The position numbers were made by a program, and so were the translations under genes. The notes below the pieces were generated by a model, which was not told where the DNA came from, searched no databases, and saw only the letters and a program-made list of their open reading frames with translations. From Anaerolineae bacterium (GTDB lineage: Bacteria > Chloroflexota > Anaerolineae > Aggregatilineales > Phototrophicaceae), in assembly GCA_030950085.1 (NCBI GenBank), contig JAUZRW010000011.1, positions 1 to 64,000 on the forward strand: 64,000 nt of DNA, in the 5' to 3' direction. Positions 1-64,000 of the stretch are shown one piece after another (the first letter of the stretch is position 1; every line of letters starts with the position of its first letter).

Positions 1-73
1 TTTCCAGTAGCAAATAGTCGTCAATAAGCCTTTCTTTATTCAGTTGTTCCAGTTCTTCTCGTTTTGTCAGCAT
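1..73 (-). CDS. Partial N-terminus of an unidentified protein, possibly a transposase
   Basis: A minus-strand frame starts at an ATG (complement of 71-73) and runs off the window edge after 24 codons, beginning MLTKREELEQLNKERLID. The stretch is charged and leucine-rich and should be helical, which resembles the N-terminal leader of some IS66-type transposases. That resemblance is only an impression from 24 residues. Its position matters: the plus-strand NACHT-type gene beside it loses its open frame at about 127, so a mobile element inserted here could explain the missing 5' part of that gene. It could equally be an ordinary short gene. Confidence 0.3.
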   Translation of the reverse strand, partial: MLTKREELEQLNKERLIDDYLLLE

Positions 74-174
74 GACTTTAGTATACTTCTTTTATTCACT
101 TTCGCTCTCCACAATCTCATGGATAGCTGAATAGATACCTCAGCAGCAACGCATTACCTGTCCCACAAATTGAA

Positions 175-2100
175 GTGCAGCCTATGGATAGCGAACAGGT
201 TCAGGCATTTATCCAAGCCTATACGCCAAACCATGCCGATTTAATTTGGACAGAATTAGACGGTTCGCCGCAATTCACCTTGTTTCAGACACCGTATTTC
301 TTGAAATTGCTCTGTGAACAGGTCGAGGCGACTCGTGAAATACCGAAGGGGCGAGCGAGTTTGTTCGCTGGCTTTGTCCGACAAGCAATTTACCGCGAAG
401 TCAATACGCCATTATTTCAGCCTGACACACTGTTGAGCGAGAAAGACCATCAGAAATTATCGTTGGGCAAGTGGCGCAATCCCTTTGATTTGCCAGAACG
501 CGGCGTGCTGATTAAGAGCCTCAGTCAATTAGCCTTTGAGATGCAAGAACAAGGCTTAGAAACCGAAGGCGCGCAAGTTCGGATTGATTATGACGATGCT
601 TGTGAACTGCTTGACCATGACCGCGATGAAGATATTCTGAAAGCCGGAGTCGCCCTCAATGTGCTAGATGAAGATATCACAGACTATGAAATTACCTTTT
701 TTCATCAGCTATTGCAAGAATTTTTTGCGGCACGGCGCTTGGCAAAAGACCCTAATCCGCAATTGGTGCATGTCGAGTGGCATATGGATAACGTCACACC
801 GCCATTAGATGAAACACTAGCCGCGCTTGCTGATGGCGACCCTTTGCCGCCTTTAGCCCAAACCGGTTGGGAAGAAACGACCTTGACAGCCGCCCCGATG
901 ATGAAAAAGCCCAATGACTTCATCCGTGCTTTGATGCCCCATAATTTAGTCATGGCGGCGCGTTGTGCAGCATCGTCCGAAATTGCTGTTGACCCTGAAC
1001 TCAAAGCTGAGATTCAAGCGGCTTTGATTGCGCGGACACAAGATATGAATGCCGATTTACGCGCTCGTATTGCAGCAGGTTTGGCATTGGGCGAGATTGG
1101 CGACCCCCGTTTTGAACTGAAAACAGGCGCACATGGCGCTTATTTGTTGCCGCCGATGGTCACTATTGAAGCGGGCAACTATACGATTGGCGACGATAAT
1201 AGCCAATATGGTGGTGAAAAACCGCAGCACAGCATAGATTTAGAAGCCTTCAAAATAGGACAGTTCGCGGTGACAAATGCTGAATATGCCCACTTTTTGG
1301 CGGCTGGTGGCTATGAGGATGAACAGTGGTGGGATACTGACGAGGCGCTGGCATGGCTGCGTGGCGAAGGCGACACTGACGGGCAAAAGCAGAGTATGCG
1401 CGATGTATGGGATTCCGTCCAATCATGGACAGATGAGAGTATCCGTGATTTAGTCGCCCAAAATCGCCTCACCAGTGAACAGGCAGATAGTTTTATTGTT
1501 ATCAAAAGTTGGAGCAAGGAACAGCTTGAATCATGGCTTGATGAACAATATCCATCGGGGCAAGTTTACCGTCTACCTGAATATTGGCATGATGCCCGTT
1601 TCAATAACCCTAATCAGCCTGTGGTGGGCATAACATGGTATGAGGCACGCGCCTATTGTCAGTGGTTGAGTGCAAATGCCCTCACCTCTATTCAATATGA
1701 ACTGCCAACAGAAGTGCAATGGGAAGCGGCAGCACGCGGCATACGGGCTTGGATTTATCCTTATGGCGCTGAATTTGATGTGCATCAGGGCAACACATTC
1801 GAGAGCCATATCCGACGCACGACACCGATTGGGATTTATAGCGCAACACCCGAAAAAATCTTTGATTTGAGTGGCAATACCTATGATTGGACGCTTTCGA
1901 TTTATGATAAAGAGCAATTTCTTTACCCCTATGATGCCAAAGATGGGCGAGAGAACATACGTTCTCCTCTCGCTCGTGTGTTGCGCGGCGGGTCTTGGAG
2001 CTTCAGTCGTAACTTTGCTCGCGCTGTGTATCGCGACAACTACTATCCAAACTCTCGTAACTTCAACAACGGTTTTCGGTTGTGTGTCTCCCTTCTCTAA
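175..2100 (+). CDS. DGR target protein: truncated NACHT/STAND remnant fused to a formylglycine-enzyme-like (C-type lectin fold) domain
   Basis: This 641-residue frame (GTG start; the frame is open from 127) is the variable protein of the retroelement. Residues 1 to about 310 look like the helical part that follows a NACHT ATPase core, with the motif FFHQLLQEFFAARRL near residue 175 that is typical of NACHT/STAND proteins. No Walker A or B motif is present, so the ATPase core is missing. From about 322 to the end lies an FGE-sulfatase domain (MVTIEAGNYTIGDD, ELPTEVQWEAAAR, LSGNTYDWT, LRGGSW, NGFRLC). Residues 599-640 are encoded by the variable repeat, between GGSW and GFR, the ligand-facing site of this fold. 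The coding similarity continues upstream of the GTG (ALPVPQIEVQPMD) to about 130 and then stops, which suggests 5' truncation of a longer gene. Function is inferred: a diversified ligand-recognition protein. Confidence 0.85.
   Translation: MQPMDSEQVQAFIQAYTPNHADLIWTELDGSPQFTLFQTPYFLKLLCEQVEATREIPKGRASLFAGFVRQAIYREVNTPLFQPDTLLSEKDHQKLSLGKWRNPFDLPERGVLIKSLSQLAFEMQEQGLETEGAQVRIDYDDACELLDHDRDEDILKAGVALNVLDEDITDYEITFFHQLLQEFFAARRLAKDPNPQLVHVEWHMDNVTPPLDETLAALADGDPLPPLAQTGWEETTLTAAPMMKKPNDFIRALMPHNLVMAARCAASSEIAVDPELKAEIQAALIARTQDMNADLRARIAAGLALGEIGDPRFELKTGAHGAYLLPPMVTIEAGNYTIGDDNSQYGGEKPQHSIDLEAFKIGQFAVTNAEYAHFLAAGGYEDEQWWDTDEALAWLRGEGDTDGQKQSMRDVWDSVQSWTDESIRDLVAQNRLTSEQADSFIVIKSWSKEQLESWLDEQYPSGQVYRLPEYWHDARFNNPNQPVVGITWYEARAYCQWLSANALTSIQYELPTEVQWEAAARGIRAWIYPYGAEFDVHQGNTFESHIRRTTPIGIYSATPEKIFDLSGNTYDWTLSIYDKEQFLYPYDAKDGRENIRSPLARVLRGGSWSFSRNFARAVYRDNYYPNSRNFNNGFRLCVSLL
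1969..2096 (+). repeat. DGR variable repeat (VR)
   Basis: These 128 bases match the reverse complement of 3810-3937 over their whole length without gaps. There are 15 mismatches in the aligned block and every one falls on an A of the template (to T, G or C). The altered positions are mostly the first two bases of AAC codons, so template Asn codons became Ser, Phe, Tyr and Asp here, and one His became Arg. The invariant flanks encode [10 protein letters not shown] and [10 protein letters not shown]. Confidence 0.95.
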
Positions 2101-2101
2101 T

Positions 2102-2115
2102 AGAACATCTGTTCT
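2102..2115. other. Small inverted repeat just after the VR
   Basis: AGAACA-TC-TGTTCT is a perfect inverted repeat that starts six bases after the end of the VR. Known DGR targets carry a short hairpin or cruciform a few bases downstream of the VR that helps retrohoming, so this could be that element. The stem is short and the role is inferred. Confidence 0.4.
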
Positions 2116-2118
2116 CTG

Positions 2119-2157
2119 TGGGGTCGGTGCGTAGCAAGCGCGTAGCGCTAGACCCCA
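2119..2157. terminator. Stem-loop between target gene and reverse transcriptase gene
   Basis: TGGGGTC (2119-2125) pairs with GACCCCA (2151-2157) around a 25-base loop that contains repeated GCGTAGC words. It lies between the convergent ends of the target gene and the RT gene and is followed by an A-rich run, so it may terminate either transcript. It could also be part of the DGR target-site structure. Confidence 0.4.
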
Positions 2158-2174
2158 TTAAAAAAATTTGAAAA

Positions 2175-3266
2175 TTAGGTCTTTTTTGGCGGTTTAATGG
2201 GGTGATTATCAAAGATATGCTTGCGTAAACCCCACGTATCGCCATAACGGACATGATTAATCCAACCTTGTACAGAGGCATCTAATTCCGCGAAGGAAAT
2301 TGCGCCATTGTGATACAAATCCAGATTACGCTCAAAACGACGGGTGAAATTGACAACATTGCGCCGCTTGAGTCTGCGGTGGGTCGGGTAAACGACAAAG
2401 CCGAGCCACGGAATCCCATGTTCGCACGGGATGACTTGTGCTTGTTCATTGTGAATCGTTAAGCGCAGGGTAGCCAGAAAATCAATCAGGGCTTTTTTCC
2501 ATGCGTACAATTGGCGCTTACTATTGCTAAAAAGTGCCGCGTCATCGACATAACGCAAATAGGCTCGACAGCCTAAGTCTTGTTGCACAAACCAATCCAA
2601 GGGATTCAGGTAGACATTGCTCCAGAATTGGCTTGTGAGATTGCCAATCGGTAAGCCGCGTCCACGATGCACAGCGAATAAGTCATCACCCTCAAAGTAG
2701 ACCATCTCATATTCTTCTGCGAGGACACCTTCGCCACTATGTATAATTTTCTGCACCAAATCCATAACTTCATCATCGCGGATGCTATCGGCGATAATGT
2801 CATATAGAATAGAATGGTCAATTGAGGGAAAATGTTTCACAATATCGACACGCAAAACATAGCGATATTGCTGCGAGTAGGCTTGTAGACGTTCTAATGC
2901 GCGATGTGTGCCTTTAGCGACACGATTGGCATAACTATCCTCGATGAATTGCGCTTCAAAAATGGGTTCAATGATATTGCACAAGGCATGATGCACAACC
3001 CTATCTCGAAAGGGGGCAGCGCTGATTTTACGTTGTTTGGGGTCATGAATCATGAAGTTGACATAAGCACCGGGTTGATAGCGCTTGTGGATGAGTTCAT
3101 CTTGTAATTGCCATAAATGGTCTGCGAGTTGATGCTCAAAAGTTGCGGCAGAACCTTTGCCACGTTTGCGCTTAGAGGCTTTACGATAGGCAAGCAGCAA
3201 ATTTGACCAATCCGTGATTTGAGAGAAAAGCGAATTTTCTATGTCCAATGATATGATTATCCTCAC
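2175..3266 (-). CDS. DGR-type reverse transcriptase
   Basis: This 363-residue protein is the retroelement polymerase. It shows the RT palm motifs: [11 protein letters not shown] with the first catalytic Asp near 141, [16 protein letters not shown] near 205-220, and YVDD at 239-242. The IGxxxSQ form of motif 4, in place of the QGxxxSP of most reverse transcriptases, is the signature of DGR enzymes, as is the compact size without extra domains. The listed start is a GTG; a TTG about 17 bases downstream (MDIENSLF) is an alternative. It copies the template repeat RNA with errors at adenines and supplies the cDNA that replaces the VR. It overlaps the 5' end of the opposite-strand avd gene by a few bases and lies downstream of the template repeat on the same strand. 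Confidence 0.95.
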
Positions 3267-3579
3267 CCGTACCTTTGATTTATTGGCATGGATATTACCA
3301 AAATCTGAGAAATTCCCAAAAGTTTACCGTTTTACTATTACACAACGGTTGATGAACGCCGCTTTGGATTTTCAAGAAGCACTGTTCGATGCACATAGTC
3401 AAGCAGGAAGTACACGCCGCAAACATTTACGCGCTGCCGATGCCCATCTGAATAAATTGCGCCTCTATTTACGCTTGATACATCATTGGAAATGGCTCAA
3501 TGATGGGCAATATAAGCATGTGATCGTCATGATTACCGAAATTGGACGGCTTTTAGGTGGCTGGATAAAAGCCTCATAA
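3253..3579 (+). CDS. avd: Avd-like four-helix-bundle accessory protein of the DGR
   Basis: The protein of about 108 residues reads [20 protein letters not shown] at its start and ends with [15 protein letters not shown], a pattern shared by Avd proteins (DILxxTYDLLxWxxPxxEKFPR... and EIGRLLGGW). Avd forms a positively charged barrel-shaped pentamer that binds the reverse transcriptase and the template RNA and is needed for mutagenic copying. An ATG twelve bases upstream is possible; the chosen start matches the family. Oddly the gene lies on the strand opposite to the RT and the template repeat, with the avd and RT 5' ends overlapping, so its promoter must lie inside the RT gene. Confidence 0.85.
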
Positions 3580-3809
3580 GCCACAAACGGGCTTCAATGC
3601 CCGCCGTGGGTTTTGTATGCGTCCGACGGTCTGCACCTTGTCACAGGCGTATCCGTGCGGTCAGGAATCATCTGCGCCTTCTCTAATACTCCGCCTCGGC
3701 AAAGAAACCGTAGTCGCCTTGCATTTCTGGAAGCCGCTTTGCCCTGATAAAAGGGGACGGCTCATTGATGGGCTAACGATGCCCATATCAATCTTATGGA
3801 GGGACACAC
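3580..3809. other. Spacer between avd and the template repeat
   Basis: I see no gene here. On the minus strand this is the segment directly downstream of the template repeat, which in other DGRs holds RNA structure needed for priming and for RT-Avd binding. It contains paired GC-rich words (for example GGGCTTCAATGCCC near 3590), so a structured RNA is plausible but unproven. Confidence 0.4.
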
Positions 3810-3937
3810 AGAAGTGAGACACACAACCGAAAACCGTTGTTGTTGTTACGATTGTTTGGATTGTTGTTGTTGCGATACACAGCGCGAGCATTGTTATGAT
3901 TGTTGTTCCAAGACCCGCCGCGCAACACACGAGCGAG
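3810..3937 (-). repeat. DGR template repeat (TR)
   Basis: Read on the minus strand this segment carries runs of AAC codons (encoding strings of Asn between GGSW and GFR) and is otherwise identical to the VR. Adenine-only differences and the absence of any plausible gene around it identify it as the invariant template. It lies upstream of the RT on the RT strand, with the opposite-strand avd gene between them. Confidence 0.95.
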
Positions 3938-3959
3938 TGTGTCACAGAGACCCCTACAG

Positions 3960-3990
3960 TCTGCCACTGTATCGCTAGTATACGCGATAA
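3960..3990 (-). promoter_or_regulatory. Possible promoter of the template RNA
   Basis: The minus strand has TATACT (complement of 3977-3982) about 40 bases before the TR begins. The -35 region is poor, with TTGCCT too far away. This is a weak call based on position and the -10 match. Confidence 0.3.
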
Positions 3991-4004
3991 TCCATTAAAT
4001 GAAG

Positions 4005-4165
4005 GCAAAATTCTTTGCGCCCTCCACCCTTGGCATCTTTGCCTTAAGCATTATCTGAAAATATAGTCCGATAATTGTTTAGAAAAAAGCGTAACACAGA
4101 GGAGCAGAGGGATTTTTGAATAGCATTCTTTGTGTCCTTCGCGCCTTTGTGGTTCAAATTGCCTT
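4005..4165. repeat. Degenerate copy of the 'GCGTAACGCAAAGATGCAAAG' repeat family
   Basis: The stretch contains TTTGCGCC, TGGCATCTTTGCC and GCGTAACACAGAGGAGC words that recur at 8325-8400, 22945-23098, 57615-57720 and 61925-62145. No gene is seen. Confidence 0.5.
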
Positions 4166-4199
4166 GAATTTATGAACAGCCGACCCGTTAACGATGTTA

Positions 4200-4763
4200 T
4201 TAAACGTTGAAAATTGCTTTCACACTAATATTTTCACCCAGTACGATGGACTCAAACGATTCATCATTCGCAAATGCACCTTGCCGAATGTAGCGACCCT
4301 CTTCGCCTAAGTTCCAGATTTCAACAACTTCATAAATAGGGTCAACAATCCAGTATTCATCAACACCGTGTTTCTCATAGGCTTGATATTTTTCTTGGCG
4401 GTCAAATTTTGCAGTGCTTGGGGATAAAACCTCTACTACCAGATTTGGCGCACCCATAATGCGTTTTTCGTCTTGCTGCGTGATAGCAAGATTATTAGCT
4501 TGGATAAACAGCACATCTGGCTCAAACACATTGTTGTCATCGAGGCGGACTTCAGTGGGAGCAGGAAATGCGATACCACCTGTCTTGGCTTCTATTGCTA
4601 TAAGCAAGGCTAGAATCCTCTTGACGATTAGTTGATATTTCAGTATGGGTGGCATAGCAATAATCACCTCGCCGTTGATGAGTTGAATTAAATCATGCTG
4701 GTGATATTCTGGGAGTTCGTAATACTCAGCCGTGTTGATGCGCGTGCGCGTCGGTTGTACCAT
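4200..4763 (-). CDS. Uma2 (DUF820) family PD-(D/E)XK endonuclease-like protein
   Basis: The 187-residue product has the family's core signature: FEPDVLFI (the acidic residue of the nuclease core), LVVEVLSPSTAKFDRQEK and VDEYWIVDP. Uma2 proteins are abundant in Cyanobacteria and Chloroflexota in many copies; they have a restriction-nuclease fold and no firmly known role. The start is an ATG preceded by GAGGT at about seven bases; a TTG 18 bases upstream is less likely. It stands alone, with repeats on both sides. Confidence 0.85.
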   Translation of the reverse strand: MVQPTRTRINTAEYYELPEYHQHDLIQLINGEVIIAMPPILKYQLIVKRILALLIAIEAKTGGIAFPAPTEVRLDDNNVFEPDVLFIQANNLAITQQDEKRIMGAPNLVVEVLSPSTAKFDRQEKYQAYEKHGVDEYWIVDPIYEVVEIWNLGEEGRYIRQGAFANDESFESIVLGENISVKAIFNV

Positions 4764-4860
4764 AGCGAGACCTCTTGACAACTAGCTTACGATGATTATA
4801 TCACTGAAAGGACAGTTCATGTCTATTGTCTAAAAATAGAGTCCTAAAAATCTCTGGAAA

Positions 4861-4950
4861 AAGCCCCTTTCGGGGTTTCACCGCGCCTCACACAAAATAA
4901 CAAGGTGAGATAGAGTCTATAGGTTTAATAGAGGTAAGATGTTAAACAAG
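4861..4950 (+). repeat. 90-bp repeat with CCCCTTTCGGGG hairpin, copy 1
   Basis: The element starts with GCCCCTTTCGGGGTTTCACC, continues with GCGCCTCACACAAAAT, and ends with GTTAAACAAG. Four other copies are at 7104-7192, 9791-9879, 47831-47919 and 56835-56923. Confidence 0.8.
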
Positions 4951-4981
4951 AAAACGGACGGATACATTGCCCCGTCCGTTT
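4940..4981 (-). terminator. Rho-independent terminator of ftsH
   Basis: AAACGGACGG (4952-4961) pairs perfectly with CCGTCCGTTT (4972-4981). Read on the minus strand the stem is followed by TTCTTGTTT. It lies 24 bases after the ftsH stop codon. Confidence 0.8.
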
Positions 4982-5004
4982 GTGATATGACGCTTTAGAA
5001 TGGC

Positions 5005-6960
5005 TTATTCAGTTGCGGCAGTCCCAGAATTAGGTAGCGCAAATGTGCCGTTCATGATGTCTTCAAAGTCGCTACTATCGAGAGTCTCACGTTCCATCAA
5101 GATTTCGACCAATGTTTCCATCTTCTCACGATGTTGTACCAGCAACGCCTTCGCACGCTCATAACCAGCCTGCAAAATATTGTTGACAGCTTCATCAATC
5201 TCACGAGCGAATTCTTCACTGTAATCACGGGTTTCGCCCATATTGCGTCCCATGAAAACAGGTTGACCGCCGCTACCGTAAGCACGCGGACCCAATTTTT
5301 CGCTCATGCCAAATTGTGTCACCATAGCGCGTGCCAAGCGGGTTGCTTGTTGTAAATCTTGTCTTGCACCCGTATAGAATTGACCGAAAATAATCGATTC
5401 AGCAGCCCGTCCGCCCATCATCACAGCAATTTTCGCTTCAATCTCAGAGCTAGACATGGCATATTTATCTTCTTGTGGCAAGGGCATCATAAATCCGAGT
5501 GCCGGTCCACGCGAAACAATCGTCATTTTGTGAACAGGGTCAGCTTCATCGAGGAAGTGCGTTACAAGGGCATGACCTGCTTCATGATAAGCCGTTTTGC
5601 GTTTTTGCTCCGGTGAAATCACACGGCTACGGCGTTCAGGACCCATCACCACACGTTCCATGCTCTCTTGCATTTCCCTCATGCCGATGTTCTTCTTATT
5701 CAGCCGTGCTGCCAAAATTGCCGCTTCATTCACAAGATTTTCGAGGTCAGCACCACTAAAGCCGGCGGTGATTTTTGCAATCGCTACCATATCCACATCA
5801 GGCGCAAGCGGTTTACCGCGTGAATGAACACGCAAAATCTCTTCACGACCTTTGACATCCGGATTATCCATCGTCACTTTGCGGTCAAAACGTCCCGGAC
5901 GCAATAAGGCAGGGTCAAGGATATCAGGGCGGTTGGTAGCGGCAATGATAATCACATTGGTATCATTCTCGAAACCATCCATTTCCACCAAAATCTGATT
6001 CAGGGTTTGTTCGCGTTCGTCATGACCACCACCGAGACCAGCACCCCGTTGACGACCTACAGCATCAATTTCGTCAATGAAGATAATCGCCGGAGCCTCA
6101 GCCTTCGCACGCTCAAACAAATCTCGTACACGCGACGCACCCACACCGACAAACATCTCGACAAATTCCGAACCACTGATACTAAAGAACGGCGCACCTG
6201 CTTCACCCGCGACAGCACGCGCCATCAAGGTTTTACCCGTTCCCGGAGGACCAATCATCAAGACCCCTCTCGGCACTCGCGCACCCAGACGAATGAATTT
6301 CTCTGGCTCTTTCAGGAATTCGACAATTTCCTTTAATTCTTCTTTAGCCTCTTCTGCGCCAGCCACATCAGCAAACGTCACTTGTGGACGTTCCATATCA
6401 CGACTCACTCGCGCACGACTGCGCCCAAAACTCATCGCTTGGTCTTGCCCACTACGGACAGAGCGCATCATACGCATCAAGAACCAGACAATGATGATAA
6501 TTGGCAGCACAGCCAGCAAGATATTGAGCAAAATCGCTGACCGATTGTCGCCCGGTTCTTCCTTATAGGTAATATTGCCCAATTCATCGGCACTCTCAAA
6601 GCCGAGTGTTTGCAACAAATCGGTACTCGTAGACTTATACGAGATTGCCTGTTGGCGATTAGATGATTCGATGTACTCAATATAAATATCTTGTCCACCC
6701 TGAACAGTAATTGAAGCCACAATACCTTGTTCAATGTCTTCTGCCAGTTCAGTTAGGGGAAGACGGTCTTTATTTCCCTGTTGTTGGCTCGTAAAAACGA
6801 GTACCATCAGCAGCCCAACGACGACGATAATGGCTATCCAGATGCGTTGTGAGTTTGCCCCGTTAAAAAACGGATTCCCACCACCGCCACTGTTATTATC
6901 CTCGTTTTTAGGCTCTTTATCGTTATTATCCTTATTCGGATGATCGTTTCGGTTGTTCAC
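5005..6960 (-). CDS. ftsH: ATP-dependent zinc metalloprotease FtsH
   Basis: FtsH is a membrane-anchored AAA+ protease that degrades misfolded membrane proteins and some regulators. The protein of about 651 residues has a low-complexity Asn/Asp/Lys N-terminus, a first membrane segment ([17 protein letters not shown], about 40-58), an extracytoplasmic domain, a second membrane segment ([17 protein letters not shown], about 145-161), Walker A GPPGTGKT, Walker B IIFIDEID, the second region of homology ([15 protein letters not shown]) and the zinc motif HEAGH near 460. The third zinc ligand is the Asp of [11 protein letters not shown]. The GTG chosen follows GGAG by nine bases; an in-frame GTG 18 bases upstream is possible. 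It is monocistronic with its own terminator. Confidence 0.97.
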
Positions 6961-7000
6961 TGTATTTAACTCCAACACACTGAATATTCGTGTCGTCGCA

Positions 7001-7020
7001 CTTTACAATCAGTTGTAAAG
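7001..7020. promoter_or_regulatory. Palindrome upstream of ftsH
   Basis: CTTTACAA-TCAG-TTGTAAAG is a perfect 8+4+8 inverted repeat 40 bases before the ftsH start. It could be an operator or a 5' leader hairpin. It does not match CIRCE. Confidence 0.4.
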
Positions 7021-7103
7021 GCGAAATATTGTCTATCGCTATCAGTTTCTATAACCATAGACCCAAGCGCGTGGCAAAAGGTGACAAATTGGAGCGTTAT
7101 AAT

Positions 7104-7192
7104 CTTGTTTAACAAAGTATTTCTGATAAACCTGTAAATTCTGTCTCACTTTATAATTTTGTGTGAGGCGCGATGAAACCCCGAAAGGGGCT
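7104..7192 (-). repeat. 90-bp repeat with CCCCTTTCGGGG hairpin, copy 2
   Basis: On the minus strand the element begins within eight bases of the stop codon of the GT2 gene, and its hairpin with following TTTCAT may act as that gene's terminator. The far end is CTTGTTTAACAA, as in the other copies. Confidence 0.8.
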
Positions 7193-7198
7193 ATTTCA

Positions 7199-8200
7199 TC
7201 AATTTTCTTGGCGATTTTGCGATTCAAAACGTGACATCCAAAAATGTTGCAAGCGTTGTGAGAGCGTATGGGGTTGATGACTCGCTTGTTGCTTGCTCCA
7301 TATATGCCAAGTATTGAGACGTGTGCAATCATAATGAGCTGCTTGTCGTTTCTGCCATTGCGTCGGCAGATGACGTATAATACGCCGCAGCATTGCCCAC
7401 CCTTGCTGCGGAGTCAGTATCAAGCGCAGCAAAATGTGAAGCACCATGATAGGCATATGACGCACGAACAGCGCGACGAGGCAAGCATTTTTGATGATTG
7501 ACAAATAGCGATTCGTAACCGCCTGAGCCTGAAAGTCACTATTTGCTATACTGCCACGATGGGTCGCTGTTGCAGTCGGAATATACCAACAATTCCAACC
7601 GCGATGCTGTGAACGCCAATCGACATCGGTATCTTCACCATAGAGAAATAGCGCCTCATCAAAAAATGGTTGTCCTAAATCAGCCATCAGGTCAGCCGAA
7701 TACAAGACAGCCGCCGCCGACGCACCGAATACTTTTCGGGCTATATTGAAGTGTGGCGAATCGGGCATCCCATAGCTAATATTGAAGGCGAATCCATTGC
7801 TCAGTAGCGCATGTCCAGCACTATACAGATGTTGACCATCCGACAAGAGTAATTTTCCTGTCAGCCACCCTGCATGATGGTTTTCGAGAGCATCTAGCAA
7901 TTTTTCAATATAATTTGCTGCGAGTATTGCATCGGGATTCAGTGCCAGATAATGTGCCTGCCCGATAGTTGCCATAATTTGATTGTGAGCGCGTCCAAAG
8001 CCAATATTCTCTGTATTCACCATGAGGGCAATATCAGGATAGCGTTGTTGAAGCCAAGCCACTGTGTCATCTGATGAGGCATTATCGACTATCGTAACCT
8101 GATAATCGGGATAGCTTTGTTGGAAAACAGCCGCCAGACACATTTCAATATCATCACGACTATTATAAGTCACGATGCCAATATGGATTGGATACTTCAC
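7199..8200 (-). CDS. Family 2 glycosyltransferase (rhamnosyltransferase-like)
   Basis: The 333-residue protein starts MKYPIHIGIVTYNSRDDIE and follows the GT2 pattern: a nucleotide-binding first strand, IVDNASSDDTVAWL, NIGFGRAHNQ, the NPD metal-binding region (LALNPDAI, near 90) and an acceptor-side GEDTDVDWRSQHRGW motif near 195. This order is typical of dTDP-rhamnose-type transferases that build surface polysaccharide. The C-terminal part (about 235-265) is hydrophobic and may associate with the membrane. No other glycan gene lies next to it. The specific sugar cannot be told from sequence. Confidence 0.85.
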   Translation of the reverse strand: MKYPIHIGIVTYNSRDDIEMCLAAVFQQSYPDYQVTIVDNASSDDTVAWLQQRYPDIALMVNTENIGFGRAHNQIMATIGQAHYLALNPDAILAANYIEKLLDALENHHAGWLTGKLLLSDGQHLYSAGHALLSNGFAFNISYGMPDSPHFNIARKVFGASAAAVLYSADLMADLGQPFFDEALFLYGEDTDVDWRSQHRGWNCWYIPTATATHRGSIANSDFQAQAVTNRYLSIIKNACLVALFVRHMPIMVLHILLRLILTPQQGWAMLRRIIRHLPTQWQKRQAAHYDCTRLNTWHIWSKQQASHQPHTLSQRLQHFWMSRFESQNRQEN

Positions 8201-8472
8201 CTAAATTACGCCTATCTAATACTTTCTGAACACGATAATACAACTCAAGATATACTAAATAGAGATTTCATTGCTGGCAAGTTTTATAAACTTATTCATA
8301 AAAATATGTAACCTTCGATAGATTTTTATAAGACGCTTAACGCAAAGATGCAAAGAGTGGAAGGCGCAGAGAAAATTTTTGAACTTGAATCTTACCGTAG
8401 GTTACTATTATTTTATATTTTTCTAAACTTCATCACTTCACAACAGAACATCTGTATAATAAAGGAATAGCC
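8201..8472. other. Intergenic region with repeat remnants
   Basis: No gene is seen. 8308-8400 contains GTAACCTTCGATAGATTTTTA and AACGCAAAGATGCAAAG words shared with 22850-23098 and 52890-52975. The strand ends in AT-rich sequence with TGTATAATAAAGGA just before the next small frame. Confidence 0.4.
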
Positions 8473-8553
8473 ATGCGAAACGGGATTTGTCCGAAATGTC
8501 ATCATCTCAATCGTATTGCCCACGAATGGTCTAAAGTCGAAGCCGATAAGTCG
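8473..8553 (+). CDS. Possible small zinc-ribbon-like peptide
   Basis: A 26-residue frame (MRNGICPKCHHLNRIAHEWS...) begins 14 bases after AAAGGA and carries a CPKCHH cluster that could bind a metal. It ends 46 bases before the YCII-like gene. It could be a leader peptide, a remnant of a longer zinc-ribbon protein, or chance. Confidence is low because of its length. Confidence 0.3.
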
Positions 8554-8599
8554 TAGAGGCATATCGCGCAATACGCCCAAAATGAAGGGACAATTCACA

Positions 8600-8938
8600 A
8601 TGAATCAATATATGTACACGCTACAAGTGACCCGCCTAGAAATGCTGCTCCAAGCGGTGCGTCCCGAACAGGTTGCCGAGCCAACAGAATGGGAACAAGA
8701 ACGAGTCAGTGAACATTTCATGTATCTGCAAGAAAATACTGAAAAAGGTGTGTTCTGCATGGTCGGTCTCACTGCGAATACCGATTATAGTATGTTTGGG
8801 ATGGGCGTTATTCGGGCAAAAAGTCATTCAGAAGCATGGGAAATCGGTAAAAATGACCCTGCGGTGATTAATCGTGTTATGCGCCTAGATATCTTGCCTT
8901 TCAGCATTGCGATGGTCAAAAAAGAAACCATCATATGA
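8600..8938 (+). CDS. YCII-like (YciI superfamily) small protein
   Basis: The 112-residue product (MNQYMYTLQVTRLEM... EHFMYLQENTEKGVFCMVG ... GMGVIRAKSHSEAWEIGKNDPAVINRVMRLDILPFSIAM) has the YciI plan: an 'EHfxYL' helix with the conserved His, then a Gly-rich turn and an 'A..I...DP.v' helix, in a ferredoxin-like fold of about 100 residues. Most family members have no known function; some are enzymes or domains of fused regulators. The start is fixed by GAAGGGA nine bases upstream. Longer upstream starts would run through the CPKC mini-frame in another phase and are unlikely. Confidence 0.6.
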   Translation: MNQYMYTLQVTRLEMLLQAVRPEQVAEPTEWEQERVSEHFMYLQENTEKGVFCMVGLTANTDYSMFGMGVIRAKSHSEAWEIGKNDPAVINRVMRLDILPFSIAMVKKETII

Positions 8939-9085
8939 GGCAGCACCTTTCATCGGCGTGCAGCAATTCCAATTTATTTAAAAACATTATCGACAGCGAA
9001 CATTCGTGCGACAACCGCTACCCTCTGTGGCAGTTTTGCTTTATACTGAATTGAACGATGGTCTAGGCTATACGACATACTAATC

Positions 9086-9115
9086 GTAGGGGCTTTGCAC
9101 ACACCAAATCCCTAC
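9086..9115. repeat. GTAGGGGCG-family palindrome, degenerate
   Basis: GTAGGGG ... TCCCTAC with an interrupted centre; it lies 50 bases upstream of the transposase gene of this repeat type. Confidence 0.5.
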
Positions 9116-9167
9116 AAATACAATTTATATTTGCTGAAGATGACTTGTTCTCTTGAGGAATACCCAT

Positions 9168-9791
9168 ATGACCCAAAACAACAAACATCAGCGCCGTTCG
9201 ATACGATTGCCGCATTATGATTATGCTGATGAGGGTGCATATTTTGTAACAATATGCACATATGAACGGGTTTGTTTGTTCGGAACTGTCGATACAACAG
9301 AAGATGCCATGACATTAAATACATTCGAGCGCTTTGTATGGGATGAATGGGAGAAAACAGGTCAATTGCGCGATAATGTCAGATTAGACCGATTTGTGGT
9401 AATGCCCAATCATGTGCATGGTATTATTTGGATTACAGAAAATACCAATCAGCAAGAGCAAAAAAACGAGGCAAAGGTAGATACCAAATCACCTGAAAAC
9501 GTAGGGGCGCAGCGCGCTACGCCCCTACACCTACCTCCTCTCGGTGCAACCCATAATAATGTTAAGCCTAGTTCATTAGGTGCAATTGTTCGTTCATTCA
9601 AATCTGCTGTGACCAAACGCATTAATACCTACCGTAGTACACTCGGCGGAATTGTTTGGCAACGGAATTATTGGGAACGAATCATTCGTAATGATGAGGA
9701 ACTGAACTGGCTACGATGGTATATTGATAATAATCCTGCACGCTGGAAAAAAGACAAATTGTACGTATCAAAGTCGGACATAATGAAATAA
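9168..9791 (+). CDS. REP-associated tyrosine transposase (RAYT, Y1/HUH family)
   Basis: The 207-residue protein is a domesticated-type transposase related to IS200/IS605 TnpA. It has the N-terminal signature YFVTICTYER, the HUH motif MPNHVHGIIW (near 80-90), and the C-terminal nucleophile region WQRNYWERIIRNDEELNWLRWYIDNNPARW, where the Tyr of NYWERII is the expected catalytic residue. RAYTs cut and join single-stranded REP palindromes. The ATG follows GAGGAA; a TTG 15 bases upstream is less likely. Strikingly the coding sequence itself contains a GTAGGGGCG palindrome (9501-9528), read as NVGAQRATPL within the spacer between the HUH and Tyr motifs. Its stop codon touches a 90-bp repeat. Confidence 0.9.
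   Translation: MTQNNKHQRRSIRLPHYDYADEGAYFVTICTYERVCLFGTVDTTEDAMTLNTFERFVWDEWEKTGQLRDNVRLDRFVVMPNHVHGIIWITENTNQQEQKNEAKVDTKSPENVGAQRATPLHLPPLGATHNNVKPSSLGAIVRSFKSAVTKRINTYRSTLGGIVWQRNYWERIIRNDEELNWLRWYIDNNPARWKKDKLYVSKSDIMK
9501..9528. repeat. GTAGGGGCG palindrome inside the transposase gene
   Basis: GTAGGGGCG and CGCCCCTAC flank the centre CAGCGCGCTA. Of 14 base pairs only one is mismatched. It is in frame and sits in a variable linker of the protein. Confidence 0.85.
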
Positions 9792-9879
9792 GCTCCTTTC
9801 GGGGTTTCACCACACCTCACACAAAATTGCAATGTGAGCGCGTGTTTACAGGTTCAATATAGTAACTTTGTTAAACAAG
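9791..9879 (+). repeat. 90-bp repeat with CTCCTTTCGGGG hairpin, copy 3
   Basis: It begins at the last base of the transposase stop codon (TAAGCTCCTTTCGGGG) and ends in TTTGTTAAACAAG. One base of the hairpin differs from the other copies. Confidence 0.8.
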
Positions 9880-9897
9880 AGTTTGGCACGCCAGACC

Positions 9898-9996
9898 ACT
9901 ACTACACGACCAAAAAAGTTTTTATGTAGGGGCGCAATGCATTGCGCCCGAAAAACACAAATCTAATCATCAAGAATTAAATTGGTCAAGTACTAC
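9898..9996. mobile_element. MITE-like element, copy 1
   Basis: A 99-base unit with inverted ends (ACTACTACACGACCAA and TTGGTCAAGTACTAC) holds a GTAGGGGCG palindrome (9926-9949). A nearly identical copy is at 52696-52794 and a shorter relative at 52795-52880. It lies just before the HerA-like gene. Confidence 0.75.
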
Positions 9997-10012
9997 AAAG
10001 GATAGCTAAGAT

Positions 10013-11704
10013 ATGACAAAACCCAATCCTGACAATTTAGATGACTGGTTTCCACGAGATGGGCGCGGTGACATGCTGGCAGCGACCAATGGCAATCCTA
10101 ACAAAGTGTATCGACTCGGTGTTGTTGTAGGTGGCAGTATCAGTCGTGGGCTGGCAGTCAAACTGGAACCGAGTGTCAGTGTGGAAGATTTGGCTGTTGG
10201 GCGCTATGTCGTCGTGCGTGGTACAAAGAAACGCTTCTTCTGCATGATTAACGATATCTCGCTCGATAGTACGAATCAATCGGTACAAAGTGACCCACCC
10301 GATATCAGCGACCCTTTCCTGCGCGATGTCTATACCGGAACAGTTGCTTACAGTCTAGTGACAGTAACTCCGATGCTCATTATTGACGATGACGAAGGCG
10401 CATTGCCTGTAAAAACACTGCCGGGTCATTTTACCAGTGCCTATAATGCCACTGCTGATGATGTCAACGCGGTTTTTGGTGAAGAGAGTGCCGCACATTT
10501 TAACGTCGGCTCACCGCTAGAATTAGAACATACCAATATCAACCTCAATCTAAAACGGCTTGTTGAGCGTAGTGTCGGTGTCTTCGGCAAATCGGGGACT
10601 GGCAAGTCTTTCCTGACTCGTGTTTTGCTGGCAGGGACAATTGCACGCGGTATCGGTGTCAGCATTATTTTTGATATGCACAATGATTATGGCTGGGAAA
10701 TTACGACAGAAACGGGTTATGCCGTCAAGGGCTTAAAACAACTCTTTCCAGCAAAAGTGAGCATTCTAACGATGGATGCCGAAAGTTCTAAGCGCCGCAA
10801 TGCCAAATACGATTTTGAAATCAAGTTGGGCTATAACGAAATTGAGCCAGAAGATATTGCGATGCTCAAAGCGACCATGAATCTCTCGGATACAATGATT
10901 GATGCTGCTTATACGCTCAAAAAATTGTGGGGCGATAATTGGGTACGGCAATTGATTAAGGGCAATCCCGACGATATGAACACCATCACCAAAGAAACCA
11001 ATGTCGGTGGTGGCACATTAGCGGCATTGCAGCGCCGTTTAGAACGCTTTGAACGTTGGCATTTCCTTGTGCCAGAGAATAATGGCGAAAGTGTCAAGCA
11101 AATTATAGACTTACTGGTGAATCAAGAAAAAAGTGTCGTGCTAGAATTTGGGCGCTACGGCAATTCGATGGATGCCTATATGCTGGTAGCGAATTATCTC
11201 ACACGGCGCATTCATCATCATTATGTCGAAAAAATGGAACGTTCTTTGGGCGATAAGTCGATGGAACCACCGCAACTGTTGATTACCATTGAAGAGGCGC
11301 ATAAATTTCTTGACCCACAAGTCGCCCGTCAAACCACATTTGGCATCATTGCCCGTGAAATGCGGAAATACAATGTGACACTGCTCGTCGTTGACCAGCG
11401 ACCGAGTGCCATTGATGAAGAGGTCATGTCACAAATCGGGACACGAGTAACGGCGCTACTCGATAATGAACGCGATATTGCAGCCGTGCTGAATGGTGTC
11501 AGTGGCGCGAGTGGGCTACGTGAGGTCTTGGCACGTCTGGAAACCAAACAGCAAGCGATTATTATGGGACATGCTGTACCGATGCCGGTGGTGATTAAGC
11601 CCCGTACCTATGATACCGATTTCTATAAGGCAGTAATGGGACAAGCTGTTGACACTAAAGCAGCCAAAAAGTCACTTGGCGGCGGCAAGCAGAGGAGGAT
11701 TTGA
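10013..11704 (+). CDS. HerA-like ATPase (DUF87, FtsK/HerA superfamily)
   Basis: The 563-residue protein opens with a beta-rich HAS-barrel-like domain (KVYRLGVVVGGSISRGLAVKL, YVVVRGTKKRFFCMINDI), then a HerA ATPase core: Walker A GKSGTGKSFLTRVLLAGT near 190, FDMHNDYG, Walker B LLITIEEAHKFL near 421, and VDQRPSAIDEEVMSQ with a sensor/arginine-finger region GTRV. HerA hexamers pump DNA and usually work with the nuclease NurA in end resection or, in other settings, in defence systems with SIR2, DUF4297 or similar effectors. No NurA or effector gene is adjacent, so this is an orphan; a housekeeping role is as likely as defence. It has a short Lys/Gly C-terminal tail. Confidence 0.85.
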   Translation: MTKPNPDNLDDWFPRDGRGDMLAATNGNPNKVYRLGVVVGGSISRGLAVKLEPSVSVEDLAVGRYVVVRGTKKRFFCMINDISLDSTNQSVQSDPPDISDPFLRDVYTGTVAYSLVTVTPMLIIDDDEGALPVKTLPGHFTSAYNATADDVNAVFGEESAAHFNVGSPLELEHTNINLNLKRLVERSVGVFGKSGTGKSFLTRVLLAGTIARGIGVSIIFDMHNDYGWEITTETGYAVKGLKQLFPAKVSILTMDAESSKRRNAKYDFEIKLGYNEIEPEDIAMLKATMNLSDTMIDAAYTLKKLWGDNWVRQLIKGNPDDMNTITKETNVGGGTLAALQRRLERFERWHFLVPENNGESVKQIIDLLVNQEKSVVLEFGRYGNSMDAYMLVANYLTRRIHHHYVEKMERSLGDKSMEPPQLLITIEEAHKFLDPQVARQTTFGIIAREMRKYNVTLLVVDQRPSAIDEEVMSQIGTRVTALLDNERDIAAVLNGVSGASGLREVLARLETKQQAIIMGHAVPMPVVIKPRTYDTDFYKAVMGQAVDTKAAKKSLGGGKQRRI

Positions 11705-11712
11705 GCAACAGC

Positions 11713-11738
11713 GGGCGCACACGCGGGTACGCCCCTAC
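11713..11738. repeat. GTAGGGGCG-family palindrome
   Basis: GGGCGCACACGCGGGTACG followed by CCCCTAC, eight bases after the HerA-like stop codon. The same variant occurs at 39252-39277 and, inverted, at 25216-25242. Confidence 0.7.
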
Positions 11739-11817
11739 AAACGCAAGATGTTTTAGATGAAATAGGATTGCTTTTAGATTTTGCACCCACTTGAAATGCA
11801 CATTAGGGTAAACAAAC

Positions 11818-11853
11818 AAAAAGGACGAATCGTATTGACGCGCCCTTGCTGAA
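11818..11853 (-). terminator. Possible terminator of thrS
   Basis: On the minus strand GGGCG...CGTCC can pair and is followed by TTTTTGTTTGTTT. A second hairpin (ATTAGCT/AGCTAAT, 11860-11877) lies next to the stop codon without a T run. Confidence 0.45.
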
Positions 11854-11879
11854 ATGCTAATTAGCTGACCAGCTAATGA

Positions 11880-13715
11880 CTAATCCCCACTTTGTCCTTC
11901 TAGCTCAGGGAAGAGTTCCATACTATTGGCTTTGATGAGTTCCGTCAGCATATCACGGAAAGTCTCAAGCGGCATCGCCCCTTTGTCTTCATCTGTCCGT
12001 AGGCGAACGCTCACTGTGCGGTCTTGCATATCACGGTCTCCAACGATTAACTGATACGGAATCAGCATTTTGCGATGTTCCTTGATTTTGCTCCGCATAT
12101 GTTTCTCGCGTAAATCTGCCTCAGCACGGATTCCAACCGCTTTCAGTTCCGCCACGACTTCACTGGCATAATCAAAATGGTCTTTGCCAATCGGAATAAC
12201 CATCACCTGCTTTGGTGACAACCAAACCGGAAATGCCCCTGCGAAGTGTTCAATCAGAATACCGATAAAACGCTCCATGCTGCCAAAGGGCGCACGATGA
12301 ATCATAACCGGACGCTTCGTTTCATTGTCGCTATCTGTGTATTCCAGTTCAAAGCGTTCTGGCAAATTGTAATCAACCTGTACTGTGCCGAGTTGCCATT
12401 CGCGCTTGAGGACATCACGCACGATGAAATCCAGTTTAGGACCATAAAATGCCGCTTCGCCCTCTTCAATGACATAAGGCAATCCAAGTTCTTCGCAAGC
12501 CTCGATAATCGCCTCTGTTGCTTTTTCCCAATTTGCTGGGTCGCCAACATATTTATCGCTGGCTGGGTCGCGTGTCCCAATACGAGCGCGGAAATCGCTC
12601 AGACCGAGTGTGTTGAAGACATATTGAATCAGGCGCACAACATCTTTGAACTCTGCCAGCAATTGCTCTGGGCGCACATAAAGATGAGCATCATCGACTG
12701 TGAAACCCCGTACTCGCGTCAAGCCATTCAATTCGCCGGATTGTTCATAGCGATAGACTGTGCCAAATTCTGCTAGGCGAATCGGCAAATCACGATAACT
12801 ACGTGGCGAACTCTTGTATATCATACAATGATGCGGGCAATTCATGGGTTTAAGCAGAAATTCTTCCTCGTCCACCTGAATCGGCGCGTATTGGCTATCA
12901 CTGTAATAGGGATAATGCCCACTCGTTTTGTACAGACTCAAGTTGCCAATATGCGGTGTCACGACAGGCAAGTAGCCATTTTCAATCTGCACATCGCGCA
13001 GCCAACGTTCAAGATTATCCCGTAACATCGCGCCGTTGGGCAACCATAGCGGCAGTCCCTTACCGACTAACGGGTCAATAATGAACAAGTCTAACTGCTT
13101 ACCGATATTGCGGTGGTCACGTTTTTTAGCCTCTTCTAGCCGTTGCAAGAAATCTTTTAGCTCATCCGGCGATTCCCATGCTGTGCCGTAGATGCGCGTC
13201 AACATCGGGCGTTTTTCATCGCCACGCCAATAAGCGCCAGCCGGTTTACGGAAGCGGATATTGAATGCTTTGGGGTTGATTTCTTTTGTGCTGGCGACAT
13301 GCGGACCCCGACATAAATCCGTAAACTTATCTTGTGTATAGACTGTCAGCTTCTCGGCAGGTTCAGCAATCGGCTTACCATTGTCGTCAACACGCCCATT
13401 GACCAAATCGTTAATCAATTCCAGCTTATATGGCTCGTCAGCGAACATCGCACGCGCTTCTTCTGGCGAGACCTCACGCATTGTAAATTCGTGATTGCCA
13501 CCGATGATTTTCTTCATCCGCTTTTCGATGCTTTTTAGGTCATCTTCGCTAAATTCGGGTGGCAAATCGAAATCATAGTAAAAGCCATCTTCAATTGGTG
13601 GACCAATCGCCACTTTTGCTTCTGGGTATTTTTCGACAACTGCCTGTGCCATGATATGGGCGAGGCTATGTCGAATTTTATAGAGGTGGCTATCCTCGTA
13701 GCGTTCCTCAGACAT
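11880..13715 (-). CDS. thrS: Threonyl-tRNA synthetase lacking the TGS domain
   Basis: This class II synthetase charges tRNA-Thr. The 611-residue protein starts directly at the editing-associated region (SHLYKIRHSLAHIMAQAV, with the HxxxH of the second additional domain, and YYDFDLPPEF), whereas most bacterial enzymes (about 640 residues) begin with a 60-residue TGS domain that is absent here. The catalytic core follows: motif 2 region MNCPHHCMIYKSSPRSYRDLPIRLAEFGTVYR... with the zinc-ligand Cys, GLTRVRGFTVDDAHLYV, and motif 3 HRAPFGSMERFIGILIEHFAG. The anticodon-binding domain is at the C-terminus (VMVIPIGKDHFDYA). No T-box motif is visible in the 240-base leader. Neighbouring tRNA-Thr genes lie 16 kb away. 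Confidence 0.96.
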   Translation of the reverse strand: MSEERYEDSHLYKIRHSLAHIMAQAVVEKYPEAKVAIGPPIEDGFYYDFDLPPEFSEDDLKSIEKRMKKIIGGNHEFTMREVSPEEARAMFADEPYKLELINDLVNGRVDDNGKPIAEPAEKLTVYTQDKFTDLCRGPHVASTKEINPKAFNIRFRKPAGAYWRGDEKRPMLTRIYGTAWESPDELKDFLQRLEEAKKRDHRNIGKQLDLFIIDPLVGKGLPLWLPNGAMLRDNLERWLRDVQIENGYLPVVTPHIGNLSLYKTSGHYPYYSDSQYAPIQVDEEEFLLKPMNCPHHCMIYKSSPRSYRDLPIRLAEFGTVYRYEQSGELNGLTRVRGFTVDDAHLYVRPEQLLAEFKDVVRLIQYVFNTLGLSDFRARIGTRDPASDKYVGDPANWEKATEAIIEACEELGLPYVIEEGEAAFYGPKLDFIVRDVLKREWQLGTVQVDYNLPERFELEYTDSDNETKRPVMIHRAPFGSMERFIGILIEHFAGAFPVWLSPKQVMVIPIGKDHFDYASEVVAELKAVGIRAEADLREKHMRSKIKEHRKMLIPYQLIVGDRDMQDRTVSVRLRTDEDKGAMPLETFRDMLTELIKANSMELFPELEGQSGD

Positions 13716-13905
13716 GGTATACGTTACTCCCTATAGTATTGTGTGTTAAATGATGTTCTTGTTTACAAACTTTTGATTATCAGTTCTTAGTTATCTCTAT
13801 TCAGCAAAAACGAACCGAAAAAGAGAACTACAAACTGTCTACTGTCAAGCAAAATGACGGTAAGCGCAACGATGATTATAACAGGGGATAGGCAAATGAA
13901 AACAC

Positions 13906-13932
13906 GAGGTCGGCTCATTTGTGCGCGACCTC
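13906..13932 (-). terminator. Terminator of the 13972-14430 gene
   Basis: GAGGTCG (13906-13912) and CGACCTC (13926-13932) form a stem. On the minus strand it is followed by GTGTTTTCATTTG. It separates this gene from thrS downstream. Confidence 0.65.
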
Positions 13933-13971
13933 ATGTAGGAGTTCATTGGCATTGTGAGGTTCGGTGGAGGG

Positions 13972-14430
13972 TTATTCTTGCACCAACAACACATCCGAAA
14001 TCACAACAGTAGCAATCTCCTGCGTCGCACGTCTACCGTCGTTCATAGTTCGGGCTGTGTTCTGTAATTCGTCTTGGTGTTCTGTCACCCGTGTAAAGTG
14101 GTTCTCGAAAATATCGAGCGCAATCAAATTATCAATGGTATCTTCAATATTATTGCGCGTTAGTTCTTCCACTATAATATGCGGTGTATCAAATACACAA
14201 TAACAGGCTTCTGGCGTATCTTCCAAGTCTTTTGTGACCTGAAAATTCATTTCCATTTGGCGCTTGATATAATCAATTATCGCAAAGAGCGCCGTATAGA
14301 TTGTCCCATCATCCATACAGACCAATACATCACAAGCATCTTTTTCACGGTGTAATTCAAACCAGACTTTTTCAGGGGTATAGAGTCTGAAATCTTCGTT
14401 AACTTGTACCGAGTCTACCATTTGTAACAT
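13972..14430 (-). CDS. Hypothetical protein
   Basis: I do not recognise this 152-residue protein. It is acidic, lacks a signal peptide and membrane segments, and looks like a small alpha/beta domain (VWFELHREKDACDVLVCMDD GTIYTALFAIIDYIKRQME) followed by a helical tail. It may begin at a Met three codons downstream of the listed start. It sits between thrS and the divergently transcribed histidine kinase gene and has its own terminator, so it is probably monocistronic. It could be a regulator of the neighbouring kinase, but nothing in the sequence shows this. Confidence 0.65.
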   Translation of the reverse strand: MLQMVDSVQVNEDFRLYTPEKVWFELHREKDACDVLVCMDDGTIYTALFAIIDYIKRQMEMNFQVTKDLEDTPEACYCVFDTPHIIVEELTRNNIEDTIDNLIALDIFENHFTRVTEHQDELQNTARTMNDGRRATQEIATVVISDVLLVQE

Positions 14431-14695
14431 CTCACTATTATTAGCCGTTTCGATTCAGTATATCGTGAAAGCATAGCATAATCAATTAAGAAACCATGAA
14501 TTTTCATACAAGAATCAATGATTTATTATGCAAATAGCGAAGGAACAGCCATTACTCCAAAAGAGCCTCTTGCAAACGTTAAGGGTTAAATTAGATGTAT
14601 TCGCATATAGTATGTCAAGAAAGCATTGATTTTGGACAGATTGCAAACGTAATCTTTAGCCTATATCGTGTAATATGACATAAGGCATCTCAGAC

Positions 14696-15853
14696 ATGAC
14701 AATAACAACTCCATTACAACAAGGGCGTATTCTAATTGTGGAAGATGACCACTCATCGCGTGAATTATTGCGTATGATATTGGAATATGACTATCATGTG
14801 GAAACCGCCCATGATGGCGAAACAGCCTTGCGACTCATCAGCGAACATGATTTTGACCTTGTGTTGTTGGATATTATGATGAGTGGTATCAATGGGTTGG
14901 AAGTCTTACGAACATTGCGCCAAGATAAACGGATACAAAGTTTGCCCGTCATCCTTGTGAGTGCGTTATCGGATTCGGATGTGATGGTTGAGGGGCTAGA
15001 AGTCGGTGCCAATGACTACATTTCAAAGCCCATCGACCCTGCTATTTTGATGGCGAGAGTCAGGACTCAACTGAAACTGAAGCATCTGATGGATGAACGC
15101 AACAAACATATCGAAAAATTGGAACGGGCAGAACAATTGCGGACACAATTCGTCCATATTGCCTCGCACGATTTGAAAAATCCGCTTCATAATCTCTCCA
15201 TTGCCAATACATTGCTTAAAGATGAGATGGGCAATAATTCGCGTGTGAAGCAAATTCTCAATGTATTAGATTTAACGGTTGAAAATATGCACCATATTAT
15301 TGAAGCCTTCCTTGATGTGGTAGCAATTCAATCCAATACCTTGGAACTTAAGCCTGTTGTATTGTCACTGTCTGATGTGGTGAATAATATTGCCATGCAG
15401 TATGAAATCGCGGCAGAAGAAAAAGACATTCGTTTGCACATCGGAAACCATACCGGTCAGGTTGTTGCAGATAGCGCCCGTCTGGTACAAATTGCCAGTA
15501 ACCTTGTCAGTAATGCCATTAAATATAGCCCGCAGGGCTCAGTCGTGACTATATGGACAGAAACAAATGATGCTTCACTGCGGCTGTGTGTCCAAGACGA
15601 AGGACCCGGCATCCCCAAAAAAGAACGTCACAAGTTATTCACAGAGTTTGGCAAGTTGAGTACTCGTCCGACAAGGAACGAATCGCGGACAGGACTCGGG
15701 TTGTGGATTGTCAAACATCTCATCGAAAAACAAGGTGGCACTGTTGGCGTAAATTTCCCCAAAGCAGGTGGGTCAATTTTCTGGCTAGAATTGCCGACTG
15801 TTGCATCCGAACCTGCTTTAGCATTTGCCGTTGAAGATTCGGCATCATTGTAA
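14696..15853 (+). CDS. Response regulator-histidine kinase hybrid
   Basis: The 385-residue cytoplasmic protein joins an N-terminal receiver (ILIVEDDHSSRELL, phosphoacceptor Asp near 59 in LVLLDIMMSGINGLEVL, SKPIDP with the conserved Lys) to a HisKA/HATPase kinase. The H-box is HIASHDLKNPLHNL (His near 160), followed by the N-box NLVSNAIKYS, G1 DEGPGIPKKE, and G2 GLGLWIVKHLIEKQGG. No transmembrane segment is present, so it probably receives phosphate or signal from another protein and acts in a phosphorelay. No output regulator is adjacent. The 265-base region upstream holds no gene. Confidence 0.93.
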   Translation: MTITTPLQQGRILIVEDDHSSRELLRMILEYDYHVETAHDGETALRLISEHDFDLVLLDIMMSGINGLEVLRTLRQDKRIQSLPVILVSALSDSDVMVEGLEVGANDYISKPIDPAILMARVRTQLKLKHLMDERNKHIEKLERAEQLRTQFVHIASHDLKNPLHNLSIANTLLKDEMGNNSRVKQILNVLDLTVENMHHIIEAFLDVVAIQSNTLELKPVVLSLSDVVNNIAMQYEIAAEEKDIRLHIGNHTGQVVADSARLVQIASNLVSNAIKYSPQGSVVTIWTETNDASLRLCVQDEGPGIPKKERHKLFTEFGKLSTRPTRNESRTGLGLWIVKHLIEKQGGTVGVNFPKAGGSIFWLELPTVASEPALAFAVEDSASL

Positions 15854-16199
15854 AGAAGTGATTGGGTAACTTTCGTTGCGGATATTTCGCAGTATCCATT
15901 TTATTTCCTGTGTTATCTGGATTTTCGAAGGGATATCACTTGCTTCTTAGCAAGTCCACATTTATGCAGAGAATTAACAAAAATTCTAACGCATGAACCT
16001 CTAAAATGTGCTATAATAATCGATGATTCCGACATTTAGGAGTTTCCTATTTTTCGTTCAGTTAAACATAACTTATGCCGCTTGAGGTATTGAAACTCAT
16101 TGATGTTTGAGCTAATAAAAATAAGGCTTTATTCTATAGTTTAGTAATCATATCAACATTACAGCATATCCTGAAGAAAACAAATATTCTCAGCTACTC
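15854..16199. other. AT-rich intergenic region with leader
   Basis: No gene is seen in these 346 bases. They hold the extended -10 promoter at 16009-16017 and a 5' leader of about 190 bases before the small unknown operon. A hairpin-like CTTCTTAGCAAG lies near 15942. Confidence 0.4.
16009..16017 (+). promoter_or_regulatory. Extended -10 promoter
   Basis: TGCTATAAT is a perfect extended -10 element; the -35 region is weak, as usual for this type. It would drive the 16221-16885 gene pair. Confidence 0.55.
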
Positions 16200-16220
16200 T
16201 TGTATAAAGAGATGTTGATT

Positions 16221-16388
16221 ATGTCACAGATTGCTTATCGTATTCATGGCGATGATGATGCGCTCATGATTTTTAAGCGTTCACAATTTTTCTATGAAAA
16301 AGAACGCAATAAAATCCAGCAAAAAACTGTTCTGATTGTACAAAATGATGTTGAATTTGAAGCCGCACTTCAACAAGTTTTGGGCTGA
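16221..16388 (+). CDS. Small hypothetical protein
   Basis: A protein of about 55 residues (MSQIAYRIHGDDDALMIFKR...) whose start is set by AAGAG nine bases upstream; an ATG nine bases earlier is possible. It has a charged, helical middle (FFYEKERNKIQQKTVLIVQN) and an acidic end. I do not recognise it. It ends five bases before the next gene, so the two form one transcription unit. Confidence 0.5.
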   Translation: MSQIAYRIHGDDDALMIFKRSQFFYEKERNKIQQKTVLIVQNDVEFEAALQQVLG

Positions 16389-16393
16389 GATAT

Positions 16394-16885
16394 ATGCCTA
16401 CTAAAGCACAATTGCAAAAACAACTCGATAAGGTCGTCAATGAGAAAGCAAGTCTGCAAGAGCAATTGATAGAATCTCAACGAGAGAATATTGACTTACG
16501 CAAAAAAATCGAGGAAATGACCCCTTCTGTGCCTGATGATGATGTTCATTGGAATAAAGTGTCGGGTGGATTGACCTCAGTAGAAGCACTCATGAGTGAG
16601 AATCTTGAAGTTTTGCGTAAGTTGCAAAATTGGATTTTGGACTTTGGTGATAAATATGTAAAACCATATGTTCACCAAAAAACATATGCAGAAATTATGG
16701 CACACATGATGAGTGGTCTTCCTCGTAAATTAGCACGCGAAGAACTTAAAGCAGAATTTGGAGATGTTTTCCCTGAAGGTAAAACTGTACCCTTTCCTCC
16801 AATAGACAAAAATACTACTGGTGCTTCCAATAAATCGACATCTCCTGATGATACACCCACTCAGAAACGCTTATTGCCAGACTAA
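16394..16885 (+). CDS. Coiled-coil hypothetical protein
   Basis: The 163-residue protein has an N-terminal coiled coil (about 5-45, QLQKQLDKVVNEKASLQEQL), a helical middle (VLRKLQNWILDFGDKYVKPYV; ELKAEFGDVFPEG) and a disordered Pro/Ser/Thr-rich C-terminus. There are no membrane segments and no known domain that I can name. It follows the small upstream gene at five bases. AT content seems higher than in its neighbours, so recent acquisition is possible. Function unknown. Confidence 0.55.
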   Translation: MPTKAQLQKQLDKVVNEKASLQEQLIESQRENIDLRKKIEEMTPSVPDDDVHWNKVSGGLTSVEALMSENLEVLRKLQNWILDFGDKYVKPYVHQKTYAEIMAHMMSGLPRKLAREELKAEFGDVFPEGKTVPFPPIDKNTTGASNKSTSPDDTPTQKRLLPD

Positions 16886-17034
16886 TCTACTGTATCTCAT
16901 GCTTGTCTCAAGCAAAATACTGATAACTCAAAGCTGACACCTGAATCCTAACCGCTATCGACTATCTTGACCTCTCCCTCTATAATACATGCGCCGAAAT
17001 ATGAGAACAAACCAATCAAATTCTAGGAACGCAT

Positions 17035-20028
17035 ATGGCATTGAATTTTCAGCAAGTCATTTTGAAATTGCATGATTATTGGGCAGATTATGGCTGCGTC
17101 ATCTGGGAGCCATATAACGTACAAGTCGGTGCAGGGACAGCGAATCCGGCAACGACGATGCGTGTTTTAGGACCCGAACCGTGGCGCATCGCTTATGTTG
17201 AACCGAGTGTGCGCCCTGATGATGGTCGCTATGGTGAAAACCCTAATCGGATGCAGCGATTCTATCAATATCAAGTCATCCTAAAGCCCGACCCCGGTAA
17301 TCCACAAGAAATCTACCTCAAATCACTAGAGGCGCTGGGCATTAATCCGCGTGAACATGATATTCGCTTTGTGGAAGACAACTGGGAAAGTCCTGCTTTA
17401 GGTGCATGGGGACTCGGTTGGGAAGTGTGGCTTGATGGTCAAGAAATTACACAATTCACGTATTTTCAGCAAGCCGCCGGACAAACTGTAGACCCGATAG
17501 CTGTCGAAATCACCTATGGTATCGAGCGCATCGTCTTAGCTCTGCAAGATAAAGATAGCGTATGGGATATTGAGTGGTTGGGTGATGTCACTTACCGCGA
17601 TATGATTTTCAATGAAGAGGTCGAACATTCACGCTATTACTTTGATGTCGCCGATGTTGATGCGCTAAAACGTGTGTATGATACCTATGAACACGAGGTC
17701 GGACGGGCGCTAGAAGGCGATGCGACGATTAGCGCCTATGATTATGTGCTGAAATGCAGTCACCTATTCAATGTCTTGGATACACGCGGCGCAATCGGTG
17801 TCACAGAACGCGCTAAATTTTTCCGTCGAATGCGTGATATGACGCGCAGTGTAGCACAATCCTACTTAGAAAAACGCGAAGCATTGGGCTATCCCTTCAT
17901 GAAAATGATGGACAAATGGGGTGCGCCACTGCCACAATTTAAGCCGCAAATTCCCAAAGCACCAGAAGCCGAAGCGGATTTTCTCTTTGAAATTGGTGTT
18001 GAAGAATTACCGGCATCGGATGTCGATGAGGCATTGCGTCAACTGAAAATACTTGTGCCGCAGATGTTTGAAGATTTGCGCCTGACAGTGAGTCGCTTAC
18101 ATCTGTTTGCGACACCGCGCCGCTTGGTCGTTCATGCCGAAAAAGTCATGCCGCGCCAGACAGATGAAGAATTTGTTGCCAAAGGTCCCCCAGCACGAGT
18201 CGCCTTTGATGCTGATGGCAATCCCACGAAGGCAGCTATCGGATTTGCCAAGCGCAATGGTATTGATGTTAGTGAACTCAAGCGCGAAACAATTGACGGC
18301 GGCGAATATGTCACGGCGATAGTTCACAATATCGGGCAGTCCGCGACTCAAGTTTTACAAGCCGCATTACCGAAATTACTAGCAAACATCAAGTTCAAGA
18401 AAACCATGCGCTGGAATAGTGATGGCATTGCTTTCTCGCGCCCGTTACGCTGGTTGGTGGCGCTCTATGGCGATATTGTGATTCCCTTCCAATATGCAGG
18501 CGTGATTGCTGGCAATATCACTCGTGGCTTGCGTCCCTATGGTTCACCCGAAATAACAGCCGAAGACCCCGATAACTATATTAGTGCGATGGCAGAACAG
18601 AATATCTTCCTCAATCGTGATGAACGCCGCGAAACGATTCTCGGTCAAATTACAGGTTTGGCAGAAAAAGTCGGCGGCACGATTCCCGATGACTCTGATT
18701 TACTGGATGAAGTCACGAATTTGATTGAAGCACCGATGGCTTTTATGGGCAATTTTGATGAGAAGTATCTGCAACTGCCGCGTGATGTACTGATTACCGT
18801 CATGAAAAAACATCAACGTTACTTCCCTGTTTTAGATGATGCTGGCAATTTGATGGCGCACTTTATCGGAGTCCGCAATGGCGATATGGAACATCTCGAC
18901 AAAGTGATTAAAGGCAATGAACACGTTATTTGGGCGCGATTCTCGGATGCCGACTATTTCTATCGTCAAGATATCAAAAAGCCGCTTGACCAATATCTGC
19001 CGCGTCTCGATACGCTCATTTTCCATGACAAACTCGGCAGTATGCTAGAGAAGAATAATCGAGTTGCCGGACTGGTTGCTGATATCGGCGAAAAACTGGG
19101 CATGACTAGCGATGATATTGCTATCGCCAAAGAAGCCGCCGCTATCGCCAAAGCTGACCTTGCGACGCAGATGGTGGTTGAAATGACCTCTTTACAGGGT
19201 GCTATGGGGCGTGAATATGCTCTCAAACAAGGGAAAAGTGAGGCTGTTGCCAACGCTATTTTTGAACATTGGCAACCGCGTAGTGCCAACGATAGTATCC
19301 CTAACAGTCAAGCTGGAATCATTTTGGCTGTAACTGATAAGTTGGATAGTTTGGTGGGCTTGTTCGCGGCAGGTCTCGCGCCTAAAAGCACCTCAGACCC
19401 CTTTGGATTACGACGGGCAGCATTAGGCATTGTGCAAATTTTGGTGGGGGCAAAAATTGAAGTCAATGTCCGCGACCTTGTCAGACAGGTGACAAAAGCA
19501 CAGGCGATTCAACTCGATAGAAATACATTCGACCAATTGATGGACTTCATTAAAGGGCGTTTGGATGTGTGGCTAGATGAAAGAAGCACTGCGCCGCGTG
19601 ATGTGATTAATGCCGTCTTAGCCGAACAATCTCATAATCCCTATCGCGCTCATCAAGGGATTGAACAATTACAACAATGGGTGAATAAAGACAATTGGGA
19701 AACCATTCTCGATAACTTTGCCCGTTGCGTGCGGATTTCTCGTGGCGAAAAGATGACCTATACAGTCAATCCTGATTTGTTTGAAGATGAAAAGGAAAAA
19801 ACATTGTATGAGGCGCTTCAAGATGCTCAAAGCAAAATCAATGCTGGTAATGTCGATGCTTTCTTGACCGCCTTTGAACCCGTTGTACCCGTGATTTTCG
19901 ATTACTTTGAAACGGTGATGGTCAATGCTGAGGATGAGAAAATCCGCCAGAATAGACTCGGTATGATGCAGGCGATTAGTCATTTGCAAAAAGGGCGAGC
20001 GAACTTAAGCGAATTGACCGACTTCTAA
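17035..20028 (+). CDS. glyQS: Glycyl-tRNA synthetase, alpha and beta chains fused
   Basis: This 997-residue enzyme charges tRNA-Gly. Residues 1 to about 290 are the class II catalytic alpha chain ([57 protein letters not shown]). After a Pro-rich linker near 300-320 ([20 protein letters not shown]) comes the beta chain ([45 protein letters not shown]-like and anticodon-binding regions). Most bacteria with this type have separate glyQ and glyS genes; fusion is known in Chlamydia and a few other lineages. The ATG follows AGGAA. It is flanked by repeats and appears monocistronic. Confidence 0.95.
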
Positions 20029-20078
20029 CGCTACAATGTCCATTCATTAACTCATCTTATGCAACACGTATCTTGTGT

Positions 20079-20105
20079 GTAAGGGCGTACCGGCGTGTGC
20101 GCCCG
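20079..20105. repeat. GTAGGGGCG-family palindrome
   Basis: GTAAGGGCGTACC...GTGTGCGCCCG, 50 bases after the glycyl-tRNA synthetase stop. Confidence 0.65.
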
Positions 20106-20230
20106 TTTCGATTGCGGTGAGATGACACACCGGTCATCCCGTAATTGACCGCAACAGACGACATCTCCATTCCCCCCTAAACCCAAACATATTTTCTATG
20201 AAAGATTAGAATAAGATTAGTTTTGCTGGT

Positions 20231-20248
20231 ATCCGAAACGTTTCGGAT
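20231..20248. promoter_or_regulatory. LacI-family operator 1
   Basis: ATCCGAAACGTTTCGGAT is a perfect 18-base palindrome with the CG centre and AAACGTTT core bound by many LacI/CcpA-type regulators. It lies 64 bases before the lacI-type gene. Confidence 0.8.
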
Positions 20249-20264
20249 ATATACTGGATGATAT

Positions 20265-20276
20265 CAAAACGTTTTG
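20265..20276. promoter_or_regulatory. LacI-family operator 2
   Basis: CAAAACGTTTTG is a second perfect palindrome. Its centre is 31 bases (three helical turns) from operator 1, so two dimers would sit on the same face. This suggests autoregulation. Confidence 0.7.
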
Positions 20277-20311
20277 GATTGATATTGTTCTAAATAGAGA
20301 TATTTTATAAT

Positions 20312-21334
20312 ATGCCTGTCACATTAAAAGATATTGCAGCGAAATCTGGTTTTTCTGTTACGACTGTCTCGCGTGCCTTGGCAGGTTATAACGACGTGAG
20401 CCAAAATACGCGCAGTCAAATCCTCGCTATTGCAGATGAACTAGGTTATCAACCGAACCAAGTTGCGCGACAACTCCAAAAACAGAGTACCAATACAGTC
20501 GGTCTCATTATGCCTGCCCGTCAGGATTTTCATGATGACTTCTTCAGTGTGCTATTCAAAGGCATTATTTACACCGCCGCACAACACAATTTTGATGTTT
20601 TGATTAGTACAACACAACACGGCGAAGCAGAGATGGAAGCCTATCGGCGCTTTGCAGGTGGCAATCGTGTCGATGGCTTGATTGTTGCTCGTACTTATCG
20701 TGATGACCCACGAATTGAATATCTCAAATCAATTAAGCATCCCTTTGTCGTTGCCGGACGCTCTGCTCTCGGTCATGGCTCTGATTTTGCCTATATTGAC
20801 TATGATAGCCAGACGGGTATTGAACAGTTAGTTGAGCATTTTGTAGCCTATGGACATCGAAATATTGGCATTATCTTACCCGATGAGGCACTAGCATTCT
20901 CTGAATATCGCTTTGCGGGTTATCAAGGGGGTCTCAAAAAAGCAGGGATTCTATTCCGCGAAAGTTTTGTCGAATATGGGGATATGACCTACGCAGGTGG
21001 CGTAAGGACTGCACAGACTTTGCTTAATCGCAATCCTGAACTGACGGCTATCATCGGTTGTAATGATTTGATGGCTTTAGGCGCAATGGCAGCTGTCCAA
21101 AATTGTGGCTTACAAGTCGGACAAGATATTGCTGTCGGCGGCTTTGACGGTATTCCGGCTGCTGAACGTGCCACGCCCCCCCTGACAACGGTTAGCCAAC
21201 CCATCTACGAACTCGGTGAAATGCTGACCGACTTACTCATCCAACTCATTGCGGATTCACCCACTGATACCGTGCAACGCCTACTCCAACCGGAACTGAT
21301 TGTGCGTGCGTCTAGTGGTCAACCAAGACGTTAA
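20312..21334 (+). CDS. LacI-family transcriptional regulator
   Basis: The 340-residue repressor has the LacI helix-turn-helix at its start (TLKDIAAKSGFSVTTVSRALAGYNDVS), the hinge helix (ANQVARQLQKQ-like, NQVARQLQKQSTNTVGLIMP) and a periplasmic-binding-protein-like effector domain (FDGIPAAERATPPLTTVSQP near 275). It is first in a sugar ABC transporter operon, so the effector is probably the transported sugar or a derivative. Two palindromic operators lie just upstream. TATAAT directly abuts the ATG and is probably not the promoter. Confidence 0.93.
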   Translation: MPVTLKDIAAKSGFSVTTVSRALAGYNDVSQNTRSQILAIADELGYQPNQVARQLQKQSTNTVGLIMPARQDFHDDFFSVLFKGIIYTAAQHNFDVLISTTQHGEAEMEAYRRFAGGNRVDGLIVARTYRDDPRIEYLKSIKHPFVVAGRSALGHGSDFAYIDYDSQTGIEQLVEHFVAYGHRNIGIILPDEALAFSEYRFAGYQGGLKKAGILFRESFVEYGDMTYAGGVRTAQTLLNRNPELTAIIGCNDLMALGAMAAVQNCGLQVGQDIAVGGFDGIPAAERATPPLTTVSQPIYELGEMLTDLLIQLIADSPTDTVQRLLQPELIVRASSGQPRR

Positions 21335-21426
21335 ATGAGAGCGAAAGGAGCTTGCCGCCCGAACGACAACTTTTACTATCTGACAGATTCTATAGTGTAT
21401 TCAGCCAATTACAGGAGTATCGAAGC

Positions 21427-22773
21427 ATGAAGAAATTTTTAACCATCCTTGTTCTATCTATCTTTTTAGGTGTGATAGTCATCCTACCGACTGTCGCACA
21501 AGATTCGGTTATCGTTGAATTTTGGACGACAGATAACGAAGAATCACGTGTCGATGCTTATGAAGCTGTCGCTGCTAGTTTTATGGCAGAGAATCCGGGC
21601 ATCGAAGTCCGCATCGTCCCGATTGATGAAGGTACAATTTCACAACGAGTCGCAACTGCCGTTGGTGCGAACCGCCTTCCGGACATTATCCGTATGGGTA
21701 TTGAACGGGTTGCGGCTTTCTCTGCTGATGGGTTGCTTGACCAAGATGCGGCGACGGCTGTTATCCAGAGCATCGGCGAAGATGATTTTCGTGATGGTCC
21801 TTTAGCGATGGTCACAGACCCCACAAGCGGCATGTATGCTGCTGTGCCATATGATGGTTGGATACAAGCTATCTGGTATCGTACAGATATTTATGAATCA
21901 CTCGGACTCGAAGCCCCCACCACATGGGATGCCATTCTTGCCGCCTGTGAAGCATTACCCGGCAACATGGACTTACTCTACGGTCTGACACTCGGCACTG
22001 ACCCCGGCCAAAATTACGGACAGCAAATCTTTGAACAAGTGGCTATCTCCAATGATGCGTGGCCCTTTGATGCCGATGGCAATGTCAGTTTTGATACACC
22101 GGAAATGATTGCCGCCCTTGACTTCTACACCAGCTTACAAAGTTGTTCGCAGCCCGGTCCGCAATATTGGCGTGGTGCGCGTGAGGCATACGAATATGGT
22201 ACAGCAGGCATGTTGTTCTACTCGACCTATATCATGGATGACCTCGTAGACGGCTCTGGCTTAGAAGATGGTGGTAGTGTTGAACTTGTTACAGAAGACC
22301 TTGCAGCAGTGACCAGCTTTGCTTCAACAATGGAAGGACCCAACGGTGCGGCAACGTATGGACAACTCGTAACATTAGGAATTACCCGCGATGCCGACCC
22401 CGAAGCACAAGCAGTTGTCGAATATTTCCTCACAGCAGGCTATCAAGATATCTTAGCCTTAGCCCCATTCGGCAAAGTTCCGGTACTGGAAAGTGCTGTT
22501 GAAGGTTGGTCAACGAGCAGTGACTACTTCGCTAATTACAGTGATGAAACACTCGCCCAAATTGCAGGTGGTTTTGACTCGATGCAACGTTGGCTTTTCC
22601 GCCCAGACTATGGCGCAACCCAACGTGCCGTCATCGGTGACATTGAAGGTCGCTTGCTTATCCCGACTGTTCTCAGCAATATCGCCATTGAAGGAATTAT
22701 GACACCGGAAACAGGCGCTCAGTTCCTCCAAGAAGAAGTCGAGAAATTGCTGGCAGACCGTTCTGCTGAATAA
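21427..22773 (+). CDS. ABC transporter extracellular sugar-binding protein
   Basis: The 448-residue protein starts with a signal peptide (MKKFLTILVLSIFLGVIVIL, cleavage near VAQ-DS) and has the fold of family 1 solute-binding proteins: VIVEFWTTDNEESRVDAYEAVAASF at the N-terminus, DIIRMGIERVAAF, YAAVPYDGWIQAIWYRTDIY and LGLEAPTTWDAILAAC. No lipobox Cys is visible. The ATG follows AGGAG by ten bases. It binds an oligosaccharide or glycoside outside the membrane and delivers it to the two permeases 400 bases downstream. Confidence 0.92.
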   Translation: MKKFLTILVLSIFLGVIVILPTVAQDSVIVEFWTTDNEESRVDAYEAVAASFMAENPGIEVRIVPIDEGTISQRVATAVGANRLPDIIRMGIERVAAFSADGLLDQDAATAVIQSIGEDDFRDGPLAMVTDPTSGMYAAVPYDGWIQAIWYRTDIYESLGLEAPTTWDAILAACEALPGNMDLLYGLTLGTDPGQNYGQQIFEQVAISNDAWPFDADGNVSFDTPEMIAALDFYTSLQSCSQPGPQYWRGAREAYEYGTAGMLFYSTYIMDDLVDGSGLEDGGSVELVTEDLAAVTSFASTMEGPNGAATYGQLVTLGITRDADPEAQAVVEYFLTAGYQDILALAPFGKVPVLESAVEGWSTSSDYFANYSDETLAQIAGGFDSMQRWLFRPDYGATQRAVIGDIEGRLLIPTVLSNIAIEGIMTPETGAQFLQEEVEKLLADRSAE

Positions 22774-22796
22774 TATGATACGTCGATAATAGATGT

Positions 22797-22821
22797 GGTA
22801 GGGGGATATCTTCCTCCTACC
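22797..22821 (+). terminator. Hairpin after the binding-protein gene
   Basis: GGTAGG and CCTACC pair around a loop with further GGA/TCC pairing. There is no T run, so it more likely attenuates or protects the abundant binding-protein mRNA than stops transcription. Confidence 0.45.
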
Positions 22822-22883
22822 TTGCAAAATTTGAGTGCGCCATTTATTTAAAAGTAACCTTCGGTAAGTTTTTAGAATTTTGT

Positions 22884-22911
22884 CGTAAGGGCATAGCGCG
22901 CTATGCCCCTA
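22884..22911. repeat. GTAGGGGCG-family palindrome
   Basis: GTAAGGGCATAGCG and CGCTATGCCCCTAC form a nearly perfect 28-base palindrome. A close relative lies at 52926-52953 in the same flanking sequence. Confidence 0.7.
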
Positions 22912-22944
22912 CAAAACCGAGATTTTATTTTTAATTATTTACCA

Positions 22945-23098
22945 GTTCTTACTTTTGTAGAATCCGGAAAAAACTTAGAAAAAAACATGAACCGCCAAAG
23001 CGCCAAGATTTCTATTCAAAACCTTTCTTTGCGCCTTTCACCCTTTGCATCTTTGCGTTACGCATTTTCTAAGCACTTCTCGGACTCTACAGTAATAT
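22945..23098 (+). repeat. 145-bp dispersed repeat, copy A
   Basis: It reads from TGTAGAATCCGGAAAAAAC through AACCGCCAAAGCGCC to CGGACTCTAC. Copy B lies inverted at 61998-62142 with only a few differences. Confidence 0.8.
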
Positions 23099-23173
23099 AA
23101 ACCCATCTCGCCAAAATATTGAAATACACCACAACATTATGCCGACTGTTCTGCCTAGTTTCAGGAGATTCTT

Positions 23174-24130
23174 ATGGCACACGTCAAAAATGAAAATCAA
23201 ACAGGTATTTTCGGGAAAGGTATCCGCGCCCAAGAGACGCGCCTCGCATGGTTGCTGATGTCTCCGACAGCCTTAATTGTGTTCGGTCTGGTATTGTTCC
23301 CTGCCTTTTTTAGCATCTGGATTAGTTTCCATGATGTCGGCTTGGATAATCTCAACAATGTCTTCGGGGCTGAATTCACCGGATTTGACAACTACCGCGA
23401 CGTAATAGATGATTTTGCCTTCAAATGGCAAGGTTGGAATCAGTGGGGTGCTTTTGTTACAACGATTGTTTATTCCTTTACCTCAACTATTTTGACCCTC
23501 TTTTTAGGCTTAATTGCAGCACTTATCTTGAATCAGAAATTTGTCGGGCGTGGTCTTGCACGCGGTATCTTTCTTTTCCCATATGTGGCACCGGTGGTCA
23601 GTGTCGCTTTTGTCTGGCGTTGGATTCTTGACCCCGGACCAGCAGGTGTCTTGAATGATGTGCTGATGTCTACCAATGTGATTGACTTACCCAAAGCCTA
23701 TCTCGCACAGCGCGGACTGGCAATATGGATAGTCGTGCTGTTTCAAGGGTGGCGTTATTTCCCCTTTGCCATGCTGATGATTCTCGCACGGCTGCAAGCT
23801 ATTGATACCACCTTGTTTGAAGCGGTTGATGTGGACGGCGGCAATGCTTGGGATAAGTTCCGCTATGTGACTCTGCCAGATTTACGCTACGTGCTAGGGG
23901 CGATTTTTCTACTGCGCTTATTGTGGACATTCAATAAATTTGATGATATTTGGCTACTGACAGGCGGCGGCTATGGCACGAACGTCCTCCCTGTCTTGAC
24001 GTATCAGTTCAGCTTTAATAGTTCTAATTTTGGCAAGGGTGCAGCAACAGCGATGATATTGCTCGTTTTCCTCGTCGTTTTCATTGTGATTTATGTCTTA
24101 ACCGTTATGCGAAATCTGGAGGAGGATTAG
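23174..24130 (+). CDS. Sugar ABC transporter permease (MalF/UgpA type)
   Basis: The 318-residue membrane protein has about six transmembrane helices, beginning with WLLMSPTALIVFGLVLFPAF and including FVTTIVYSFTSTILTLFLGLI, and the EAA loop EAVDVDGGNAWDKFRYVTLP that contacts the ATPase. An N-terminal cytoplasmic tail of about 30 residues precedes the first helix. It ends four bases before the second permease gene. The operon has no ATPase gene, so it probably uses a shared MsmK/UgpC-type ATPase encoded elsewhere. Confidence 0.93.
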   Translation: MAHVKNENQTGIFGKGIRAQETRLAWLLMSPTALIVFGLVLFPAFFSIWISFHDVGLDNLNNVFGAEFTGFDNYRDVIDDFAFKWQGWNQWGAFVTTIVYSFTSTILTLFLGLIAALILNQKFVGRGLARGIFLFPYVAPVVSVAFVWRWILDPGPAGVLNDVLMSTNVIDLPKAYLAQRGLAIWIVVLFQGWRYFPFAMLMILARLQAIDTTLFEAVDVDGGNAWDKFRYVTLPDLRYVLGAIFLLRLLWTFNKFDDIWLLTGGGYGTNVLPVLTYQFSFNSSNFGKGAATAMILLVFLVVFIVIYVLTVMRNLEED

Positions 24131-24134
24131 ACTC

Positions 24135-25055
24135 ATGGTGAACCAAACAAATTCAGCAAGTTACGAGAAGAAATCGTTCATCGACCACCTTGCGGCATCA
24201 CTGAGCTGGCAGCGATTTTTACTAGGCGTGGGGCTATTTATGTTCCTTGCGATGATTTTGTTTCCCTTCTATTGGATGGTCAGTTCGTCGTTTAAGGCAC
24301 GTAGCGAAATCGGTGGACGCAATCCGGTTTATATTCCAAGCGAATTGCGGCTCGATGCCTACCAAGAGCTATTTAACCCCAATGTTGACCATTTTCAAGA
24401 CTTTGGAACGAATATTTTGAACAGCGTGCGCGTGGCTTTCCCGACAGCCATACTGACTGTGATTATCGCCACACTTGGCGCATACGCTGTCGCACGCTTG
24501 CGTTTTAGCGGCAAAGAGTTTCTCATTAATAGTGTCTTGATTGTCTATCTGTTTCCGGCAGTTTTGCTGATTATCCCGTTATTTGCCATGCTCTCTTCAT
24601 TGAGTGAGACGCTTGGTTTTCAGGTACAAGATAACTTGATTATTATTATCTTCACGTATCTGGCACAAACGCTGCCAGTCGCCATTTATATGCTCACCAG
24701 TTACTTCCGCACGATTCCGGCAGAAATTGAGCAAGCGGCACAGATTGATGGTTGCTCGCGCTTTGAGGTGATTTGGCGCATTACATTGCCTTTATCTGTT
24801 CCAGCACTGGTAACAGTGGGCTTATACACCTTCATGATTGCATGGAATGAGTTGCTCTATGCGCTCATCTTCTTGAACAGCCGTGATTTGTTCACGATGC
24901 CGATTAAAATCAATACGATTTTCAATGACCCAAGCAATCGCTTACACACAGTCATGGCAGCTTCAACGATTATGACGCTGCCTGTGATTATCCTCTTCCT
25001 GAGCTTTGAACGCTTTCTCGAACAGGGACTCACTTCTGGCAGTGTGAAAGGCTAG
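24135..25055 (+). CDS. Sugar ABC transporter permease (MalG/UgpE type)
   Basis: The 306-residue partner permease has six predicted helices (FMFLAMILFPFYWMVSSSF; AILTVIIATLGAYAVARL; LIVYLFPAVLLIIPLFAML) and the EAA motif EQAAQIDGCSRFEVIWRITLPLSVP. It forms the heterodimeric channel with the preceding gene product, from which it is separated by four bases, and takes substrate from the binding protein at 21427-22773. Confidence 0.93.
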   Translation: MVNQTNSASYEKKSFIDHLAASLSWQRFLLGVGLFMFLAMILFPFYWMVSSSFKARSEIGGRNPVYIPSELRLDAYQELFNPNVDHFQDFGTNILNSVRVAFPTAILTVIIATLGAYAVARLRFSGKEFLINSVLIVYLFPAVLLIIPLFAMLSSLSETLGFQVQDNLIIIIFTYLAQTLPVAIYMLTSYFRTIPAEIEQAAQIDGCSRFEVIWRITLPLSVPALVTVGLYTFMIAWNELLYALIFLNSRDLFTMPIKINTIFNDPSNRLHTVMAASTIMTLPVIILFLSFERFLEQGLTSGSVKG

Positions 25056-25089
25056 GATATTTATGAGGGCGTTATAGTGAGAATTACGT

Positions 25090-25157
25090 CGGACAGGCAG
25101 AAGCCAGTCCCTACAGGCCTGTTATGATTTGTAGGGACATAATCTATTGTGTCCGTC
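25090..25157. repeat. Two degenerate palindromes of the GTAGGG family
   Basis: CGGACAGGCAGAAGCC...GTCCCTAC (25090-25114) and GTAGGGACATAATC...TGTGTCCG (25131-25157). The first type recurs near 56634-56662. Confidence 0.5.
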
Positions 25158-25215
25158 ACACGCTATATCATGGATAGGCAAACTGTTACGAAATTACGCA
25201 CATCAACACAAAGCT

Positions 25216-25242
25216 GTAGGGGCGTACCCGCGTGTGCGCCCG
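25216..25242. repeat. GTAGGGGCG-family palindrome
   Basis: GTAGGGGCGTACCCGC...GTGCGCCCG lies just ahead of the GT4 gene. Confidence 0.7.
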
Positions 25243-25276
25243 AAAATAACTATACACGAGGGGAAACACAAGCAGC

Positions 25277-26524
25277 ATGAATATTGGATTTATCTCATTT
25301 CGACTAGCCGGAGTCGATGGTGTTAGCTTAGAAACATTCAAGCTGGCAGATGTTTTTGAAGAAATGGGGCATCAGTGTTTTTATTGTGGCGGTGAATTGG
25401 ATGAAAAAGCACAAGCCGGAATGCTCGTACCAGAAATGCACTTCACGGACTCTGTCGCACAAGAACATCACGATGAGGCTTTTAGCAATCCCAAACCTGA
25501 GCCTAAGTTCTTCCAAGAGGTTTATCACACGGCTGAGAATTTGCGACGCGCTGTAGAACAGTTCATCCGTGACTACAAGATTGATGTGCTTGTACCGCAA
25601 AATGTCCTCGCTATCCCGATGAATATTGCACTGAGTATCGGCATTGCAAATGCGATTCGCCGTACTCGCGTTAAGACTCTCGCCCATCACCATGATTTTT
25701 ATTGGGAGCGCGAACGTTTCCTTGCGAATGGTATCCAAGATATTCTCAACGAGGCTTTCCCGCCGAAACTGCAACCTGTCGTTCATATGGTTATCAACAA
25801 AGCGATGCAGCAACGACTGAATGCCTTTCGTGGCATTGAGGCTCTATATTTGCCGAATGTCTTTGATTTCGAGAATCCGCCCCCTGCACCCGATGATTAT
25901 ACCAAGACCTTCCGCAGCGAAATCGGTCTCAGTGACGATGATTTGATTATTTTGCAACCGACGCGCATTGTGCGCCGCAAAGGAATCGAACACGCCATCG
26001 AGTTAATGCGAAAACTCAATGATGAGCGTCTCGTTTTTGTGATTACAGGCTATGAAGGCGATGAAAAGGGGGGCTATGGTACAGGGCTGCGCGAACAAGC
26101 TGACCGTGCTGGCATCCGCTACAAATTTATTGGCGACTATGTGGGGTCAGAGCGCGGCGAAATCAACGGGCATAAAGTCTATGAATTGTGGGATATTTAC
26201 CCACACGCGCACTTAATTACGTATCCGAGTATCTACGAAGGCTTCGGCAATGCTCTCATTGAAACGCTGTATTTCCGCAAGCCACTGGTCGTTAATACCT
26301 ATCCCATGTATCTGACAGATATTAAGCCCACAGGTGTCAAAGCGGTTGAATTTAGCTATGATATTACGGATGAGGTTGTGGCAAAAACGCGGCAATTGAT
26401 AGATGATGCTAGTCTGCGCGATGACATGACCGAACATAATTATCAAGTGGGCTTGGAACACTTTTCGTATAAGATACTGCGAAAGGTTTTACAGCACGCC
26501 TTACAGAAATTGGATTCACGATAG
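25277..26524 (+). CDS. GT4 glycosyltransferase of the sugar operon
   Basis: The 415-residue enzyme starts NIGFISFRLAGVDGVSLET, the pattern of GT4 enzymes that act on small soluble acceptors. It has the GT-B C-terminal donor site (QPTRIVRRKGIEHAIEL, PSIYEGFGNALIETL with the E-x7-E motif EGFGNALIE). It ends 12 bases before a GH13_18 sugar phosphorylase and follows the ABC permeases, so donor and acceptor probably belong to the same glycoside pathway. Mannosylglucosylglycerate-type synthases have a similar N-terminus and gene context, but the substrate is inferred, not shown. Confidence 0.8.
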   Translation: MNIGFISFRLAGVDGVSLETFKLADVFEEMGHQCFYCGGELDEKAQAGMLVPEMHFTDSVAQEHHDEAFSNPKPEPKFFQEVYHTAENLRRAVEQFIRDYKIDVLVPQNVLAIPMNIALSIGIANAIRRTRVKTLAHHHDFYWERERFLANGIQDILNEAFPPKLQPVVHMVINKAMQQRLNAFRGIEALYLPNVFDFENPPPAPDDYTKTFRSEIGLSDDDLIILQPTRIVRRKGIEHAIELMRKLNDERLVFVITGYEGDEKGGYGTGLREQADRAGIRYKFIGDYVGSERGEINGHKVYELWDIYPHAHLITYPSIYEGFGNALIETLYFRKPLVVNTYPMYLTDIKPTGVKAVEFSYDITDEVVAKTRQLIDDASLRDDMTEHNYQVGLEHFSYKILRKVLQHALQKLDSR

Positions 26525-26536
26525 GGGCAATCGACA

Positions 26537-28234
26537 ATGACCAAGTCGATTCATGACGCGCTACAAGCTAAGTTAAACCGTATTTATGGTGACGATATAG
26601 GGCAAGCGACCTATGAGAAAATGTCGTCTCTTTTACAACCGTTGCAATCCGGTACTGTGGAGAAACTAGCAGTCAGTGAAAAAGATGTCATTCTCATTTG
26701 TTACGGCGACCATGTGCATGATGAAGACCATCCGCCACTACACGTTTTACATCACTTTCTCAAGAAGTATGTTCATCCGCAAGTGAATACGATTCATATT
26801 CTGCCTTTTTACCCATGGTCATCGGATGATGGCTTTAGTGTGATTGATTACTACCAAGTCGATACAGCGTTGGGGAATTGGCAGCACATCACAGCGATGA
26901 AAGACGATTTTCGCCTGATGTTCGATGCGGTCTTCAATCATATGTCCGCGCAAAGTTCATGGTTTCAGAAATACCTTATCGGGCAAGCGCCTTACGATAA
27001 ATACTTCATTGACATTGCGCCGGAAACAGATTTAACAGCCGTTGTACGTCCACGAGCCTTGCCACTGCTCACACCTTTTGAAACACACGAGGGCATCAAA
27101 CACATTTGGACAACCTTTAGCCCCGACCAAATTGACCTTAATGTAGAAAACCCCGATGTTTTACTTGAATTTCTGAAAATTATACGCTTCTATATCGAAA
27201 ATGGGGCAGAATTTATTCGCCTTGATGCCATTGCCTTCTTATGGAAAAAAATCGGCACTAGCAGCATCCACCTAGACGAAACGCATCTCATTATTCAAGT
27301 CATGCGTGATGTGCTGAACTTGATTGCGCCCGATGTGCTGATCATCACTGAAACCAATGTGCCACACGATGAGAATATCAACTATTTTGGCAACGGCATT
27401 AACGAGGCGCAGATGGTCTATCAATTCCCCTTGCCACCCCTCATTTTGCATACGATGGCAGCAGGCGATTCGACGCATCTCACAAATTGGGCAAAATCGC
27501 TTGACCCGATTGGCGAACGCACGACTTTCTTCAATTTTACGGCTTCGCATGATGGGATTGGCCTACGACCTGTGACGGGTATCTTGACTCAAGTAGAAAT
27601 TGACAGGCTTGTACAACGCACGCAAACTCATGGTGGCAATGTCTCTTACAAAGCGAATGGCGATGGCAGTCAATCGCCCTATGAAATGAACATTACTTAT
27701 TTTGATGCTATTACCGACCCAAACATCACAGCATCGCATCCGCAGAGTGCCATAAAACGTTTCGTCGTCGCACAGGCGATTCAACTTTCGTTGGCAGGCG
27801 TGCCGGGTATTTACTTTTCTAGCTTGTTTGGTGGGCGCAATTGGAATGAAGGGGTTGCCGAAAGTGGGCGCTTTCGCACCATTAATCGTGAAAAATTCAA
27901 GCTAGACTCACTCACAGCAGACCTTACAGGCGATACGTTGCGCGGCAAGGTTTTCAAACACATGATAGCCTTGCTCGAAAAACGCCGTTCGACTCCTGCC
28001 TTTCATCCACTGGCATCACAAACAGTCGTCAATCGTGGTTCAGAGGTTTTTGCTGTTTTGCGACAATCACAAGATGAGGAACATACGGTTCTCGCGCTGC
28101 ACAATGTCACAGCCAACACAGTCACCGTCGATTTAGAAGATGGTCATTGGCAAGATTTACTGACTTCTGAGACGCATACAGGGTCGATTGCATTACAACC
28201 GTATCAAGTGGCATGGCTCAATCGTGTGAGCTAG
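26537..28234 (+). CDS. GH13_18 sugar phosphorylase (sucrose/glucosylglycerate phosphorylase-like)
   Basis: The 565-residue alpha-amylase-family enzyme cleaves a glucoside with phosphate to glucose 1-phosphate. It lacks the calcium-site and C-domain features of amylases and has the GH13_18 set: HILPFYPWSSDDGFSVIDYY, FDAVFNHMSAQSSWF, the nucleophile in FIRLDAIAFLWKKIG (about residue 230), the acid/base Glu in IITETNVPHDENI (about 272) and ASHDGIGLRP (Asp about 339). Members use sucrose, sucrose 6-phosphate, glucosylglycerol or glucosylglycerate. The gene neighbours (ABC transporter, GT4) favour a compatible-solute type of glycoside such as glucosylglycerate, but sucrose cannot be excluded. Confidence 0.88.
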   Translation: MTKSIHDALQAKLNRIYGDDIGQATYEKMSSLLQPLQSGTVEKLAVSEKDVILICYGDHVHDEDHPPLHVLHHFLKKYVHPQVNTIHILPFYPWSSDDGFSVIDYYQVDTALGNWQHITAMKDDFRLMFDAVFNHMSAQSSWFQKYLIGQAPYDKYFIDIAPETDLTAVVRPRALPLLTPFETHEGIKHIWTTFSPDQIDLNVENPDVLLEFLKIIRFYIENGAEFIRLDAIAFLWKKIGTSSIHLDETHLIIQVMRDVLNLIAPDVLIITETNVPHDENINYFGNGINEAQMVYQFPLPPLILHTMAAGDSTHLTNWAKSLDPIGERTTFFNFTASHDGIGLRPVTGILTQVEIDRLVQRTQTHGGNVSYKANGDGSQSPYEMNITYFDAITDPNITASHPQSAIKRFVVAQAIQLSLAGVPGIYFSSLFGGRNWNEGVAESGRFRTINREKFKLDSLTADLTGDTLRGKVFKHMIALLEKRRSTPAFHPLASQTVVNRGSEVFAVLRQSQDEEHTVLALHNVTANTVTVDLEDGHWQDLLTSETHTGSIALQPYQVAWLNRVS

Positions 28235-28246
28235 TTCATAAGGGCA

Positions 28247-28657
28247 TTAAAATTCGTAATCCTCAGCCCAACGAATGCCTTTGCGCTGATTATTTTTCGT
28301 CGGCACAACGCGCAAAAAACATTTACTTGTCGGTGCGGCATCCACGCCCATTAAATAGTAAATATCGTTGTCGGGGCAATAAACAGCAAAGAGGTCAATA
28401 TCACCGCGATAATCCACATCTCCATTCGTAGATGAATCCTTACTTGAGGTACTAAATAGAATATATTCGTCATCAACCAGACGGGCAGTTTTAGCTTGTA
28501 TCCGTTGAAAACGTCCATTTTGTTCTATAACAAAATCATAGCGCAAACCATTGTTGGCAGGTTCAAGCACGACGTATCCGCGCTCAATAAAATGTGCTTT
28601 GAGTTTCGCTTCGCTGATATCGCCAATTTGTGTCGGATTGAGTTCTTTTGTGACCAT
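28247..28657 (-). CDS. PD-(D/E)XK endonuclease-like protein, paralogue 1
   Basis: The 136-residue protein matches the plan of the small group I intron-associated PD-(D/E)XK nucleases: GDISEAKLKAHFIERGYVVLEP, RYDFVIEQNGRF with the metal-binding Asp, then QRIQAKTARL with the QxK motif and YRGDIDLFAVYCPDN. It is about half identical to the next upstream gene at 28672-29088, so the pair is a tandem duplication. No intron, methylase or toxin partner is visible. Cellular role unknown. Confidence 0.7.
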   Translation of the reverse strand: MVTKELNPTQIGDISEAKLKAHFIERGYVVLEPANNGLRYDFVIEQNGRFQRIQAKTARLVDDEYILFSTSSKDSSTNGDVDYRGDIDLFAVYCPDNDIYYLMGVDAAPTSKCFLRVVPTKNNQRKGIRWAEDYEF

Positions 28658-28671
28658 AATTCATATCCTAT

Positions 28672-29088
28672 TTACAGTTCGTAATCTTTTGCCCAACGAA
28701 TACCCTTACGCTGATTGTTTTTAGGTGGCTCAACACGTAGATAACAAGACATAGTAGGTGCATGTTCAACAGGTACGATATATGTCTTGCCATTGTCTCT
28801 GCAATAAACACCAAAAGAGTCAATATCTCCACGATAATTAATTTTTTTATGACGGTCTGTGGGGTCTTGACTTGCTGCATTAAATACAATACAGCCATTT
28901 TGGATACGTCCAGTTTTAATCTGAATACGTTGCAGATTACCACTCTGGTTGAAGTCTACGACCAAATCGTAGCGCAGACCGTTACTCCATGGAATAAGAA
29001 CACCATGTCCAAGTTCGACAAAGCGTGTGAGAACTTTGGCTTCGCTGATATCGCCAACTTGTACGGGGTTGAGTTCTTTTATAACCAT
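28672..29088 (-). CDS. PD-(D/E)XK endonuclease-like protein, paralogue 2
   Basis: The 138-residue protein has the same layout as its neighbour: KELNPVQVGDISEAKVL, NGLRYDLVVDFNQSG, QRIQIKTGR, YRGDIDSFGVYCRDNGKTY and the shared end KNNQRKGIRWAKDYE. All nuclease core positions (Glu of SEAK, Asp of RYD, Q-x-K) are kept in both copies. AAGGAG precedes the ATG. It lies 14 bases upstream of paralogue 1 and is probably co-transcribed with it. Confidence 0.7.
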   Translation of the reverse strand: MVIKELNPVQVGDISEAKVLTRFVELGHGVLIPWSNGLRYDLVVDFNQSGNLQRIQIKTGRIQNGCIVFNAASQDPTDRHKKINYRGDIDSFGVYCRDNGKTYIVPVEHAPTMSCYLRVEPPKNNQRKGIRWAKDYEL

Positions 29089-29403
29089 ACTTTTGACTCC
29101 TTTATTAATAAAGCTATCAGTATTATAACATATATAACAAGAACAAGTGCCCCGAATCTAATGAAATCCAAGTCAAATTGATGGTTTTCCATAATTTTGC
29201 AGTCACTAGGAGTCAAACAATACTTGTCATGAAATTTGTGCATTATCCATCAATTCTTGAGACAGACCGTTGACTCGCGCAAGGTTCTTTTGTACAATGT
29301 GCAACGTTCACCATGTAACATTTAGGGTGGCAAAAGCGTCGCAAACTATATCAAAATGGCGAAAGTTATAAAGTAATCACTTTGATTAAGAGTGTTTTTA
29401 TAC
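29089..29403. other. Intergenic region upstream of the tRNA cluster
   Basis: No gene is seen. It contains the tRNA promoter (29270-29298) and AT-rich sequence near 29100-29180. Confidence 0.5.
29270..29298 (+). promoter_or_regulatory. Strong promoter of the tRNA-rpmG cluster
   Basis: TTGACT, a 17-base spacer, then TACAAT. Transcription would start about 100 bases before the first tRNA. Confidence 0.75.
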
Positions 29404-29475
29404 GCCACAGTAGCTCAATGGTAGAGCATCCGCCTTGTAAGCGGAAGGTTATCGGATCATTCCCGATCTGTGGCT
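29404..29475 (+). tRNA. trnT: tRNA-Thr (anticodon UGU)
   Basis: A complete cloverleaf: acceptor GCCACAG/CTGTGGC, D-arm GCTC-AATGGTA-GAGC, anticodon arm TCCGC-CTTGTAA-GCGGA, T-stem ATCGG/CCGAT. CCA is not encoded. The T-loop is unusual: ATCATTC in place of the TTCRANY consensus, so position 54 is A and 58 is T. Confidence 0.9.
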
Positions 29476-29514
29476 TTATACCTCGATAATATATTGAGGC
29501 AGTAGTTTAACAAA

Positions 29515-29597
29515 GGGTCAGTGTCCCGAGCGGCAAAGGGGGCGGGCTGTAAACCCGCTGGCGGAAGCCTTCGCAGGTTCGAGTCCTGCCTGGCCCA
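29515..29597 (+). tRNA. trnY: tRNA-Tyr (anticodon GUA)
   Basis: A class II tRNA with a long variable arm (CTGGCGGAAGCCTTCGC region), acceptor GGGTCAG/CTGGCCC with one G-T pair, anticodon loop CTGTAAA and T-loop TTCGAGT. Confidence 0.93.
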
Positions 29598-29626
29598 TTT
29601 GTAATAAATATCATCAAGTATTGAGT

Positions 29627-29699
29627 GCTGCCGTAGCTCAATTGGTAGAGCACACCCTTGGTAAGGGTGAGGTAATGAGTTCAAACCTCATCGGCAGCT
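29627..29699 (+). tRNA. trnT: tRNA-Thr (anticodon GGU)
   Basis: Acceptor GCTGCCG/CGGCAGC, anticodon arm CACCC-TTGGTAA-GGGTG, T-arm ATGAG-TTCAAAC-CTCAT. All consensus loop bases are present. It complements the UGU isoacceptor upstream. Confidence 0.95.
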
Positions 29700-29758
29700 T
29701 TTGTAATTATCACCCTTGTAAGTTCAATATTAGTGATACCAGAAACGGATAAATCAAC

Positions 29759-29920
29759 ATGGCAAAAAAAGGCAACCGAATTCTGGTCAAGATGCGTAGT
29801 GCTGAGAGTGGGCATATGTATTACACGGAAAAAAATCGTCGTAATACCACTACTCGCCTAGAACTGCGTAAATATGACCCGATTGTACGGAAACACGTCG
29901 TCTACAAAGAAACAAAATAG
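29759..29920 (+). CDS. rpmG: 50S ribosomal protein L33
   Basis: The 53-residue protein starts [18 protein letters not shown] and contains [20 protein letters not shown], the conserved L33 core, ending HVVYKETK. It is the Cys-free (zinc-independent) form. It lies between tRNA-Thr and tRNA-Trp. In many bacteria tuf is upstream and secE-nusG downstream of this gene; neither is here. Confidence 0.95.
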
Positions 29921-29938
29921 TGCTATCATGGCACTTAT

Positions 29939-30011
29939 AGGGGCGTAGCTCAATTGGCAGAGCATTCGATTCCAAATCGAAAGGTTGAGAGTTCAAGTCT
30001 TTCCGCCCCTG
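29939..30011 (+). tRNA. trnW: tRNA-Trp (anticodon CCA)
   Basis: Acceptor AGGGGCG/CGCCCCT with discriminator G, anticodon arm TTCGA-TTCCAAA-TCGAA, T-loop TTCAAGT. It starts 18 bases after the rpmG stop. Confidence 0.95.
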
Positions 30012-30026
30012 CTTATCTCCAAAAAT

Positions 30027-30050
30027 AGATAAGGCGCTAAAACCTTATCT
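30027..30050. other. Hairpin after the tRNA-Trp gene
   Basis: AGATAAGG and CCTTATCT form a perfect 8-base stem with an 8-base loop (CGCTAAAA). No T run follows; it may be a processing or termination signal for the tRNA transcript. Confidence 0.4.
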
Positions 30051-30179
30051 ATGCACATCTAAACGCCATCATCCCTCAGATTAAGTCATATACCACAAAT
30101 CAATATAGCACTAACCCTATATACGATGCCATTTTGTTATAAAATCATGCCCTTTAATAATACTATGATTTGAGGGGCG

Positions 30180-30914
30180 ATGGATAACTTTGTTCTGACA
30201 CTCGATTTAGATTGGGCTGCTGATTTCATGATTGATGCAGTGGCACAAATGTTACTAGCGGCTGGCGTGAAAGCGACATTTTTTGTCACACACGATAGCC
30301 CAGCCGTGCGCCGCTTACGCGAACATCCCGATTTGTTTGAACTCGGTATTCATCCCAATTTTCTGCCCAACTCATCACAGGGTAGCACCGTTGCTGAAAT
30401 TCTCGATTTTTGCATGGCACTTGTACCGGACGCAACATCTATGCGAAGCCATGCCCTCGTACAATCAGCACATATTTGGTGGGAAGTCGTTAAGCGCACG
30501 CCGATTCAGGTTGATTTGTCGTTGTTATTGCCCGAAATGCCCCATCTACAGATGATAGAATTACCCCTGTTGCCACGTCCATTATTGCGCTTGCCCTATT
30601 ATTGGGAAGATGATGTCGAAACTTATCGCCCTCACTCTGTTTGGACACTCGATAAGCATATTACTGTATCGGGTTTGAAAATTTTTGACTTTCATCCCGT
30701 ATTTATCTATCTCAATACTGCCGATTTAGCCCCCTATAACGACATGAAGCAAATCGGTCATCTGGCAGATTTAACCCCAGAACAAGTTGCCCCCTTCATT
30801 CATACCGGAGAGGGTGCAGGTAGCATGTTTCGCCAATTTGTTGAGCATCTCAAAACACAAGAGTCGCTGCGTGTACGTGATGTCGTGGCGGCGTATCAAG
30901 GGATAGAGGCATGA
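30180..30914 (+). CDS. Polysaccharide deacetylase-like (WbmS-type) protein
   Basis: The 244-residue protein resembles NodB-fold deacetylases of the WbmS group found in O-antigen clusters: LTLDLDWAADFMIDAV in place of the TFDDG metal motif, KATFFVTHDS, FELGIHPNF with the metal-binding His and SMRSHALVQ. GAGGGG precedes the ATG. Its stop codon overlaps the start of the formyltransferase gene (ATGA), so the two are translationally coupled. It likely removes an acetyl group from a sugar that is then formylated, in surface glycan synthesis; this link is inferred from the pairing. Confidence 0.75.
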   Translation: MDNFVLTLDLDWAADFMIDAVAQMLLAAGVKATFFVTHDSPAVRRLREHPDLFELGIHPNFLPNSSQGSTVAEILDFCMALVPDATSMRSHALVQSAHIWWEVVKRTPIQVDLSLLLPEMPHLQMIELPLLPRPLLRLPYYWEDDVETYRPHSVWTLDKHITVSGLKIFDFHPVFIYLNTADLAPYNDMKQIGHLADLTPEQVAPFIHTGEGAGSMFRQFVEHLKTQESLRVRDVVAAYQGIEA

Positions 30915-31915
30915 AATTTGCCGCGATTGGACGAACAAAAACCTTGGTCGATAGCATCCGACGCGCTGTTGCTGGCGGTCATATTTGCACATTGATTATC
31001 ACCACAACAGAATCGCCAGAGAGTGCTATTACCGAAGCCGATTTTGAAGCATTAGCACAAGATATTGGCGCAACTTTCTTGAATACACGGTATATCAACC
31101 AACAAGCAACGCATGAAATCATTCGGGCAAGTGCGGCACAGGTCGCTATCAGCCTGAATTGGCAGTTTCTCATCAACAACGAGACGCTGAATCTATTTCC
31201 ACAAGGCATCATCAATTCTCATGTTGGCGATTTACCGCGCTATCGTGGCAATGCTACGCCGAATTGGGCGCTAATCATGGGCGAAACATCTATACCAATG
31301 ACATTGCATTTCATGGATGACGGCTTGGATACCGGCGATATTTTGCTGCAACGCTCTATGCCACTCACAGCAGAAACCCGTGTGCGTGATATTTATGATT
31401 TTTCGGCGCACGTTGTCCCTAAAATGTTTAGCGAGGTTCTCACAGCATTAGAAAAAGGCGCGTTACAACCCAAGCCACAACCCACTGACCCGACACTTGC
31501 CTTGCGCTGTTATCCCCGTTTACCACAAGATAGCTTCATTGATTGGCATCAAAGTGCCGAAGAAATCCAACGCCTCGTACAAGCTGTCAGTGAGCCATTT
31601 AACGGCGCATACACATATTTAGGCACTGATAAACTTATCATTTGGCGTGCTTATGCTGAAAAGCCACAAACGCCCTATCTCGCTGTTGCCGGACATGTGG
31701 TCGAGCGGCGTGCGAAGGGTGAGATTGCCGTGGCAACAGGCGATGGGTTTTTGATAGTGCAAGATGTGCAGTTAGGCGATGGTCAACGTTGCAAAGCAGG
31801 AGATATCATCAAGAGTGTGCGGCTACGATTGGGGATGAATCTGGCAGATGAAATAGCCGCATTGCAGCAACGAATCACAGCCTTAGAGAGTCGTTTTCAA
31901 ACAGATGATTCATGA
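30911..31915 (+). CDS. Sugar or aminoacyl formyltransferase (Fmt/ArnA fold)
   Basis: The 334-residue protein has the catalytic core of N10-formyltetrahydrofolate-dependent formyltransferases: INSHVGDLPRYRGNATPNWA with the active-site Asn 102 and His 104, and MDDGLDTGDILLQ with Asp 140. The N-terminal nucleotide-binding region differs from Fmt proper, a C-terminal OB-like domain follows (SEPFNGAYTYL), and the last 20 residues are a short coiled coil. The coupling to the WbmS-type deacetylase suggests an N-formylated surface sugar rather than initiator tRNA. Confidence 0.8.
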   Translation: MKFAAIGRTKTLVDSIRRAVAGGHICTLIITTTESPESAITEADFEALAQDIGATFLNTRYINQQATHEIIRASAAQVAISLNWQFLINNETLNLFPQGIINSHVGDLPRYRGNATPNWALIMGETSIPMTLHFMDDGLDTGDILLQRSMPLTAETRVRDIYDFSAHVVPKMFSEVLTALEKGALQPKPQPTDPTLALRCYPRLPQDSFIDWHQSAEEIQRLVQAVSEPFNGAYTYLGTDKLIIWRAYAEKPQTPYLAVAGHVVERRAKGEIAVATGDGFLIVQDVQLGDGQRCKAGDIIKSVRLRLGMNLADEIAALQQRITALESRFQTDDS

Positions 31916-31928
31916 CAAAATATCATTT

Positions 31929-32013
31929 TAACGTGAATTTTGTTTAAGGATTTTTTCGAAATCGAGGGTCATAATCCATTGTAGGGGCGCAAGGCATCGC
32001 GCCCTTACGCCTG
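31929..32013 (+). repeat. 'TTAACGTGAATTTTG' repeat family, copy 1
   Basis: TTAACGTGAATTTTGTTTAAGG followed by a GTAGGGGCGCAAGGC palindrome (31981-32008) and TACGCCTGAAA. Related copies are at 54034-54181 and 57737-57873. Confidence 0.65.
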
Positions 32014-32020
32014 AAACTTT

Positions 32021-33127
32021 TTAGCTATCATGTGGGGCAGGTTGCTGCTGAGTGATACAGTGAATATTGCCACCGCCGAGCAAAATTTCTCGCGCATAAA
32101 ATCCAATAACTTCACGGTCAAGGAATAAATCGCGCAATGTAGCGAGTGCCGCCTCGTCATGGGGGTCATTGAATGTCGGCACAATGACTGCACCGTTAGC
32201 AATATAGAAGTTGATATATGACCCTGCGAGACGGTCTTCCGCACAGCGATAACGGGCTGCGGCGACTTTATCAATGCCAATCGCCTCTTCTTCAGTCATA
32301 TACAGGGGCCCGGGTTGATGAATCTTATGAATCTCCAGAGGGCGACCTTTAGCATCGCTGGTATTTGATAGGACATCATAGGCCGCTTGCGAAATCGCAT
32401 ACTGTGGGTCATTTTCATCATCTGTCCATGTGAGGGCAACCACACTCGGACGCACGAAACAAGCGAGGTTGTCGATATGCCCATCAGTCTCATCGCCATA
32501 AACACCGTCTTCAAGCCAAATAACTTTTTCCACATTGAGGTAATGCTGCAAACGGACTTCCAACTGTGATTGTGACCAATTCGGATTGCGATTACTATTC
32601 ATCACGGTTGGGCGAACAACCATTAACGTGCCTTCGCCATCGACATGCAATGCGCCGCCCTCTGTACAAATTGTGGCGCGATAACGAGCGAGGCGTTCAA
32701 CTTCTAGCACTTTATGGGCGACCAAATCATCTTTATCCCACGGAAAATAAGTCCCTTTTTCTAAGCCGCCCCACGCATTGAAAATCCAATCGACACCACG
32801 GACTTCTCCATGCTGATTAAGCACAAAAGTCGGACCACAATCGCGTATCCACGCATCGTTAGCCGCCATCTCTAACACCCGAATATTGTCACCCAACATC
32901 GCACAGGCATTTTCATATTGTTCTGTTGGGACACAAACTGTCACAGGTTCAAAATGTGCAATCGTTTTTGCCAATTCCGCAAAGGTTCGCTGGGCAGGTT
33001 TTGCCCCATTACGCCATGTATCAGTGCGGACGGGCCACAAAAGCCATGTTTGAGTATGTGCCTCCCATTCGGCAGGCATCCAAAAACCGTCAGAGCGCGG
33101 TAACGAATCTAAAGCGTTGGACATCAT
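32021..33127 (-). CDS. aguA: Agmatine deiminase
   Basis: The enzyme hydrolyses agmatine to N-carbamoylputrescine and ammonia in putrescine synthesis from arginine. The 368-residue protein shows the family blocks MPAEWEAHTQTWLLWPVR, NDAWIRDCGPTFV, GALHVDGEGT, GDETDGHIDNLACFV (the catalytic His and acidic residues) and the nucleophile Cys in GGGNIHCITQQQP about 11 residues from the end. The start is the first of two adjacent ATGs after GAAAGGGG; an upstream GTG/TTG is unlikely. It lies 22 bases downstream of the giant kinase-hydrolase gene on the same strand and may share its transcript. Confidence 0.93.
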   Translation of the reverse strand: MMSNALDSLPRSDGFWMPAEWEAHTQTWLLWPVRTDTWRNGAKPAQRTFAELAKTIAHFEPVTVCVPTEQYENACAMLGDNIRVLEMAANDAWIRDCGPTFVLNQHGEVRGVDWIFNAWGGLEKGTYFPWDKDDLVAHKVLEVERLARYRATICTEGGALHVDGEGTLMVVRPTVMNSNRNPNWSQSQLEVRLQHYLNVEKVIWLEDGVYGDETDGHIDNLACFVRPSVVALTWTDDENDPQYAISQAAYDVLSNTSDAKGRPLEIHKIHQPGPLYMTEEEAIGIDKVAAARYRCAEDRLAGSYINFYIANGAVIVPTFNDPHDEAALATLRDLFLDREVIGFYAREILLGGGNIHCITQQQPAPHDS

Positions 33128-33149
33128 GCCCCTTTCCACGTGTTCATGT

Positions 33150-36100
33150 TTATTGACTCGATGCCAAAGTATTGAACAATGGGCGTGTCGAATCAATGAC
33201 AATCATGCTATAGGCAATGACTTCACTATTCTGCGGTACTGTAAATTCATTGGCAAAATTCAGATTCCACAAGAACATCGGACCCACATAATCAAGAGCC
33301 TGCCCCAGTTGAAATGCCCGAATGGTATACGCCTCTTGGTCTGATAATGTATTATAAGACATCCATTCTTCGGGAGGTATGCCGCCGAAGCCTTCCCATG
33401 ATGCCCAGCCAAATTCAGTCGCCCACAATTTAACAGCATGATTATTGGCAGTCGTGATACTATTGTAGTCTTCTAGTGTATTGACGAAGAAAAATTGTAC
33501 AGCATCATCCCAACCTCGGTCTGGTAATGTATCACAGCAGCGCACATCAGGGGCATTCCCCCAACCATAAGGATGAATCCCTATTGCAATATCGGCGTAG
33601 TTTGCCAGACCCCCATCATACATCTGATTGAGAAAGGCACGGTCATTCACGCTGAAACTACCTGTATCTGTTGGGGCGAGTCCGGCTGTGACAATCGTAA
33701 TATCGGATGAAAACGCCCGAATTGCATCATATGCCGGAGCAAATAACTGCATGTACCCTTCGCCGGAGAACGATAAACTGCCATCCCATTCACGGATGAG
33801 ATTCGGTTCATTCCAGACTTCAATCGCATCAATGGACGACCCCATTTCACGCAAGAGTAAGCTCAGGAAGACCGCTAAATCGTCGGGGTTATCTGGTGGA
33901 CCATCATTGCTGGTAGTTGAACGCGCCCAATCTGGTGCTTTTGCGACACTCACTAAAATATTGAAGCCGCTACTATCCGCATTTTGGATAAATTGTTGTA
34001 TTTGGCGGAAGTCATTACTGATATCGGCTGAACCGGAGGGTTGTAAAGCTGCCCAGTTGATTTGTACCTTCATCCATGAAATGCCCAGCTGCGCTGTCCG
34101 TGGTAGGGCAACATCATTGGGGACAACTTGCACACCCATCGCGGAGCGGTCTAATGCGAATGCACTAGCCTCTGGCAAACTTGCAATTACAGCATCCATC
34201 GCTGCTTGCTCTTCTTCGGAGGCACTTGTAGGACCAGCGCCACCACTGCCACCGCTACCGCCACCACCGCTACCACCACTACCACTGCCATCTGCGAGTT
34301 CGACATAATAATCTTCACCCTCGCCCGATGCAGTCCAGCCGGTTGTGCCTTGATAATCAACTTCCCACCATAAGATAAACTGATTGGGGTCACAAACGGG
34401 GCCCCCGACAACAGTAAAACCAACACCGGGCGGCATCAAACTAATGATAGCACCCTCTTCTACCCCTGGATTATCGCGTAGCCGATTGTTGACTCCGCCT
34501 TCTGTAATGCGCCCAAAATTACCCACAGCAAGATTAGCCGGCGGCGACCCCGGACAACCATCGCCGGATGCCGTTGGGAAAGGTGTCGGTGTCAGTGTCG
34601 CTTGTAAGAAGGGGTCAGTGTCTTCAGCATCGAAAATACCGTCACCATCAGTATCGGCGCTTAATGGATTTGTACCATTGGCGACTTCTGTACCATCATT
34701 AATCGTATCGCCGTCCGAATCACGGCTGATAGGCGTTGTTTGCCAAACGAGTGCTTCCTCACCATCGGTCAAGCCATCACCATCGGTATCGACCAGCAAG
34801 GGGTCTGTTTGCAGGGTTGCCTCGCGCATGTTACTGAGGCGATCGCCATCTGTATCAGCACTCGCTGTTTCTGTCACATCGAGAACGACCTGTGTTTGCG
34901 TTGCGTTCACATCGGCTGTCCGTTGTATCGTAATCGAGCGATATGTCCAGAAGCCACCGCCAGCAAGCAAGCCACAGAGCAGCAAGACCAGCAAACCGAG
35001 GCAACCTAAAAACCAGAAGGGAAAACGCGATGTGACCACTAATTCCCCAGTTGTCGATTGCGGCGGCACAGTTTCGTGCTGCGAGTGAATTTGTAATTCA
35101 AAGGGGTAGGTTGCGCCACTTCCCGTAAAAGGTCTGTGTTTAGCCTTCACACGCATCGGAATATATTCAACTCGACCCGGTGCCATCGTAAATTGCTTGC
35201 CCGGTAAGACAAAATCAATAGCGCCTTCACGGTCACGGGGGTCTAGTGTATAGGTATCATAGGTATTGCCTGTATTAGAAATTTTCAGTTCCGCTCGTCC
35301 ACGTCCGGTAATCCGTTGCGGTTGGAAATCAATCACAAAATTACGGAAAGATTGGACATCGACAGCACATTGCTGCATGACCGAATCAAGCGTTTGAGCG
35401 CGAGCGTGAACGAGGATACCAAAAGCATGTTCGCCTTCGGTACTGCTGCTGGCAAGCGGTGGGCTGATAGTAATAGATGTTGTACCGCGATTATTGGGTA
35501 ACAGGTAAAGCGGTGTTGGTGGGACTTGAACCCACTCTTTTGGCAATCCATCGACTTCAAGTGTAAAGTGGTCAACCACATCACTTTGATTGATAACTTC
35601 AACTGAAATCGTCGCCATAGAACCCGGTACAACGGCGACTCGCGGATTATCGACAACCAGACCGATTCTATCATGTGCTGGTGGGGGTAAATCTAGGCGA
35701 GGGGCAGGGCGTTCCACAAACCCTTCGCGTTCAACATCACGCACGGCGACGAACTTACGCGCTGGTTCAAGCCCATCACGCTCTTCTTCGGCATCGGCAT
35801 CAATCACAACCGCCCCTTCATCAAGCGAGCGTTCATCTGCTCTTTCGATGCGAAGCCAATATTCACCAATCCGAATGGTATCGGCACTGGTGACACGACG
35901 GGCAGTTTCAATTTCTAACAGGTCGTCGTTCAGATACGTTTTATTGGTTGAGCCAACATCAATCAGGCGATAAGCATCATCGACACCACGCTCAATACGG
36001 GCATGTTGGCGCGAAACGGTATTGCTTTCCAGATTGACTTTTTGGTCAAAACCGCGTCCGATAGTCACCACATTACGGTCTATCGGAATCGCAAGAGTCG

Positions 36101-39100
36101 GGAATAGTTCACTATACACAATGAGTCTATCAAAGCCCGCTTGTTCTTCTGTTATCGGCTGCGGCGTATAGTACGGCATTTCCGGCGCTAATAAGCGCGG
36201 CATAATCGCTGTTTCAAGTGGGTCATCAACATCTGTGCGATAACCACTCTGCGACTCATCACCAGATAAGGCAAGAAATACCTCTTGTAAATCTTGTGAT
36301 AAATCGTTGGCATTCTGGTAGCGGTCTTGCGCGTCTTTTGCCAATGCCTTAGTGATGATACGTTCCAGATTATAAGGTGTTTCAGGACGTAATTTCGACG
36401 GCGGCTCAAGCGCCATCCGCGTGTGCATTCGGGTCGCCTCTGCCAATGAACGCGGTTGATAAGGCGGCTTACCTGTCAACGTTTCATACATGACGATGCC
36501 AAGTTCATAAACATCGCTGCGTTCATCTTGCTTTTTACCCAAAGTTCGCTCTGGTGTGATATACGTGTAGTCGCCAGAGACCACACTCGGCACATAAACA
36601 TCACTTTGTTGCACCATTTCCGCCAATGCAAAATCGGTGAGAACAGGGGTATAGACCGTGTTACCAGCATTATCAATATCTTCGCTCAAGACAATGTTGC
36701 TAGGGCTAAGGTCACGATAAAACAAACCCTGTTGATGAACGTAGTACATCCCATCAGAAATCTGGCGTGCAAATTCCGCCATCTGTGCCAAATCAACATT
36801 TCGACCTGTACCGTACACATCATCAAGGTAGGTTCGTAATGTTGGTCCCTCAACCAAATCCATCACAATGTAGAGATAATCGCCGGATTGTTCGTAATTG
36901 ATGATACTTACGACATTGGGATGATTGAGATTTTGGGCAATCGGCGCTTCAACAAAAAAAGCACGCAGAAAAAATTCATCTTGGACAAGATAAGGATGGA
37001 TAATTTTCAGAGCGACAATCTCATCGTTATTGCGGCTACGGGCTTGATAAACAGAGGAGATACTATTTTTGCCGAAAAATTCCGTTAATTTGTAACTGCC
37101 GACTGTCTGACCGACGAGTTTCGCATCATAGGTGCTAATCGAGGCGAGAGGTTGCGGCATCTCAAAGTCGCCTTCGCCGCGTTCTTCACCCAGATAGGTA
37201 CTCATGGCATCCAAACGAGCGCGAACCGCTTGTTCTTCGGAATATTCGAGTGTGAGCCAATAATCGCCGATACGAACAATTTCGTCGCCATCCCACTCCA
37301 TTTGTGTATCGCGTGGGATAATAGCATCGCCAAGCCATGTCCCGTTGGTAGAGCCGACATCCGTGATACTGTATTGTCCATCATCATCGCGCAGGATAAC
37401 CGCATGATGTTGTGAGACAGTATTCGATGAAAGGTGGATAGGATGAATAGCCGCACGCCCGATAGATATTTCGTGGCGCATTAATGGGAATACGCGAGCC
37501 GCTTCACCTTCTTGATAGACCACGACACGGTCAGCTTGTTTCTCTTCTTCTGATAATTCGGGTGGGTCGAAATAAGGGATTTCAGATTGCAATTCATATT
37601 GCATAATCTGAGTGCGATTCAACTCTTCAACAGTCGGTACTGTTGCTGTAGATTGCCGCCGCCGCAACTTGGGTTCTGGTAAGGCGGGTTCAGCTTCGGG
37701 GGGCGTTTCCGGCTCGTCTCGCAGTTCCATCATCGCTTGTTGCGGTTCTGGTTCAGGCTCAACAGGCTCATCTTCAACAACAGGTGAATCAGCGCCGCGG
37801 TCAGTTGCCATATCTGCAACATCAACAATCGGAGCCGCTATCACATCACTAGAGCGGCTGCTATCGTCATCATCATCTAATATCGTCGAGTAGACAGCCG
37901 AATCTTTGAGTTCCAGAACGAGCCAATAATGCCCAATTTGCAAAACTTGTTCCGGCTCTAAGATGACTAATTTGTGGCTATCGAGTCGCTGCCCATCAAC
38001 CCATGTCCCATTACTGGATTCAAGGTCAACAAGGCGATACAGCTTATCGACACCGCGCTCTAGCCGCGCATGACGACGCGACACACTGGGGTGATTCAGT
38101 TGGATGCTCTGGTCAGTATCGCGCCCGATAGTCATCACCGCCCGTCGAATGGGGACAATACTTGAGCCACCCGCTTCACTAAAAAGCAGCAAACGGTCAT
38201 AACGCGCTTGTTGGGCTGTCAGGGGTGGGACAGTAAAAATAGGTAATTCGCCGTCTGGCACAAAGTCCATAGCGGCAGTCTTATCAGGGTCAGATGAGAC
38301 AACTGCGGATGCCTGCTGTGCGCTCGTTGTTTGTAAACTTGCCAATGCTGTTGAGAGTTCACGTCCGCTTTGGTAACGCTCAGAAGGGTCTTTCTCTAAG
38401 CACTTGAAAATAATACGCTCTAATGTTGCTGGGAAACCGGGACGCACCGTTGCTGGGGCAGGCGGTTGTTCTTCATTGTGCATCCGATTCGCTTCAGCAA
38501 TACTTTTGGGTTGGAATGGCAAACGCCCAACGGCTAATTCATAAAGCATGATGCCAATTGAGTAAATATCGGTTCGTCCATCCACAGCGACAGCACGACA
38601 TTGTTCCGGTGACATATAAGGGTATGTGCCAATCGGTTGTTCGGCTGTTGCTGCTTCTTCGTCGGAAGCAGTAAGTTTCGCCAAACCAAAATCTGTCACA
38701 ATCGGTTGATAATCTAGCCCACCACTCGCTTGATTGCTCGGCTTGAGCAACACATTATCAGGCTTCATATCCCGATGAACCATATTTTGCTGGTGGGCAT
38801 AATGCAAAGCCTCCGCCAGTTGGCGCACAAGTTCCACCACTTCTGGGAAACCCATCAGACGCGCACTTTCATGGAGACTCTTGATATGATGACGCAGACT
38901 CCCACCGCGAATCAAATCCATAACGAGGAATAATTCATCGTCCACATGGTCAAAAGATAGCACGCGCACGATGTTGGGGTGGTCTAAACGTGCCGCAAGT
39001 CGCGCTTCGACCAAGAAACGATCTTGGAAAGTTTCTTGTGTTGCCAGATGCGGGTGCATGATTTTAATCGCCACCTGCCGCTCTAGGCGCGTGTCGGTTG

Positions 39101-39191
39101 CCTCATAGACGGCTGCCATGCCCCCTTGCCCCAGCAGCTTATCAATGCGGTAGCGGTCAATGGTTTTGCCAATAATTTCACGACCAGCCAT
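33150..39191 (-). CDS. Giant membrane protein: Ser/Thr kinase - 3 FHA - pseudokinase - extracellular calcium-repeat and glycoside hydrolase domains
   Basis: A 2013-residue single-span protein. Kinase 1 (14-290) looks active: GQGGMAAVY, Lys 43, HRD 139-141, DFG at 167. FHA domains are near 340-428, 565-650 and 1030-1118, each with the GR..., S..H and STN core. Kinase 2 (700-985) is degenerate: GKNSISSV in place of the Gly loop, YRD for HRD (825-827), DFA for DFG (853-855). NEW3/Ig-like beta domains follow (1175-1385), then a membrane helix (1392-1414). Outside are four DxDGD thrombospondin-type-3 repeats (1444-1530), an SH3-like domain (1545-1635), a Gly/Ser linker and a GH5/GH39-like barrel (1680-2005) with VWNEPN (Glu 1795) and WATEFGW (Glu 1926) as the acid/base and nucleophile. 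It lies in the type VII-like locus; a cell-wall or glycan sensor coupled to phosphorylation is my inference. Confidence 0.85.
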   Translation of the reverse strand: MAGREIIGKTIDRYRIDKLLGQGGMAAVYEATDTRLERQVAIKIMHPHLATQETFQDRFLVEARLAARLDHPNIVRVLSFDHVDDELFLVMDLIRGGSLRHHIKSLHESARLMGFPEVVELVRQLAEALHYAHQQNMVHRDMKPDNVLLKPSNQASGGLDYQPIVTDFGLAKLTASDEEAATAEQPIGTYPYMSPEQCRAVAVDGRTDIYSIGIMLYELAVGRLPFQPKSIAEANRMHNEEQPPAPATVRPGFPATLERIIFKCLEKDPSERYQSGRELSTALASLQTTSAQQASAVVSSDPDKTAAMDFVPDGELPIFTVPPLTAQQARYDRLLLFSEAGGSSIVPIRRAVMTIGRDTDQSIQLNHPSVSRRHARLERGVDKLYRLVDLESSNGTWVDGQRLDSHKLVILEPEQVLQIGHYWLVLELKDSAVYSTILDDDDDSSRSSDVIAAPIVDVADMATDRGADSPVVEDEPVEPEPEPQQAMMELRDEPETPPEAEPALPEPKLRRRQSTATVPTVEELNRTQIMQYELQSEIPYFDPPELSEEEKQADRVVVYQEGEAARVFPLMRHEISIGRAAIHPIHLSSNTVSQHHAVILRDDDGQYSITDVGSTNGTWLGDAIIPRDTQMEWDGDEIVRIGDYWLTLEYSEEQAVRARLDAMSTYLGEERGEGDFEMPQPLASISTYDAKLVGQTVGSYKLTEFFGKNSISSVYQARSRNNDEIVALKIIHPYLVQDEFFLRAFFVEAPIAQNLNHPNVVSIINYEQSGDYLYIVMDLVEGPTLRTYLDDVYGTGRNVDLAQMAEFARQISDGMYYVHQQGLFYRDLSPSNIVLSEDIDNAGNTVYTPVLTDFALAEMVQQSDVYVPSVVSGDYTYITPERTLGKKQDERSDVYELGIVMYETLTGKPPYQPRSLAEATRMHTRMALEPPSKLRPETPYNLERIITKALAKDAQDRYQNANDLSQDLQEVFLALSGDESQSGYRTDVDDPLETAIMPRLLAPEMPYYTPQPITEEQAGFDRLIVYSELFPTLAIPIDRNVVTIGRGFDQKVNLESNTVSRQHARIERGVDDAYRLIDVGSTNKTYLNDDLLEIETARRVTSADTIRIGEYWLRIERADERSLDEGAVVIDADAEEERDGLEPARKFVAVRDVEREGFVERPAPRLDLPPPAHDRIGLVVDNPRVAVVPGSMATISVEVINQSDVVDHFTLEVDGLPKEWVQVPPTPLYLLPNNRGTTSITISPPLASSSTEGEHAFGILVHARAQTLDSVMQQCAVDVQSFRNFVIDFQPQRITGRGRAELKISNTGNTYDTYTLDPRDREGAIDFVLPGKQFTMAPGRVEYIPMRVKAKHRPFTGSGATYPFELQIHSQHETVPPQSTTGELVVTSRFPFWFLGCLGLLVLLLCGLLAGGGFWTYRSITIQRTADVNATQTQVVLDVTETASADTDGDRLSNMREATLQTDPLLVDTDGDGLTDGEEALVWQTTPISRDSDGDTINDGTEVANGTNPLSADTDGDGIFDAEDTDPFLQATLTPTPFPTASGDGCPGSPPANLAVGNFGRITEGGVNNRLRDNPGVEEGAIISLMPPGVGFTVVGGPVCDPNQFILWWEVDYQGTTGWTASGEGEDYYVELADGSGSGGSGGGGSGGSGGAGPTSASEEEQAAMDAVIASLPEASAFALDRSAMGVQVVPNDVALPRTAQLGISWMKVQINWAALQPSGSADISNDFRQIQQFIQNADSSGFNILVSVAKAPDWARSTTSNDGPPDNPDDLAVFLSLLLREMGSSIDAIEVWNEPNLIREWDGSLSFSGEGYMQLFAPAYDAIRAFSSDITIVTAGLAPTDTGSFSVNDRAFLNQMYDGGLANYADIAIGIHPYGWGNAPDVRCCDTLPDRGWDDAVQFFFVNTLEDYNSITTANNHAVKLWATEFGWASWEGFGGIPPEEWMSYNTLSDQEAYTIRAFQLGQALDYVGPMFLWNLNFANEFTVPQNSEVIAYSMIVIDSTRPLFNTLASSQ

Positions 39192-39251
39192 AGGCTACAT
39201 CTCCCAATGTTGGGTTTCTCCGAATAGATACTTCAAGTGATTATCCACAAC

Positions 39252-39277
39252 GGGCGCACACGCGGGTACGCCCCTAC
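39252..39277. repeat. GTAGGGGCG-family palindrome
   Basis: GGGCGCACACGCGGGTACG then CCCCTAC, between the giant kinase and CHAP genes. Confidence 0.7.
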
Positions 39278-39403
39278 AACAATCTGTATTACTTTCTTAA
39301 AGAGCATTATCCCGTCTGTGATGACCGAAATTGATGATAAATCATGAATCTATAATTTAACGAATACCCTATGAGCATACCGTGATTGCTGGGCTTCGCA
39401 CAA

Positions 39404-40522
39404 TTAAATCGCCCGTGTCTCCCACGGAAAATAGAGATACTTGACATTTTCGCCCGATGTTTCGCTTGTCACATCACTGAAACGCACAGCCACTTCTGGA
39501 TTATATTGGTCTGTGACCCATACTTCCCCGTTTTCAACCCGTTCCACATACATCAAATGCCCGTAGCGGTCATCTGCCCATTCGTGTTCACGCTCCAAGA
39601 CAATCACTGAGCCGGGTAAGGGGGCATCGCCAGTTGTAATGCCATATTCAAGCCGTTCGGCGGCATTGTCATCCCATAGATAAGCATTATTCGCTATACC
39701 GGGCGGAATCGTCATTCTGTTAACGATGAATTTGACACAATCATAGGTATTTTGCTCGATACCCACTATTGTCTCACTATTTTCCAAAGACCGTATCAAA
39801 TCGATATCCGCGCCGGGCCCGGGTGCAACTCGCGCTAGTTTATCATCTAATTCGCTGATGCGAGTCTCAATCACATTGATATTATTTTCGGTACTACGAA
39901 TATCTTGGTCAATACGGTCAATTTCGCTCTGTAAGGCTTGGACACGCGGCTGCATCTCAATATTATCCACCCCCGCAGTCGCCATACGATTTTCTAGTGC
40001 CGCTAAGTCCGACATTTTTTCTGCTCGTAAGGTCTGTAAAGAGGCTAAGTGTTCTTGTTCGCCGCGCAAATTATCTTGGCTATTGACCAACTCCACATAA
40101 ACCGGACGATTGAACTGCGAAACATACCTATCCGGCTCTATCGGTGCGGACACTGGCTCTGGCGGTTGGAACAATTCGTCATTATTACTCAAAATACGCG
40201 GCAGCAAATCGCCAAATACCATGCCTGATGCAAAATACGGCGTGTCTTTCTCTAAGGCAAGTTCTGACTGTGTGGCATCTTCGATATCGTTTGCCGCATT
40301 ATCTAGCTTTTGCGAAAAATCAATCAGCATATCAAGCCAGTTTGTGGCATCGAAGTTCGGCGTATAGCCTATTTCGGAGATGATGGCGGTTTGGATATCA
40401 ACTGGCAACGTAACGTATAACGCTCGCACAGATGAGGCGCTGATTTGCAAAGTGCGTGTTGATTGTCGCATTTTATCTGCCGACTCACGCATAGATTGGA
40501 GGTGGACATAAATTTCGGTCAT
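39404..40522 (-). CDS. CHAP-domain hydrolase with Esx-like N-terminus and coiled coil
   Basis: The 372-residue protein has three parts. Residues 1-90 are helical and align by eye with the small Esx-like protein at 46387 (IYVHLQSMRESADKMRQSTR; FSQKLDNAANDIEDA against FQQRLSDAANEIELA). A long coiled coil spans about 140-230. The C-terminal CHAP domain has YDCVKFIVNRM (Cys 262), PGSVIVLEREHEWADD and YGHLMYVERV (His 322), the amidase/endopeptidase dyad. There is no Sec signal peptide. This layout, an Esx/LXG-like export head plus a toxin or wall-lytic enzyme, is what type VII substrates look like. It may be a secreted wall hydrolase or a dedicated machinery component. The ATG is chosen over a TTG 15 bases upstream. 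Confidence 0.8.
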   Translation of the reverse strand: MTEIYVHLQSMRESADKMRQSTRTLQISASSVRALYVTLPVDIQTAIISEIGYTPNFDATNWLDMLIDFSQKLDNAANDIEDATQSELALEKDTPYFASGMVFGDLLPRILSNNDELFQPPEPVSAPIEPDRYVSQFNRPVYVELVNSQDNLRGEQEHLASLQTLRAEKMSDLAALENRMATAGVDNIEMQPRVQALQSEIDRIDQDIRSTENNINVIETRISELDDKLARVAPGPGADIDLIRSLENSETIVGIEQNTYDCVKFIVNRMTIPPGIANNAYLWDDNAAERLEYGITTGDAPLPGSVIVLEREHEWADDRYGHLMYVERVENGEVWVTDQYNPEVAVRFSDVTSETSGENVKYLYFPWETRAI

Positions 40523-40601
40523 GGTAAACGTTGTCAATCTACATTAAGGTCTATGTGGAATGTGCCCCCAAATAAGGTCTCTAAAAATACTGCTGATTCC
40601 T

Positions 40602-40629
40602 GTAGGGGCGCAAGGCATTGCGCCCTTAC
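40602..40629. repeat. GTAGGGGCG-family palindrome
   Basis: GTAGGGGCGCAAGGC then ATTGCGCCCTTAC, between the CHAP gene and the 299-residue membrane protein gene. Confidence 0.7.
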
Positions 40630-40727
40630 GACAAATACCAAATTTTGAACTCGAAATTCAATTCCACATAAAGCGTACACTATTTACTCTCTATTATGCC
40701 ATTATTTGAACAATGGCGCAGCACATC

Positions 40728-41627
40728 TCAGGGTGAATTTAAGGATGGTAAGGCAATTGTCACTGGATTTTCGCGCCCTAGCAAATCATTCGGTGTCACG
40801 CTGAGTCCTATTGGCTCACTCACGACAGGCACTTCAAAGACTACCCAACCGACTGTACGCCGTCCTAATGCAATCGGAGTCATGGTTTCTTCACTTTGCA
40901 CGATTGCGCCATCACGGGGCGGCACACTAAATTCATTATCCAATATCAATGAGAGTATCGCTTCCGGCGGTTCGCTGCAAATCCCTTGCCGACATTCAAA
41001 ATGCAATTGCAAGACATAGAATCGCGCCCCTTCGACAGGTTCTAGGCGCTCGCGTGTCAGGTTATCTATGACACGCAAAGACTCATCTTCTAATGCCGCG
41101 ACCATCAATAAGCCGCCTTCATAGCGTGCCATATGGTCATTGAGATTCAAGCGTTGCGTATTATCCGGCAATGCTGTCGGGGGTGCCGTCGCTTGGATAG
41201 CAACCCGTGTCGGTATTGTTGCCAATTCTTCATTGCGCCCTGTCCACCGTAGCAGAAATGTAATCGTCACAATCGTTAGCACTACACCGATTGTCCCCCC
41301 CATGACTCGTCGCCATGTTAAACCGGGAACCGCCCGTGCTTGGTGTTGAACATCGGCAATCGTATCAGCGTAGGTATCTTCTTTCCATAGATAGTCATGT
41401 GCCATTTGATGATAGGGATCATAGGGAGCAGTTTTCTTGAGCAATTTTTCGAGATGCCGAATCAGGGCGTTATGGTCAGTTTGGGCATGCGCTTCTAACC
41501 ACATCACCAACGAGTCATGCACATTGCTTGTATCGGGACTATGACGATAGGCTTCTAGCAAGCGCAACACTTCGAGGCGGTCATCTTCGGCAAGGGCAAT
41601 ATTGGCGCGAATCAGGCGGATATCCAT
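40728..41627 (-). CDS. Bitopic membrane protein of the type VII-like locus
   Basis: The 299-residue protein has a helical, TPR-like cytoplasmic N-terminus (1-95, NIALAEDDRLEVLRLLEAYR), one membrane helix (107-127, VMGGTIGVVLTIVTITFLLRW) and an extracytoplasmic beta-rich domain (about 180-295) with a Cys pair (FECRQGICSEPP) that may form a disulfide. GAGGGG precedes the ATG. The topology (cytoplasmic domain, single span, external domain) is that of accessory type VII subunits such as EccB or EssB, but I see no sequence similarity to either. It sits between the EccC-like and CHAP genes on the same strand. Confidence 0.65.
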   Translation of the reverse strand: MDIRLIRANIALAEDDRLEVLRLLEAYRHSPDTSNVHDSLVMWLEAHAQTDHNALIRHLEKLLKKTAPYDPYHQMAHDYLWKEDTYADTIADVQHQARAVPGLTWRRVMGGTIGVVLTIVTITFLLRWTGRNEELATIPTRVAIQATAPPTALPDNTQRLNLNDHMARYEGGLLMVAALEDESLRVIDNLTRERLEPVEGARFYVLQLHFECRQGICSEPPEAILSLILDNEFSVPPRDGAIVQSEETMTPIALGRRTVGWVVFEVPVVSEPIGLSVTPNDLLGRENPVTIALPSLNSP

Positions 41628-41651
41628 ATATCCCCCTCAAAAACAGCATTC

Positions 41652-41773
41652 GTAGGGGCGAACCCATGTGTTTGCCCGTTGTGGTTCATCGTCTTTGTGG
41701 CGTATTGTCCTATGCCCCTATACATCGTTTTGATAATATTATCTTTTTCGGACGGGATATATCCCGTCCCTAC
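41652..41773. repeat. Two palindromes of the GTAGGG family
   Basis: GTAGGGGCGAACCC...TTTGCCCG (41652-41678) and CGGACGGGATATATCCCGTC ahead of CCTAC (41749-41773). They fill the gap between the EccC-like gene and the membrane protein gene. Confidence 0.6.
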
Positions 41774-41852
41774 AAAATCAGGGGAGGCTTTATTCCCCCT
41801 CCTTGAATTCGGGGAGGGCGTTAGGGGGTGGGGTTTCCTCTCTATCAAAACG

Positions 41853-44800
41853 TTAATCATCATCATCGCCCCCCAACAAATCTTGTAGCAAACCCGCCAC
41901 ATCAATATCGAGGTTGCCATCAACCGTTTCATCCCATATTGGCTCAGATTGGGCAGAGTCTTGTGATGATTGCGTGCTAGAGATGTTGCTCTGCCAAGTG
42001 GCGCGTCCATCATTACGATAAAACAGATTCATGCGCTCAATCTCATCGGCAAGTTCGGCAACATGGGCAATTTGAACCACACTTACTTGATTGCGTTGTG
42101 GCACATAGGCACGACCTTCGGGCAAGATGTCATCGGGTATCCCAGAAACATGCCAGTAAAGGCGTTGCAAACTTTCGCGGCTACCCAAGGCGAATCCAGT
42201 ACGGCGCAACATCAAATGGCGCATGAGAGGGTCTGTTGTCCGTTCCAGATAACCGGCTGCCCAAATATGAAACGGCAAGTCACTGAATACACGGGTACAG
42301 TCGCGCAGGATACGCAATGCCTCTGGTTCGGCACTCAACGCTTCACTGACCATATCATAATCGTCAATCATGACAACCGTTGTCGGGATAGGGGCGTTCG
42401 GGAGTAATTTTTTCCCGTGCTGAAGCTGCTGTAAATCTAGCGCAAGGTGCTTGACTTGCTGCAAAAATTCTGTGGGATGAGTACAGAAAGCGACAACATG
42501 CTTGAGGTCACGCAGAGCATTCAGGTGACGGTCATTAAAATCAACCACTAAGATTCGCAATTGTTGAGGCGAAAATTGCTCGGCGGCGGTGAGTGCCGCA
42601 GTCAAGAGCAGATTCGTCTTGCCCGAACCCGGTACCCCTGTGACAATAAAATGGGGTCCCTCATTTTGCCAATCCAAGACAAAGGGCGTAATAGAGGTAT
42701 CATCGCTATAGCCGAGTGTTGTCTTCAAGCCATTTTCGCTATCCGCCGGATACAAGGTATGAAGCGGAATATAGGTCGGCAGATTACGGATTTGTGCTGG
42801 GGCTTGGTCTTGCTTATAGGTTTTGTGATAGGTTTCGCGCATATGGTCAATAAATTCGCCAAGTGATTTTTGTGCTGCCTCATAGCTTGGATGACCCGGT
42901 ATCACACACGGCAAACAGACTTGAGTGATAAGCGGCGGTGTGTGATGCACATAACCTCGTCCAACAGGAAAACTGACTTGCATCGGCGTGTTGGTGCGCC
43001 CGACGAGAATATCATAATCACTGGCATTATTGAGTTGTAAGGCGATGCGCTGTGGAATCAAGGAACGGAATCTGTCCGGTACAGAATCAATGCTGCTGGC
43101 AGTCATCACGACGTAGATACCGACTGCTCGTCCCTCTTGAATCAGGCGTTCAAAATCGTGCATGTGCGTTTCCCAATACGAATCACGGAATTGCTCGTAC
43201 TGGTCAATGAAGACAATTTTAACGGGGCGATTTTCGTCCAAATGCGGATGATTCGCACGCCAATCGAGTTCTTTCAGTAAGCTACCAAATAAGCGCCGTA
43301 CCCGTTCAATTTCTGTGCCATAGATGACTTTTTCAGCATGGGGCAATTGGCTCACAGCATCTAAGCCTGTTCCGGTGAAACTCACAAAGTACATATGGAG
43401 ATTTTGCGGTGGATGCAAGACAGCTTCACTGAGGGCGAGGGTTTGCAAGAGTGTCGTTTTGCCACTGCCGGGTCCCCCCATCACCAGTAAATGACCATCT
43501 TTTGCCGCTAAATTTTCGCGCTGGCTGGTATTGAGGTGAATCCACAACGGGTCTTGACTACGATTGTAAATATCATCGACTAGACCAAGCGGTGCGCTGC
43601 CGACTTCAACGGGTGTATTAGCAGGGACATCCCATTCTTGACCATCAAAACCGCGAATTTCTGCAATCGAAAAAGGCAATGCCAGTGTAATGCGTTCTTC
43701 TAGCGGCGGCAATAATAGCGGCGGCATCCGCATCAGACCTTCATTACCGGCATAATCATGAAGCAAGTCTGACATAGCGCGTGCGATAGTATACGGTTCG
43801 CTGGATTGTGGCATGGTCGGGTAAGCCGCCCGAATATCTGGTAGCAAATTAACCCGTTCGCCACGCTCGGTAATCAACTCTAGGCGCATTGCCTCATCCA
43901 TACCATCTTCGCCATGCAGCCGTAGATTATAATCGTCTCCAGCATAAGCAGTCTGGAATTGTTTGAACAAACTATGTTCACCCACTTGCAAAAAACCGCG
44001 TCCGGGCTGACCTGTCGGTAGATAAGCAGCATCGGGGCGACGCAACATCGCCCGACTCGCTTCGACACTTTGTACCCTTAGGCAGATACGAAATTGCAAA
44101 TTGGCATTCATCTCATCGGTGATGATATCCATCGGACTCTGTGTCCCAAGAATCAGATGTAAGCCTAAACTGCGCCCGACTTGCACTGTTCGCACCAATT
44201 CTTTCATGAAATCTGGCATTTCACGGGCGAGTTGGGCAAATTCATCCACGATGATAATCAGATGGGGCAGTGGCATATATTTTTTGTTATTGTGGAAATT
44301 GCGCGAGAAAAATTGATGATACTGATGAATATCGCGCATATTCTTCTCTTTGAGAAATTCTTGGCGATACTCGGTTTCAGCTTTGAGCGCCTCTAAAGCG
44401 CGTTGCACCAGCACGCCATCAAGGTTTGTGACCATACCCCCCGTATGCGGCAAATCCCGAAAACCTCTGAATGTACTGCCACCCTTAAAATCAATCAGCA
44501 GCAGATTCAACAAACGTGGGTCATGCTCAATGGCGAGAGCTGCAACGAGTGTTTGTAGCAATTCACTTTTGCCTGAACCTGTTGTGCCAGCCAATACGCC
44601 ATGGGGCCCGTGATGGTCTTCATCTAGCATGAGATAGGTATTCATCGTCAGGCTTTCGCGCCCAATGGGAACAGCGAACGGGAGTGGCGTATTTTCGATA
44701 TCTCGTTGCCATGTTTCGTTGAGAATATCGACCAATTCGCCAACTTCCTTAATGCCGTACATTTCCAGAAAATCGACTTGTTGCGGAATCCGTCCGGCAC

Positions 44801-46049
44801 TGCCTATATCCGGCATGACAATCCCCGATATCGAGCGGGCAAAATGGTCAGCATCGGCATCTGAGAGCAAGTCAATCGTATCGCCAACAATCTCTTCATC
44901 GCTCACTGCGAGGCGGATATAGCGAAATTGCCCTCGGCTACCAATATCGACAATTGCTTGCGTTGCGCCCGGTGCATCTTCGATACGATTAGCGACAAAA
45001 ATCGTCGAAACACCCAAATCTTGCCCCTCTCGCAGCAAGGTTTGATAAACGACTTCACTCGCCATCAATTCCATATCATCAATGATGACGAGCAAGTGCG
45101 GCAGATGGATGACATCTTTATTTTCACGGCGCGAGTCAACCACCTGACTCAGCATCCCGACGAGATTCCGTACACTGTCGGTATCATAAGCAATGAAATC
45201 CGGTTGTTGCCCTTGATGGGTGCTGCTAGTATGCGGCAACCACTTCAACCATTGCCAATCGCTATGATGAGCTAGTGGCGCAACGAGATTAATATGCAAA
45301 TCTTGTGGGGCATGAGTCATCGCCAATTGACACACACTGGCATGAATGGCATTGAGAACCATACTGCGTCGTCCACAATAACTTATTGAGGCATCACGTT
45401 TTAAGGGGGCGACTATCGGTACCGCCTTCAAATAGCGATATTGGTCTACAAGGACAGTCGCTTCTTTGAGCAGTGGATTATCAGTCTCCAAATTAGGGGG
45501 CTTGATGTGTACGGATGAGGGGATTCGTCCACGCCCTAAGCGCACTTGCATAAAATCATGGTGGTCAGGGCGACGTTCCCATAAGCGCGAATCACGGGCA
45601 AGACCGCGTTGTAACAGGGTTGTCGTATCGGGATGATTTTCTTCCAGAATAGCTTTTTGAGCTTCATGAGCGGCTTGTAGACGGGCTTGTTTTTTGTGCA
45701 AACTGCGGATGTACTGCCGTTCATTTTCGATTTCGCGTTGTTCGTGTTGTTTCCGTCGCCAATGTTGCGCGAGGAATGCGCCAGCAATGCTGAAACCGGC
45801 TAAGGCAACCATCGGCACAGCAAATAAAGCACCCACGCCGGATGAATCGCCAAAGGCACGTCCGACATAAAAGAGGGCAATCACACCAATACCCATCACA
45901 GGCAGTATCGTCACCAGTGCATTGGGTTCTGGCGCATCGGATGGTTGCGGCGGAGCAGGTAAATCAACTTCACCATCCGGCAGTGTCGGTAGTTGAATGC
46001 GTGGTGGGCGATTGAAGTTAGCCGATTGCAAGCGATTATCGTTGCGCAT
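41853..46049 (-). CDS. EccC/EssC-like FtsK/SpoIIIE ATPase of a type VII secretion-like system
   Basis: The 1398-residue protein has two N-terminal membrane helices (46-64 and 76-95), a coiled coil (100-135), a D0-like region and three FtsK/SpoIIIE ATPase domains. Walker A motifs are GTTGSGKS (488-495), GGPGSGKT (858-865) and GVPGSGKT (1138-1145). Only the first has a full Walker B with the catalytic Glu (HLIIIVDEFAQ); the second reads VFIDQYEQ and the third VVMIDDYD, the pattern in EccC/EssC where domain 1 hydrolyses ATP and the others bind substrates. Unlike Firmicutes EssC it lacks N-terminal FHA domains; an FHA membrane protein is encoded separately at 47919. It ends in an acidic tail (GLLQDLLGGDDDD). 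It is the motor of the locus and directly follows two Esx-like genes. Confidence 0.92.
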   Translation of the reverse strand: MRNDNRLQSANFNRPPRIQLPTLPDGEVDLPAPPQPSDAPEPNALVTILPVMGIGVIALFYVGRAFGDSSGVGALFAVPMVALAGFSIAGAFLAQHWRRKQHEQREIENERQYIRSLHKKQARLQAAHEAQKAILEENHPDTTTLLQRGLARDSRLWERRPDHHDFMQVRLGRGRIPSSVHIKPPNLETDNPLLKEATVLVDQYRYLKAVPIVAPLKRDASISYCGRRSMVLNAIHASVCQLAMTHAPQDLHINLVAPLAHHSDWQWLKWLPHTSSTHQGQQPDFIAYDTDSVRNLVGMLSQVVDSRRENKDVIHLPHLLVIIDDMELMASEVVYQTLLREGQDLGVSTIFVANRIEDAPGATQAIVDIGSRGQFRYIRLAVSDEEIVGDTIDLLSDADADHFARSISGIVMPDIGSAGRIPQQVDFLEMYGIKEVGELVDILNETWQRDIENTPLPFAVPIGRESLTMNTYLMLDEDHHGPHGVLAGTTGSGKSELLQTLVAALAIEHDPRLLNLLLIDFKGGSTFRGFRDLPHTGGMVTNLDGVLVQRALEALKAETEYRQEFLKEKNMRDIHQYHQFFSRNFHNNKKYMPLPHLIIIVDEFAQLAREMPDFMKELVRTVQVGRSLGLHLILGTQSPMDIITDEMNANLQFRICLRVQSVEASRAMLRRPDAAYLPTGQPGRGFLQVGEHSLFKQFQTAYAGDDYNLRLHGEDGMDEAMRLELITERGERVNLLPDIRAAYPTMPQSSEPYTIARAMSDLLHDYAGNEGLMRMPPLLLPPLEERITLALPFSIAEIRGFDGQEWDVPANTPVEVGSAPLGLVDDIYNRSQDPLWIHLNTSQRENLAAKDGHLLVMGGPGSGKTTLLQTLALSEAVLHPPQNLHMYFVSFTGTGLDAVSQLPHAEKVIYGTEIERVRRLFGSLLKELDWRANHPHLDENRPVKIVFIDQYEQFRDSYWETHMHDFERLIQEGRAVGIYVVMTASSIDSVPDRFRSLIPQRIALQLNNASDYDILVGRTNTPMQVSFPVGRGYVHHTPPLITQVCLPCVIPGHPSYEAAQKSLGEFIDHMRETYHKTYKQDQAPAQIRNLPTYIPLHTLYPADSENGLKTTLGYSDDTSITPFVLDWQNEGPHFIVTGVPGSGKTNLLLTAALTAAEQFSPQQLRILVVDFNDRHLNALRDLKHVVAFCTHPTEFLQQVKHLALDLQQLQHGKKLLPNAPIPTTVVMIDDYDMVSEALSAEPEALRILRDCTRVFSDLPFHIWAAGYLERTTDPLMRHLMLRRTGFALGSRESLQRLYWHVSGIPDDILPEGRAYVPQRNQVSVVQIAHVAELADEIERMNLFYRNDGRATWQSNISSTQSSQDSAQSEPIWDETVDGNLDIDVAGLLQDLLGGDDDD

Positions 46050-46098
46050 CAAAAACCTCTAGGCTAAAACGCATTATCGAATACCGCAGCCATGATGC

Positions 46099-46368
46099 TT
46101 AAAATGCTTCGTCGGCTGCTTGCATCCGACGGGCTTGATTTTCCAGACTACGGGCAAATGCCTCTAGTGCTGTCACCCATTGCTGCATCTCAGGACGGGC
46201 GCGTTCCCACATTTGGAAGAACCGTTCTGCCCGTTTGCCCATCCACTGCACAGTCTCAACAGCCTCTTCTAAGCGTTGAATCTCCGCACGCACACTATCA
46301 GCCTCTTGGCGGATACGAGCCGCACGCTGGTACAATTCGACATAAGGGACACGGATAAAATCGCTCAT
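46099..46368 (-). CDS. WXG100-family (EsxA/EsxB-like) protein
   Basis: The 89-residue protein is a predicted helical hairpin with the turn motif VQWMGKRAERFF (W-M-G, near 41-43), the WXG100 signature. WXG100 proteins are secreted as dimers by EccC-type ATPases and act as substrates and export chaperones. The ATG follows AGGAC. A C-terminal YxxxD/E motif is not evident; the tail reads QARRMQAADEAF. It is 50 bases upstream of the EccC-like gene. Confidence 0.9.
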   Translation of the reverse strand: MSDFIRVPYVELYQRAARIRQEADSVRAEIQRLEEAVETVQWMGKRAERFFQMWERARPEMQQWVTALEAFARSLENQARRMQAADEAF

Positions 46369-46386
46369 GATAAAGTCCTATAAAAA

Positions 46387-46668
46387 TTACTCTGTTGGGC
46401 GCGATGCCAACTCGATTTCATTGGCAGCATCACTCAAGCGTTGCTGAAATTGTACAAGGTTTTTTGCCGCATCTTTCAAACGCGGAGTCAAGCGCATATA
46501 ACGGGCGCGAAATTCCTCAGCAGCGATGCTTGTAAAACGGTCAACGCTCAACGCCCGAATCTCAGCATCTACAGATTCGATACTGTCACTGATGCGTTGG
46601 GCGCTATTTTGTATCGTTTGAGCCGCATCACGCATTTGGCTCGTTTTGGCTCGTAATTCACCATCCAT
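46387..46668 (-). CDS. Second Esx-like helical-hairpin protein without a WXG motif
   Basis: The 93-residue protein has two predicted helices with the same length and spacing as its neighbour (MDGELRAKTSQMRDAAQTIQ; FRARYMRLTPRLKDAAKNLVQFQQ). The turn reads LSVDRFTSIAAEEFRARY, without W-x-G. Such divergent partners occur in ESX heterodimers, so it may pair with the WXG100 protein 18 bases downstream. The ATG follows AAAGGA by seven bases; a TTG six bases upstream is less likely. It resembles the N-terminus of the CHAP protein. Confidence 0.8.
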   Translation of the reverse strand: MDGELRAKTSQMRDAAQTIQNSAQRISDSIESVDAEIRALSVDRFTSIAAEEFRARYMRLTPRLKDAAKNLVQFQQRLSDAANEIELASRPTE

Positions 46669-46687
46669 CAGCAATTCCTTTCGTTAA

Positions 46688-47818
46688 TCATCTATTTGTA
46701 AACTCGGCAATTGCCAAGAGGACAATCGACAAGGTGACAGCAATCGCCATCGCTACCCCAAATGCTAGTACCAACATTGATGCCGGATTGCTAACAACCT
46801 GACCAGTCGGACTATAAGCGGCTGTTGTGATGCCAGTCGGGGCGGCTTGCGCTTCTAATGTGCCAACTGCCCCATCTTCTGCTGAGTCAGGCATCGGAGC
46901 GACTTCGACATCTGCGGCGGTTGCAACAGTATTTTGCGAGATAAAAATCGCATTTTCGATATCTTCTGCAAATTGAGTTAAATCGGTATAGCGGACATCG
47001 CGTGCGCCTAATGCTTTTGTGAAAATGGCATCGAGTTGCTCTAAATCCGCCAGTTTCAAATCATCAGGCATTTGTGGGTCTTCAATGGTTGTCGGCTTCA
47101 CCCATTCGCCATCATCAAGGCGTTTTTTTGCCGCAAAACGCGCATACATCCCTTTTTTGATAATCGGGTCATCATAATCAAAAATCGGATGGCGACCAAA
47201 TAAGATTTCATAAGCGACAACAGCGAAACTCCACGCATCGCCAATCGCATCAGGGGCTTCAAAATCCGGCGGCATATAAATACTCGTCCCGATGTTGAAG
47301 TTCGTCATATCGCGGTTTTCGGCTGCCAGCGAAATACTAAAATCCATCAGATAGGGTTTATCTACGCCATTGATATTGCCCGGCTTAATATCGCGGTGAA
47401 TGATGTCATTTTTATGCGCGAGTGACAGTGCAGAAGCCACATTCTTAATGATTGTGAGCCGTTTACGAATATTTTGCTTGACCAATTCGCCGCGCAAGAT
47501 GAGTTTGTCCAGTGAGGGGCTATCAATAAATTCCATCACAAAATAAGGGCGTTCAGACTCTAAATCCCACTCGTAAATCGCCGGAATATTAGGATGATTC
47601 AGTGTTTTCAGGGCATTGACTTCGCGCTCTAGGCGTTCACGATGTTTAGTGGCAGAGCGGCTGCTAATCAGATTTTCGCGCATGAATTTAATAGCGACGA
47701 TTTGCCCACCTGCGCCCATCGCTTTCCAAATTTCACCGGATGAACCGACACCCACATGCTCTAACAATTCATAATTATCAATCTTAGCGCCTGATTCTAT
47801 CTTCATCATAATAGACAT
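46688..47818 (-). CDS. Membrane-anchored Ser/Thr protein kinase
   Basis: The 376-residue protein has a cytoplasmic kinase domain (about 15-285) and one C-terminal membrane helix (about 348-370, SMLVLAFGVAMAIAVTLSIVLLA). The kinase has VGVGSSGEIWKA, the Lys of VAIKFMRE, IIHRDIKPGNI and GTSIYMPPDFEAP, but DFG is replaced by DFS (LMDFSISL). The last exported residues are few, so it has no real external sensor. It probably works with the FHA protein upstream, whose domain would read the phosphothreonine. It lies 20 bases upstream of the Esx-like genes. Confidence 0.88.
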   Translation of the reverse strand: MSIMMKIESGAKIDNYELLEHVGVGSSGEIWKAMGAGGQIVAIKFMRENLISSRSATKHRERLEREVNALKTLNHPNIPAIYEWDLESERPYFVMEFIDSPSLDKLILRGELVKQNIRKRLTIIKNVASALSLAHKNDIIHRDIKPGNINGVDKPYLMDFSISLAAENRDMTNFNIGTSIYMPPDFEAPDAIGDAWSFAVVAYEILFGRHPIFDYDDPIIKKGMYARFAAKKRLDDGEWVKPTTIEDPQMPDDLKLADLEQLDAIFTKALGARDVRYTDLTQFAEDIENAIFISQNTVATAADVEVAPMPDSAEDGAVGTLEAQAAPTGITTAAYSPTGQVVSNPASMLVLAFGVAMAIAVTLSIVLLAIAEFTNR

Positions 47819-47830
47819 TATCCGCCATAT

Positions 47831-47919
47831 TTGTTTAACGAAATTACTTTGATGACTCGCATAATCTCACTCTCATTTTGCAATATTGTGTGAGATACGA
47901 TGAAACCCCGAAAGGGGAT
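47831..47919 (-). repeat. 90-bp repeat with CCCCTTTCGGGG hairpin, copy 4
   Basis: On the minus strand it begins at the last base of the FHA gene's stop codon (TAATCCCCTTTCGGGG) and ends with GTTAAACAA. It separates the FHA gene from the kinase gene inside one locus. Confidence 0.8.
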
Positions 47920-48551
47920 TATCGAATAGCTTGTTCACGAGTTTCGGTTGGTAATATCAATCGGAGGCGTACTTTGCTACCGAGTTGTACCACATCTTGG
48001 TTAAAAACCCGTACTGGAAGATTCGGCTCGATTTGTTCAAATTGCCCCTCTTTGAACAAAAAAGTGCCATAGGTGCTTTCGGTATCAATTAAATAATATT
48101 CGCGCAAATCTTCATCCCCCGCAAAGAGGGCATGATGCCGCGAAATACTGCGCTCATCAATTGCCATCAAAATTTGTTGCTCTTCATTGAAAAAGCGTCC
48201 GATTCCAAATTCATAAGCGGGCAGGGCTAAATCTTTTGCCTCTGGCATACCGGCTTCAACCACGAATTTGCCAGAAACCCCGTGGTCAGTGACACCCGTT
48301 ACCCCACCTGTGCCGGGTCCAGACCCCACCTGTGCCAGAATTGTGGGTAATCCACTGGATAATTTATCTTGCGACCAAGCACCGCTACTGCGTGGCATGA
48401 CAGGGTGTGTGGGTTGATTGGCACGGTCTTCAACAGTACCTGTAATCGACAAAAACGTGGCATAGACAACCTGTATGAGGGCAACCAAACCCAAACCCAC
48501 AGGCAAATAAGTTACTAAATTTCGCAGAAAGAGATTCCAATCAAGTGTCAT
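47919..48551 (-). CDS. Membrane-anchored FHA-domain protein
   Basis: The 210-residue protein has an N-terminal membrane helix (about 12-34, LVTYLPVGLGLVALIQVVYATFL), a flexible Pro/Ser/Gly-rich linker and a C-terminal FHA domain (about 110-200) with FGIGRFF, SISRHHALF and DTESTYGTFLF, the phosphothreonine-binding core. It is first in the minus-strand type VII-like locus. In Firmicutes EssC carries such FHA domains itself; here one is supplied on a separate membrane protein, which could dock to the EccC-like ATPase in trans. That role is inferred. Confidence 0.85.
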   Translation of the reverse strand: MTLDWNLFLRNLVTYLPVGLGLVALIQVVYATFLSITGTVEDRANQPTHPVMPRSSGAWSQDKLSSGLPTILAQVGSGPGTGGVTGVTDHGVSGKFVVEAGMPEAKDLALPAYEFGIGRFFNEEQQILMAIDERSISRHHALFAGDEDLREYYLIDTESTYGTFLFKEGQFEQIEPNLPVRVFNQDVVQLGSKVRLRLILPTETREQAIR

Positions 48552-48741
48552 CTTGCCTCATCCCAGATGATGATTATGACAATCTATATTGCTCTTTATT
48601 CTAATGTGCGACTGCATAATGCACAAGCAGTCCAGATACCAAATTCTATAAAAATGACACTTTTTGACCTATGGGACGAGACATATCACATCCGTTATGA
48701 CCAAAAATGATGATATGCCGAGAATGTTTGATTGACAGGCA

Positions 48742-49338
48742 TTAATGATTAGCGACCAGACTATCCAGCAGCATATGTAATCCTGCGATAATGCGCTCTA
48801 AGTCGTAATGCCCACTCTGGCGTTGAAAGCGAATCGTGCTGACATCAAGCATGATATACAAGCAGTCTGCCATATAATCGACATCGCCTTGTCGTTGCAG
48901 ACGCGCTAATAAGCCATAAATCGTTTGTCGCCACCAATAATGTGCCGGATGGCGCAACATATCAATCCCACCTTGATTCGCCACTTCGCGCAATAATTCG
49001 TTATGCTTATCCACATAAGCAACTGCTTGCTGTAAAAACCATTGCAACGCTTGGAAAACATCGGGTGTAACCTGCAAGTGGCGCAATGTTGCTTGCTGGA
49101 AATCGCGCATATTTTCATCCAACAACGCATGACACAGTGTTGCTTTGTCTGCAAAATGGCGATAGAGTGTGCCTTTGCCGACTCGCGCTTCTTTTGCAAT
49201 CGCTGACATGGTAACAGAATCGACACCGTGTTCTTCAAACAACTTATGTGCCGTATCCATCAGCAAGCACCGATTCCGAACGGCATCAGCACGAATAGAT
49301 TTTTCTGGATTCAGTGAAATAATGTTCTCAGGTTTCAT
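48742..49338 (-). CDS. TetR-family transcriptional regulator
   Basis: The 198-residue protein has a TetR helix-turn-helix (AHKLFEEHGVDSVTMSAIAKEARVGKGTLYRHFADKATL) at about 28-70 and an all-helical ligand domain. It is divergent from the S9 peptidase gene across 208 bases and may control it. The ATG gives an N-terminal extension of 20 residues before the HTH. Confidence 0.92.
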   Translation of the reverse strand: MKPENIISLNPEKSIRADAVRNRCLLMDTAHKLFEEHGVDSVTMSAIAKEARVGKGTLYRHFADKATLCHALLDENMRDFQQATLRHLQVTPDVFQALQWFLQQAVAYVDKHNELLREVANQGGIDMLRHPAHYWWRQTIYGLLARLQRQGDVDYMADCLYIMLDVSTIRFQRQSGHYDLERIIAGLHMLLDSLVANH

Positions 49339-49434
49339 ATTTTTATTGTATCACATAATAGCAAACGCATAACGTGAAATGATAATTCTGGATTGTAATT
49401 TCTTGCCGCAATTTGTTACAAAATTTGTTTTTTG

Positions 49435-49462
49435 TTGTAATAGTGTTATGTTTTAGTACAAT
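49435..49462 (+). promoter_or_regulatory. Possible promoter of the S9 peptidase gene
   Basis: TTGTAA, a 16-base spacer and TACAAT, 85 bases upstream of the ATG. The surrounding region is AT-rich. Confidence 0.4.
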
Positions 49463-49546
49463 AGAAGTATTCGAAAAAATGGGAAAATAATCGCAATCAT
49501 CCGCAATGGAATAAAACGTAAAATGTTTTTGAAAGGATAGACTTTT

Positions 49547-51433
49547 ATGGGCAAGCAATCTAAGCCCTTTGGGACATGGGAAAGTCCCGTTACAGCGCAT
49601 ATGTTGGCTGGGAGTATACGACTCAGCGATGTGCAATGGGATAGCGACGGTGAAACGCTTATTTGGCATGAACGACGTGGTGCTGGTGGTGTATTGGTCA
49701 GCAAAAAAGGCACAGACGCTATCCGCGAATTGACAAATAGTGAATTTTCTGTTTCTGGACGTGTCGGTTATGGGGGAGGCACTTTCACAGTCTCTGAGGG
49801 ACAAGTCTATTTTGCCAGCAATGGACGCTTATACAAAGTGCCGTTAACAGGTGGCACGCCGCAAGCCATTACCCCGAAGTTTGGCGCAGCCGCCGCCCCA
49901 CGAGTGTCTCACGATGGCAAGTGGCTGGTCTTTGTTCACTCTTATGAGGACGATGATGTTATAGCGTTGGTCGATACCGATGGTCAATATTGGTCTCAGA
50001 AAATTGCGTCGGGCGATGATTTTGTGATGCAACCGACGTGGCATCCCAATGGCAAGCAAATCGCCTATGTCGCGTGGAATCACCCCAATATGCCGTGGAA
50101 TGGTACTGAATTACGCTTGATTACGCTGGAAGACAATGGGCGTGGAATGCCAATCGCTAGTGGTGAAGAGACGCTAGTGGGGGATGACAATACAGCGATT
50201 TTCCAACCCGAATTTTCGCCTGATGGACGTTATATATCATATATCAGCGATGCAACAGGTTGGGGACATATCTATCTGTATGATACGCAATCCGGCGAGC
50301 ATCAGCAGATTACATCTGGTGAACACGAACATATCATTCCGGCATGGGTACAAGGCTTATATACCTACGGCTGGACAAGCGATAGTCGGGCATTATATTA
50401 CATCTGTAGCGATAGCGGATTCCGTAGTGTTTGGATATATGATGTTGAACATAAAACCTCGCTACGAGTCCGTGACTTGGATACTTATACTGATTTCGCT
50501 TATTTGGCAGTTGCAAACGGTAGCGAAAAAATTGCACTGGTCGCTTCGGCTTCTACGATACCAGAGCGTGTCATTAGCTATAGTGCCGAAGTCGGTATGC
50601 AGATTGTACGGCGTGCGACGACTGAAATATTGACTGTTGATGATTTATCGGTGGCAGAGGCGATTTCGTGGACAGGGCATGATGGCGAAACAGCACATGG
50701 TTTGTATTATGCCCCGAAAAATGCTCGATTTGAAAGTAACGGCACACCGCCTTTGATGGTATTGGTTCATGGGGGACCGACATCTAATCGAGATGCCAAA
50801 TATTATGGAGATGTGCAGTTCTTTACCTCGCGTGGTTATGCGGTGCTACAAGTAAATCATCGTGGAAGTACGGGCTATGGTAAAGCCTATATGAATAAGC
50901 ACAAAGGCAAATGGGGGGTCTATGATGTGCAAGATAGCATCACAGGCGCACAGCATCTTGTCGATAAAGGATTAGCCCATGCCGATAAATTGGTCATTAT
51001 GGGCGGCAGTGCGGGTGGCTATACGGTCTTACAAACCCTCGTCGATAAACCCTCATTTTTCAAGGCAGGTGTTTGTTCTTATGGGATTGCTAATCAATTT
51101 ACATTGGTGATGGATACCCATAAATTTGAATCACGGTACAGTGATTGGTTACTAGGGACATTGCCCGCAGCCGCAGACGTTTATCGTGACCGTTCACCTA
51201 TTTTCCGTGCCAAAAATATCACCGATGCCCTGATTGTGTTTCAAGGGGATAAAGATGTTGTCGTACCAAAGAATCAATCTGATACCATCGTAGCGGCACT
51301 GCGACGCAATGGAACGCCGCATGAATATCATATTTATGAGGGTGAAGGACACGGTTTTCGGAAAGCAGAGACTATTATTGACTTCTATACAAAGACAGTC
51401 AATTTCTTATTGCAAGCGGTCATTTATGTTTAA
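49547..51433 (+). CDS. S9 family prolyl oligopeptidase (dipeptidyl or acylaminoacyl peptidase type)
   Basis: The 628-residue serine peptidase has an N-terminal beta-propeller (about 1-360; WHPNGKQIAYVAW, FSPDGRYISYISD repeats) and a C-terminal alpha/beta-hydrolase domain. The catalytic triad is visible: Ser in GGSAGGY (about 488), Asp in GDKDVVVPKNQ (about 569) and His in EGEGHGF (about 601). HGGPTSNRDAKYYGDVQFF holds the oxyanion region. It has no signal peptide, so it acts inside the cell on short peptides. AGGATAG precedes the ATG. The divergent TetR gene is its likely regulator. Confidence 0.93.
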   Translation: MGKQSKPFGTWESPVTAHMLAGSIRLSDVQWDSDGETLIWHERRGAGGVLVSKKGTDAIRELTNSEFSVSGRVGYGGGTFTVSEGQVYFASNGRLYKVPLTGGTPQAITPKFGAAAAPRVSHDGKWLVFVHSYEDDDVIALVDTDGQYWSQKIASGDDFVMQPTWHPNGKQIAYVAWNHPNMPWNGTELRLITLEDNGRGMPIASGEETLVGDDNTAIFQPEFSPDGRYISYISDATGWGHIYLYDTQSGEHQQITSGEHEHIIPAWVQGLYTYGWTSDSRALYYICSDSGFRSVWIYDVEHKTSLRVRDLDTYTDFAYLAVANGSEKIALVASASTIPERVISYSAEVGMQIVRRATTEILTVDDLSVAEAISWTGHDGETAHGLYYAPKNARFESNGTPPLMVLVHGGPTSNRDAKYYGDVQFFTSRGYAVLQVNHRGSTGYGKAYMNKHKGKWGVYDVQDSITGAQHLVDKGLAHADKLVIMGGSAGGYTVLQTLVDKPSFFKAGVCSYGIANQFTLVMDTHKFESRYSDWLLGTLPAAADVYRDRSPIFRAKNITDALIVFQGDKDVVVPKNQSDTIVAALRRNGTPHEYHIYEGEGHGFRKAETIIDFYTKTVNFLLQAVIYV

Positions 51434-51570
51434 TTAACGCGAATATCGTTGTCAGGATTCCATCAAAAATGAGGCGTATTGTAAAACTTCGCAAGGAATA
51501 TAGGGGTCTATTTCAAGTTGGTGCAAAATCTAAAACGACCCTATTTCGTCTAAAAACAACCGTCTTTGAT

Positions 51571-51597
51571 GCAGGGGCGTACCCTCGTGTGCGCCCG
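51571..51597. repeat. GTAGGGGCG-family palindrome
   Basis: GCAGGGGCGTACCC...GTGCGCCCG between the S9 peptidase and TPR genes. Confidence 0.6.
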
Positions 51598-51651
51598 TTG
51601 TGGATAATCACGGGATGACACATGGGGCATCCCCTACAATTTATGCAATGC

Positions 51652-52416
51652 CTACACACTCGATTCAGGAAATGACTGCAATGGTTTGGTATCAGGCATG
51701 TCGCCCCTTTCCCCTACGGATGACAGAGGATTACCGCGCACGGATTGCGATGATGTCTCACGGCATCCGCCCATATCATGCAGCATATTTTGGATTTCAG
51801 CACTCAGTACGCCACCCTTTTTTACGAAGAAACAGAGGGCATTACGTGCTTGTTCCTTTTTGCCAATCGCAGAATAGGCACACCCTAAGACAACATATGA
51901 GCGCCGATAAGTCGAATCTTTGTTTATCGCAATCGTCAAATCGCGGATAGCCCCTTTATAATCTTTGAGGTGGCAACGCACCAAACCACGATTATGATAG
52001 GCACGAGAAAGTTGCGGATTATGGTGGATAGCACGTGTAAAATCACCATAAGCAGCACGATATTTCCGCAATTTTATGAGTATCACACCGCGATTATTAT
52101 AGGCATCGACATAGCCATAGGTGATAGCGCGAGTATAGGCGACGACTGCTTCCTTAAAATCGACCATCCGCCGCCGAATATCACCATGAACATAATGAGC
52201 ATACCCACTTTGAGGGGATAGTTGGATAGCGCGTCTAATGTCTGCAAGCGCCTCTTTAAGTTTCTGTTGGCGAGCATACAGTTGAGCGCGATAAATATAC
52301 CCTTCAATATCATCAGGGATTTGTTCGATGATAGCAGTAAATACTTCAATACCACTGTCATAAGTTTTGTGTTCTAGTAAGCGATGATATAAATCTGCGT
52401 AGACGGATGTTGCCAT
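51652..52416 (-). CDS. Tetratricopeptide-repeat protein
   Basis: The 254-residue protein is a solenoid of about five to six TPRs (IEGYIYRAQLYARQQKLKEAL; SGYAHYVHGDIRRRMVDFKEA; VDAYNNRGVILIKLRKYRAAY; SRAYHNRGLVRCHLKDYKGAI; RRSYVVLGCAYSAIGKKEQA). The last 40 residues are non-repetitive and likely disordered. It has no signal peptide or membrane helix. TPRs mediate protein contacts; the partner is unknown. Confidence 0.9.
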   Translation of the reverse strand: MATSVYADLYHRLLEHKTYDSGIEVFTAIIEQIPDDIEGYIYRAQLYARQQKLKEALADIRRAIQLSPQSGYAHYVHGDIRRRMVDFKEAVVAYTRAITYGYVDAYNNRGVILIKLRKYRAAYGDFTRAIHHNPQLSRAYHNRGLVRCHLKDYKGAIRDLTIAINKDSTYRRSYVVLGCAYSAIGKKEQARNALCFFVKKGGVLSAEIQNMLHDMGGCRETSSQSVRGNPLSSVGERGDMPDTKPLQSFPESSV

Positions 52417-52695
52417 AAAGATTATCCTGCCTAAACAAAAACGAGTCGAAATTACGCCTATTATAATTCATATTATGTGGATAGAGTGTTAAGATTTGGT
52501 TAGCGTCTTATTCACCAACAATGAAGTAATGTTTCGTGTGAATAGCGATTTTTCGTATTGAAAAGCTGAAAAATATTACAAAGTCGTTAGGGATTCAGCG
52601 ATTCGACAACCTCTTTTGTAACAGGGTATGGTATGCTTCAGGCATAATCTCAATCATTCCACAAACTTTTCTTAATTTTACGCACAATAAATTAT

Positions 52696-52794
52696 TGTAG
52701 TACACGACCAAAAAAGTTTTTATGTAGGGGCGCAAGGCATTGCGCCCGAAAAACACAAATCTAATCATCAAGAATTAAATTGGTCAAGTAGTAG
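52696..52794. mobile_element. MITE-like element, copy 2
   Basis: Nearly identical over 99 bases to 9898-9996, including the central GTAGGGGCGCAAGGC palindrome (52724-52747) and the inverted GACCAA/TTGGTC ends. Confidence 0.8.
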
Positions 52795-52880
52795 TACATC
52801 ACCAAAAAAGTTTTTAAGGTTTGGTAGGGGCGACAGCGTGCTGCGCCCAATCTTCAAGAATTAAATTGGTCGAGTAGTAG
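52795..52880. mobile_element. MITE-like element, shorter diverged copy
   Basis: ACCAAAAAAGTTTTTAAGG ... AATTAAATTGGTCGAGTAG with an altered palindrome (52824-52848). It directly follows copy 2. Confidence 0.65.
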
Positions 52881-52925
52881 ATATTGCATAAAAAGTAACC
52901 TTCGATATATTTTTAGAATTCCGTC

Positions 52926-52953
52926 GTAAGGGCATAGCGCGCTGTGCCGCTAC
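52926..52953. repeat. GTAGGGGCG-family palindrome
   Basis: GTAAGGGCATAGCG then CGCTGTGCCGCTAC, a close relative of 22884-22911. Confidence 0.65.
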
Positions 52954-52980
52954 AAAAAGAGATTTTATTTCCAATTTTGC

Positions 52981-54006
52981 TCAGGGTCGCCATGCTGGAA
53001 ACAGATAATCCCCTGTGCCATCCGTGACACGCCATACTGTGTCGTTATTGATAACACGGACAAAAATATGCCATTGATTGCTTGTCGTATATGCCATCCA
53101 TGCGACAAAGTTGCCATCAGGAGACCAAACCTGCCCCACAGCAAGCGCTTCATTATCGAAGGCACGTTGATTACTGCCATCTGCATCCATCATATAGAGC
53201 CGCACCTCACCCGATACAAAATCAGCATCGCGTTCTGAGGCAAATACGATTTGATTGCCATCGACTGTCCACACCGGACGGGTATCATCAGCTTCATTAT
53301 CAGTCAGTTGCGTGATTTCATCGCTGGCAATATCTAAAACATAAATATTTTCATTGCCAGCTGCATCACTCGAATAGGTGATTTTTCTACCATCAGGCGA
53401 CCATGAATGATACCAATCGCGTGCTTGACTGCGTGTGTGGCGCGTGGCATTGCTCATATCAAAATCGGCATCTATCGCAATCGTATACAATTCAAGATTA
53501 AAATCACGCACCGATGCCCATAATATCTGCGTCCCATCCGGCGACCACAACGGGTCCCAATCAAATTGTTGCTCACGAACCAGTAACATCATGGTTTCTA
53601 TCGCAGTGAGAGCGCGTAAGTCGCCTGTCTCTACATTAATTTGTGTGGGCGCTAATTCATCAACAGCAAGCCGATTAGATAAAAAGTTAATGACCGTGCC
53701 GTTAAATGACCACGAACTGAATGCATCCACGGCATCACTATCATCTTGTGTCAAATTCAGTATGTCGCCAGCCGAGTTGAGCAACAGGATGTCCCATGTC
53801 CCCTCACGATTGCTCATCAAGAGTAAGTCACTCGGCGGCGGGGCATAATCACGCGCAACGACAGTCGTAGAATTTTCATCCGTTGTACTATCACCGAGTT
53901 CTAAGGGCGCATTCTGCACTCGTTGATTGAGCCAACCCATGAACAAAGCCGCAATGACAATCACACTCAAAATTAGGGTTAACATTAAGCGACGATAACG
54001 CTTCAT
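52981..54006 (-). CDS. Membrane-anchored TolB-like beta-propeller protein
   Basis: The 341-residue protein has an N-terminal membrane helix (about 7-26, LMLTLILSVIVIAALFMGWL) and a propeller of WD40-like PD40 repeats: WSPDGTQILWASVRD, WSPDGRKITYSSDAAG, WTVDGNQIVFASERD and WSPDGNFVAWMAYTT. The propeller is outside the membrane by the positive-inside rule. Such domains bind proteins or glycans; no enzyme motif is present. GGAG precedes the ATG. Confidence 0.88.
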   Translation of the reverse strand: MKRYRRLMLTLILSVIVIAALFMGWLNQRVQNAPLELGDSTTDENSTTVVARDYAPPPSDLLLMSNREGTWDILLLNSAGDILNLTQDDSDAVDAFSSWSFNGTVINFLSNRLAVDELAPTQINVETGDLRALTAIETMMLLVREQQFDWDPLWSPDGTQILWASVRDFNLELYTIAIDADFDMSNATRHTRSQARDWYHSWSPDGRKITYSSDAAGNENIYVLDIASDEITQLTDNEADDTRPVWTVDGNQIVFASERDADFVSGEVRLYMMDADGSNQRAFDNEALAVGQVWSPDGNFVAWMAYTTSNQWHIFVRVINNDTVWRVTDGTGDYLFPAWRP

Positions 54007-54033
54007 AGCTATTCTTCTCCGAAATTTTCCATA

Positions 54034-54181
54034 TTAACGTGAATTTTGCTTAAGGATTTCGCCGAAAATGCGAGGTCACAAGAGGTCACAATACGTTGTA
54101 GAGGTGCAATGGATTGCGCCCTTACGCCCGAAAATCCATGATTTGCCGAAAAAACACGTTTTCTGTGCTTATCCAAAACTC
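54034..54181 (+). repeat. 'TTAACGTGAATTTTG' repeat family, copy 2
   Basis: It contains a GTAGAGGTGC palindrome (54098-54125) and a shared tail GATTTGCCGAAAAAACACG. It fills most of the 395-base gap before the secreted-protein gene; the rest holds promoter-like TATAAG and TATAAT hexamers (near 54258 and 54310). Confidence 0.7.
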
Positions 54182-54401
54182 AAGTATATTATGTCGCAAG
54201 TTGCGAAAAATAAATAAGTGTTAAGGTTCTTGGATTGTGTATGATGTGTATCTTGTGTATAAGGCAGTTTTCGGTCAATATAGATACAACTTTCACACTC
54301 GTTTTTTCGTATAATGGAGTGTACAAGCGAAAGGTGCTTGTCGGTATATTTGGCAACCGATGTAATGCCATCAAAATCTAATTGGATTATGGAGTAAACA
54401 G

Positions 54402-55472
54402 ATGAAATACCGTTCGTTGCTTCTCATTTTTGTTGTTTTGTCGCTGATGATTGTACCAGCAACAATTAGCGCACAAGATATGCCAGACATGGGTTTTTGC
54501 TTTGGCTTAGACGAAGCCGATTGCACAGCCCTTGCCTCGGCATGGGATAATATGGATAGCTTGGTGGAAGCCGATTCCTCATTCACAGTGGACTACGAAG
54601 TGGCTTTCTTGATGTCCGGTCTATCAGAAGATTTACCCTTACCACTACCAGAAGGCTCTACCGATTTATTGGATAGCGCAAGCAGTGTAGTTTTCAACTC
54701 TAGCGGTGCGATTGACCTTGTTCTGGATGAGAATGGTGAACCGCAAGCACTTGGCGCAGTGCTGGATATTGAATTTGGTGAAGCGGATAGTGAACTGGAA
54801 ACCATCCCTATCGAAATCCGCGTAGTTGATGGATACCTCTATCTTCTCAACCCAGAAACCGAAACATGGGTCGGTCTCGACCTTGAGGTTGCTGCAAGTG
54901 ATGATGGACTGATGGCAGGATTAGAAGGACTTCCATTCAACCCGATGACGGGTGACTTTGACATGAATCTGCTGGATGAATTACCGGATATGTCCCAAAT
55001 GGGTGATATAGATATTGAAGCCTTACTCGCCTTACCCGGCTTGATAAGCCATGTGCGCGAGGGGGATGATTTCATTTTCACCATTGATTTCACAGCTTTG
55101 GCTGCCTTGCTAGAACCAGAAAATGCTGACTTATTTGAATCAATCGCTGGCGCACTAGCCATGGCGGACCAAAATATCGGCTTCATGTTCGTGATGCTGC
55201 CGTCTATGCCCTTTGAAGAAGGCTCGTTGACGATTGTTCAGCATGTCGATACGGACTTGAATATTGTCGATAGCGTGGATATCAGCTTGGCATTGAATGT
55301 CAACCTCTTGCAATTCATGGGACAAGTGGATGCAGAACCGATTATCATCAATTTCGATTTTGCAGTAGCGATTAGCAATATCGGCTCGGCTCCGGTGGCT
55401 GTTGCTCCGGCAGATTTTGAAGAAATCGACGTTGAAGATTTGTTCGACTACTTCGACGACTTAGACATCTAA
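54402..55472 (+). CDS. Secreted hypothetical protein
   Basis: The 356-residue protein has a signal peptide (MKYRSLLLIFVVLSLMIVP, cleaved near SAQ-DM) and an acidic mature part rich in Asp, Glu, Leu and Ala. It has alternating beta strands (FTVDYEVAFLM, VVDGYLYLLNPETETWVGLD) in the style of LolA/LppX-like lipid-binding folds, but I cannot assign a family. The C-terminus is very acidic (EEIDVEDLFDYFDDLDI). It may bind lipids or membrane cargo outside the cell. Confidence 0.7.
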   Translation: MKYRSLLLIFVVLSLMIVPATISAQDMPDMGFCFGLDEADCTALASAWDNMDSLVEADSSFTVDYEVAFLMSGLSEDLPLPLPEGSTDLLDSASSVVFNSSGAIDLVLDENGEPQALGAVLDIEFGEADSELETIPIEIRVVDGYLYLLNPETETWVGLDLEVAASDDGLMAGLEGLPFNPMTGDFDMNLLDELPDMSQMGDIDIEALLALPGLISHVREGDDFIFTIDFTALAALLEPENADLFESIAGALAMADQNIGFMFVMLPSMPFEEGSLTIVQHVDTDLNIVDSVDISLALNVNLLQFMGQVDAEPIIINFDFAVAISNIGSAPVAVAPADFEEIDVEDLFDYFDDLDI

Positions 55473-55516
55473 TTACAAGGTGTTTTTTGTCGTAATCTGA
55501 CAAACGATGCTTATCG

Positions 55517-55546
55517 AAACGGGTTGAAACATTTCAGCCCGTTTTT
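55517..55546 (+). terminator. Terminator of the secreted-protein gene
   Basis: AAACGGGTTGAA pairs with TTCAGCCCGTTT (one T-G pair) around a 4-base loop, then T5. It lies 45 bases after the stop codon. Confidence 0.75.
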
Positions 55547-55652
55547 GATTCTAGGGTGCATTGACTGTTCGTGTCTATCGCCCACTTGACCCTTTAACAT
55601 GAATAGGCTAGGCTAACGCACGTTGATTATCCCGACAAGGAGTGCAGTTAGT

Positions 55653-56600
55653 TTGGCAATAGAGCAACCATCCCACACCTCATTTAGCCTCTTGCAAATG
55701 GGCTTGAGCATCTACCGAAAAACCTTCAAGCGCTTGCGTCCGGTGCATTTTGCGCTTCACTGGTTGCTGCTTCATACATGGATTCCTTTTCTCGAACAGA
55801 CACAAAATTTCTATACCATGCCCGATGACCCCTTCTGGTTTCGCGTCGAATTGCTGACTCAGCGTCATGAGCCGGAAACAGCCCACCATCTACAACGCTT
55901 GATTCAGCCGAAGATGACTGTCTTGGATGTCGGGGCGCATGTCGGTTATTACTCGCGCATGGCTTCTAATATTGTGCAAGATGGGCGTGTCATTGCCTTT
56001 GAACCGCATCCTCGTAATCATGAGTATTTGACACGTAATGTCGGCAAGCGCAGCAATGTCACCATTTTGCAAGTCGCCTTAGCAGAAAAAGAAGGGACTG
56101 CCGAACTCTATGATTATTTGATGATGAGTGCCTCTGGTTCGCTGCATTATGATGAGCGTATCCGCGATGTACAGATGGCTCAGGTCAGTACATTAGATGT
56201 CGCACCCCGTATTGACAAAGATTTTGAACCGAAGATCTATACTGTTCGCACTGCCCCGATAGATAGCCTCATGGATGAATTGGGAATTACGAGTGTCGAT
56301 GTCGTGAAAATGGATATTGAAGGCGCGGAACTCGGTGCCTTGCGCGGCATGGCACGGACTATCGAAAATTCGCCCAATCTCGCCCTTGTGATGGAATATA
56401 ATCCGCTCGGTCTCGAAGCCTTCGACTGTGACCCACTCGCTGCATTACAAGAAGTGCGCGACATGGGCTTTACGAAAATGTCTGTTATTGAAACCGATGC
56501 TTCGCTGACGGATTACACATCGGATACGGTGGGTATGGCAGACCTCACGCGCCGCCTCATGCAAAATATGGGCGTGGTGAATATGTTATTCACGAGATAG
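55653..56600 (+). CDS. FkbM-family methyltransferase
   Basis: The 315-residue enzyme has the FkbM SAM-binding region (MTVLDVGAHVGYYSRMASN, VIAFEPHPRNHEYLTRNV, VALAEKEGTAELYDY) and the motif VDVVKMDIEGAELGALRGM. FkbM enzymes O-methylate polyketides, sugars or lipids. The TTG start is chosen since AAGGAG lies ten bases ahead; a TTG 30 bases upstream has no ribosome-binding site. The substrate here is unknown, but the neighbouring glycosyltransferases suggest a glycan. Confidence 0.88.
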   Translation: MAIEQPSHTSFSLLQMGLSIYRKTFKRLRPVHFALHWLLLHTWIPFLEQTQNFYTMPDDPFWFRVELLTQRHEPETAHHLQRLIQPKMTVLDVGAHVGYYSRMASNIVQDGRVIAFEPHPRNHEYLTRNVGKRSNVTILQVALAEKEGTAELYDYLMMSASGSLHYDERIRDVQMAQVSTLDVAPRIDKDFEPKIYTVRTAPIDSLMDELGITSVDVVKMDIEGAELGALRGMARTIENSPNLALVMEYNPLGLEAFDCDPLAALQEVRDMGFTKMSVIETDASLTDYTSDTVGMADLTRRLMQNMGVVNMLFTR

Positions 56601-56696
56601 ATTTTTCGGGTCTATTCAGCTATCCGTGAGATTTTTCGGATAGACAGAAGCCTGTCCCTACAAATAATGATTGTTGAACTGTAGGGGCGTTATATA

Positions 56697-56856
56697 TCAC
56701 GTCCGCGATAGCACAAGTTTATGCTATCAATGACGAATGGAATCGCTTTATATTAATTGGAATCCCTATCATGATTGCGATTACGACGGGAATCATAGCT
56801 TATCGCCATGTTCGTGGTTTATGGATTGCGATAGCTTGTTTAACAAAGTATCTATG
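56697..56856 (+). pseudogene. Possible remnant of a membrane-protein frame
   Basis: The plus strand reads AQVYAINDEWNRFILIGIPI and then MIAITTGIIAYRHVRGLWIA before a TGA inside the 90-bp repeat. It has two hydrophobic stretches and no good start. It may be a decayed gene cut by repeats, or a chance frame. Confidence 0.3.
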
Positions 56857-56923
56857 ATGATGCTCTAACGCCTGTCTCACTTTGCAATTTTGTGTGAGGC
56901 GCGGTAAAACCCCGAAAGGGGCT
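56835..56923 (-). repeat. 90-bp repeat with CCCCTTTCGGGG hairpin, copy 5
   Basis: Reads on the minus strand from AGCCCCTTTCGGGGTTTTAC to GTTAAACAAG. Unlike copies 2-4 it does not touch a stop codon of a current gene. Confidence 0.8.
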
Positions 56924-56989
56924 TATTTGACAGGCAGTGTTTATGCCGATGACAACCCTCTACACTCCGAAGCCTAGATATTGATAACT

Positions 56990-57571
56990 ATGAATGACCT
57001 TGAAACAATCTTAGATTTTGACACAGAAGAACTCAGTACCAATCGGGCTGGGAAATTATCATCTTATCAACGGACAAAGTTGGAGCGCAGCCGACTTCAC
57101 TCGCTGTTTGTCTTGATTTTGATGTGTGCCTTTGTAGTAGTCGTCTTGATGGTGGGCTTATTTTTTGGGGGCATTATACTAGCAATTTTTGGAATAACAG
57201 CTTTGCTTTGTGCGATTCTCGGCTTGGTTGAGTATTTTCTTGGCTATGATACTTACCGCCGTGACATCAACAGTGAAATTGCCAGTATTCAGGGGCAATT
57301 ACATTATGTGCGGCGAAGTAACACAATTTTAGGTATCGAAACCCATCCATCTGCTATTCGGATAGGGGATGTATCGTTTTTGCTACTTGTGCATCAAGTT
57401 GAGGCTTTTCAGGAAGGCGATATTTATAGTGTGTACTATGCGCCGCGAACGCATACACTGCTTTCTGCCGAACGCATCATGCGTTATGACACACCTGACG
57501 AGATAGCAGACGAAGCCTATATAGCAGATGATATGCAAGACCATCGCCCACTATCACAAAGCAGAAAGTAA
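56990..57571 (+). CDS. Hypothetical two-helix membrane protein
   Basis: The 193-residue protein has a cytoplasmic start, two adjacent membrane helices (about 40-60 and 62-85; LFVLILMCAFVVVVLMVGLFF and ILAIFGITALLCAILGLVEYFL) and a soluble C-terminal beta-rich domain (GDVSFLLLVHQVEAFQEGDIYSVYYAPRTHTLLSAERI) that resembles the YcxB/DUF2207 style of membrane-proximal domain, without a firm match. The ATG is preferred to a TTG nine bases upstream. Function unknown. Confidence 0.65.
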   Translation: MNDLETILDFDTEELSTNRAGKLSSYQRTKLERSRLHSLFVLILMCAFVVVVLMVGLFFGGIILAIFGITALLCAILGLVEYFLGYDTYRRDINSEIASIQGQLHYVRRSNTILGIETHPSAIRIGDVSFLLLVHQVEAFQEGDIYSVYYAPRTHTLLSAERIMRYDTPDEIADEAYIADDMQDHRPLSQSRK

Positions 57572-57925
57572 CCTAACGTGAATTTTGTTTAGTATTTATC
57601 CAGCTATCCATGAGGAATGCCTAACGCAAAGGCGCGAAGAGGCAAAGACGCAAAGAGTTTTGAACTTGAATCTCTGTGTTCTTAGTATCCTCTGTGGTTC
57701 AAATTATTCTGAGTTCATGGATAGGTGAGCTGTTACTTTGATTAAGGATTTCATCGAAAGTACGGTTTATAAAAAGTCATAGTCCGTTGTAGGGGCGCAA
57801 TGTATTGCGCCCTTATGCCCGAAAATCCATAGTTTGCCGAAAAAACACATTTTCTGTGCTTATCCAAAACTCAGGTTAATCTAGTCTTTAGCGTACTTAG
57901 AATCTCATTTTTTGGGCTTTTCCAT
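57572..57925. other. Intergenic region with two repeat units
   Basis: 57576-57720 is a TAACGTGAATTTTGTTTAG and AACGCAAAGGCGCGAAG repeat; 57737-57873 is copy 3 of the TTAACGTGAATTTTG family, with a GTAGGGGCGCAATG palindrome (57789-57816). No gene is seen. Confidence 0.55.
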
Positions 57926-58480
57926 CTACTCTACAACCTGAATCGTAATGTCATAATCGCCCGCATTGGGAATACTCACCCAGAAACCGCGTACCAATTG
58001 ATACGGGCAATCGCCATCTGTGATGAAATCAAGTGCCATGCGAACGGTTTTTGCTGCATCATCACGCCTATAATCCATGATGTCATAGCGTGCGACACAA
58101 CCGACCCCACGCGACCACAAGCCTGCTAAGATGTCACCTTGCGTAAAATCAAAGGGATGCCGTAGTACCGGACGACGACACAAGCCGGCATTATCGGCAA
58201 GGTCATAGAAGCGAATATGCTCTTCGGCACTTCTCAAGATAAACACTTGTCCGGCAGCATCCCACGCCGCTTCAAAGCAAATCCCACTGAGAATCGGCAA
58301 CACATCTTGTAGATTATTTGGCAATGATGTCGTGGATGGCGTATCGACGGCTGCTACAGGGGTGATTGATGGGATAACAACGCTGACAGTTGTTGGCATG
58401 ACAGACTCCGATATTTGACTGCAACCTGTTAGCCATATCATAGTAATCAATACTATGCGAATCATAACTTTTGTGGGCAT
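57926..58480 (-). CDS. Lipoprotein of unknown function
   Basis: The 184-residue protein has a lipoprotein signal peptide (MIRIVLITMIWLTGC, lipobox LTGC near residue 20). A Thr/Ser/Pro-rich linker (30-50) leads to a small domain with paired Cys residues (SGICFEAAWD, NAGLCRRPV, GVGCVARYD, DGDCPYQL) that probably form disulfides outside the membrane. Two ATGs are possible; the upstream one has its AGGAG too close. I cannot assign a family. Confidence 0.7.
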   Translation of the reverse strand: MPTKVMIRIVLITMIWLTGCSQISESVMPTTVSVVIPSITPVAAVDTPSTTSLPNNLQDVLPILSGICFEAAWDAAGQVFILRSAEEHIRFYDLADNAGLCRRPVLRHPFDFTQGDILAGLWSRGVGCVARYDIMDYRRDDAAKTVRMALDFITDGDCPYQLVRGFWVSIPNAGDYDITIQVVE

Positions 58481-58767
58481 CTCCTGAACAATAACTTTCA
58501 GTCATCAATTCATTTATTATACTGCATGTTTCCTTCTTCATGTTTCAATTCAATCATCTACAATTATTGCTTAACCATTGCGAACAATATTCGCGCTACC
58601 ATCTCGGCTACGTATGTGGGGACTCTTTCTTGTATCACGCTCAACACTATCCTCTACTATCACAGACCTTCCAACTGATACCCACATTTTTTTCACAGAC
58701 TTGCCCCTCAGTTTTGCCTCAAGTACAATGCAGCCCAATTACTGTCACCCATAGTCTGCCATCATCC

Positions 58768-59904
58768 ATGACCCGAATTTTATTCATTGCGTCGCTGCAT
58801 CATCCACAGCAATTACAAAAAGACCGTGCCATTGCCAAGCAAACAGGGCAGCCATCACCGCTATTCCCGAATAGTACCTCGACTCATTTTTGGGAGAAGG
58901 CGCTGCGGAAACGCGGCTATACAGTCGATGTTTTTTGGCGTAATTTGTCGGGATTCGGGAATCGAGATGTGCAGTCTCTAAAAGCTGATGTCTATACCGA
59001 ACGCCTGACACCAAGTCGCATTTTGAAAGCGTTAAATCATCGCTTGCCGTATGCGCTAAATCCTGATTTACGACGACGGAATGCCTTACTCGTGGACTAT
59101 GCGCGGCGTTTTCAGCCTGATTATTTGTGGATATTAGGCGATAATCGTGTGATTCATGCTGACACACTATCCCAAATCAAAGCCGAATTGGGGTGTCGTA
59201 TTATTTATTCGACAGGCACATCGCCGATTGTCTTTTCGCACGCTATCGAACGCCAAGCCGCCGAACTCTACGACCTTGTGATTGTCAACGATTATTATCA
59301 TGGGATTCAGTGGCTAGAACTCGGCGCAAAAAAAATGACCTGTTTACCATTTAGTGCCGTTGACCCTGATTTTCATCAACCAAAACAGCTTTCTGACAAA
59401 GAGCGAGAATCATTTGCCTGTGATGTTAGCTTTGTGGGGACATTATTGCCGACGAAACTCTACCGCGAACGAGTGGATGCACTAGCAGCACTTTCTGAGT
59501 TTAATGTCGGTATTTGGACTGTGCATGATGTTCCTGATAGGCTGAAATCTCATTTGCGTGGTTATGCACTCGGCGAAACCATGCTGCGCGTTTTATCGGG
59601 CGCGACGATTAGCCTCAATGTGCATGGTGATTTTATGCGCTATGGTGGCAATATGCGTCTGTTTGAAGCGGCAGGTGTCGGGGCATTTCAGATAAGTGAT
59701 AACCGTGTCGGTATCCACGAATGGTTCACAGTCGATGAACACTTAGTTGTCTATGATTCGCTGGATGATTTGCGCGAAAAAGTGCGTTATTATCTGGCAC
59801 ATCCACAAGAACGCCAAGAAATTGCGACAGCAGCACGCCAACATGCCTTGCAACATCACACTTATGACCAGCGTTTAACACAATTGGAACACGATTTACC
59901 ATGA
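58768..59904 (+). CDS. CgeB-like glycosyltransferase
   Basis: The 378-residue GT-B protein has the CgeB/DUF3880 plan: MTRILFIASLHHPQQLQ start, a Rossmann half with FQPDYLWILGDNRVI, and a C-terminal donor half with VSFVGTLLPTKLYRERV, FMRYGGNMRLFEAAGVGAFQISDN and a terminal helix. It likely adds a sugar to a surface polymer or glycoprotein. The ATG at 58768 is chosen over upstream starts whose translation is not conserved in style; there is no obvious ribosome-binding site. The next gene overlaps its stop codon by four bases. Confidence 0.8.
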   Translation: MTRILFIASLHHPQQLQKDRAIAKQTGQPSPLFPNSTSTHFWEKALRKRGYTVDVFWRNLSGFGNRDVQSLKADVYTERLTPSRILKALNHRLPYALNPDLRRRNALLVDYARRFQPDYLWILGDNRVIHADTLSQIKAELGCRIIYSTGTSPIVFSHAIERQAAELYDLVIVNDYYHGIQWLELGAKKMTCLPFSAVDPDFHQPKQLSDKERESFACDVSFVGTLLPTKLYRERVDALAALSEFNVGIWTVHDVPDRLKSHLRGYALGETMLRVLSGATISLNVHGDFMRYGGNMRLFEAAGVGAFQISDNRVGIHEWFTVDEHLVVYDSLDDLREKVRYYLAHPQERQEIATAARQHALQHHTYDQRLTQLEHDLP

Positions 59905-60590
59905 CTCAACCCAAATATCATCTGAGCGATATTTTTAATCCTGATACAGCGCATCCTGATGAATCGCACTCCGTACAGATACGTTATATCCCCCGTGAAG
60001 CGCATGTATTAGAACTCGGTTGTGCGACAGGGTATATGTCGGGTTATTTGGAGCAAGCATTGGCTTGTCATGTAACAGGCTTAGAGTATGACCCCGAATC
60101 GGCGGCGATTGCAAGCGAACGCTGTAGCGAAGTGCATGTCGTCGATTTAGATGAAGCCGATGCGCTATCTGTGGCGAGTCAGAGTGCGCCTTATGATGTC
60201 TTATACGCGGCGAATGTATTGGAGCATCTCAAATATCCTGAGCGTGTTTTACAAGAGGCTTATCATCTGTTGAAACCGAATGCCCGACTCATTGTTGCCT
60301 TGCCGAATATTGCCAACTGGCAATTTCGCTACCGATTGCTACGCGGTATTTTTGATTATGAAGATTACGGCGTGATGGATAAAACGCATACGCACCTATA
60401 CACTGCAAAAACAGGGCGCGAACTATTGCAATCTCAAGGTTTTCAGGTTGATGAGATGCAAATTGCAGGGAGCTTATTGCAACATTTACTGAATCGGCTG
60501 GCACGGCGCTTCAATCGCCCTCTGCCAAAGCCCATCTTAGCGGGGCTATTTGCCTATGAATTGATTTATATCGCCCACAAGCCTGCTTAA
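59901..60590 (+). CDS. Class I SAM-dependent methyltransferase
   Basis: The 229-residue protein has motif I VLELGCATGYMSGYLE, motif II VTGLEYDPESAAIA, YDVLYAANVLEHLKYPERVL and PNARLIVALPNIANW, the pattern of Methyltransf_11/23 enzymes near glycan genes. ATGA overlap with the CgeB-like gene shows translational coupling, so it probably methylates the product of that transferase. Confidence 0.85.
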   Translation: MTQPKYHLSDIFNPDTAHPDESHSVQIRYIPREAHVLELGCATGYMSGYLEQALACHVTGLEYDPESAAIASERCSEVHVVDLDEADALSVASQSAPYDVLYAANVLEHLKYPERVLQEAYHLLKPNARLIVALPNIANWQFRYRLLRGIFDYEDYGVMDKTHTHLYTAKTGRELLQSQGFQVDEMQIAGSLLQHLLNRLARRFNRPLPKPILAGLFAYELIYIAHKPA

Positions 60591-60650
60591 GTATTCATTA
60601 TAATTGTGTAAAATCGTGACCTTCGCTATTCCCATTCAAGAACAAAGTGC

Positions 60651-60656
60651 TATAAT
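60651..60656 (+). promoter_or_regulatory. Extended -10 promoter of slyD
   Basis: TGCTATAAT with TATAAT at 60651-60656. The predicted start is only about eight bases before the following hairpin. Confidence 0.5.
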
Positions 60657-60669
60657 TTGCTCATTGAAC

Positions 60670-60693
60670 GCGCCGCATATTGAGGCGCTTTTT
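60670..60693 (+). terminator. Hairpin with T-run upstream of slyD
   Basis: GCGCC and GGCGC flank a 9-base loop, followed by T5. It may end the methyltransferase transcript or attenuate slyD. Confidence 0.6.
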
Positions 60694-60716
60694 GTAATTT
60701 ATGGAGACATACCCTG

Positions 60717-61244
60717 ATGAAATTGACAGAAGACAAAGTTGGCGCATTAGCTTTCACCATCTACGTGGATGGTGTCGAAAAAGATACTGTTCCCAAAGAC
60801 GACCCGATGGAATACTTGCACGGTGGCGAAAATATCGTGCCCGGGCTAGAAGAAGCACTGGATAAGCAAGCTGTCGGCTATAAATTTGATGTCACCCTCA
60901 AGCCCGAAGATGCTTATGGTGATTATGATAAAGAGGCGATGATTGAAGTTGACCTTGACGAATTTGATGAAGAAGGCACGAAGCCAGAAGTCGGTCTTGA
61001 AGTTGAAATGCTAGATGAAGATGGCGACATTATCGAAGGGCGCATCATGACAGTAGGCGCTGATGTTGTCACCGTTGATTTGAACCATGAACTGGCTGGA
61101 AAAACTGTTCGCTATGTGGGCGAAATTGTTGAAATCCGCGAAGCCACAGAAGATGAACTCGAATGGGGCTTCCCCGAAAGCCTGTTGAACGAGATGTTTG
61201 ACGAAGACGAGTTAGAACTGGTTTTTGAAGACGACGAAGACTAA
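60717..61244 (+). CDS. slyD: FKBP-type peptidyl-prolyl isomerase SlyD
   Basis: The 175-residue protein is a SlyD-type chaperone and proline isomerase. It has the FKBP halves (EYLHGGENIVPGLEEALDKQAVG; VEMLDEDGDIIEGRIMTVGADVVTVDLNHELAGKTVRY) with an insert-in-flap domain between them. The DLNHELAGKTVRY motif is diagnostic. Instead of the His-rich metal tail of E. coli SlyD it ends in a very acidic tail (FDEDELELVFEDDED). GGAG precedes the ATG, and it has its own promoter and terminator. Confidence 0.92.
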   Translation: MKLTEDKVGALAFTIYVDGVEKDTVPKDDPMEYLHGGENIVPGLEEALDKQAVGYKFDVTLKPEDAYGDYDKEAMIEVDLDEFDEEGTKPEVGLEVEMLDEDGDIIEGRIMTVGADVVTVDLNHELAGKTVRYVGEIVEIREATEDELEWGFPESLLNEMFDEDELELVFEDDED

Positions 61245-61273
61245 TCATCGTCGCAGTAATCTGTATCATCTTG

Positions 61274-61307
61274 TAGAGGCATGACAGTAACATGCCTCTA
61301 TGTTTTT
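61274..61307 (+). terminator. Rho-independent terminator of slyD
   Basis: TAGAGGCATG and CATGCCTCTA form a perfect 10-base stem with loop ACAGTAA and a TGTTTTT tail. Confidence 0.9.
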
Positions 61308-61321
61308 AATGAGGAGAGTCG

Positions 61322-61930
61322 ATGCGTTTTATCCTTGCCAGTAGTTCCCCCCGTCGCCGCGAAATTATCAGCAGCATGATTGCCAATTTCGAGATTATCA
61401 AGCCCGATATTGACGAAACACAGGGCGCGCCTGAACGCCCATTACACTATGTTGAGCGTTTATCACGCGAAAAAGCACAAACTATCAAAGACCAAGTGAC
61501 AGACAATGCCGCTATTCTTGCTGCCGATACCGTTGTGATTCTAGCGGCGGATACGATTGGTATCGAAAAGAATGGCGAAATTCTTGGTAAACCACTGGAT
61601 GCTGATGATGCGCGTACCATGCTACAACGCTTACGTAATCGCCCACATCGTGTTTGTACCGCATTTACAGTGCTAAAGGGCGATAAATCGCATACTGAAA
61701 CAGTCTGCACAACGGTTCATATGCGCGATTATACAGATTCTGAAATTGATGCTTATATTGCAACAGGCGACCCTTTCGACAAAGCGGGTAGTTACGCCAT
61801 TCAGCATGAAGGCTTTCATCCTGTGCGTGAAATCAACGGCAGTTATAGCAATGTCGTCGGTCTCCCTGCCGATGAAGTCCGCGCTGCACTGATTAAGTTG
61901 GGTATTGTCATAAAAGATGAAAAAGCGTAA
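61322..61930 (+). CDS. maf: Maf-like nucleotide pyrophosphatase
   Basis: Maf proteins hydrolyse noncanonical or modified nucleoside triphosphates such as dTTP/UTP analogues. The 202-residue protein has the Maf start (RFILASSSPRRREIISSM), RPLHYVERLSREKA, AADTVVILAADTIGIEKNGEILGKPLDADDARTML and GDPFDKAGSYAIQHEGF with the catalytic Asp/Glu set. GAGGAG precedes the ATG. It lies downstream of slyD after a terminator. Confidence 0.93.
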   Translation: MRFILASSSPRRREIISSMIANFEIIKPDIDETQGAPERPLHYVERLSREKAQTIKDQVTDNAAILAADTVVILAADTIGIEKNGEILGKPLDADDARTMLQRLRNRPHRVCTAFTVLKGDKSHTETVCTTVHMRDYTDSEIDAYIATGDPFDKAGSYAIQHEGFHPVREINGSYSNVVGLPADEVRAALIKLGIVIKDEKA

Positions 61931-61997
61931 CGCAGAGCATCAGAGGAACAGAGACGCAGAGGTGTCTTTGAATTAGAATCTTTGTGTCCTTTTGTAG

Positions 61998-62142
61998 AGT
62001 CCGATAAGTGCTTAGAAAATGCGTAACGCAAAGATGCAAAGGGTGAAAGGCGCAAAGAAAGGTTTTGAATAGAAATCTTGGCGCTTTGGCGTTTTGGCGG
62101 TTCATCTTTTTTTCTAAGTTTTTTCCAGATTCTACATTTGTG
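61998..62142 (-). repeat. 145-bp dispersed repeat, copy B
   Basis: The reverse complement of 22945-23098 with few differences. The flanks share GTGGTTCAAATT and GAGTTTATGGATAAG words with 57700-57730 and 4145-4175. It separates maf from hicA. Confidence 0.8.
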
Positions 62143-62206
62143 TTTTCTGTGGTTCAAATTGTCCTGAGTTTATGGATAAGTGAACAATTATTATGAGGAA
62201 ATGTGC

Positions 62207-62485
62207 ATGACCAAGAAAGAAAAACGATTACAGAAGATGCGTCAAAATCCCAAAAATGTGACTTATGATATACTGATAACAGTGCTACAAGAACATGGTT
62301 TTGAAGTTACCGATGGGAAAGGAAGCCATACGAGGGTTCGTGCTAATATTGAAGGCAGGGTATGGCGTGACACGATTGTTAAACCACATGGCAATCGTAA
62401 GAATGTGCATCAAGCAGCAGTTAAAAAGGCATTGAAGGCGATAGACGAAATCCAGGCTTGGAAGGCGCAATTAGCAGAGAGTTGA
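62207..62485 (+). CDS. hicA: HicA-type mRNA interferase toxin
   Basis: The 92-residue toxin has a basic start, the helix TYDILITVLQEHGFEVTDGKG and the core SHTRVRANIEGRVW with the active-site His (GSHTRV), as in HicA. HicA cleaves mRNA. It is followed after 11 bases by its antitoxin gene. GAGGA is set eight bases before the ATG. Toxin first, antitoxin second is the usual HicAB order. Confidence 0.85.
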   Translation: MTKKEKRLQKMRQNPKNVTYDILITVLQEHGFEVTDGKGSHTRVRANIEGRVWRDTIVKPHGNRKNVHQAAVKKALKAIDEIQAWKAQLAES

Positions 62486-62496
62486 GGAAAACAACA

Positions 62497-62733
62497 ATGG
62501 CGACAACGATAGTTAAAGACTTAGATTATTATATGTCTCTACCCTATACTTTTCGTGTCACACCACCCGAAGATGCAGATGATACATGGTATGCTTTAGT
62601 CGATGGTTTGGATTGTCAGACATGGGCAGATACATATGAAGAACTATTGCCCATGATTGAAGATGCGAAACGCACGATGATATCCATGATGCTTGAGTAT
62701 GGCGACCCTATCCCCGAACCGACAAGCGATTAA
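62497..62733 (+). CDS. hicB: HicB-type antitoxin
   Basis: The 78-residue protein has the HicB partial RNase-H fold (YYMSLPYTFRVTPPEDADDTWYALVDGLDC, then ADTYEELLPMIEDAKRTMISMMLEYG), with no DNA-binding extension. It neutralises the HicA toxin of the same operon. GAGGA precedes the ATG. Confidence 0.85.
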   Translation: MATTIVKDLDYYMSLPYTFRVTPPEDADDTWYALVDGLDCQTWADTYEELLPMIEDAKRTMISMMLEYGDPIPEPTSD

Positions 62734-62745
62734 CCCCTGACTCTG

Positions 62746-63918
62746 TTATGGCGCTTTTTGATTCGCCAACACTGTCGAATAGAGATTTTCTATCTGTTCC
62801 GCGACAGTATCCCATGTGAAGCGTTCATGAATGAGATTTTTTGCATTTTGCCCCATTTGCGAGAGTGCCACCGTGTCAGATAGCATTTCGCGCAGGGCAT
62901 CGGTTAAGGGTGTGATTTGCGGCTCGACAATGCGACCTGCATGATAGGCTTCGGCTTCGGGGAAATTACAGCCGGGCGAGAGTAAGACAGGTAATTCGGC
63001 ACTCATCGCTTCTAACACTGCCATCGACAAGCCCTCACCCACTGCCGGTAACACAAAGAGACTCGCAGCCGCTAATGCTTGCAAACGCTCATCGCCACGG
63101 ATATAGCCTGTCAACACAATGCGCTCATCTGCGAGTGATTCTAGTCTTTCGCGCATTCCTTCATCGGGACCTGCGAGAACCAGTTTTGTATTGGGTATAT
63201 TTGCCTCTAAAAATGCTTTTGCGAGGACATAAACCCCTTTGCGCTCATGCAAACGCCCCATGAACAAGACAACTTGTGCATTGCCCAAAGCATATTTTTC
63301 GCGGAATGGCGCAGCATTCGGCAGAGTCGATAATTCGTCAGGGTTGACACCATTGGGAATAATGCTAAACGTCGTTTTGAGATTATTGAAGCGTGACCAT
63401 ACAGCCTGAATATCGTCTAACTCGGATTGTGCCAGTGCAATCACATGATAGATATGTTGAGCGACTCGCGGCGAGAGTAATTTATCCCACCAAATTTTGA
63501 GCGTGCTACGTCCGGTGGCTAAGTTCAATGTGCCATGTGGTGATAAAACAGTCGGGATTTGATATTTTGCGACTAGGGGCGCAAGCAGCAAATTTTCAAC
63601 TGTGCGAAATTCATGTAAATGGACAATATCAATCGTGGGCAATCGTGGCTCAATGACTTTTCGCAGCGAAAATGGGGTTGATAGATTCAGTTTTCGTAGC
63701 GCGTAAATCTTATTGGGAACACGTAAAACACGCACGCCGTCTAGGACTGTATCTGCCTCATTGCTTATGCGCGAGTCAAAACTGAGGGCATCGGTTGTGA
63801 GTACCGTGATGTCATGTCCGCGTTGCACCAATGCACGAGTGAGACCTTGTGTGGCAGTCACGACTCCGCCAAATGAATAGGCAGGGGCATAATACGGTGT
63901 CACATGGAGACTGTGCAT
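62746..63918 (-). CDS. GT4-family glycosyltransferase
   Basis: The 390-residue GT-B enzyme starts MHSLHVTPYYAPAYSFGGVV and has GRLHERKGVYVLAKAF, LAGPDEGMRERL and the E-x7-E donor motif in PAVGEGLSMAVLEAMSAELP. It is likely a sugar transferase for a surface polysaccharide. Its ATG overlaps the stop codon of an upstream partial gene (TAATG), so it belongs to an operon that continues past the window edge. Confidence 0.9.
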   Translation of the reverse strand: MHSLHVTPYYAPAYSFGGVVTATQGLTRALVQRGHDITVLTTDALSFDSRISNEADTVLDGVRVLRVPNKIYALRKLNLSTPFSLRKVIEPRLPTIDIVHLHEFRTVENLLLAPLVAKYQIPTVLSPHGTLNLATGRSTLKIWWDKLLSPRVAQHIYHVIALAQSELDDIQAVWSRFNNLKTTFSIIPNGVNPDELSTLPNAAPFREKYALGNAQVVLFMGRLHERKGVYVLAKAFLEANIPNTKLVLAGPDEGMRERLESLADERIVLTGYIRGDERLQALAAASLFVLPAVGEGLSMAVLEAMSAELPVLLSPGCNFPEAEAYHAGRIVEPQITPLTDALREMLSDTVALSQMGQNAKNLIHERFTWDTVAEQIENLYSTVLANQKAP

Positions 63919-64000
63919 TAGCTCTCAAAGCGTATAAAGTCATGACTATAGCTGATGAAAATATGTGACACGGCTGCCTCGTTGCTCAATTTCATTGTAT
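63918..64000 (-). CDS. C-terminal end of an upstream gene, partial
   Basis: The minus strand reads TMKLSNEAAVSHIFISYSHD and FIRFES before a TAA that overlaps the next start codon. The stop-start overlap supports a real coupled gene. Too little is present to assign a family. Confidence 0.5.
   Translation of the reverse strand, partial: TMKLSNEAAVSHIFISYSHDFIRFES

Follow-up and report, generated by a model that had tools for sequence, protein, structure and literature searches.

The window, meaning the whole 64,000-nucleotide stretch of DNA that was analysed (positions 1 to 64,000 of contig JAUZRW010000011.1 of an Anaerolineae bacterium, assembly GCA_030950085.1), begins at the first base of its contig and carries a diversity-generating retroelement (DGR) close to that end. 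A repeat search of the window found an inverted repeat of 128 nt, 1969-2096 and 3810-3937, with 88% identity between the two copies. When the plus-strand copy was aligned with the minus-strand copy, 15 mismatches were found over the 128 nt, and all 15 were opposite an adenine of the minus-strand copy, which identifies 3810-3937 (minus strand) as the template repeat (TR) and 1969-2096 (plus strand) as the variable repeat (VR). From TR to VR the changes were nine A to T, four A to G and two A to C, and 14 of the 15 affected the first or second position of a codon. The TR contains 34 adenines in its 128 nt, and the probability that all of the mismatches would fall on adenine by chance was 1.4e-10, ruling out a chance alignment of the two repeats. 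The 15 AAY codons of the TR would allow approximately 7e18 different proteins. The adenine-only divergence over 128 bases reported in the initial annotation of this DNA was therefore borne out, and its statement that the system has been active holds for the past, as judged from the VR; at present the system may or may not be active. The initial annotation had also proposed a genome search for further VRs matching this TR. No VR matching this TR other than 1969-2096 was found in the genome, and the two other matches were the TRs of two further DGRs on contigs C23 and C201. No genome of the same strain or genus was present among the genomes searched for comparison of the VR.

The reverse transcriptase (RT) is encoded by a single uninterrupted ORF at 2175-3266 on the minus strand (363 aa), which contains both the IGNLTSQ and the YVDD motifs and matched the RVT_1 profile (2e-17) and the DGR RT family phrog_1423 (2e-109), in agreement with the DGR-type RT that had been recognised from the same motifs. 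The accessory protein gene avd, at 3241-3579, is located between the TR and the RT gene on the plus strand, antisense to both; its product matched bAvd (4e-19) and NCBIfam DivGenRetAVD above the cut-off. An Avd-like protein had been noted previously, and its plus-strand orientation had gone unmentioned. The closest RT (71-72% identical) was found on a contig filed as viral in IMG/VR, locus L125, in a DGR cassette with two targets; the closest full-length target was on the same contig, and L125 was the sole close relative in the IMG/VR search. Differences between the two RT genes were distributed as 82, 55 and 205 over the first, second and third codon positions, and this excess at third positions is as expected under purifying selection. 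The adenine-only TR/VR divergence, together with the intact RT and Avd, clearly identifies the cassette as a genuine DGR of a known kind.

The VR is located at the 3′ end of ORF 175-2100, which is open for 641 aa, has candidate starts at GTG 175 and ATG 184, and ends in an FGE-sulfatase domain (2e-46), in keeping with the earlier placement of the variable codons in the GGSW...GFR part of an FGE/C-type-lectin domain. The AlphaFold model of this domain had a pLDDT of 85 and its fold matched FGE and EgtB (Foldseek E 2e-15); its sequence matched the Treponema denticola variable protein 2y3c weakly. The ORF had been annotated as a gene, but it was found to be only the 3′ fragment of an interrupted one. 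Its homology to relatives begins in the middle of the NACHT domain, and the full-length homologous targets of relatives are mostly about 900-1400 aa long, with the P-loop in one frame. By homology, the 3′ part of the target gene covers 139-2100 (plus strand) and comprises the end of the NACHT region and the FGE/CLec domain. When the N-terminal half of a full-length relative was used as query, the 5′ half was found on contig C172 at 8825-9979, 71% identical and ending 25 nt from the end of that contig. This 5′ part (L138:2481-3989 in the locus set) carries EAD8, TIR and the NACHT P-loop, and it stops where the half in the window starts.

Both halves end at the same insertion sequence (IS). Window positions 1-138 (minus strand) are one end of the IS, containing the 5′ end of a transposase ORF that reads off the contig and a terminal inverted repeat at 115-138, and they recur at approximately 100% identity in at least 24 places in the genome, nearly all of them contig ends. 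The next 8 bp, CTCAGCAG at 139-146, are also found at the end of C172, directly before the inverted repeat of the same IS. The C-terminus of the transposase, at the other IS end, matched IS66 profile NF033517 with E=1e-4, below the family cut-off. Where the same IS has inserted a second time, across C154 and C83, a different 8-bp duplication is present, CTGTAGGG. The inserted element, seen from its ends as a full copy is absent from the assembly, is thus high-copy and, as far as the transposase sequence indicates, IS66-like. As the two halves of the gene are on different contigs, their joining rests on the identical 8-bp duplication, the inverted repeats and the homology. On this sequence evidence, the TR has a single matching target, an EAD8-TIR-NACHT-FGE STAND protein whose gene, in this assembly, is broken by an IS66-like element. 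The DGR had been called complete at the outset; this stands for the RT, Avd, TR and VR and fails for the target gene, and the antisense avd, a conserved RNA 3′ of the TR and the two further DGRs of the genome had escaped notice. The split is damage to a member of the DGRs and not a sign of another family. A second EAD8 ORF, of at least 129 aa and cut off by the end of its contig, was found elsewhere in the genome (G000:C128:2956-3255); its product could be an adapter that partners the split target.

The intergenic stretch between the TR and avd was strongly conserved among relatives. A structured spacer RNA was located there at 3579-3733 (minus strand), 77 nt 3′ of the TR, with two covarying helices in the model and more hairpins upstream and downstream. 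In a structure-blind alignment of 21 loci, RNAalifold predicted 25 pairs, 18 of them changed on both sides. In an alignment of 49 sequences, 95.5% of cells were paired and 198 double-sided changes were counted, compared to 59 ± 8 for shuffled data and no more than 45 after sliding; this larger alignment was fitted to the structure, so that the 21-locus result is the cleaner one. A model built from the core of the RNA, R1, gave 59 matches when searched against 92 loci. In all 51 R1-matched loci with a called TR, the RNA followed the TR on its 3′ side, at a distance of 5-183 nt and on the same strand; the matches included loci with avd in the sense orientation and loci with the TR flipped relative to the RT (L062, L076, L115). 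No R1 match was found behind a VR, and no corresponding family was found in Rfam. A further model, R2, found the RNA 3′ of the TR on C23 (E=0.0012) and, weakly, on C201. When 249 genomes of the class were scanned with R2, matches were found in 44. Of 29 hit loci inspected, 8 of which overlap loci used earlier, 26 had an Avd or a DGR RT no more than 1.5 kb away, and two (L176 and L184) had a TR-VR pair beside the RNA with neither RT nor Avd within that distance; it is possible that these two templates are served in trans.

The spacer of the phage DGR BPP-1 has been reported to fold, to recruit bRT-Avd and to prime cDNA synthesis (PMC12875486), and its structure is predicted to be conserved according to a review (PMC8867640). 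By analogy, the RNA described here most likely does the same job, recruiting RT-Avd and starting cDNA synthesis. No significant similarity between it and the BPP-1 spacer was detected with R1 and R2 with filters off or by pairwise alignment against shuffles, so that the proposed equivalence and priming role rest on position. The BPP-1 DGR shares with the window DGR an RT, Avd, TR and VR, adenine-specific substitution, a CLec-type target and a folded spacer RNA 3′ of the TR. In contrast, its genes and template follow the order avd-TR-RT on one strand and its target is a tail fibre, whereas in the window avd is antisense and the TR and VR are on opposite strands.

The two further DGRs of the genome, on C23 (L005 9953-13197) and C201 (L006 5981-9306), likewise have Avd, a TR, an adenine-biased VR and an FGE target, and their RTs are 53% identical to that of the window. 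They differ in that target, RT, avd and TR are co-directional in the canonical order on one strand, compared to the antisense avd of the window DGR, and in that their targets are TIR-FGE proteins of about 530-545 aa without the NACHT domain found in the window target. Mismatches were at template adenines in 16 of 16 cases on C23 and 27 of 31 on C201; since the other four of the 31 are at non-A template bases, the C201 VR may have drifted. In another locus of the comparison set (L046:127-4020), the DGR target has a DUF559 nuclease-like domain inside the FGE region.

In a survey of gene order across 94 DGR loci, the order TR, antisense avd, RT recurred, usually with a target upstream of the TR, a second, convergent target downstream of the RT, or both. 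A tree built from 89 RTs was divided by a branch labelled 99*: on one side were 41 RTs with antisense avd and two for which no avd was seen, and on the other 43 RTs with sense avd and one exception, L115. Members of the antisense clade, under the organism names of their MAG records, came from Chloroflexota, Accumulibacter and other Rhodocyclaceae, Nitrosomonas, Methylococcaceae, Chromatiaceae and others, and the window RT grouped with those of Accumulibacter and Nitrosomonas. Dore et al. 2024 (PMC10907252) describe clade 5D, which includes Accumulibacter and Nitrosomonas, as having two targets and STAND NTPases, with EAD8 and TIR domains and with some loci disrupted by transposons. The antisense-avd clade fits this published clade, being placed there by description rather than by a joint tree. 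Clade 5D (within DGR RT clade 5 of Roux 2021) shares with the window DGR cellular Chloroflexi hosts, a central STAND NTPase with C-terminal CLec/FGE, the EAD8 adapter, TIR effectors and transposon-disrupted loci; the window target has the STAND NTPase and the C-terminal FGE when both halves are counted. Two targets are common in clade 5D without being obligatory, whereas the window DGR has one, split by the IS within NACHT. The second target that relatives frequently have upstream of the TR was absent from the window locus. A Uma2-family endonuclease-like gene at 4200-4781 (minus strand) occupies that site. In the passages of PMC10907252 consulted, no discussion of avd orientation, no antisense avd and no covarying spacer RNA were found. 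Cassettes are sorted by TR, VR and RT only in PMC6642488.

Taken as a mechanism, the TR and the folded spacer RNA would be read leftwards into a single non-coding transcript; RT and Avd would bind the spacer, cDNA synthesis would begin within or close to it, random bases would be placed opposite template adenines as the TR is copied, and the resulting cDNA would take the place of the VR in the target gene, at its 3′ end. That gene encodes, or once encoded, a STAND protein of immune type with the C-terminal FGE/CLec domain as its presumed variable sensor. As the IS66-like element has inserted within the NACHT region, the cassette would now diversify the 3′ half of a split gene, its RT and Avd machinery apparently intact and its sole matching target disrupted. 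As a whole, we consider this reading very probable: a cellular DGR with apparently intact machinery, which would now diversify the 3′ half of the IS-split STAND target, with the folded spacer RNA acting behind the TR.

Four other readings were weighed against this one. The cassette might be a relic, unexpressed and drifting after the loss of its target; the only matching target is split, and the upstream second target often seen in relatives is lacking, but no decay was seen in the RT, Avd, TR or spacer RNA, and a recent insertion is suggested by how little the IS copies differ and by the exactness of the duplication, which makes a relic rather doubtful. Alternatively, the cassette might be fully working, with ORF 175-2100 encoding a shortened FGE sensor whose promoter would lie within the IS end or close to it. 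The 641-aa open frame with its two candidate starts would allow this, and the short targets without NACHT on C23 and C201 give it a precedent; against this, homology starts within the NACHT domain, no promoter-like site was found on the plus strand from 1 to 175, and C172 carries the matching 5′ half together with the identical duplication, so that we regard it as unlikely.

The split might also have arisen in assembly or binning, with the target intact in most cells. Contigs break at nearly every copy of the IS in this assembly of 266 contigs, and intact and transposon-interrupted DGR alleles are described as coexisting in Thiohalocapsa (PMC10907252). However, both IS junctions were assembled, and at each of them the identical 8-bp duplication stands beside the inverted repeat, which an artefact would not create, and we find this explanation quite improbable. 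That the conserved RNA behind the TR serves in termination or regulation, instead of as an RT-recruiting spacer, seems very unlikely: a hairpin at its 3′ end does stand between the convergent TR and avd transcripts, but the RNA trails the TR even where the latter is flipped, it also follows the TR in loci without avd downstream, its conserved helices are internal, and none of its matches is behind a VR.

Two other sets of repeats were noted in the window. An interspersed repeat of approximately 95 nt (4857-4951 and 7103-7197) occurs at least 40 times in the genome, with 83-94% identity, and is MITE- or REP-like; a 55-nt inverted repeat pair with 80% identity (4011-4065 and 8319-8373) is intergenic and perhaps belongs to another small repeat family.

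The window DGR adds a further example of a hypermutated STAND-type sensor. Here a transposon divided the target and left the machinery intact, so that a DGR call made from TR, VR and RT alone can miss a broken target. The conserved spacer RNA marks the whole group of elements to which the window DGR belongs. It is an evenly balanced proposition that the TR and the covarying spacer RNA form a self-contained unit of cellular DGRs in many phyla, moving and flipping independently of RT, avd and target and sometimes found without an RT within 1.5 kb, which could serve as a specific template marker and may represent an undescribed RNA family. The covarying RNA recognises templates whatever the gene order. 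For cellular DGRs distant from the Bordetella model, it offers a handle, in both sequence and structure, on the segment of the DGR RNA that would recruit the enzyme.

Follow-up and report, generated by a model that had tools for sequence, protein, structure and literature searches.

The receptor gene and its neighbours

On its minus strand, the window (the whole 64,000-nucleotide stretch of DNA that we analysed, from an Anaerolineae bacterium) encodes a receptor kinase of 2013 amino acids. The frame is a single uninterrupted run of 2013 codons that begins with ATG and has a ribosome-binding site (GGGAG) upstream. In the protein, Pfam finds two Pkinase domains, three FHA domains, and TSP3_bac repeats. 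The only hydrophobic segment marks the boundary between inside and outside. K1, FHA1, FHA2, K2, FHA3, and two Ig-like domains lie on the cytoplasmic side, in that order, and the TSP3 repeats, an SH3b domain, and a PslG-like GH39 barrel follow on the outer side.

33150..39191, minus strand: receptor kinase gene, K1-FHA-FHA-K2-FHA-Ig-Ig-TM-TSP3-SH3b-GH39, 2013 aa (ORF, Pfam, full-length homologues)
38337..39164, minus strand: K1, Hanks-type Ser/Thr kinase, residues 10–285, catalytic motifs all intact (Pfam, motif alignment)
38268..38279, minus strand: TxxM before FHA1, T305-A-A-M308, candidate phosphothreonine site (motif count)
37932..38132, minus strand: FHA1, residues 354–420 (Pfam)
37602..37613, minus strand: TxxM before FHA2, T527-Q-I-M530 (motif count)
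37272..37499, minus strand: FHA2, about residues 565–640 (domain search)
36237..37124, minus strand: K2, degenerate kinase-fold domain, residues 690–985 (Pfam, motif alignment)
36201..36212, minus strand: TxxM before FHA3, T994-A-I-M997 (motif count)
35856..36086, minus strand: FHA3, about residues 1036–1112 (domain search)
35037..35714, minus strand: Ig2 module, two Ig-like beta-sandwiches on the cytoplasmic side, about residues 1160–1385 (AlphaFold, FixG_C)
34962..35018, minus strand: single transmembrane helix, residues 1392–1410 (hydrophobicity)
34632..34883, minus strand: TSP3 calcium-type repeats, about residues 1437–1520 (Pfam)
34296..34589, minus strand: SH3b-like domain, about residues 1535–1632 (SH3_3, E = 1.8e-4)
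33162..34169, minus strand: PslG-like GH39 barrel, residues 1675–2010 (profile, AlphaFold, Foldseek)
33807..33809, minus strand: Glu1795 (WNEPN), aligned with the acid-base Glu165 of PslG (alignment)
33414..33416, minus strand: Glu1926 (TEFGW), aligned with the nucleophile Glu276 of PslG (alignment)

A first-pass annotation had described one 2013-residue protein with kinases and FHA domains inside the cell and calcium-type repeats, an SH3-like domain, and a barrel outside. The unbroken frame and its ribosome-binding site bear out the single protein, and the lone transmembrane helix supports the topology. Pfam agrees on the three FHA domains and the calcium-type repeats, and the SH3-like domain is SH3_3, with E-values down to 4.5e-8 in homologues. 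The two Ig-like domains between FHA3 and the membrane were absent from that description. The annotation had also raised an assembly fusion. Because nine further genomes of Anaerolineae (Chloroflexota) encode long homologues that share the domain order, some of them full-length and in other genera, the frame is genuine, and we can rule out a misjoin.

The domain order is essentially complete at five loci (L018, L021, L022, L023, and L040) and is partial or split at L019, L020, L024, and L043, by contig ends or split frames; all nine loci are from other genera within the same family. The combination had seemed unlike any described protein. It is not one of a kind, and we rejected the idea of a one-off architecture: the window protein represents the long form within a receptor family found throughout the phylum. 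In shorter relatives, a single kinase is combined with FHA, Ig2, a transmembrane helix, and other ectodomains, so that WD40 and PD40 propellers, DUF7452, or HYDIN-type Ig domains are found on the same cytoplasmic core. The homologue records that bear names are Anaerolineae MAGs, from the phylum Chloroflexota.

Next to the receptor gene is a T7SS-like locus with an EccC/EssC-type ATPase (just under the NCBIfam cut-offs) and a WXG100 protein:

39404..40537, minus strand: CHAP-domain protein (Pfam)
40728..41627, minus strand: 299-aa protein with one transmembrane helix, conserved in the EccC locus (homologous loci, TM prediction)
41853..46052, minus strand: EccC/EssC-type T7SS ATPase (EssC model, E = 1.7e-225)
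46387..46674, minus strand: WXG100 protein (domain search)
46688..47818, minus strand: small membrane Ser/Thr kinase of the T7SS-like locus (Pfam, TM prediction)
47919..48551, minus strand: membrane FHA protein of the T7SS-like locus (Pfam, TM prediction)

That the receptor lies beside a type VII-like machine, as the annotation had it, is thus supported by the adjoining WXG100, EccC, one-TM, and CHAP proteins. The CHAP-domain protein is probably a cell-wall hydrolase exported by the T7SS; its homologue at L028 has a weak WXG100 match at the N-terminus.

A kinase, its degenerate twin, and the domains around them

K1 is a Hanks-type (PknB-like) kinase: it has the Gly loop, Lys72, Glu91, HRD, Asn171, DFG, and APE, and it matches the PknB/Stk1 model. 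The first kinase had been called apparently active, and its motifs are complete, with no lesion in K1 in any of the 8 long proteins that have it. For K2, the loss of the Gly loop and of residues in HRD and DFG stands: besides the Gly loop, K2 lacks the HRD histidine, the HRDxK lysine, and the DFG glycine. A reading in which all of HRD and DFG is lost needs correction, as both aspartates are kept. K2 in the window retains the equivalents of Lys72, Glu91, Asp166 (of HRD), Asn171, and Asp184 (of DFG), so weak nucleotide binding is possible, and it might have residual activity. Its best match among solved structures is PknB.

Judged by its catalytic motifs, which are lost across a conserved group, K2 as a group is a pseudokinase. 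It is lesioned in the core or the Gly loop in all 10 long proteins, and in the core in 8 of them, while K1 is intact in 8/8 (Fisher P = 2.3e-5). The lesions vary: Asp166 is affected in four proteins and Lys72 in two, and other lesions are at Glu91, at Asn171, or in the Gly loop alone. In a tree of the kinases, K1 and K2 are sister clades that arose by a single duplication (support 99/95; 98–100 for each clade), and the closest kinase to these clades is the single kinase of L028. Mapping the K2 lesions on the tree gives about seven independent losses. With one duplication and about seven losses, the kinase/pseudokinase pair is a natural experiment on the function of bacterial pseudokinases. At L026 and L027, adjoining receptor genes likewise pair intact with degenerate kinases.

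In the long forms, the linkers before the FHA domains tend to contain a threonine with methionine at +3 (TxxM). This motif is present in 23 of 28 linkers, compared with 4.7 expected from shuffling (the maximum in 2000 shuffles was 12 linkers) and with a frequency of 6.6% in similar pieces taken from the rest of the window. TxxM is mostly absent from single-kinase receptors, and we rejected it as a motif of the whole family; it is limited to the long forms. Phosphothreonine recognition by FHA domains commonly involves the +3 residue, so the TxxM threonines are candidate phosphosites and would be natural docking sites for FHA domains. GarA and OdhI similarly have a conserved threonine N-terminal to the FHA domain. 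In Agrobacterium Fha, the residues that bind phosphothreonine are R30 and S46 (PMC3953482), and the equivalent Arg and Ser are present in the window's FHA domains.

The Ig2 module is common to all receptors of the family and matches FixG_C (E = 9e-5). Searching with its fold gave generic Ig/ASH-type matches only, with low TM-scores and no functional clue. The core module is found phylum-wide (in 46/301 sampled genomes). A second Ig2 family (FHA-Ig2, about 690 amino acids) is present in nearly all relatives, away from the genes for the contractile injection system (CIS) that we describe below, so Ig2 by itself is not specific to CIS, and we rejected it as a CIS-only marker.

For the outer barrel of the window protein alone, Pfam gives no significant match to a glycoside hydrolase family, and the barrel of the L018 homologue just reaches the cut-off of Pfam's Cellulase. 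When we built a profile from six receptor barrels, it aligned along the entire barrel with the GH39 enzyme PslG from Pseudomonas aeruginosa (E = 1.4e-20). Our AlphaFold models were built on shallow alignments (6 and 8 sequences), with pLDDT of 86 for Ig2 and, for the barrel, pLDDT of 73 and pTM of 0.80; PslG is the top Foldseek match to the barrel model (E = 3e-14). The catalytic residues of PslG are Glu165 (acid-base) and Glu276 (nucleophile; PMC7237758, PMC11912335), and both are conserved in all complete receptor barrels that we compared. The first-pass annotation's GH5/GH39-like barrel with two catalytic glutamates thus held up under both alignment and structure prediction, and narrows to a TIM-barrel related to PslG. 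These results support a predicted glycosidase of the PslG/GH39 type, which may sense or cut glycans outside the cell. PslG shares the barrel and both catalytic glutamates; here, however, a receptor kinase bears the barrel as its outer head.

CIS genes linked to the receptor in relatives

The better-supported partner of the receptor is a machine that is not visible from the window alone. In relatives, a CIS operon runs in the order tube, spike, gp25, Cis11, FHA/Cis12, with the receptor directly downstream. This arrangement is found at L018, L020, L023, L027, L028, L029, L040, L059, L061, L062, L066, L081, L082, and L091–L094. At least five long forms besides the window's end a CIS operon (L018, L020, L022, L023, and L040). 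The operons encode a CIS tube protein, a VgrG-like spike, gp25, Baseplate_J (Cis11), and Tail_P2_I (Cis12); in nearer relatives they also include eCIS_core, and often only a few bases separate the genes. Together with the sheath genes, which are present in 18 of the 19 genomes checked, these components identify a CIS of subtype IId.

Cis11 aligns along its entire length with a chain of the Streptomyces coelicolor CIS in 9gtp (E = 2.3e-176). In Cis12, only the C-terminal half, from position 155 on, aligns with 9gtp_E (190 amino acids), so the N-terminal FHA domain is extra. Arg and Ser at the positions equivalent to R30 and S46 are invariant in the Cis12 FHA domains. The 9gtp structure has 12 copies of Cis11 and 6 of Cis12.

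Most of the genomes compared are fragmented MAGs. Among 61 relatives, a full FHA-Cis12 is present together with a strong Ig2 receptor in 16 and alone in 1, the receptor alone in 3, and neither in 41 (P = 7.6e-11, ignoring phylogeny). We also considered 33 loci, picked by their Ig2 hits, that encode an Ig2 protein as well as Cis12. Of the 23 with FHA-Cis12, 22 include a kinase, compared with none of the 10 with FHA-less Cis12 (P = 1.2e-7, ignoring phylogeny), and the Ig2 protein itself is present at loci of both classes. FHA-Cis12 was not found in the receptor-bearing genomes G021 and G026. Several CIS/receptor loci include genes for PP2C phosphatases.

The window genome's own CIS operon, which includes FHA-Cis12, is on another contig (C179), with a PP2C gene right after eCIS_core, and the sheath is on a third (C239). 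The window gene is the only kinase-Ig2 receptor in this genome, and it does not adjoin the CIS genes. Receptor and CIS are on separate contigs in G005, G040, and G041 as well.

A proposed role in CIS docking, and alternatives

Since the family lies beside CIS genes and the CIS baseplate carries an FHA domain, the receptor probably times the docking and firing of the CIS. On balance, we propose that the receptor kinase controls, and probably docks, a cytoplasmic CIS of subtype IId in Anaerolineae. The SH3b and PslG-like domains would meet polysaccharide outside the cell, in its own matrix or on another cell's surface, and this would cluster the receptor. K1 would then phosphorylate threonines, most likely the receptor's own TxxM sites before each FHA domain, with K2, the duplicate without catalysis, as an allosteric partner or scaffold. 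The phosphothreonines would recruit the FHA domains on the six Cis12 copies of the baseplate, which would bring the loaded CIS to the membrane, where it would fire; the PP2C phosphatase would reset the switch. The window genome has its CIS genes on contigs other than the receptor's, so there the two halves would need to come together in trans. More broadly, Chloroflexota may perhaps have a phosphothreonine-gated membrane dock, in which a kinase and its degenerate twin recruit FHA-Cis12 and exchangeable ectodomains choose the trigger; we hold this wider proposal tentatively.

There is a precedent for control of a contractile machine by a kinase and an FHA protein, in the PpkA/Fha pair of the T6SS (PMC3953482). 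As with PpkA/PppA/Fha, loci in the relatives combine a membrane Ser/Thr kinase, a PP2C phosphatase, and an FHA protein with a contractile machine. But the linked genes encode a IId CIS and no T6SS, the FHA domain is fused to the baseplate protein Cis12, and the kinase is joined to a pseudokinase twin and to an ectodomain of glycosidase type, so the likeness is an analogy only. The receptor also differs from PknB-type kinases in that it lacks PASTA repeats and fuses a kinase and pseudokinase with FHA, Ig2, and a glycoside hydrolase ectodomain.

How a CIS reaches the membrane and what triggers its firing is an open question (PMC12237407). In Streptomyces, firing requires the membrane protein CisA, whose gene follows those of the baseplate (PMC12237407). 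The receptors of the relatives, though not that of the window genome, are similarly single-TM proteins, and their genes directly follow those for the baseplate of a IId CIS. However, the disordered N-terminus and PBP-like C-terminal domain of CisA are absent from the receptor, so the receptor is not an orthologue of CisA; the CisA paper mentions neither kinase nor FHA (PMC12237407). The closest cultured case is Roseiflexus, also in the Chloroflexota and also with subtype IId, whose CIS particles are unanchored (PMC12998442). This counts against docking, although docking could be transient. The main text of that paper does not mention a kinase or FHA domain (PMC12998442). A CIS cluster has also been reported in an Aggregatilineales MAG. 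In the open-access journal papers that we searched, we found no kinase or FHA domain with a CIS other than the T6SS. For one phylum, our proposal gives a testable answer, in which a kinase and its phosphatase are paired with a baseplate that carries its own domain for reading phosphate.

We also considered that the receptor might be a general polysaccharide-sensing kinase that binds or trims matrix glycans and controls matrix synthesis or adhesion, with the CIS linkage seen in relatives being incidental to the long form. The nearest enzyme to its GH39 domain, PslG, acts on an exopolysaccharide, standalone PslG-like proteins are present in nearly every relative, and the window gene lies apart from the CIS genes. 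But this seems unlikely given the other long forms that end a CIS operon and the way in which the presence of the kinase tracks the FHA domain on Cis12. Regulation of the neighbouring T7SS-like locus, with its WXG100, EccC, and CHAP proteins, would account for the adjoining genes in the window and for L023 and L028, where a CIS operon, a receptor, and the EccC set lie together. CIS and EccC are also together at L097, where an uninformative gap (a run of N) follows the CIS operon. EccC orthologues (over 1000 bits) are present in 9 of the 20 receptor- or CIS-positive relatives and in none of the 41 others (P = 9.7e-6, ignoring phylogeny). We nevertheless consider such regulation improbable: about half of the receptor-bearing relatives lack this EccC, we saw no T7SS protein with a domain that tracks the receptor kinases as FHA-Cis12 does, and a small kinase and an FHA protein are already encoded within the locus itself (46688–48551).

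The barrel might instead be a tethered enzyme that remodels the cell's own matrix, with a cytoplasmic part that merely regulates or anchors it. Both catalytic glutamates are present in all complete receptor barrels that we compared, and the nearest enzyme, PslG, cuts matrix polysaccharide. This seems very improbable because it is at odds with the propellers, DUF7452, and HYDIN-type Ig domains on the same core in relatives. As the core is shared and the ectodomains differ, we infer that the glycosidase is one interchangeable sensor head of the receptor. The window genome's own standalone PslG-like protein (L002) resembles a lipoprotein.

Genes adjoining the receptor

Window 32021-33202, after the receptor gene: PAD_porph (agmatine-deiminase-type) gene.
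L040:12553-14712, (+) strand: FHA/TM gene directly 3' of the receptor gene in a relative; the same arrangement is found in L019, L020 and L043.

As mechanically called, the PAD_porph gene begins with a TTG that overlaps the receptor gene. Its true start is likely an ATG near 33128, preceded by a GGAAAGGGG-like site.

The product of this 3' gene has a signal peptide and a big outer portion; a single TM helix links these to an FHA domain in the cytoplasm, so its topology is reversed relative to the receptor. The outer portion looks like a vWA domain and has no Pfam match.

Ig2 modules and CIS loci

L088:9723-11777, (+) strand: second family, FHA-Ig2-TM-SH3 protein; also in L089 and L090.
G226 C1, 2.04-2.07 Mb (L059, L060): CIS operon, then an Ig2 receptor array.
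L058:300-2954, (+) strand: 884-aa protein gene, 5' of the CIS tube gene on contig C179 of the window genome.

The FHA-Ig2-TM-SH3 proteins (~690 aa) are present in almost all relatives, away from CIS genes. In G226, six Ig2 receptors lie in tandem 3' of the CIS operon. Some baseplate proteins (Cis12) that lack FHA, encoded in L068, L069 and L070, have an N-terminal stretch that resembles half of the Ig2 module found in the receptor.

The 884-aa protein is acidic and disorder-like in appearance, with numerous IQRTPDFDS-type repeats; it is possibly a phospho-target or a cargo-related protein.

Single-kinase receptors and loss of Asp166

L091:8210-10975, (-) strand: CIS-linked receptor kinase without Asp166, genus g31; also L092.

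In the order's single-kinase receptors (L026, L031, L033, L034, L035, L036), [DE]SLxTYL is conserved ahead of FHA and is a further candidate Thr site. Genus g31 has a CIS-linked receptor kinase that lost Asp166 (L091, L092), and an intact paralogue sits elsewhere in that genus's genomes (L035, L036).
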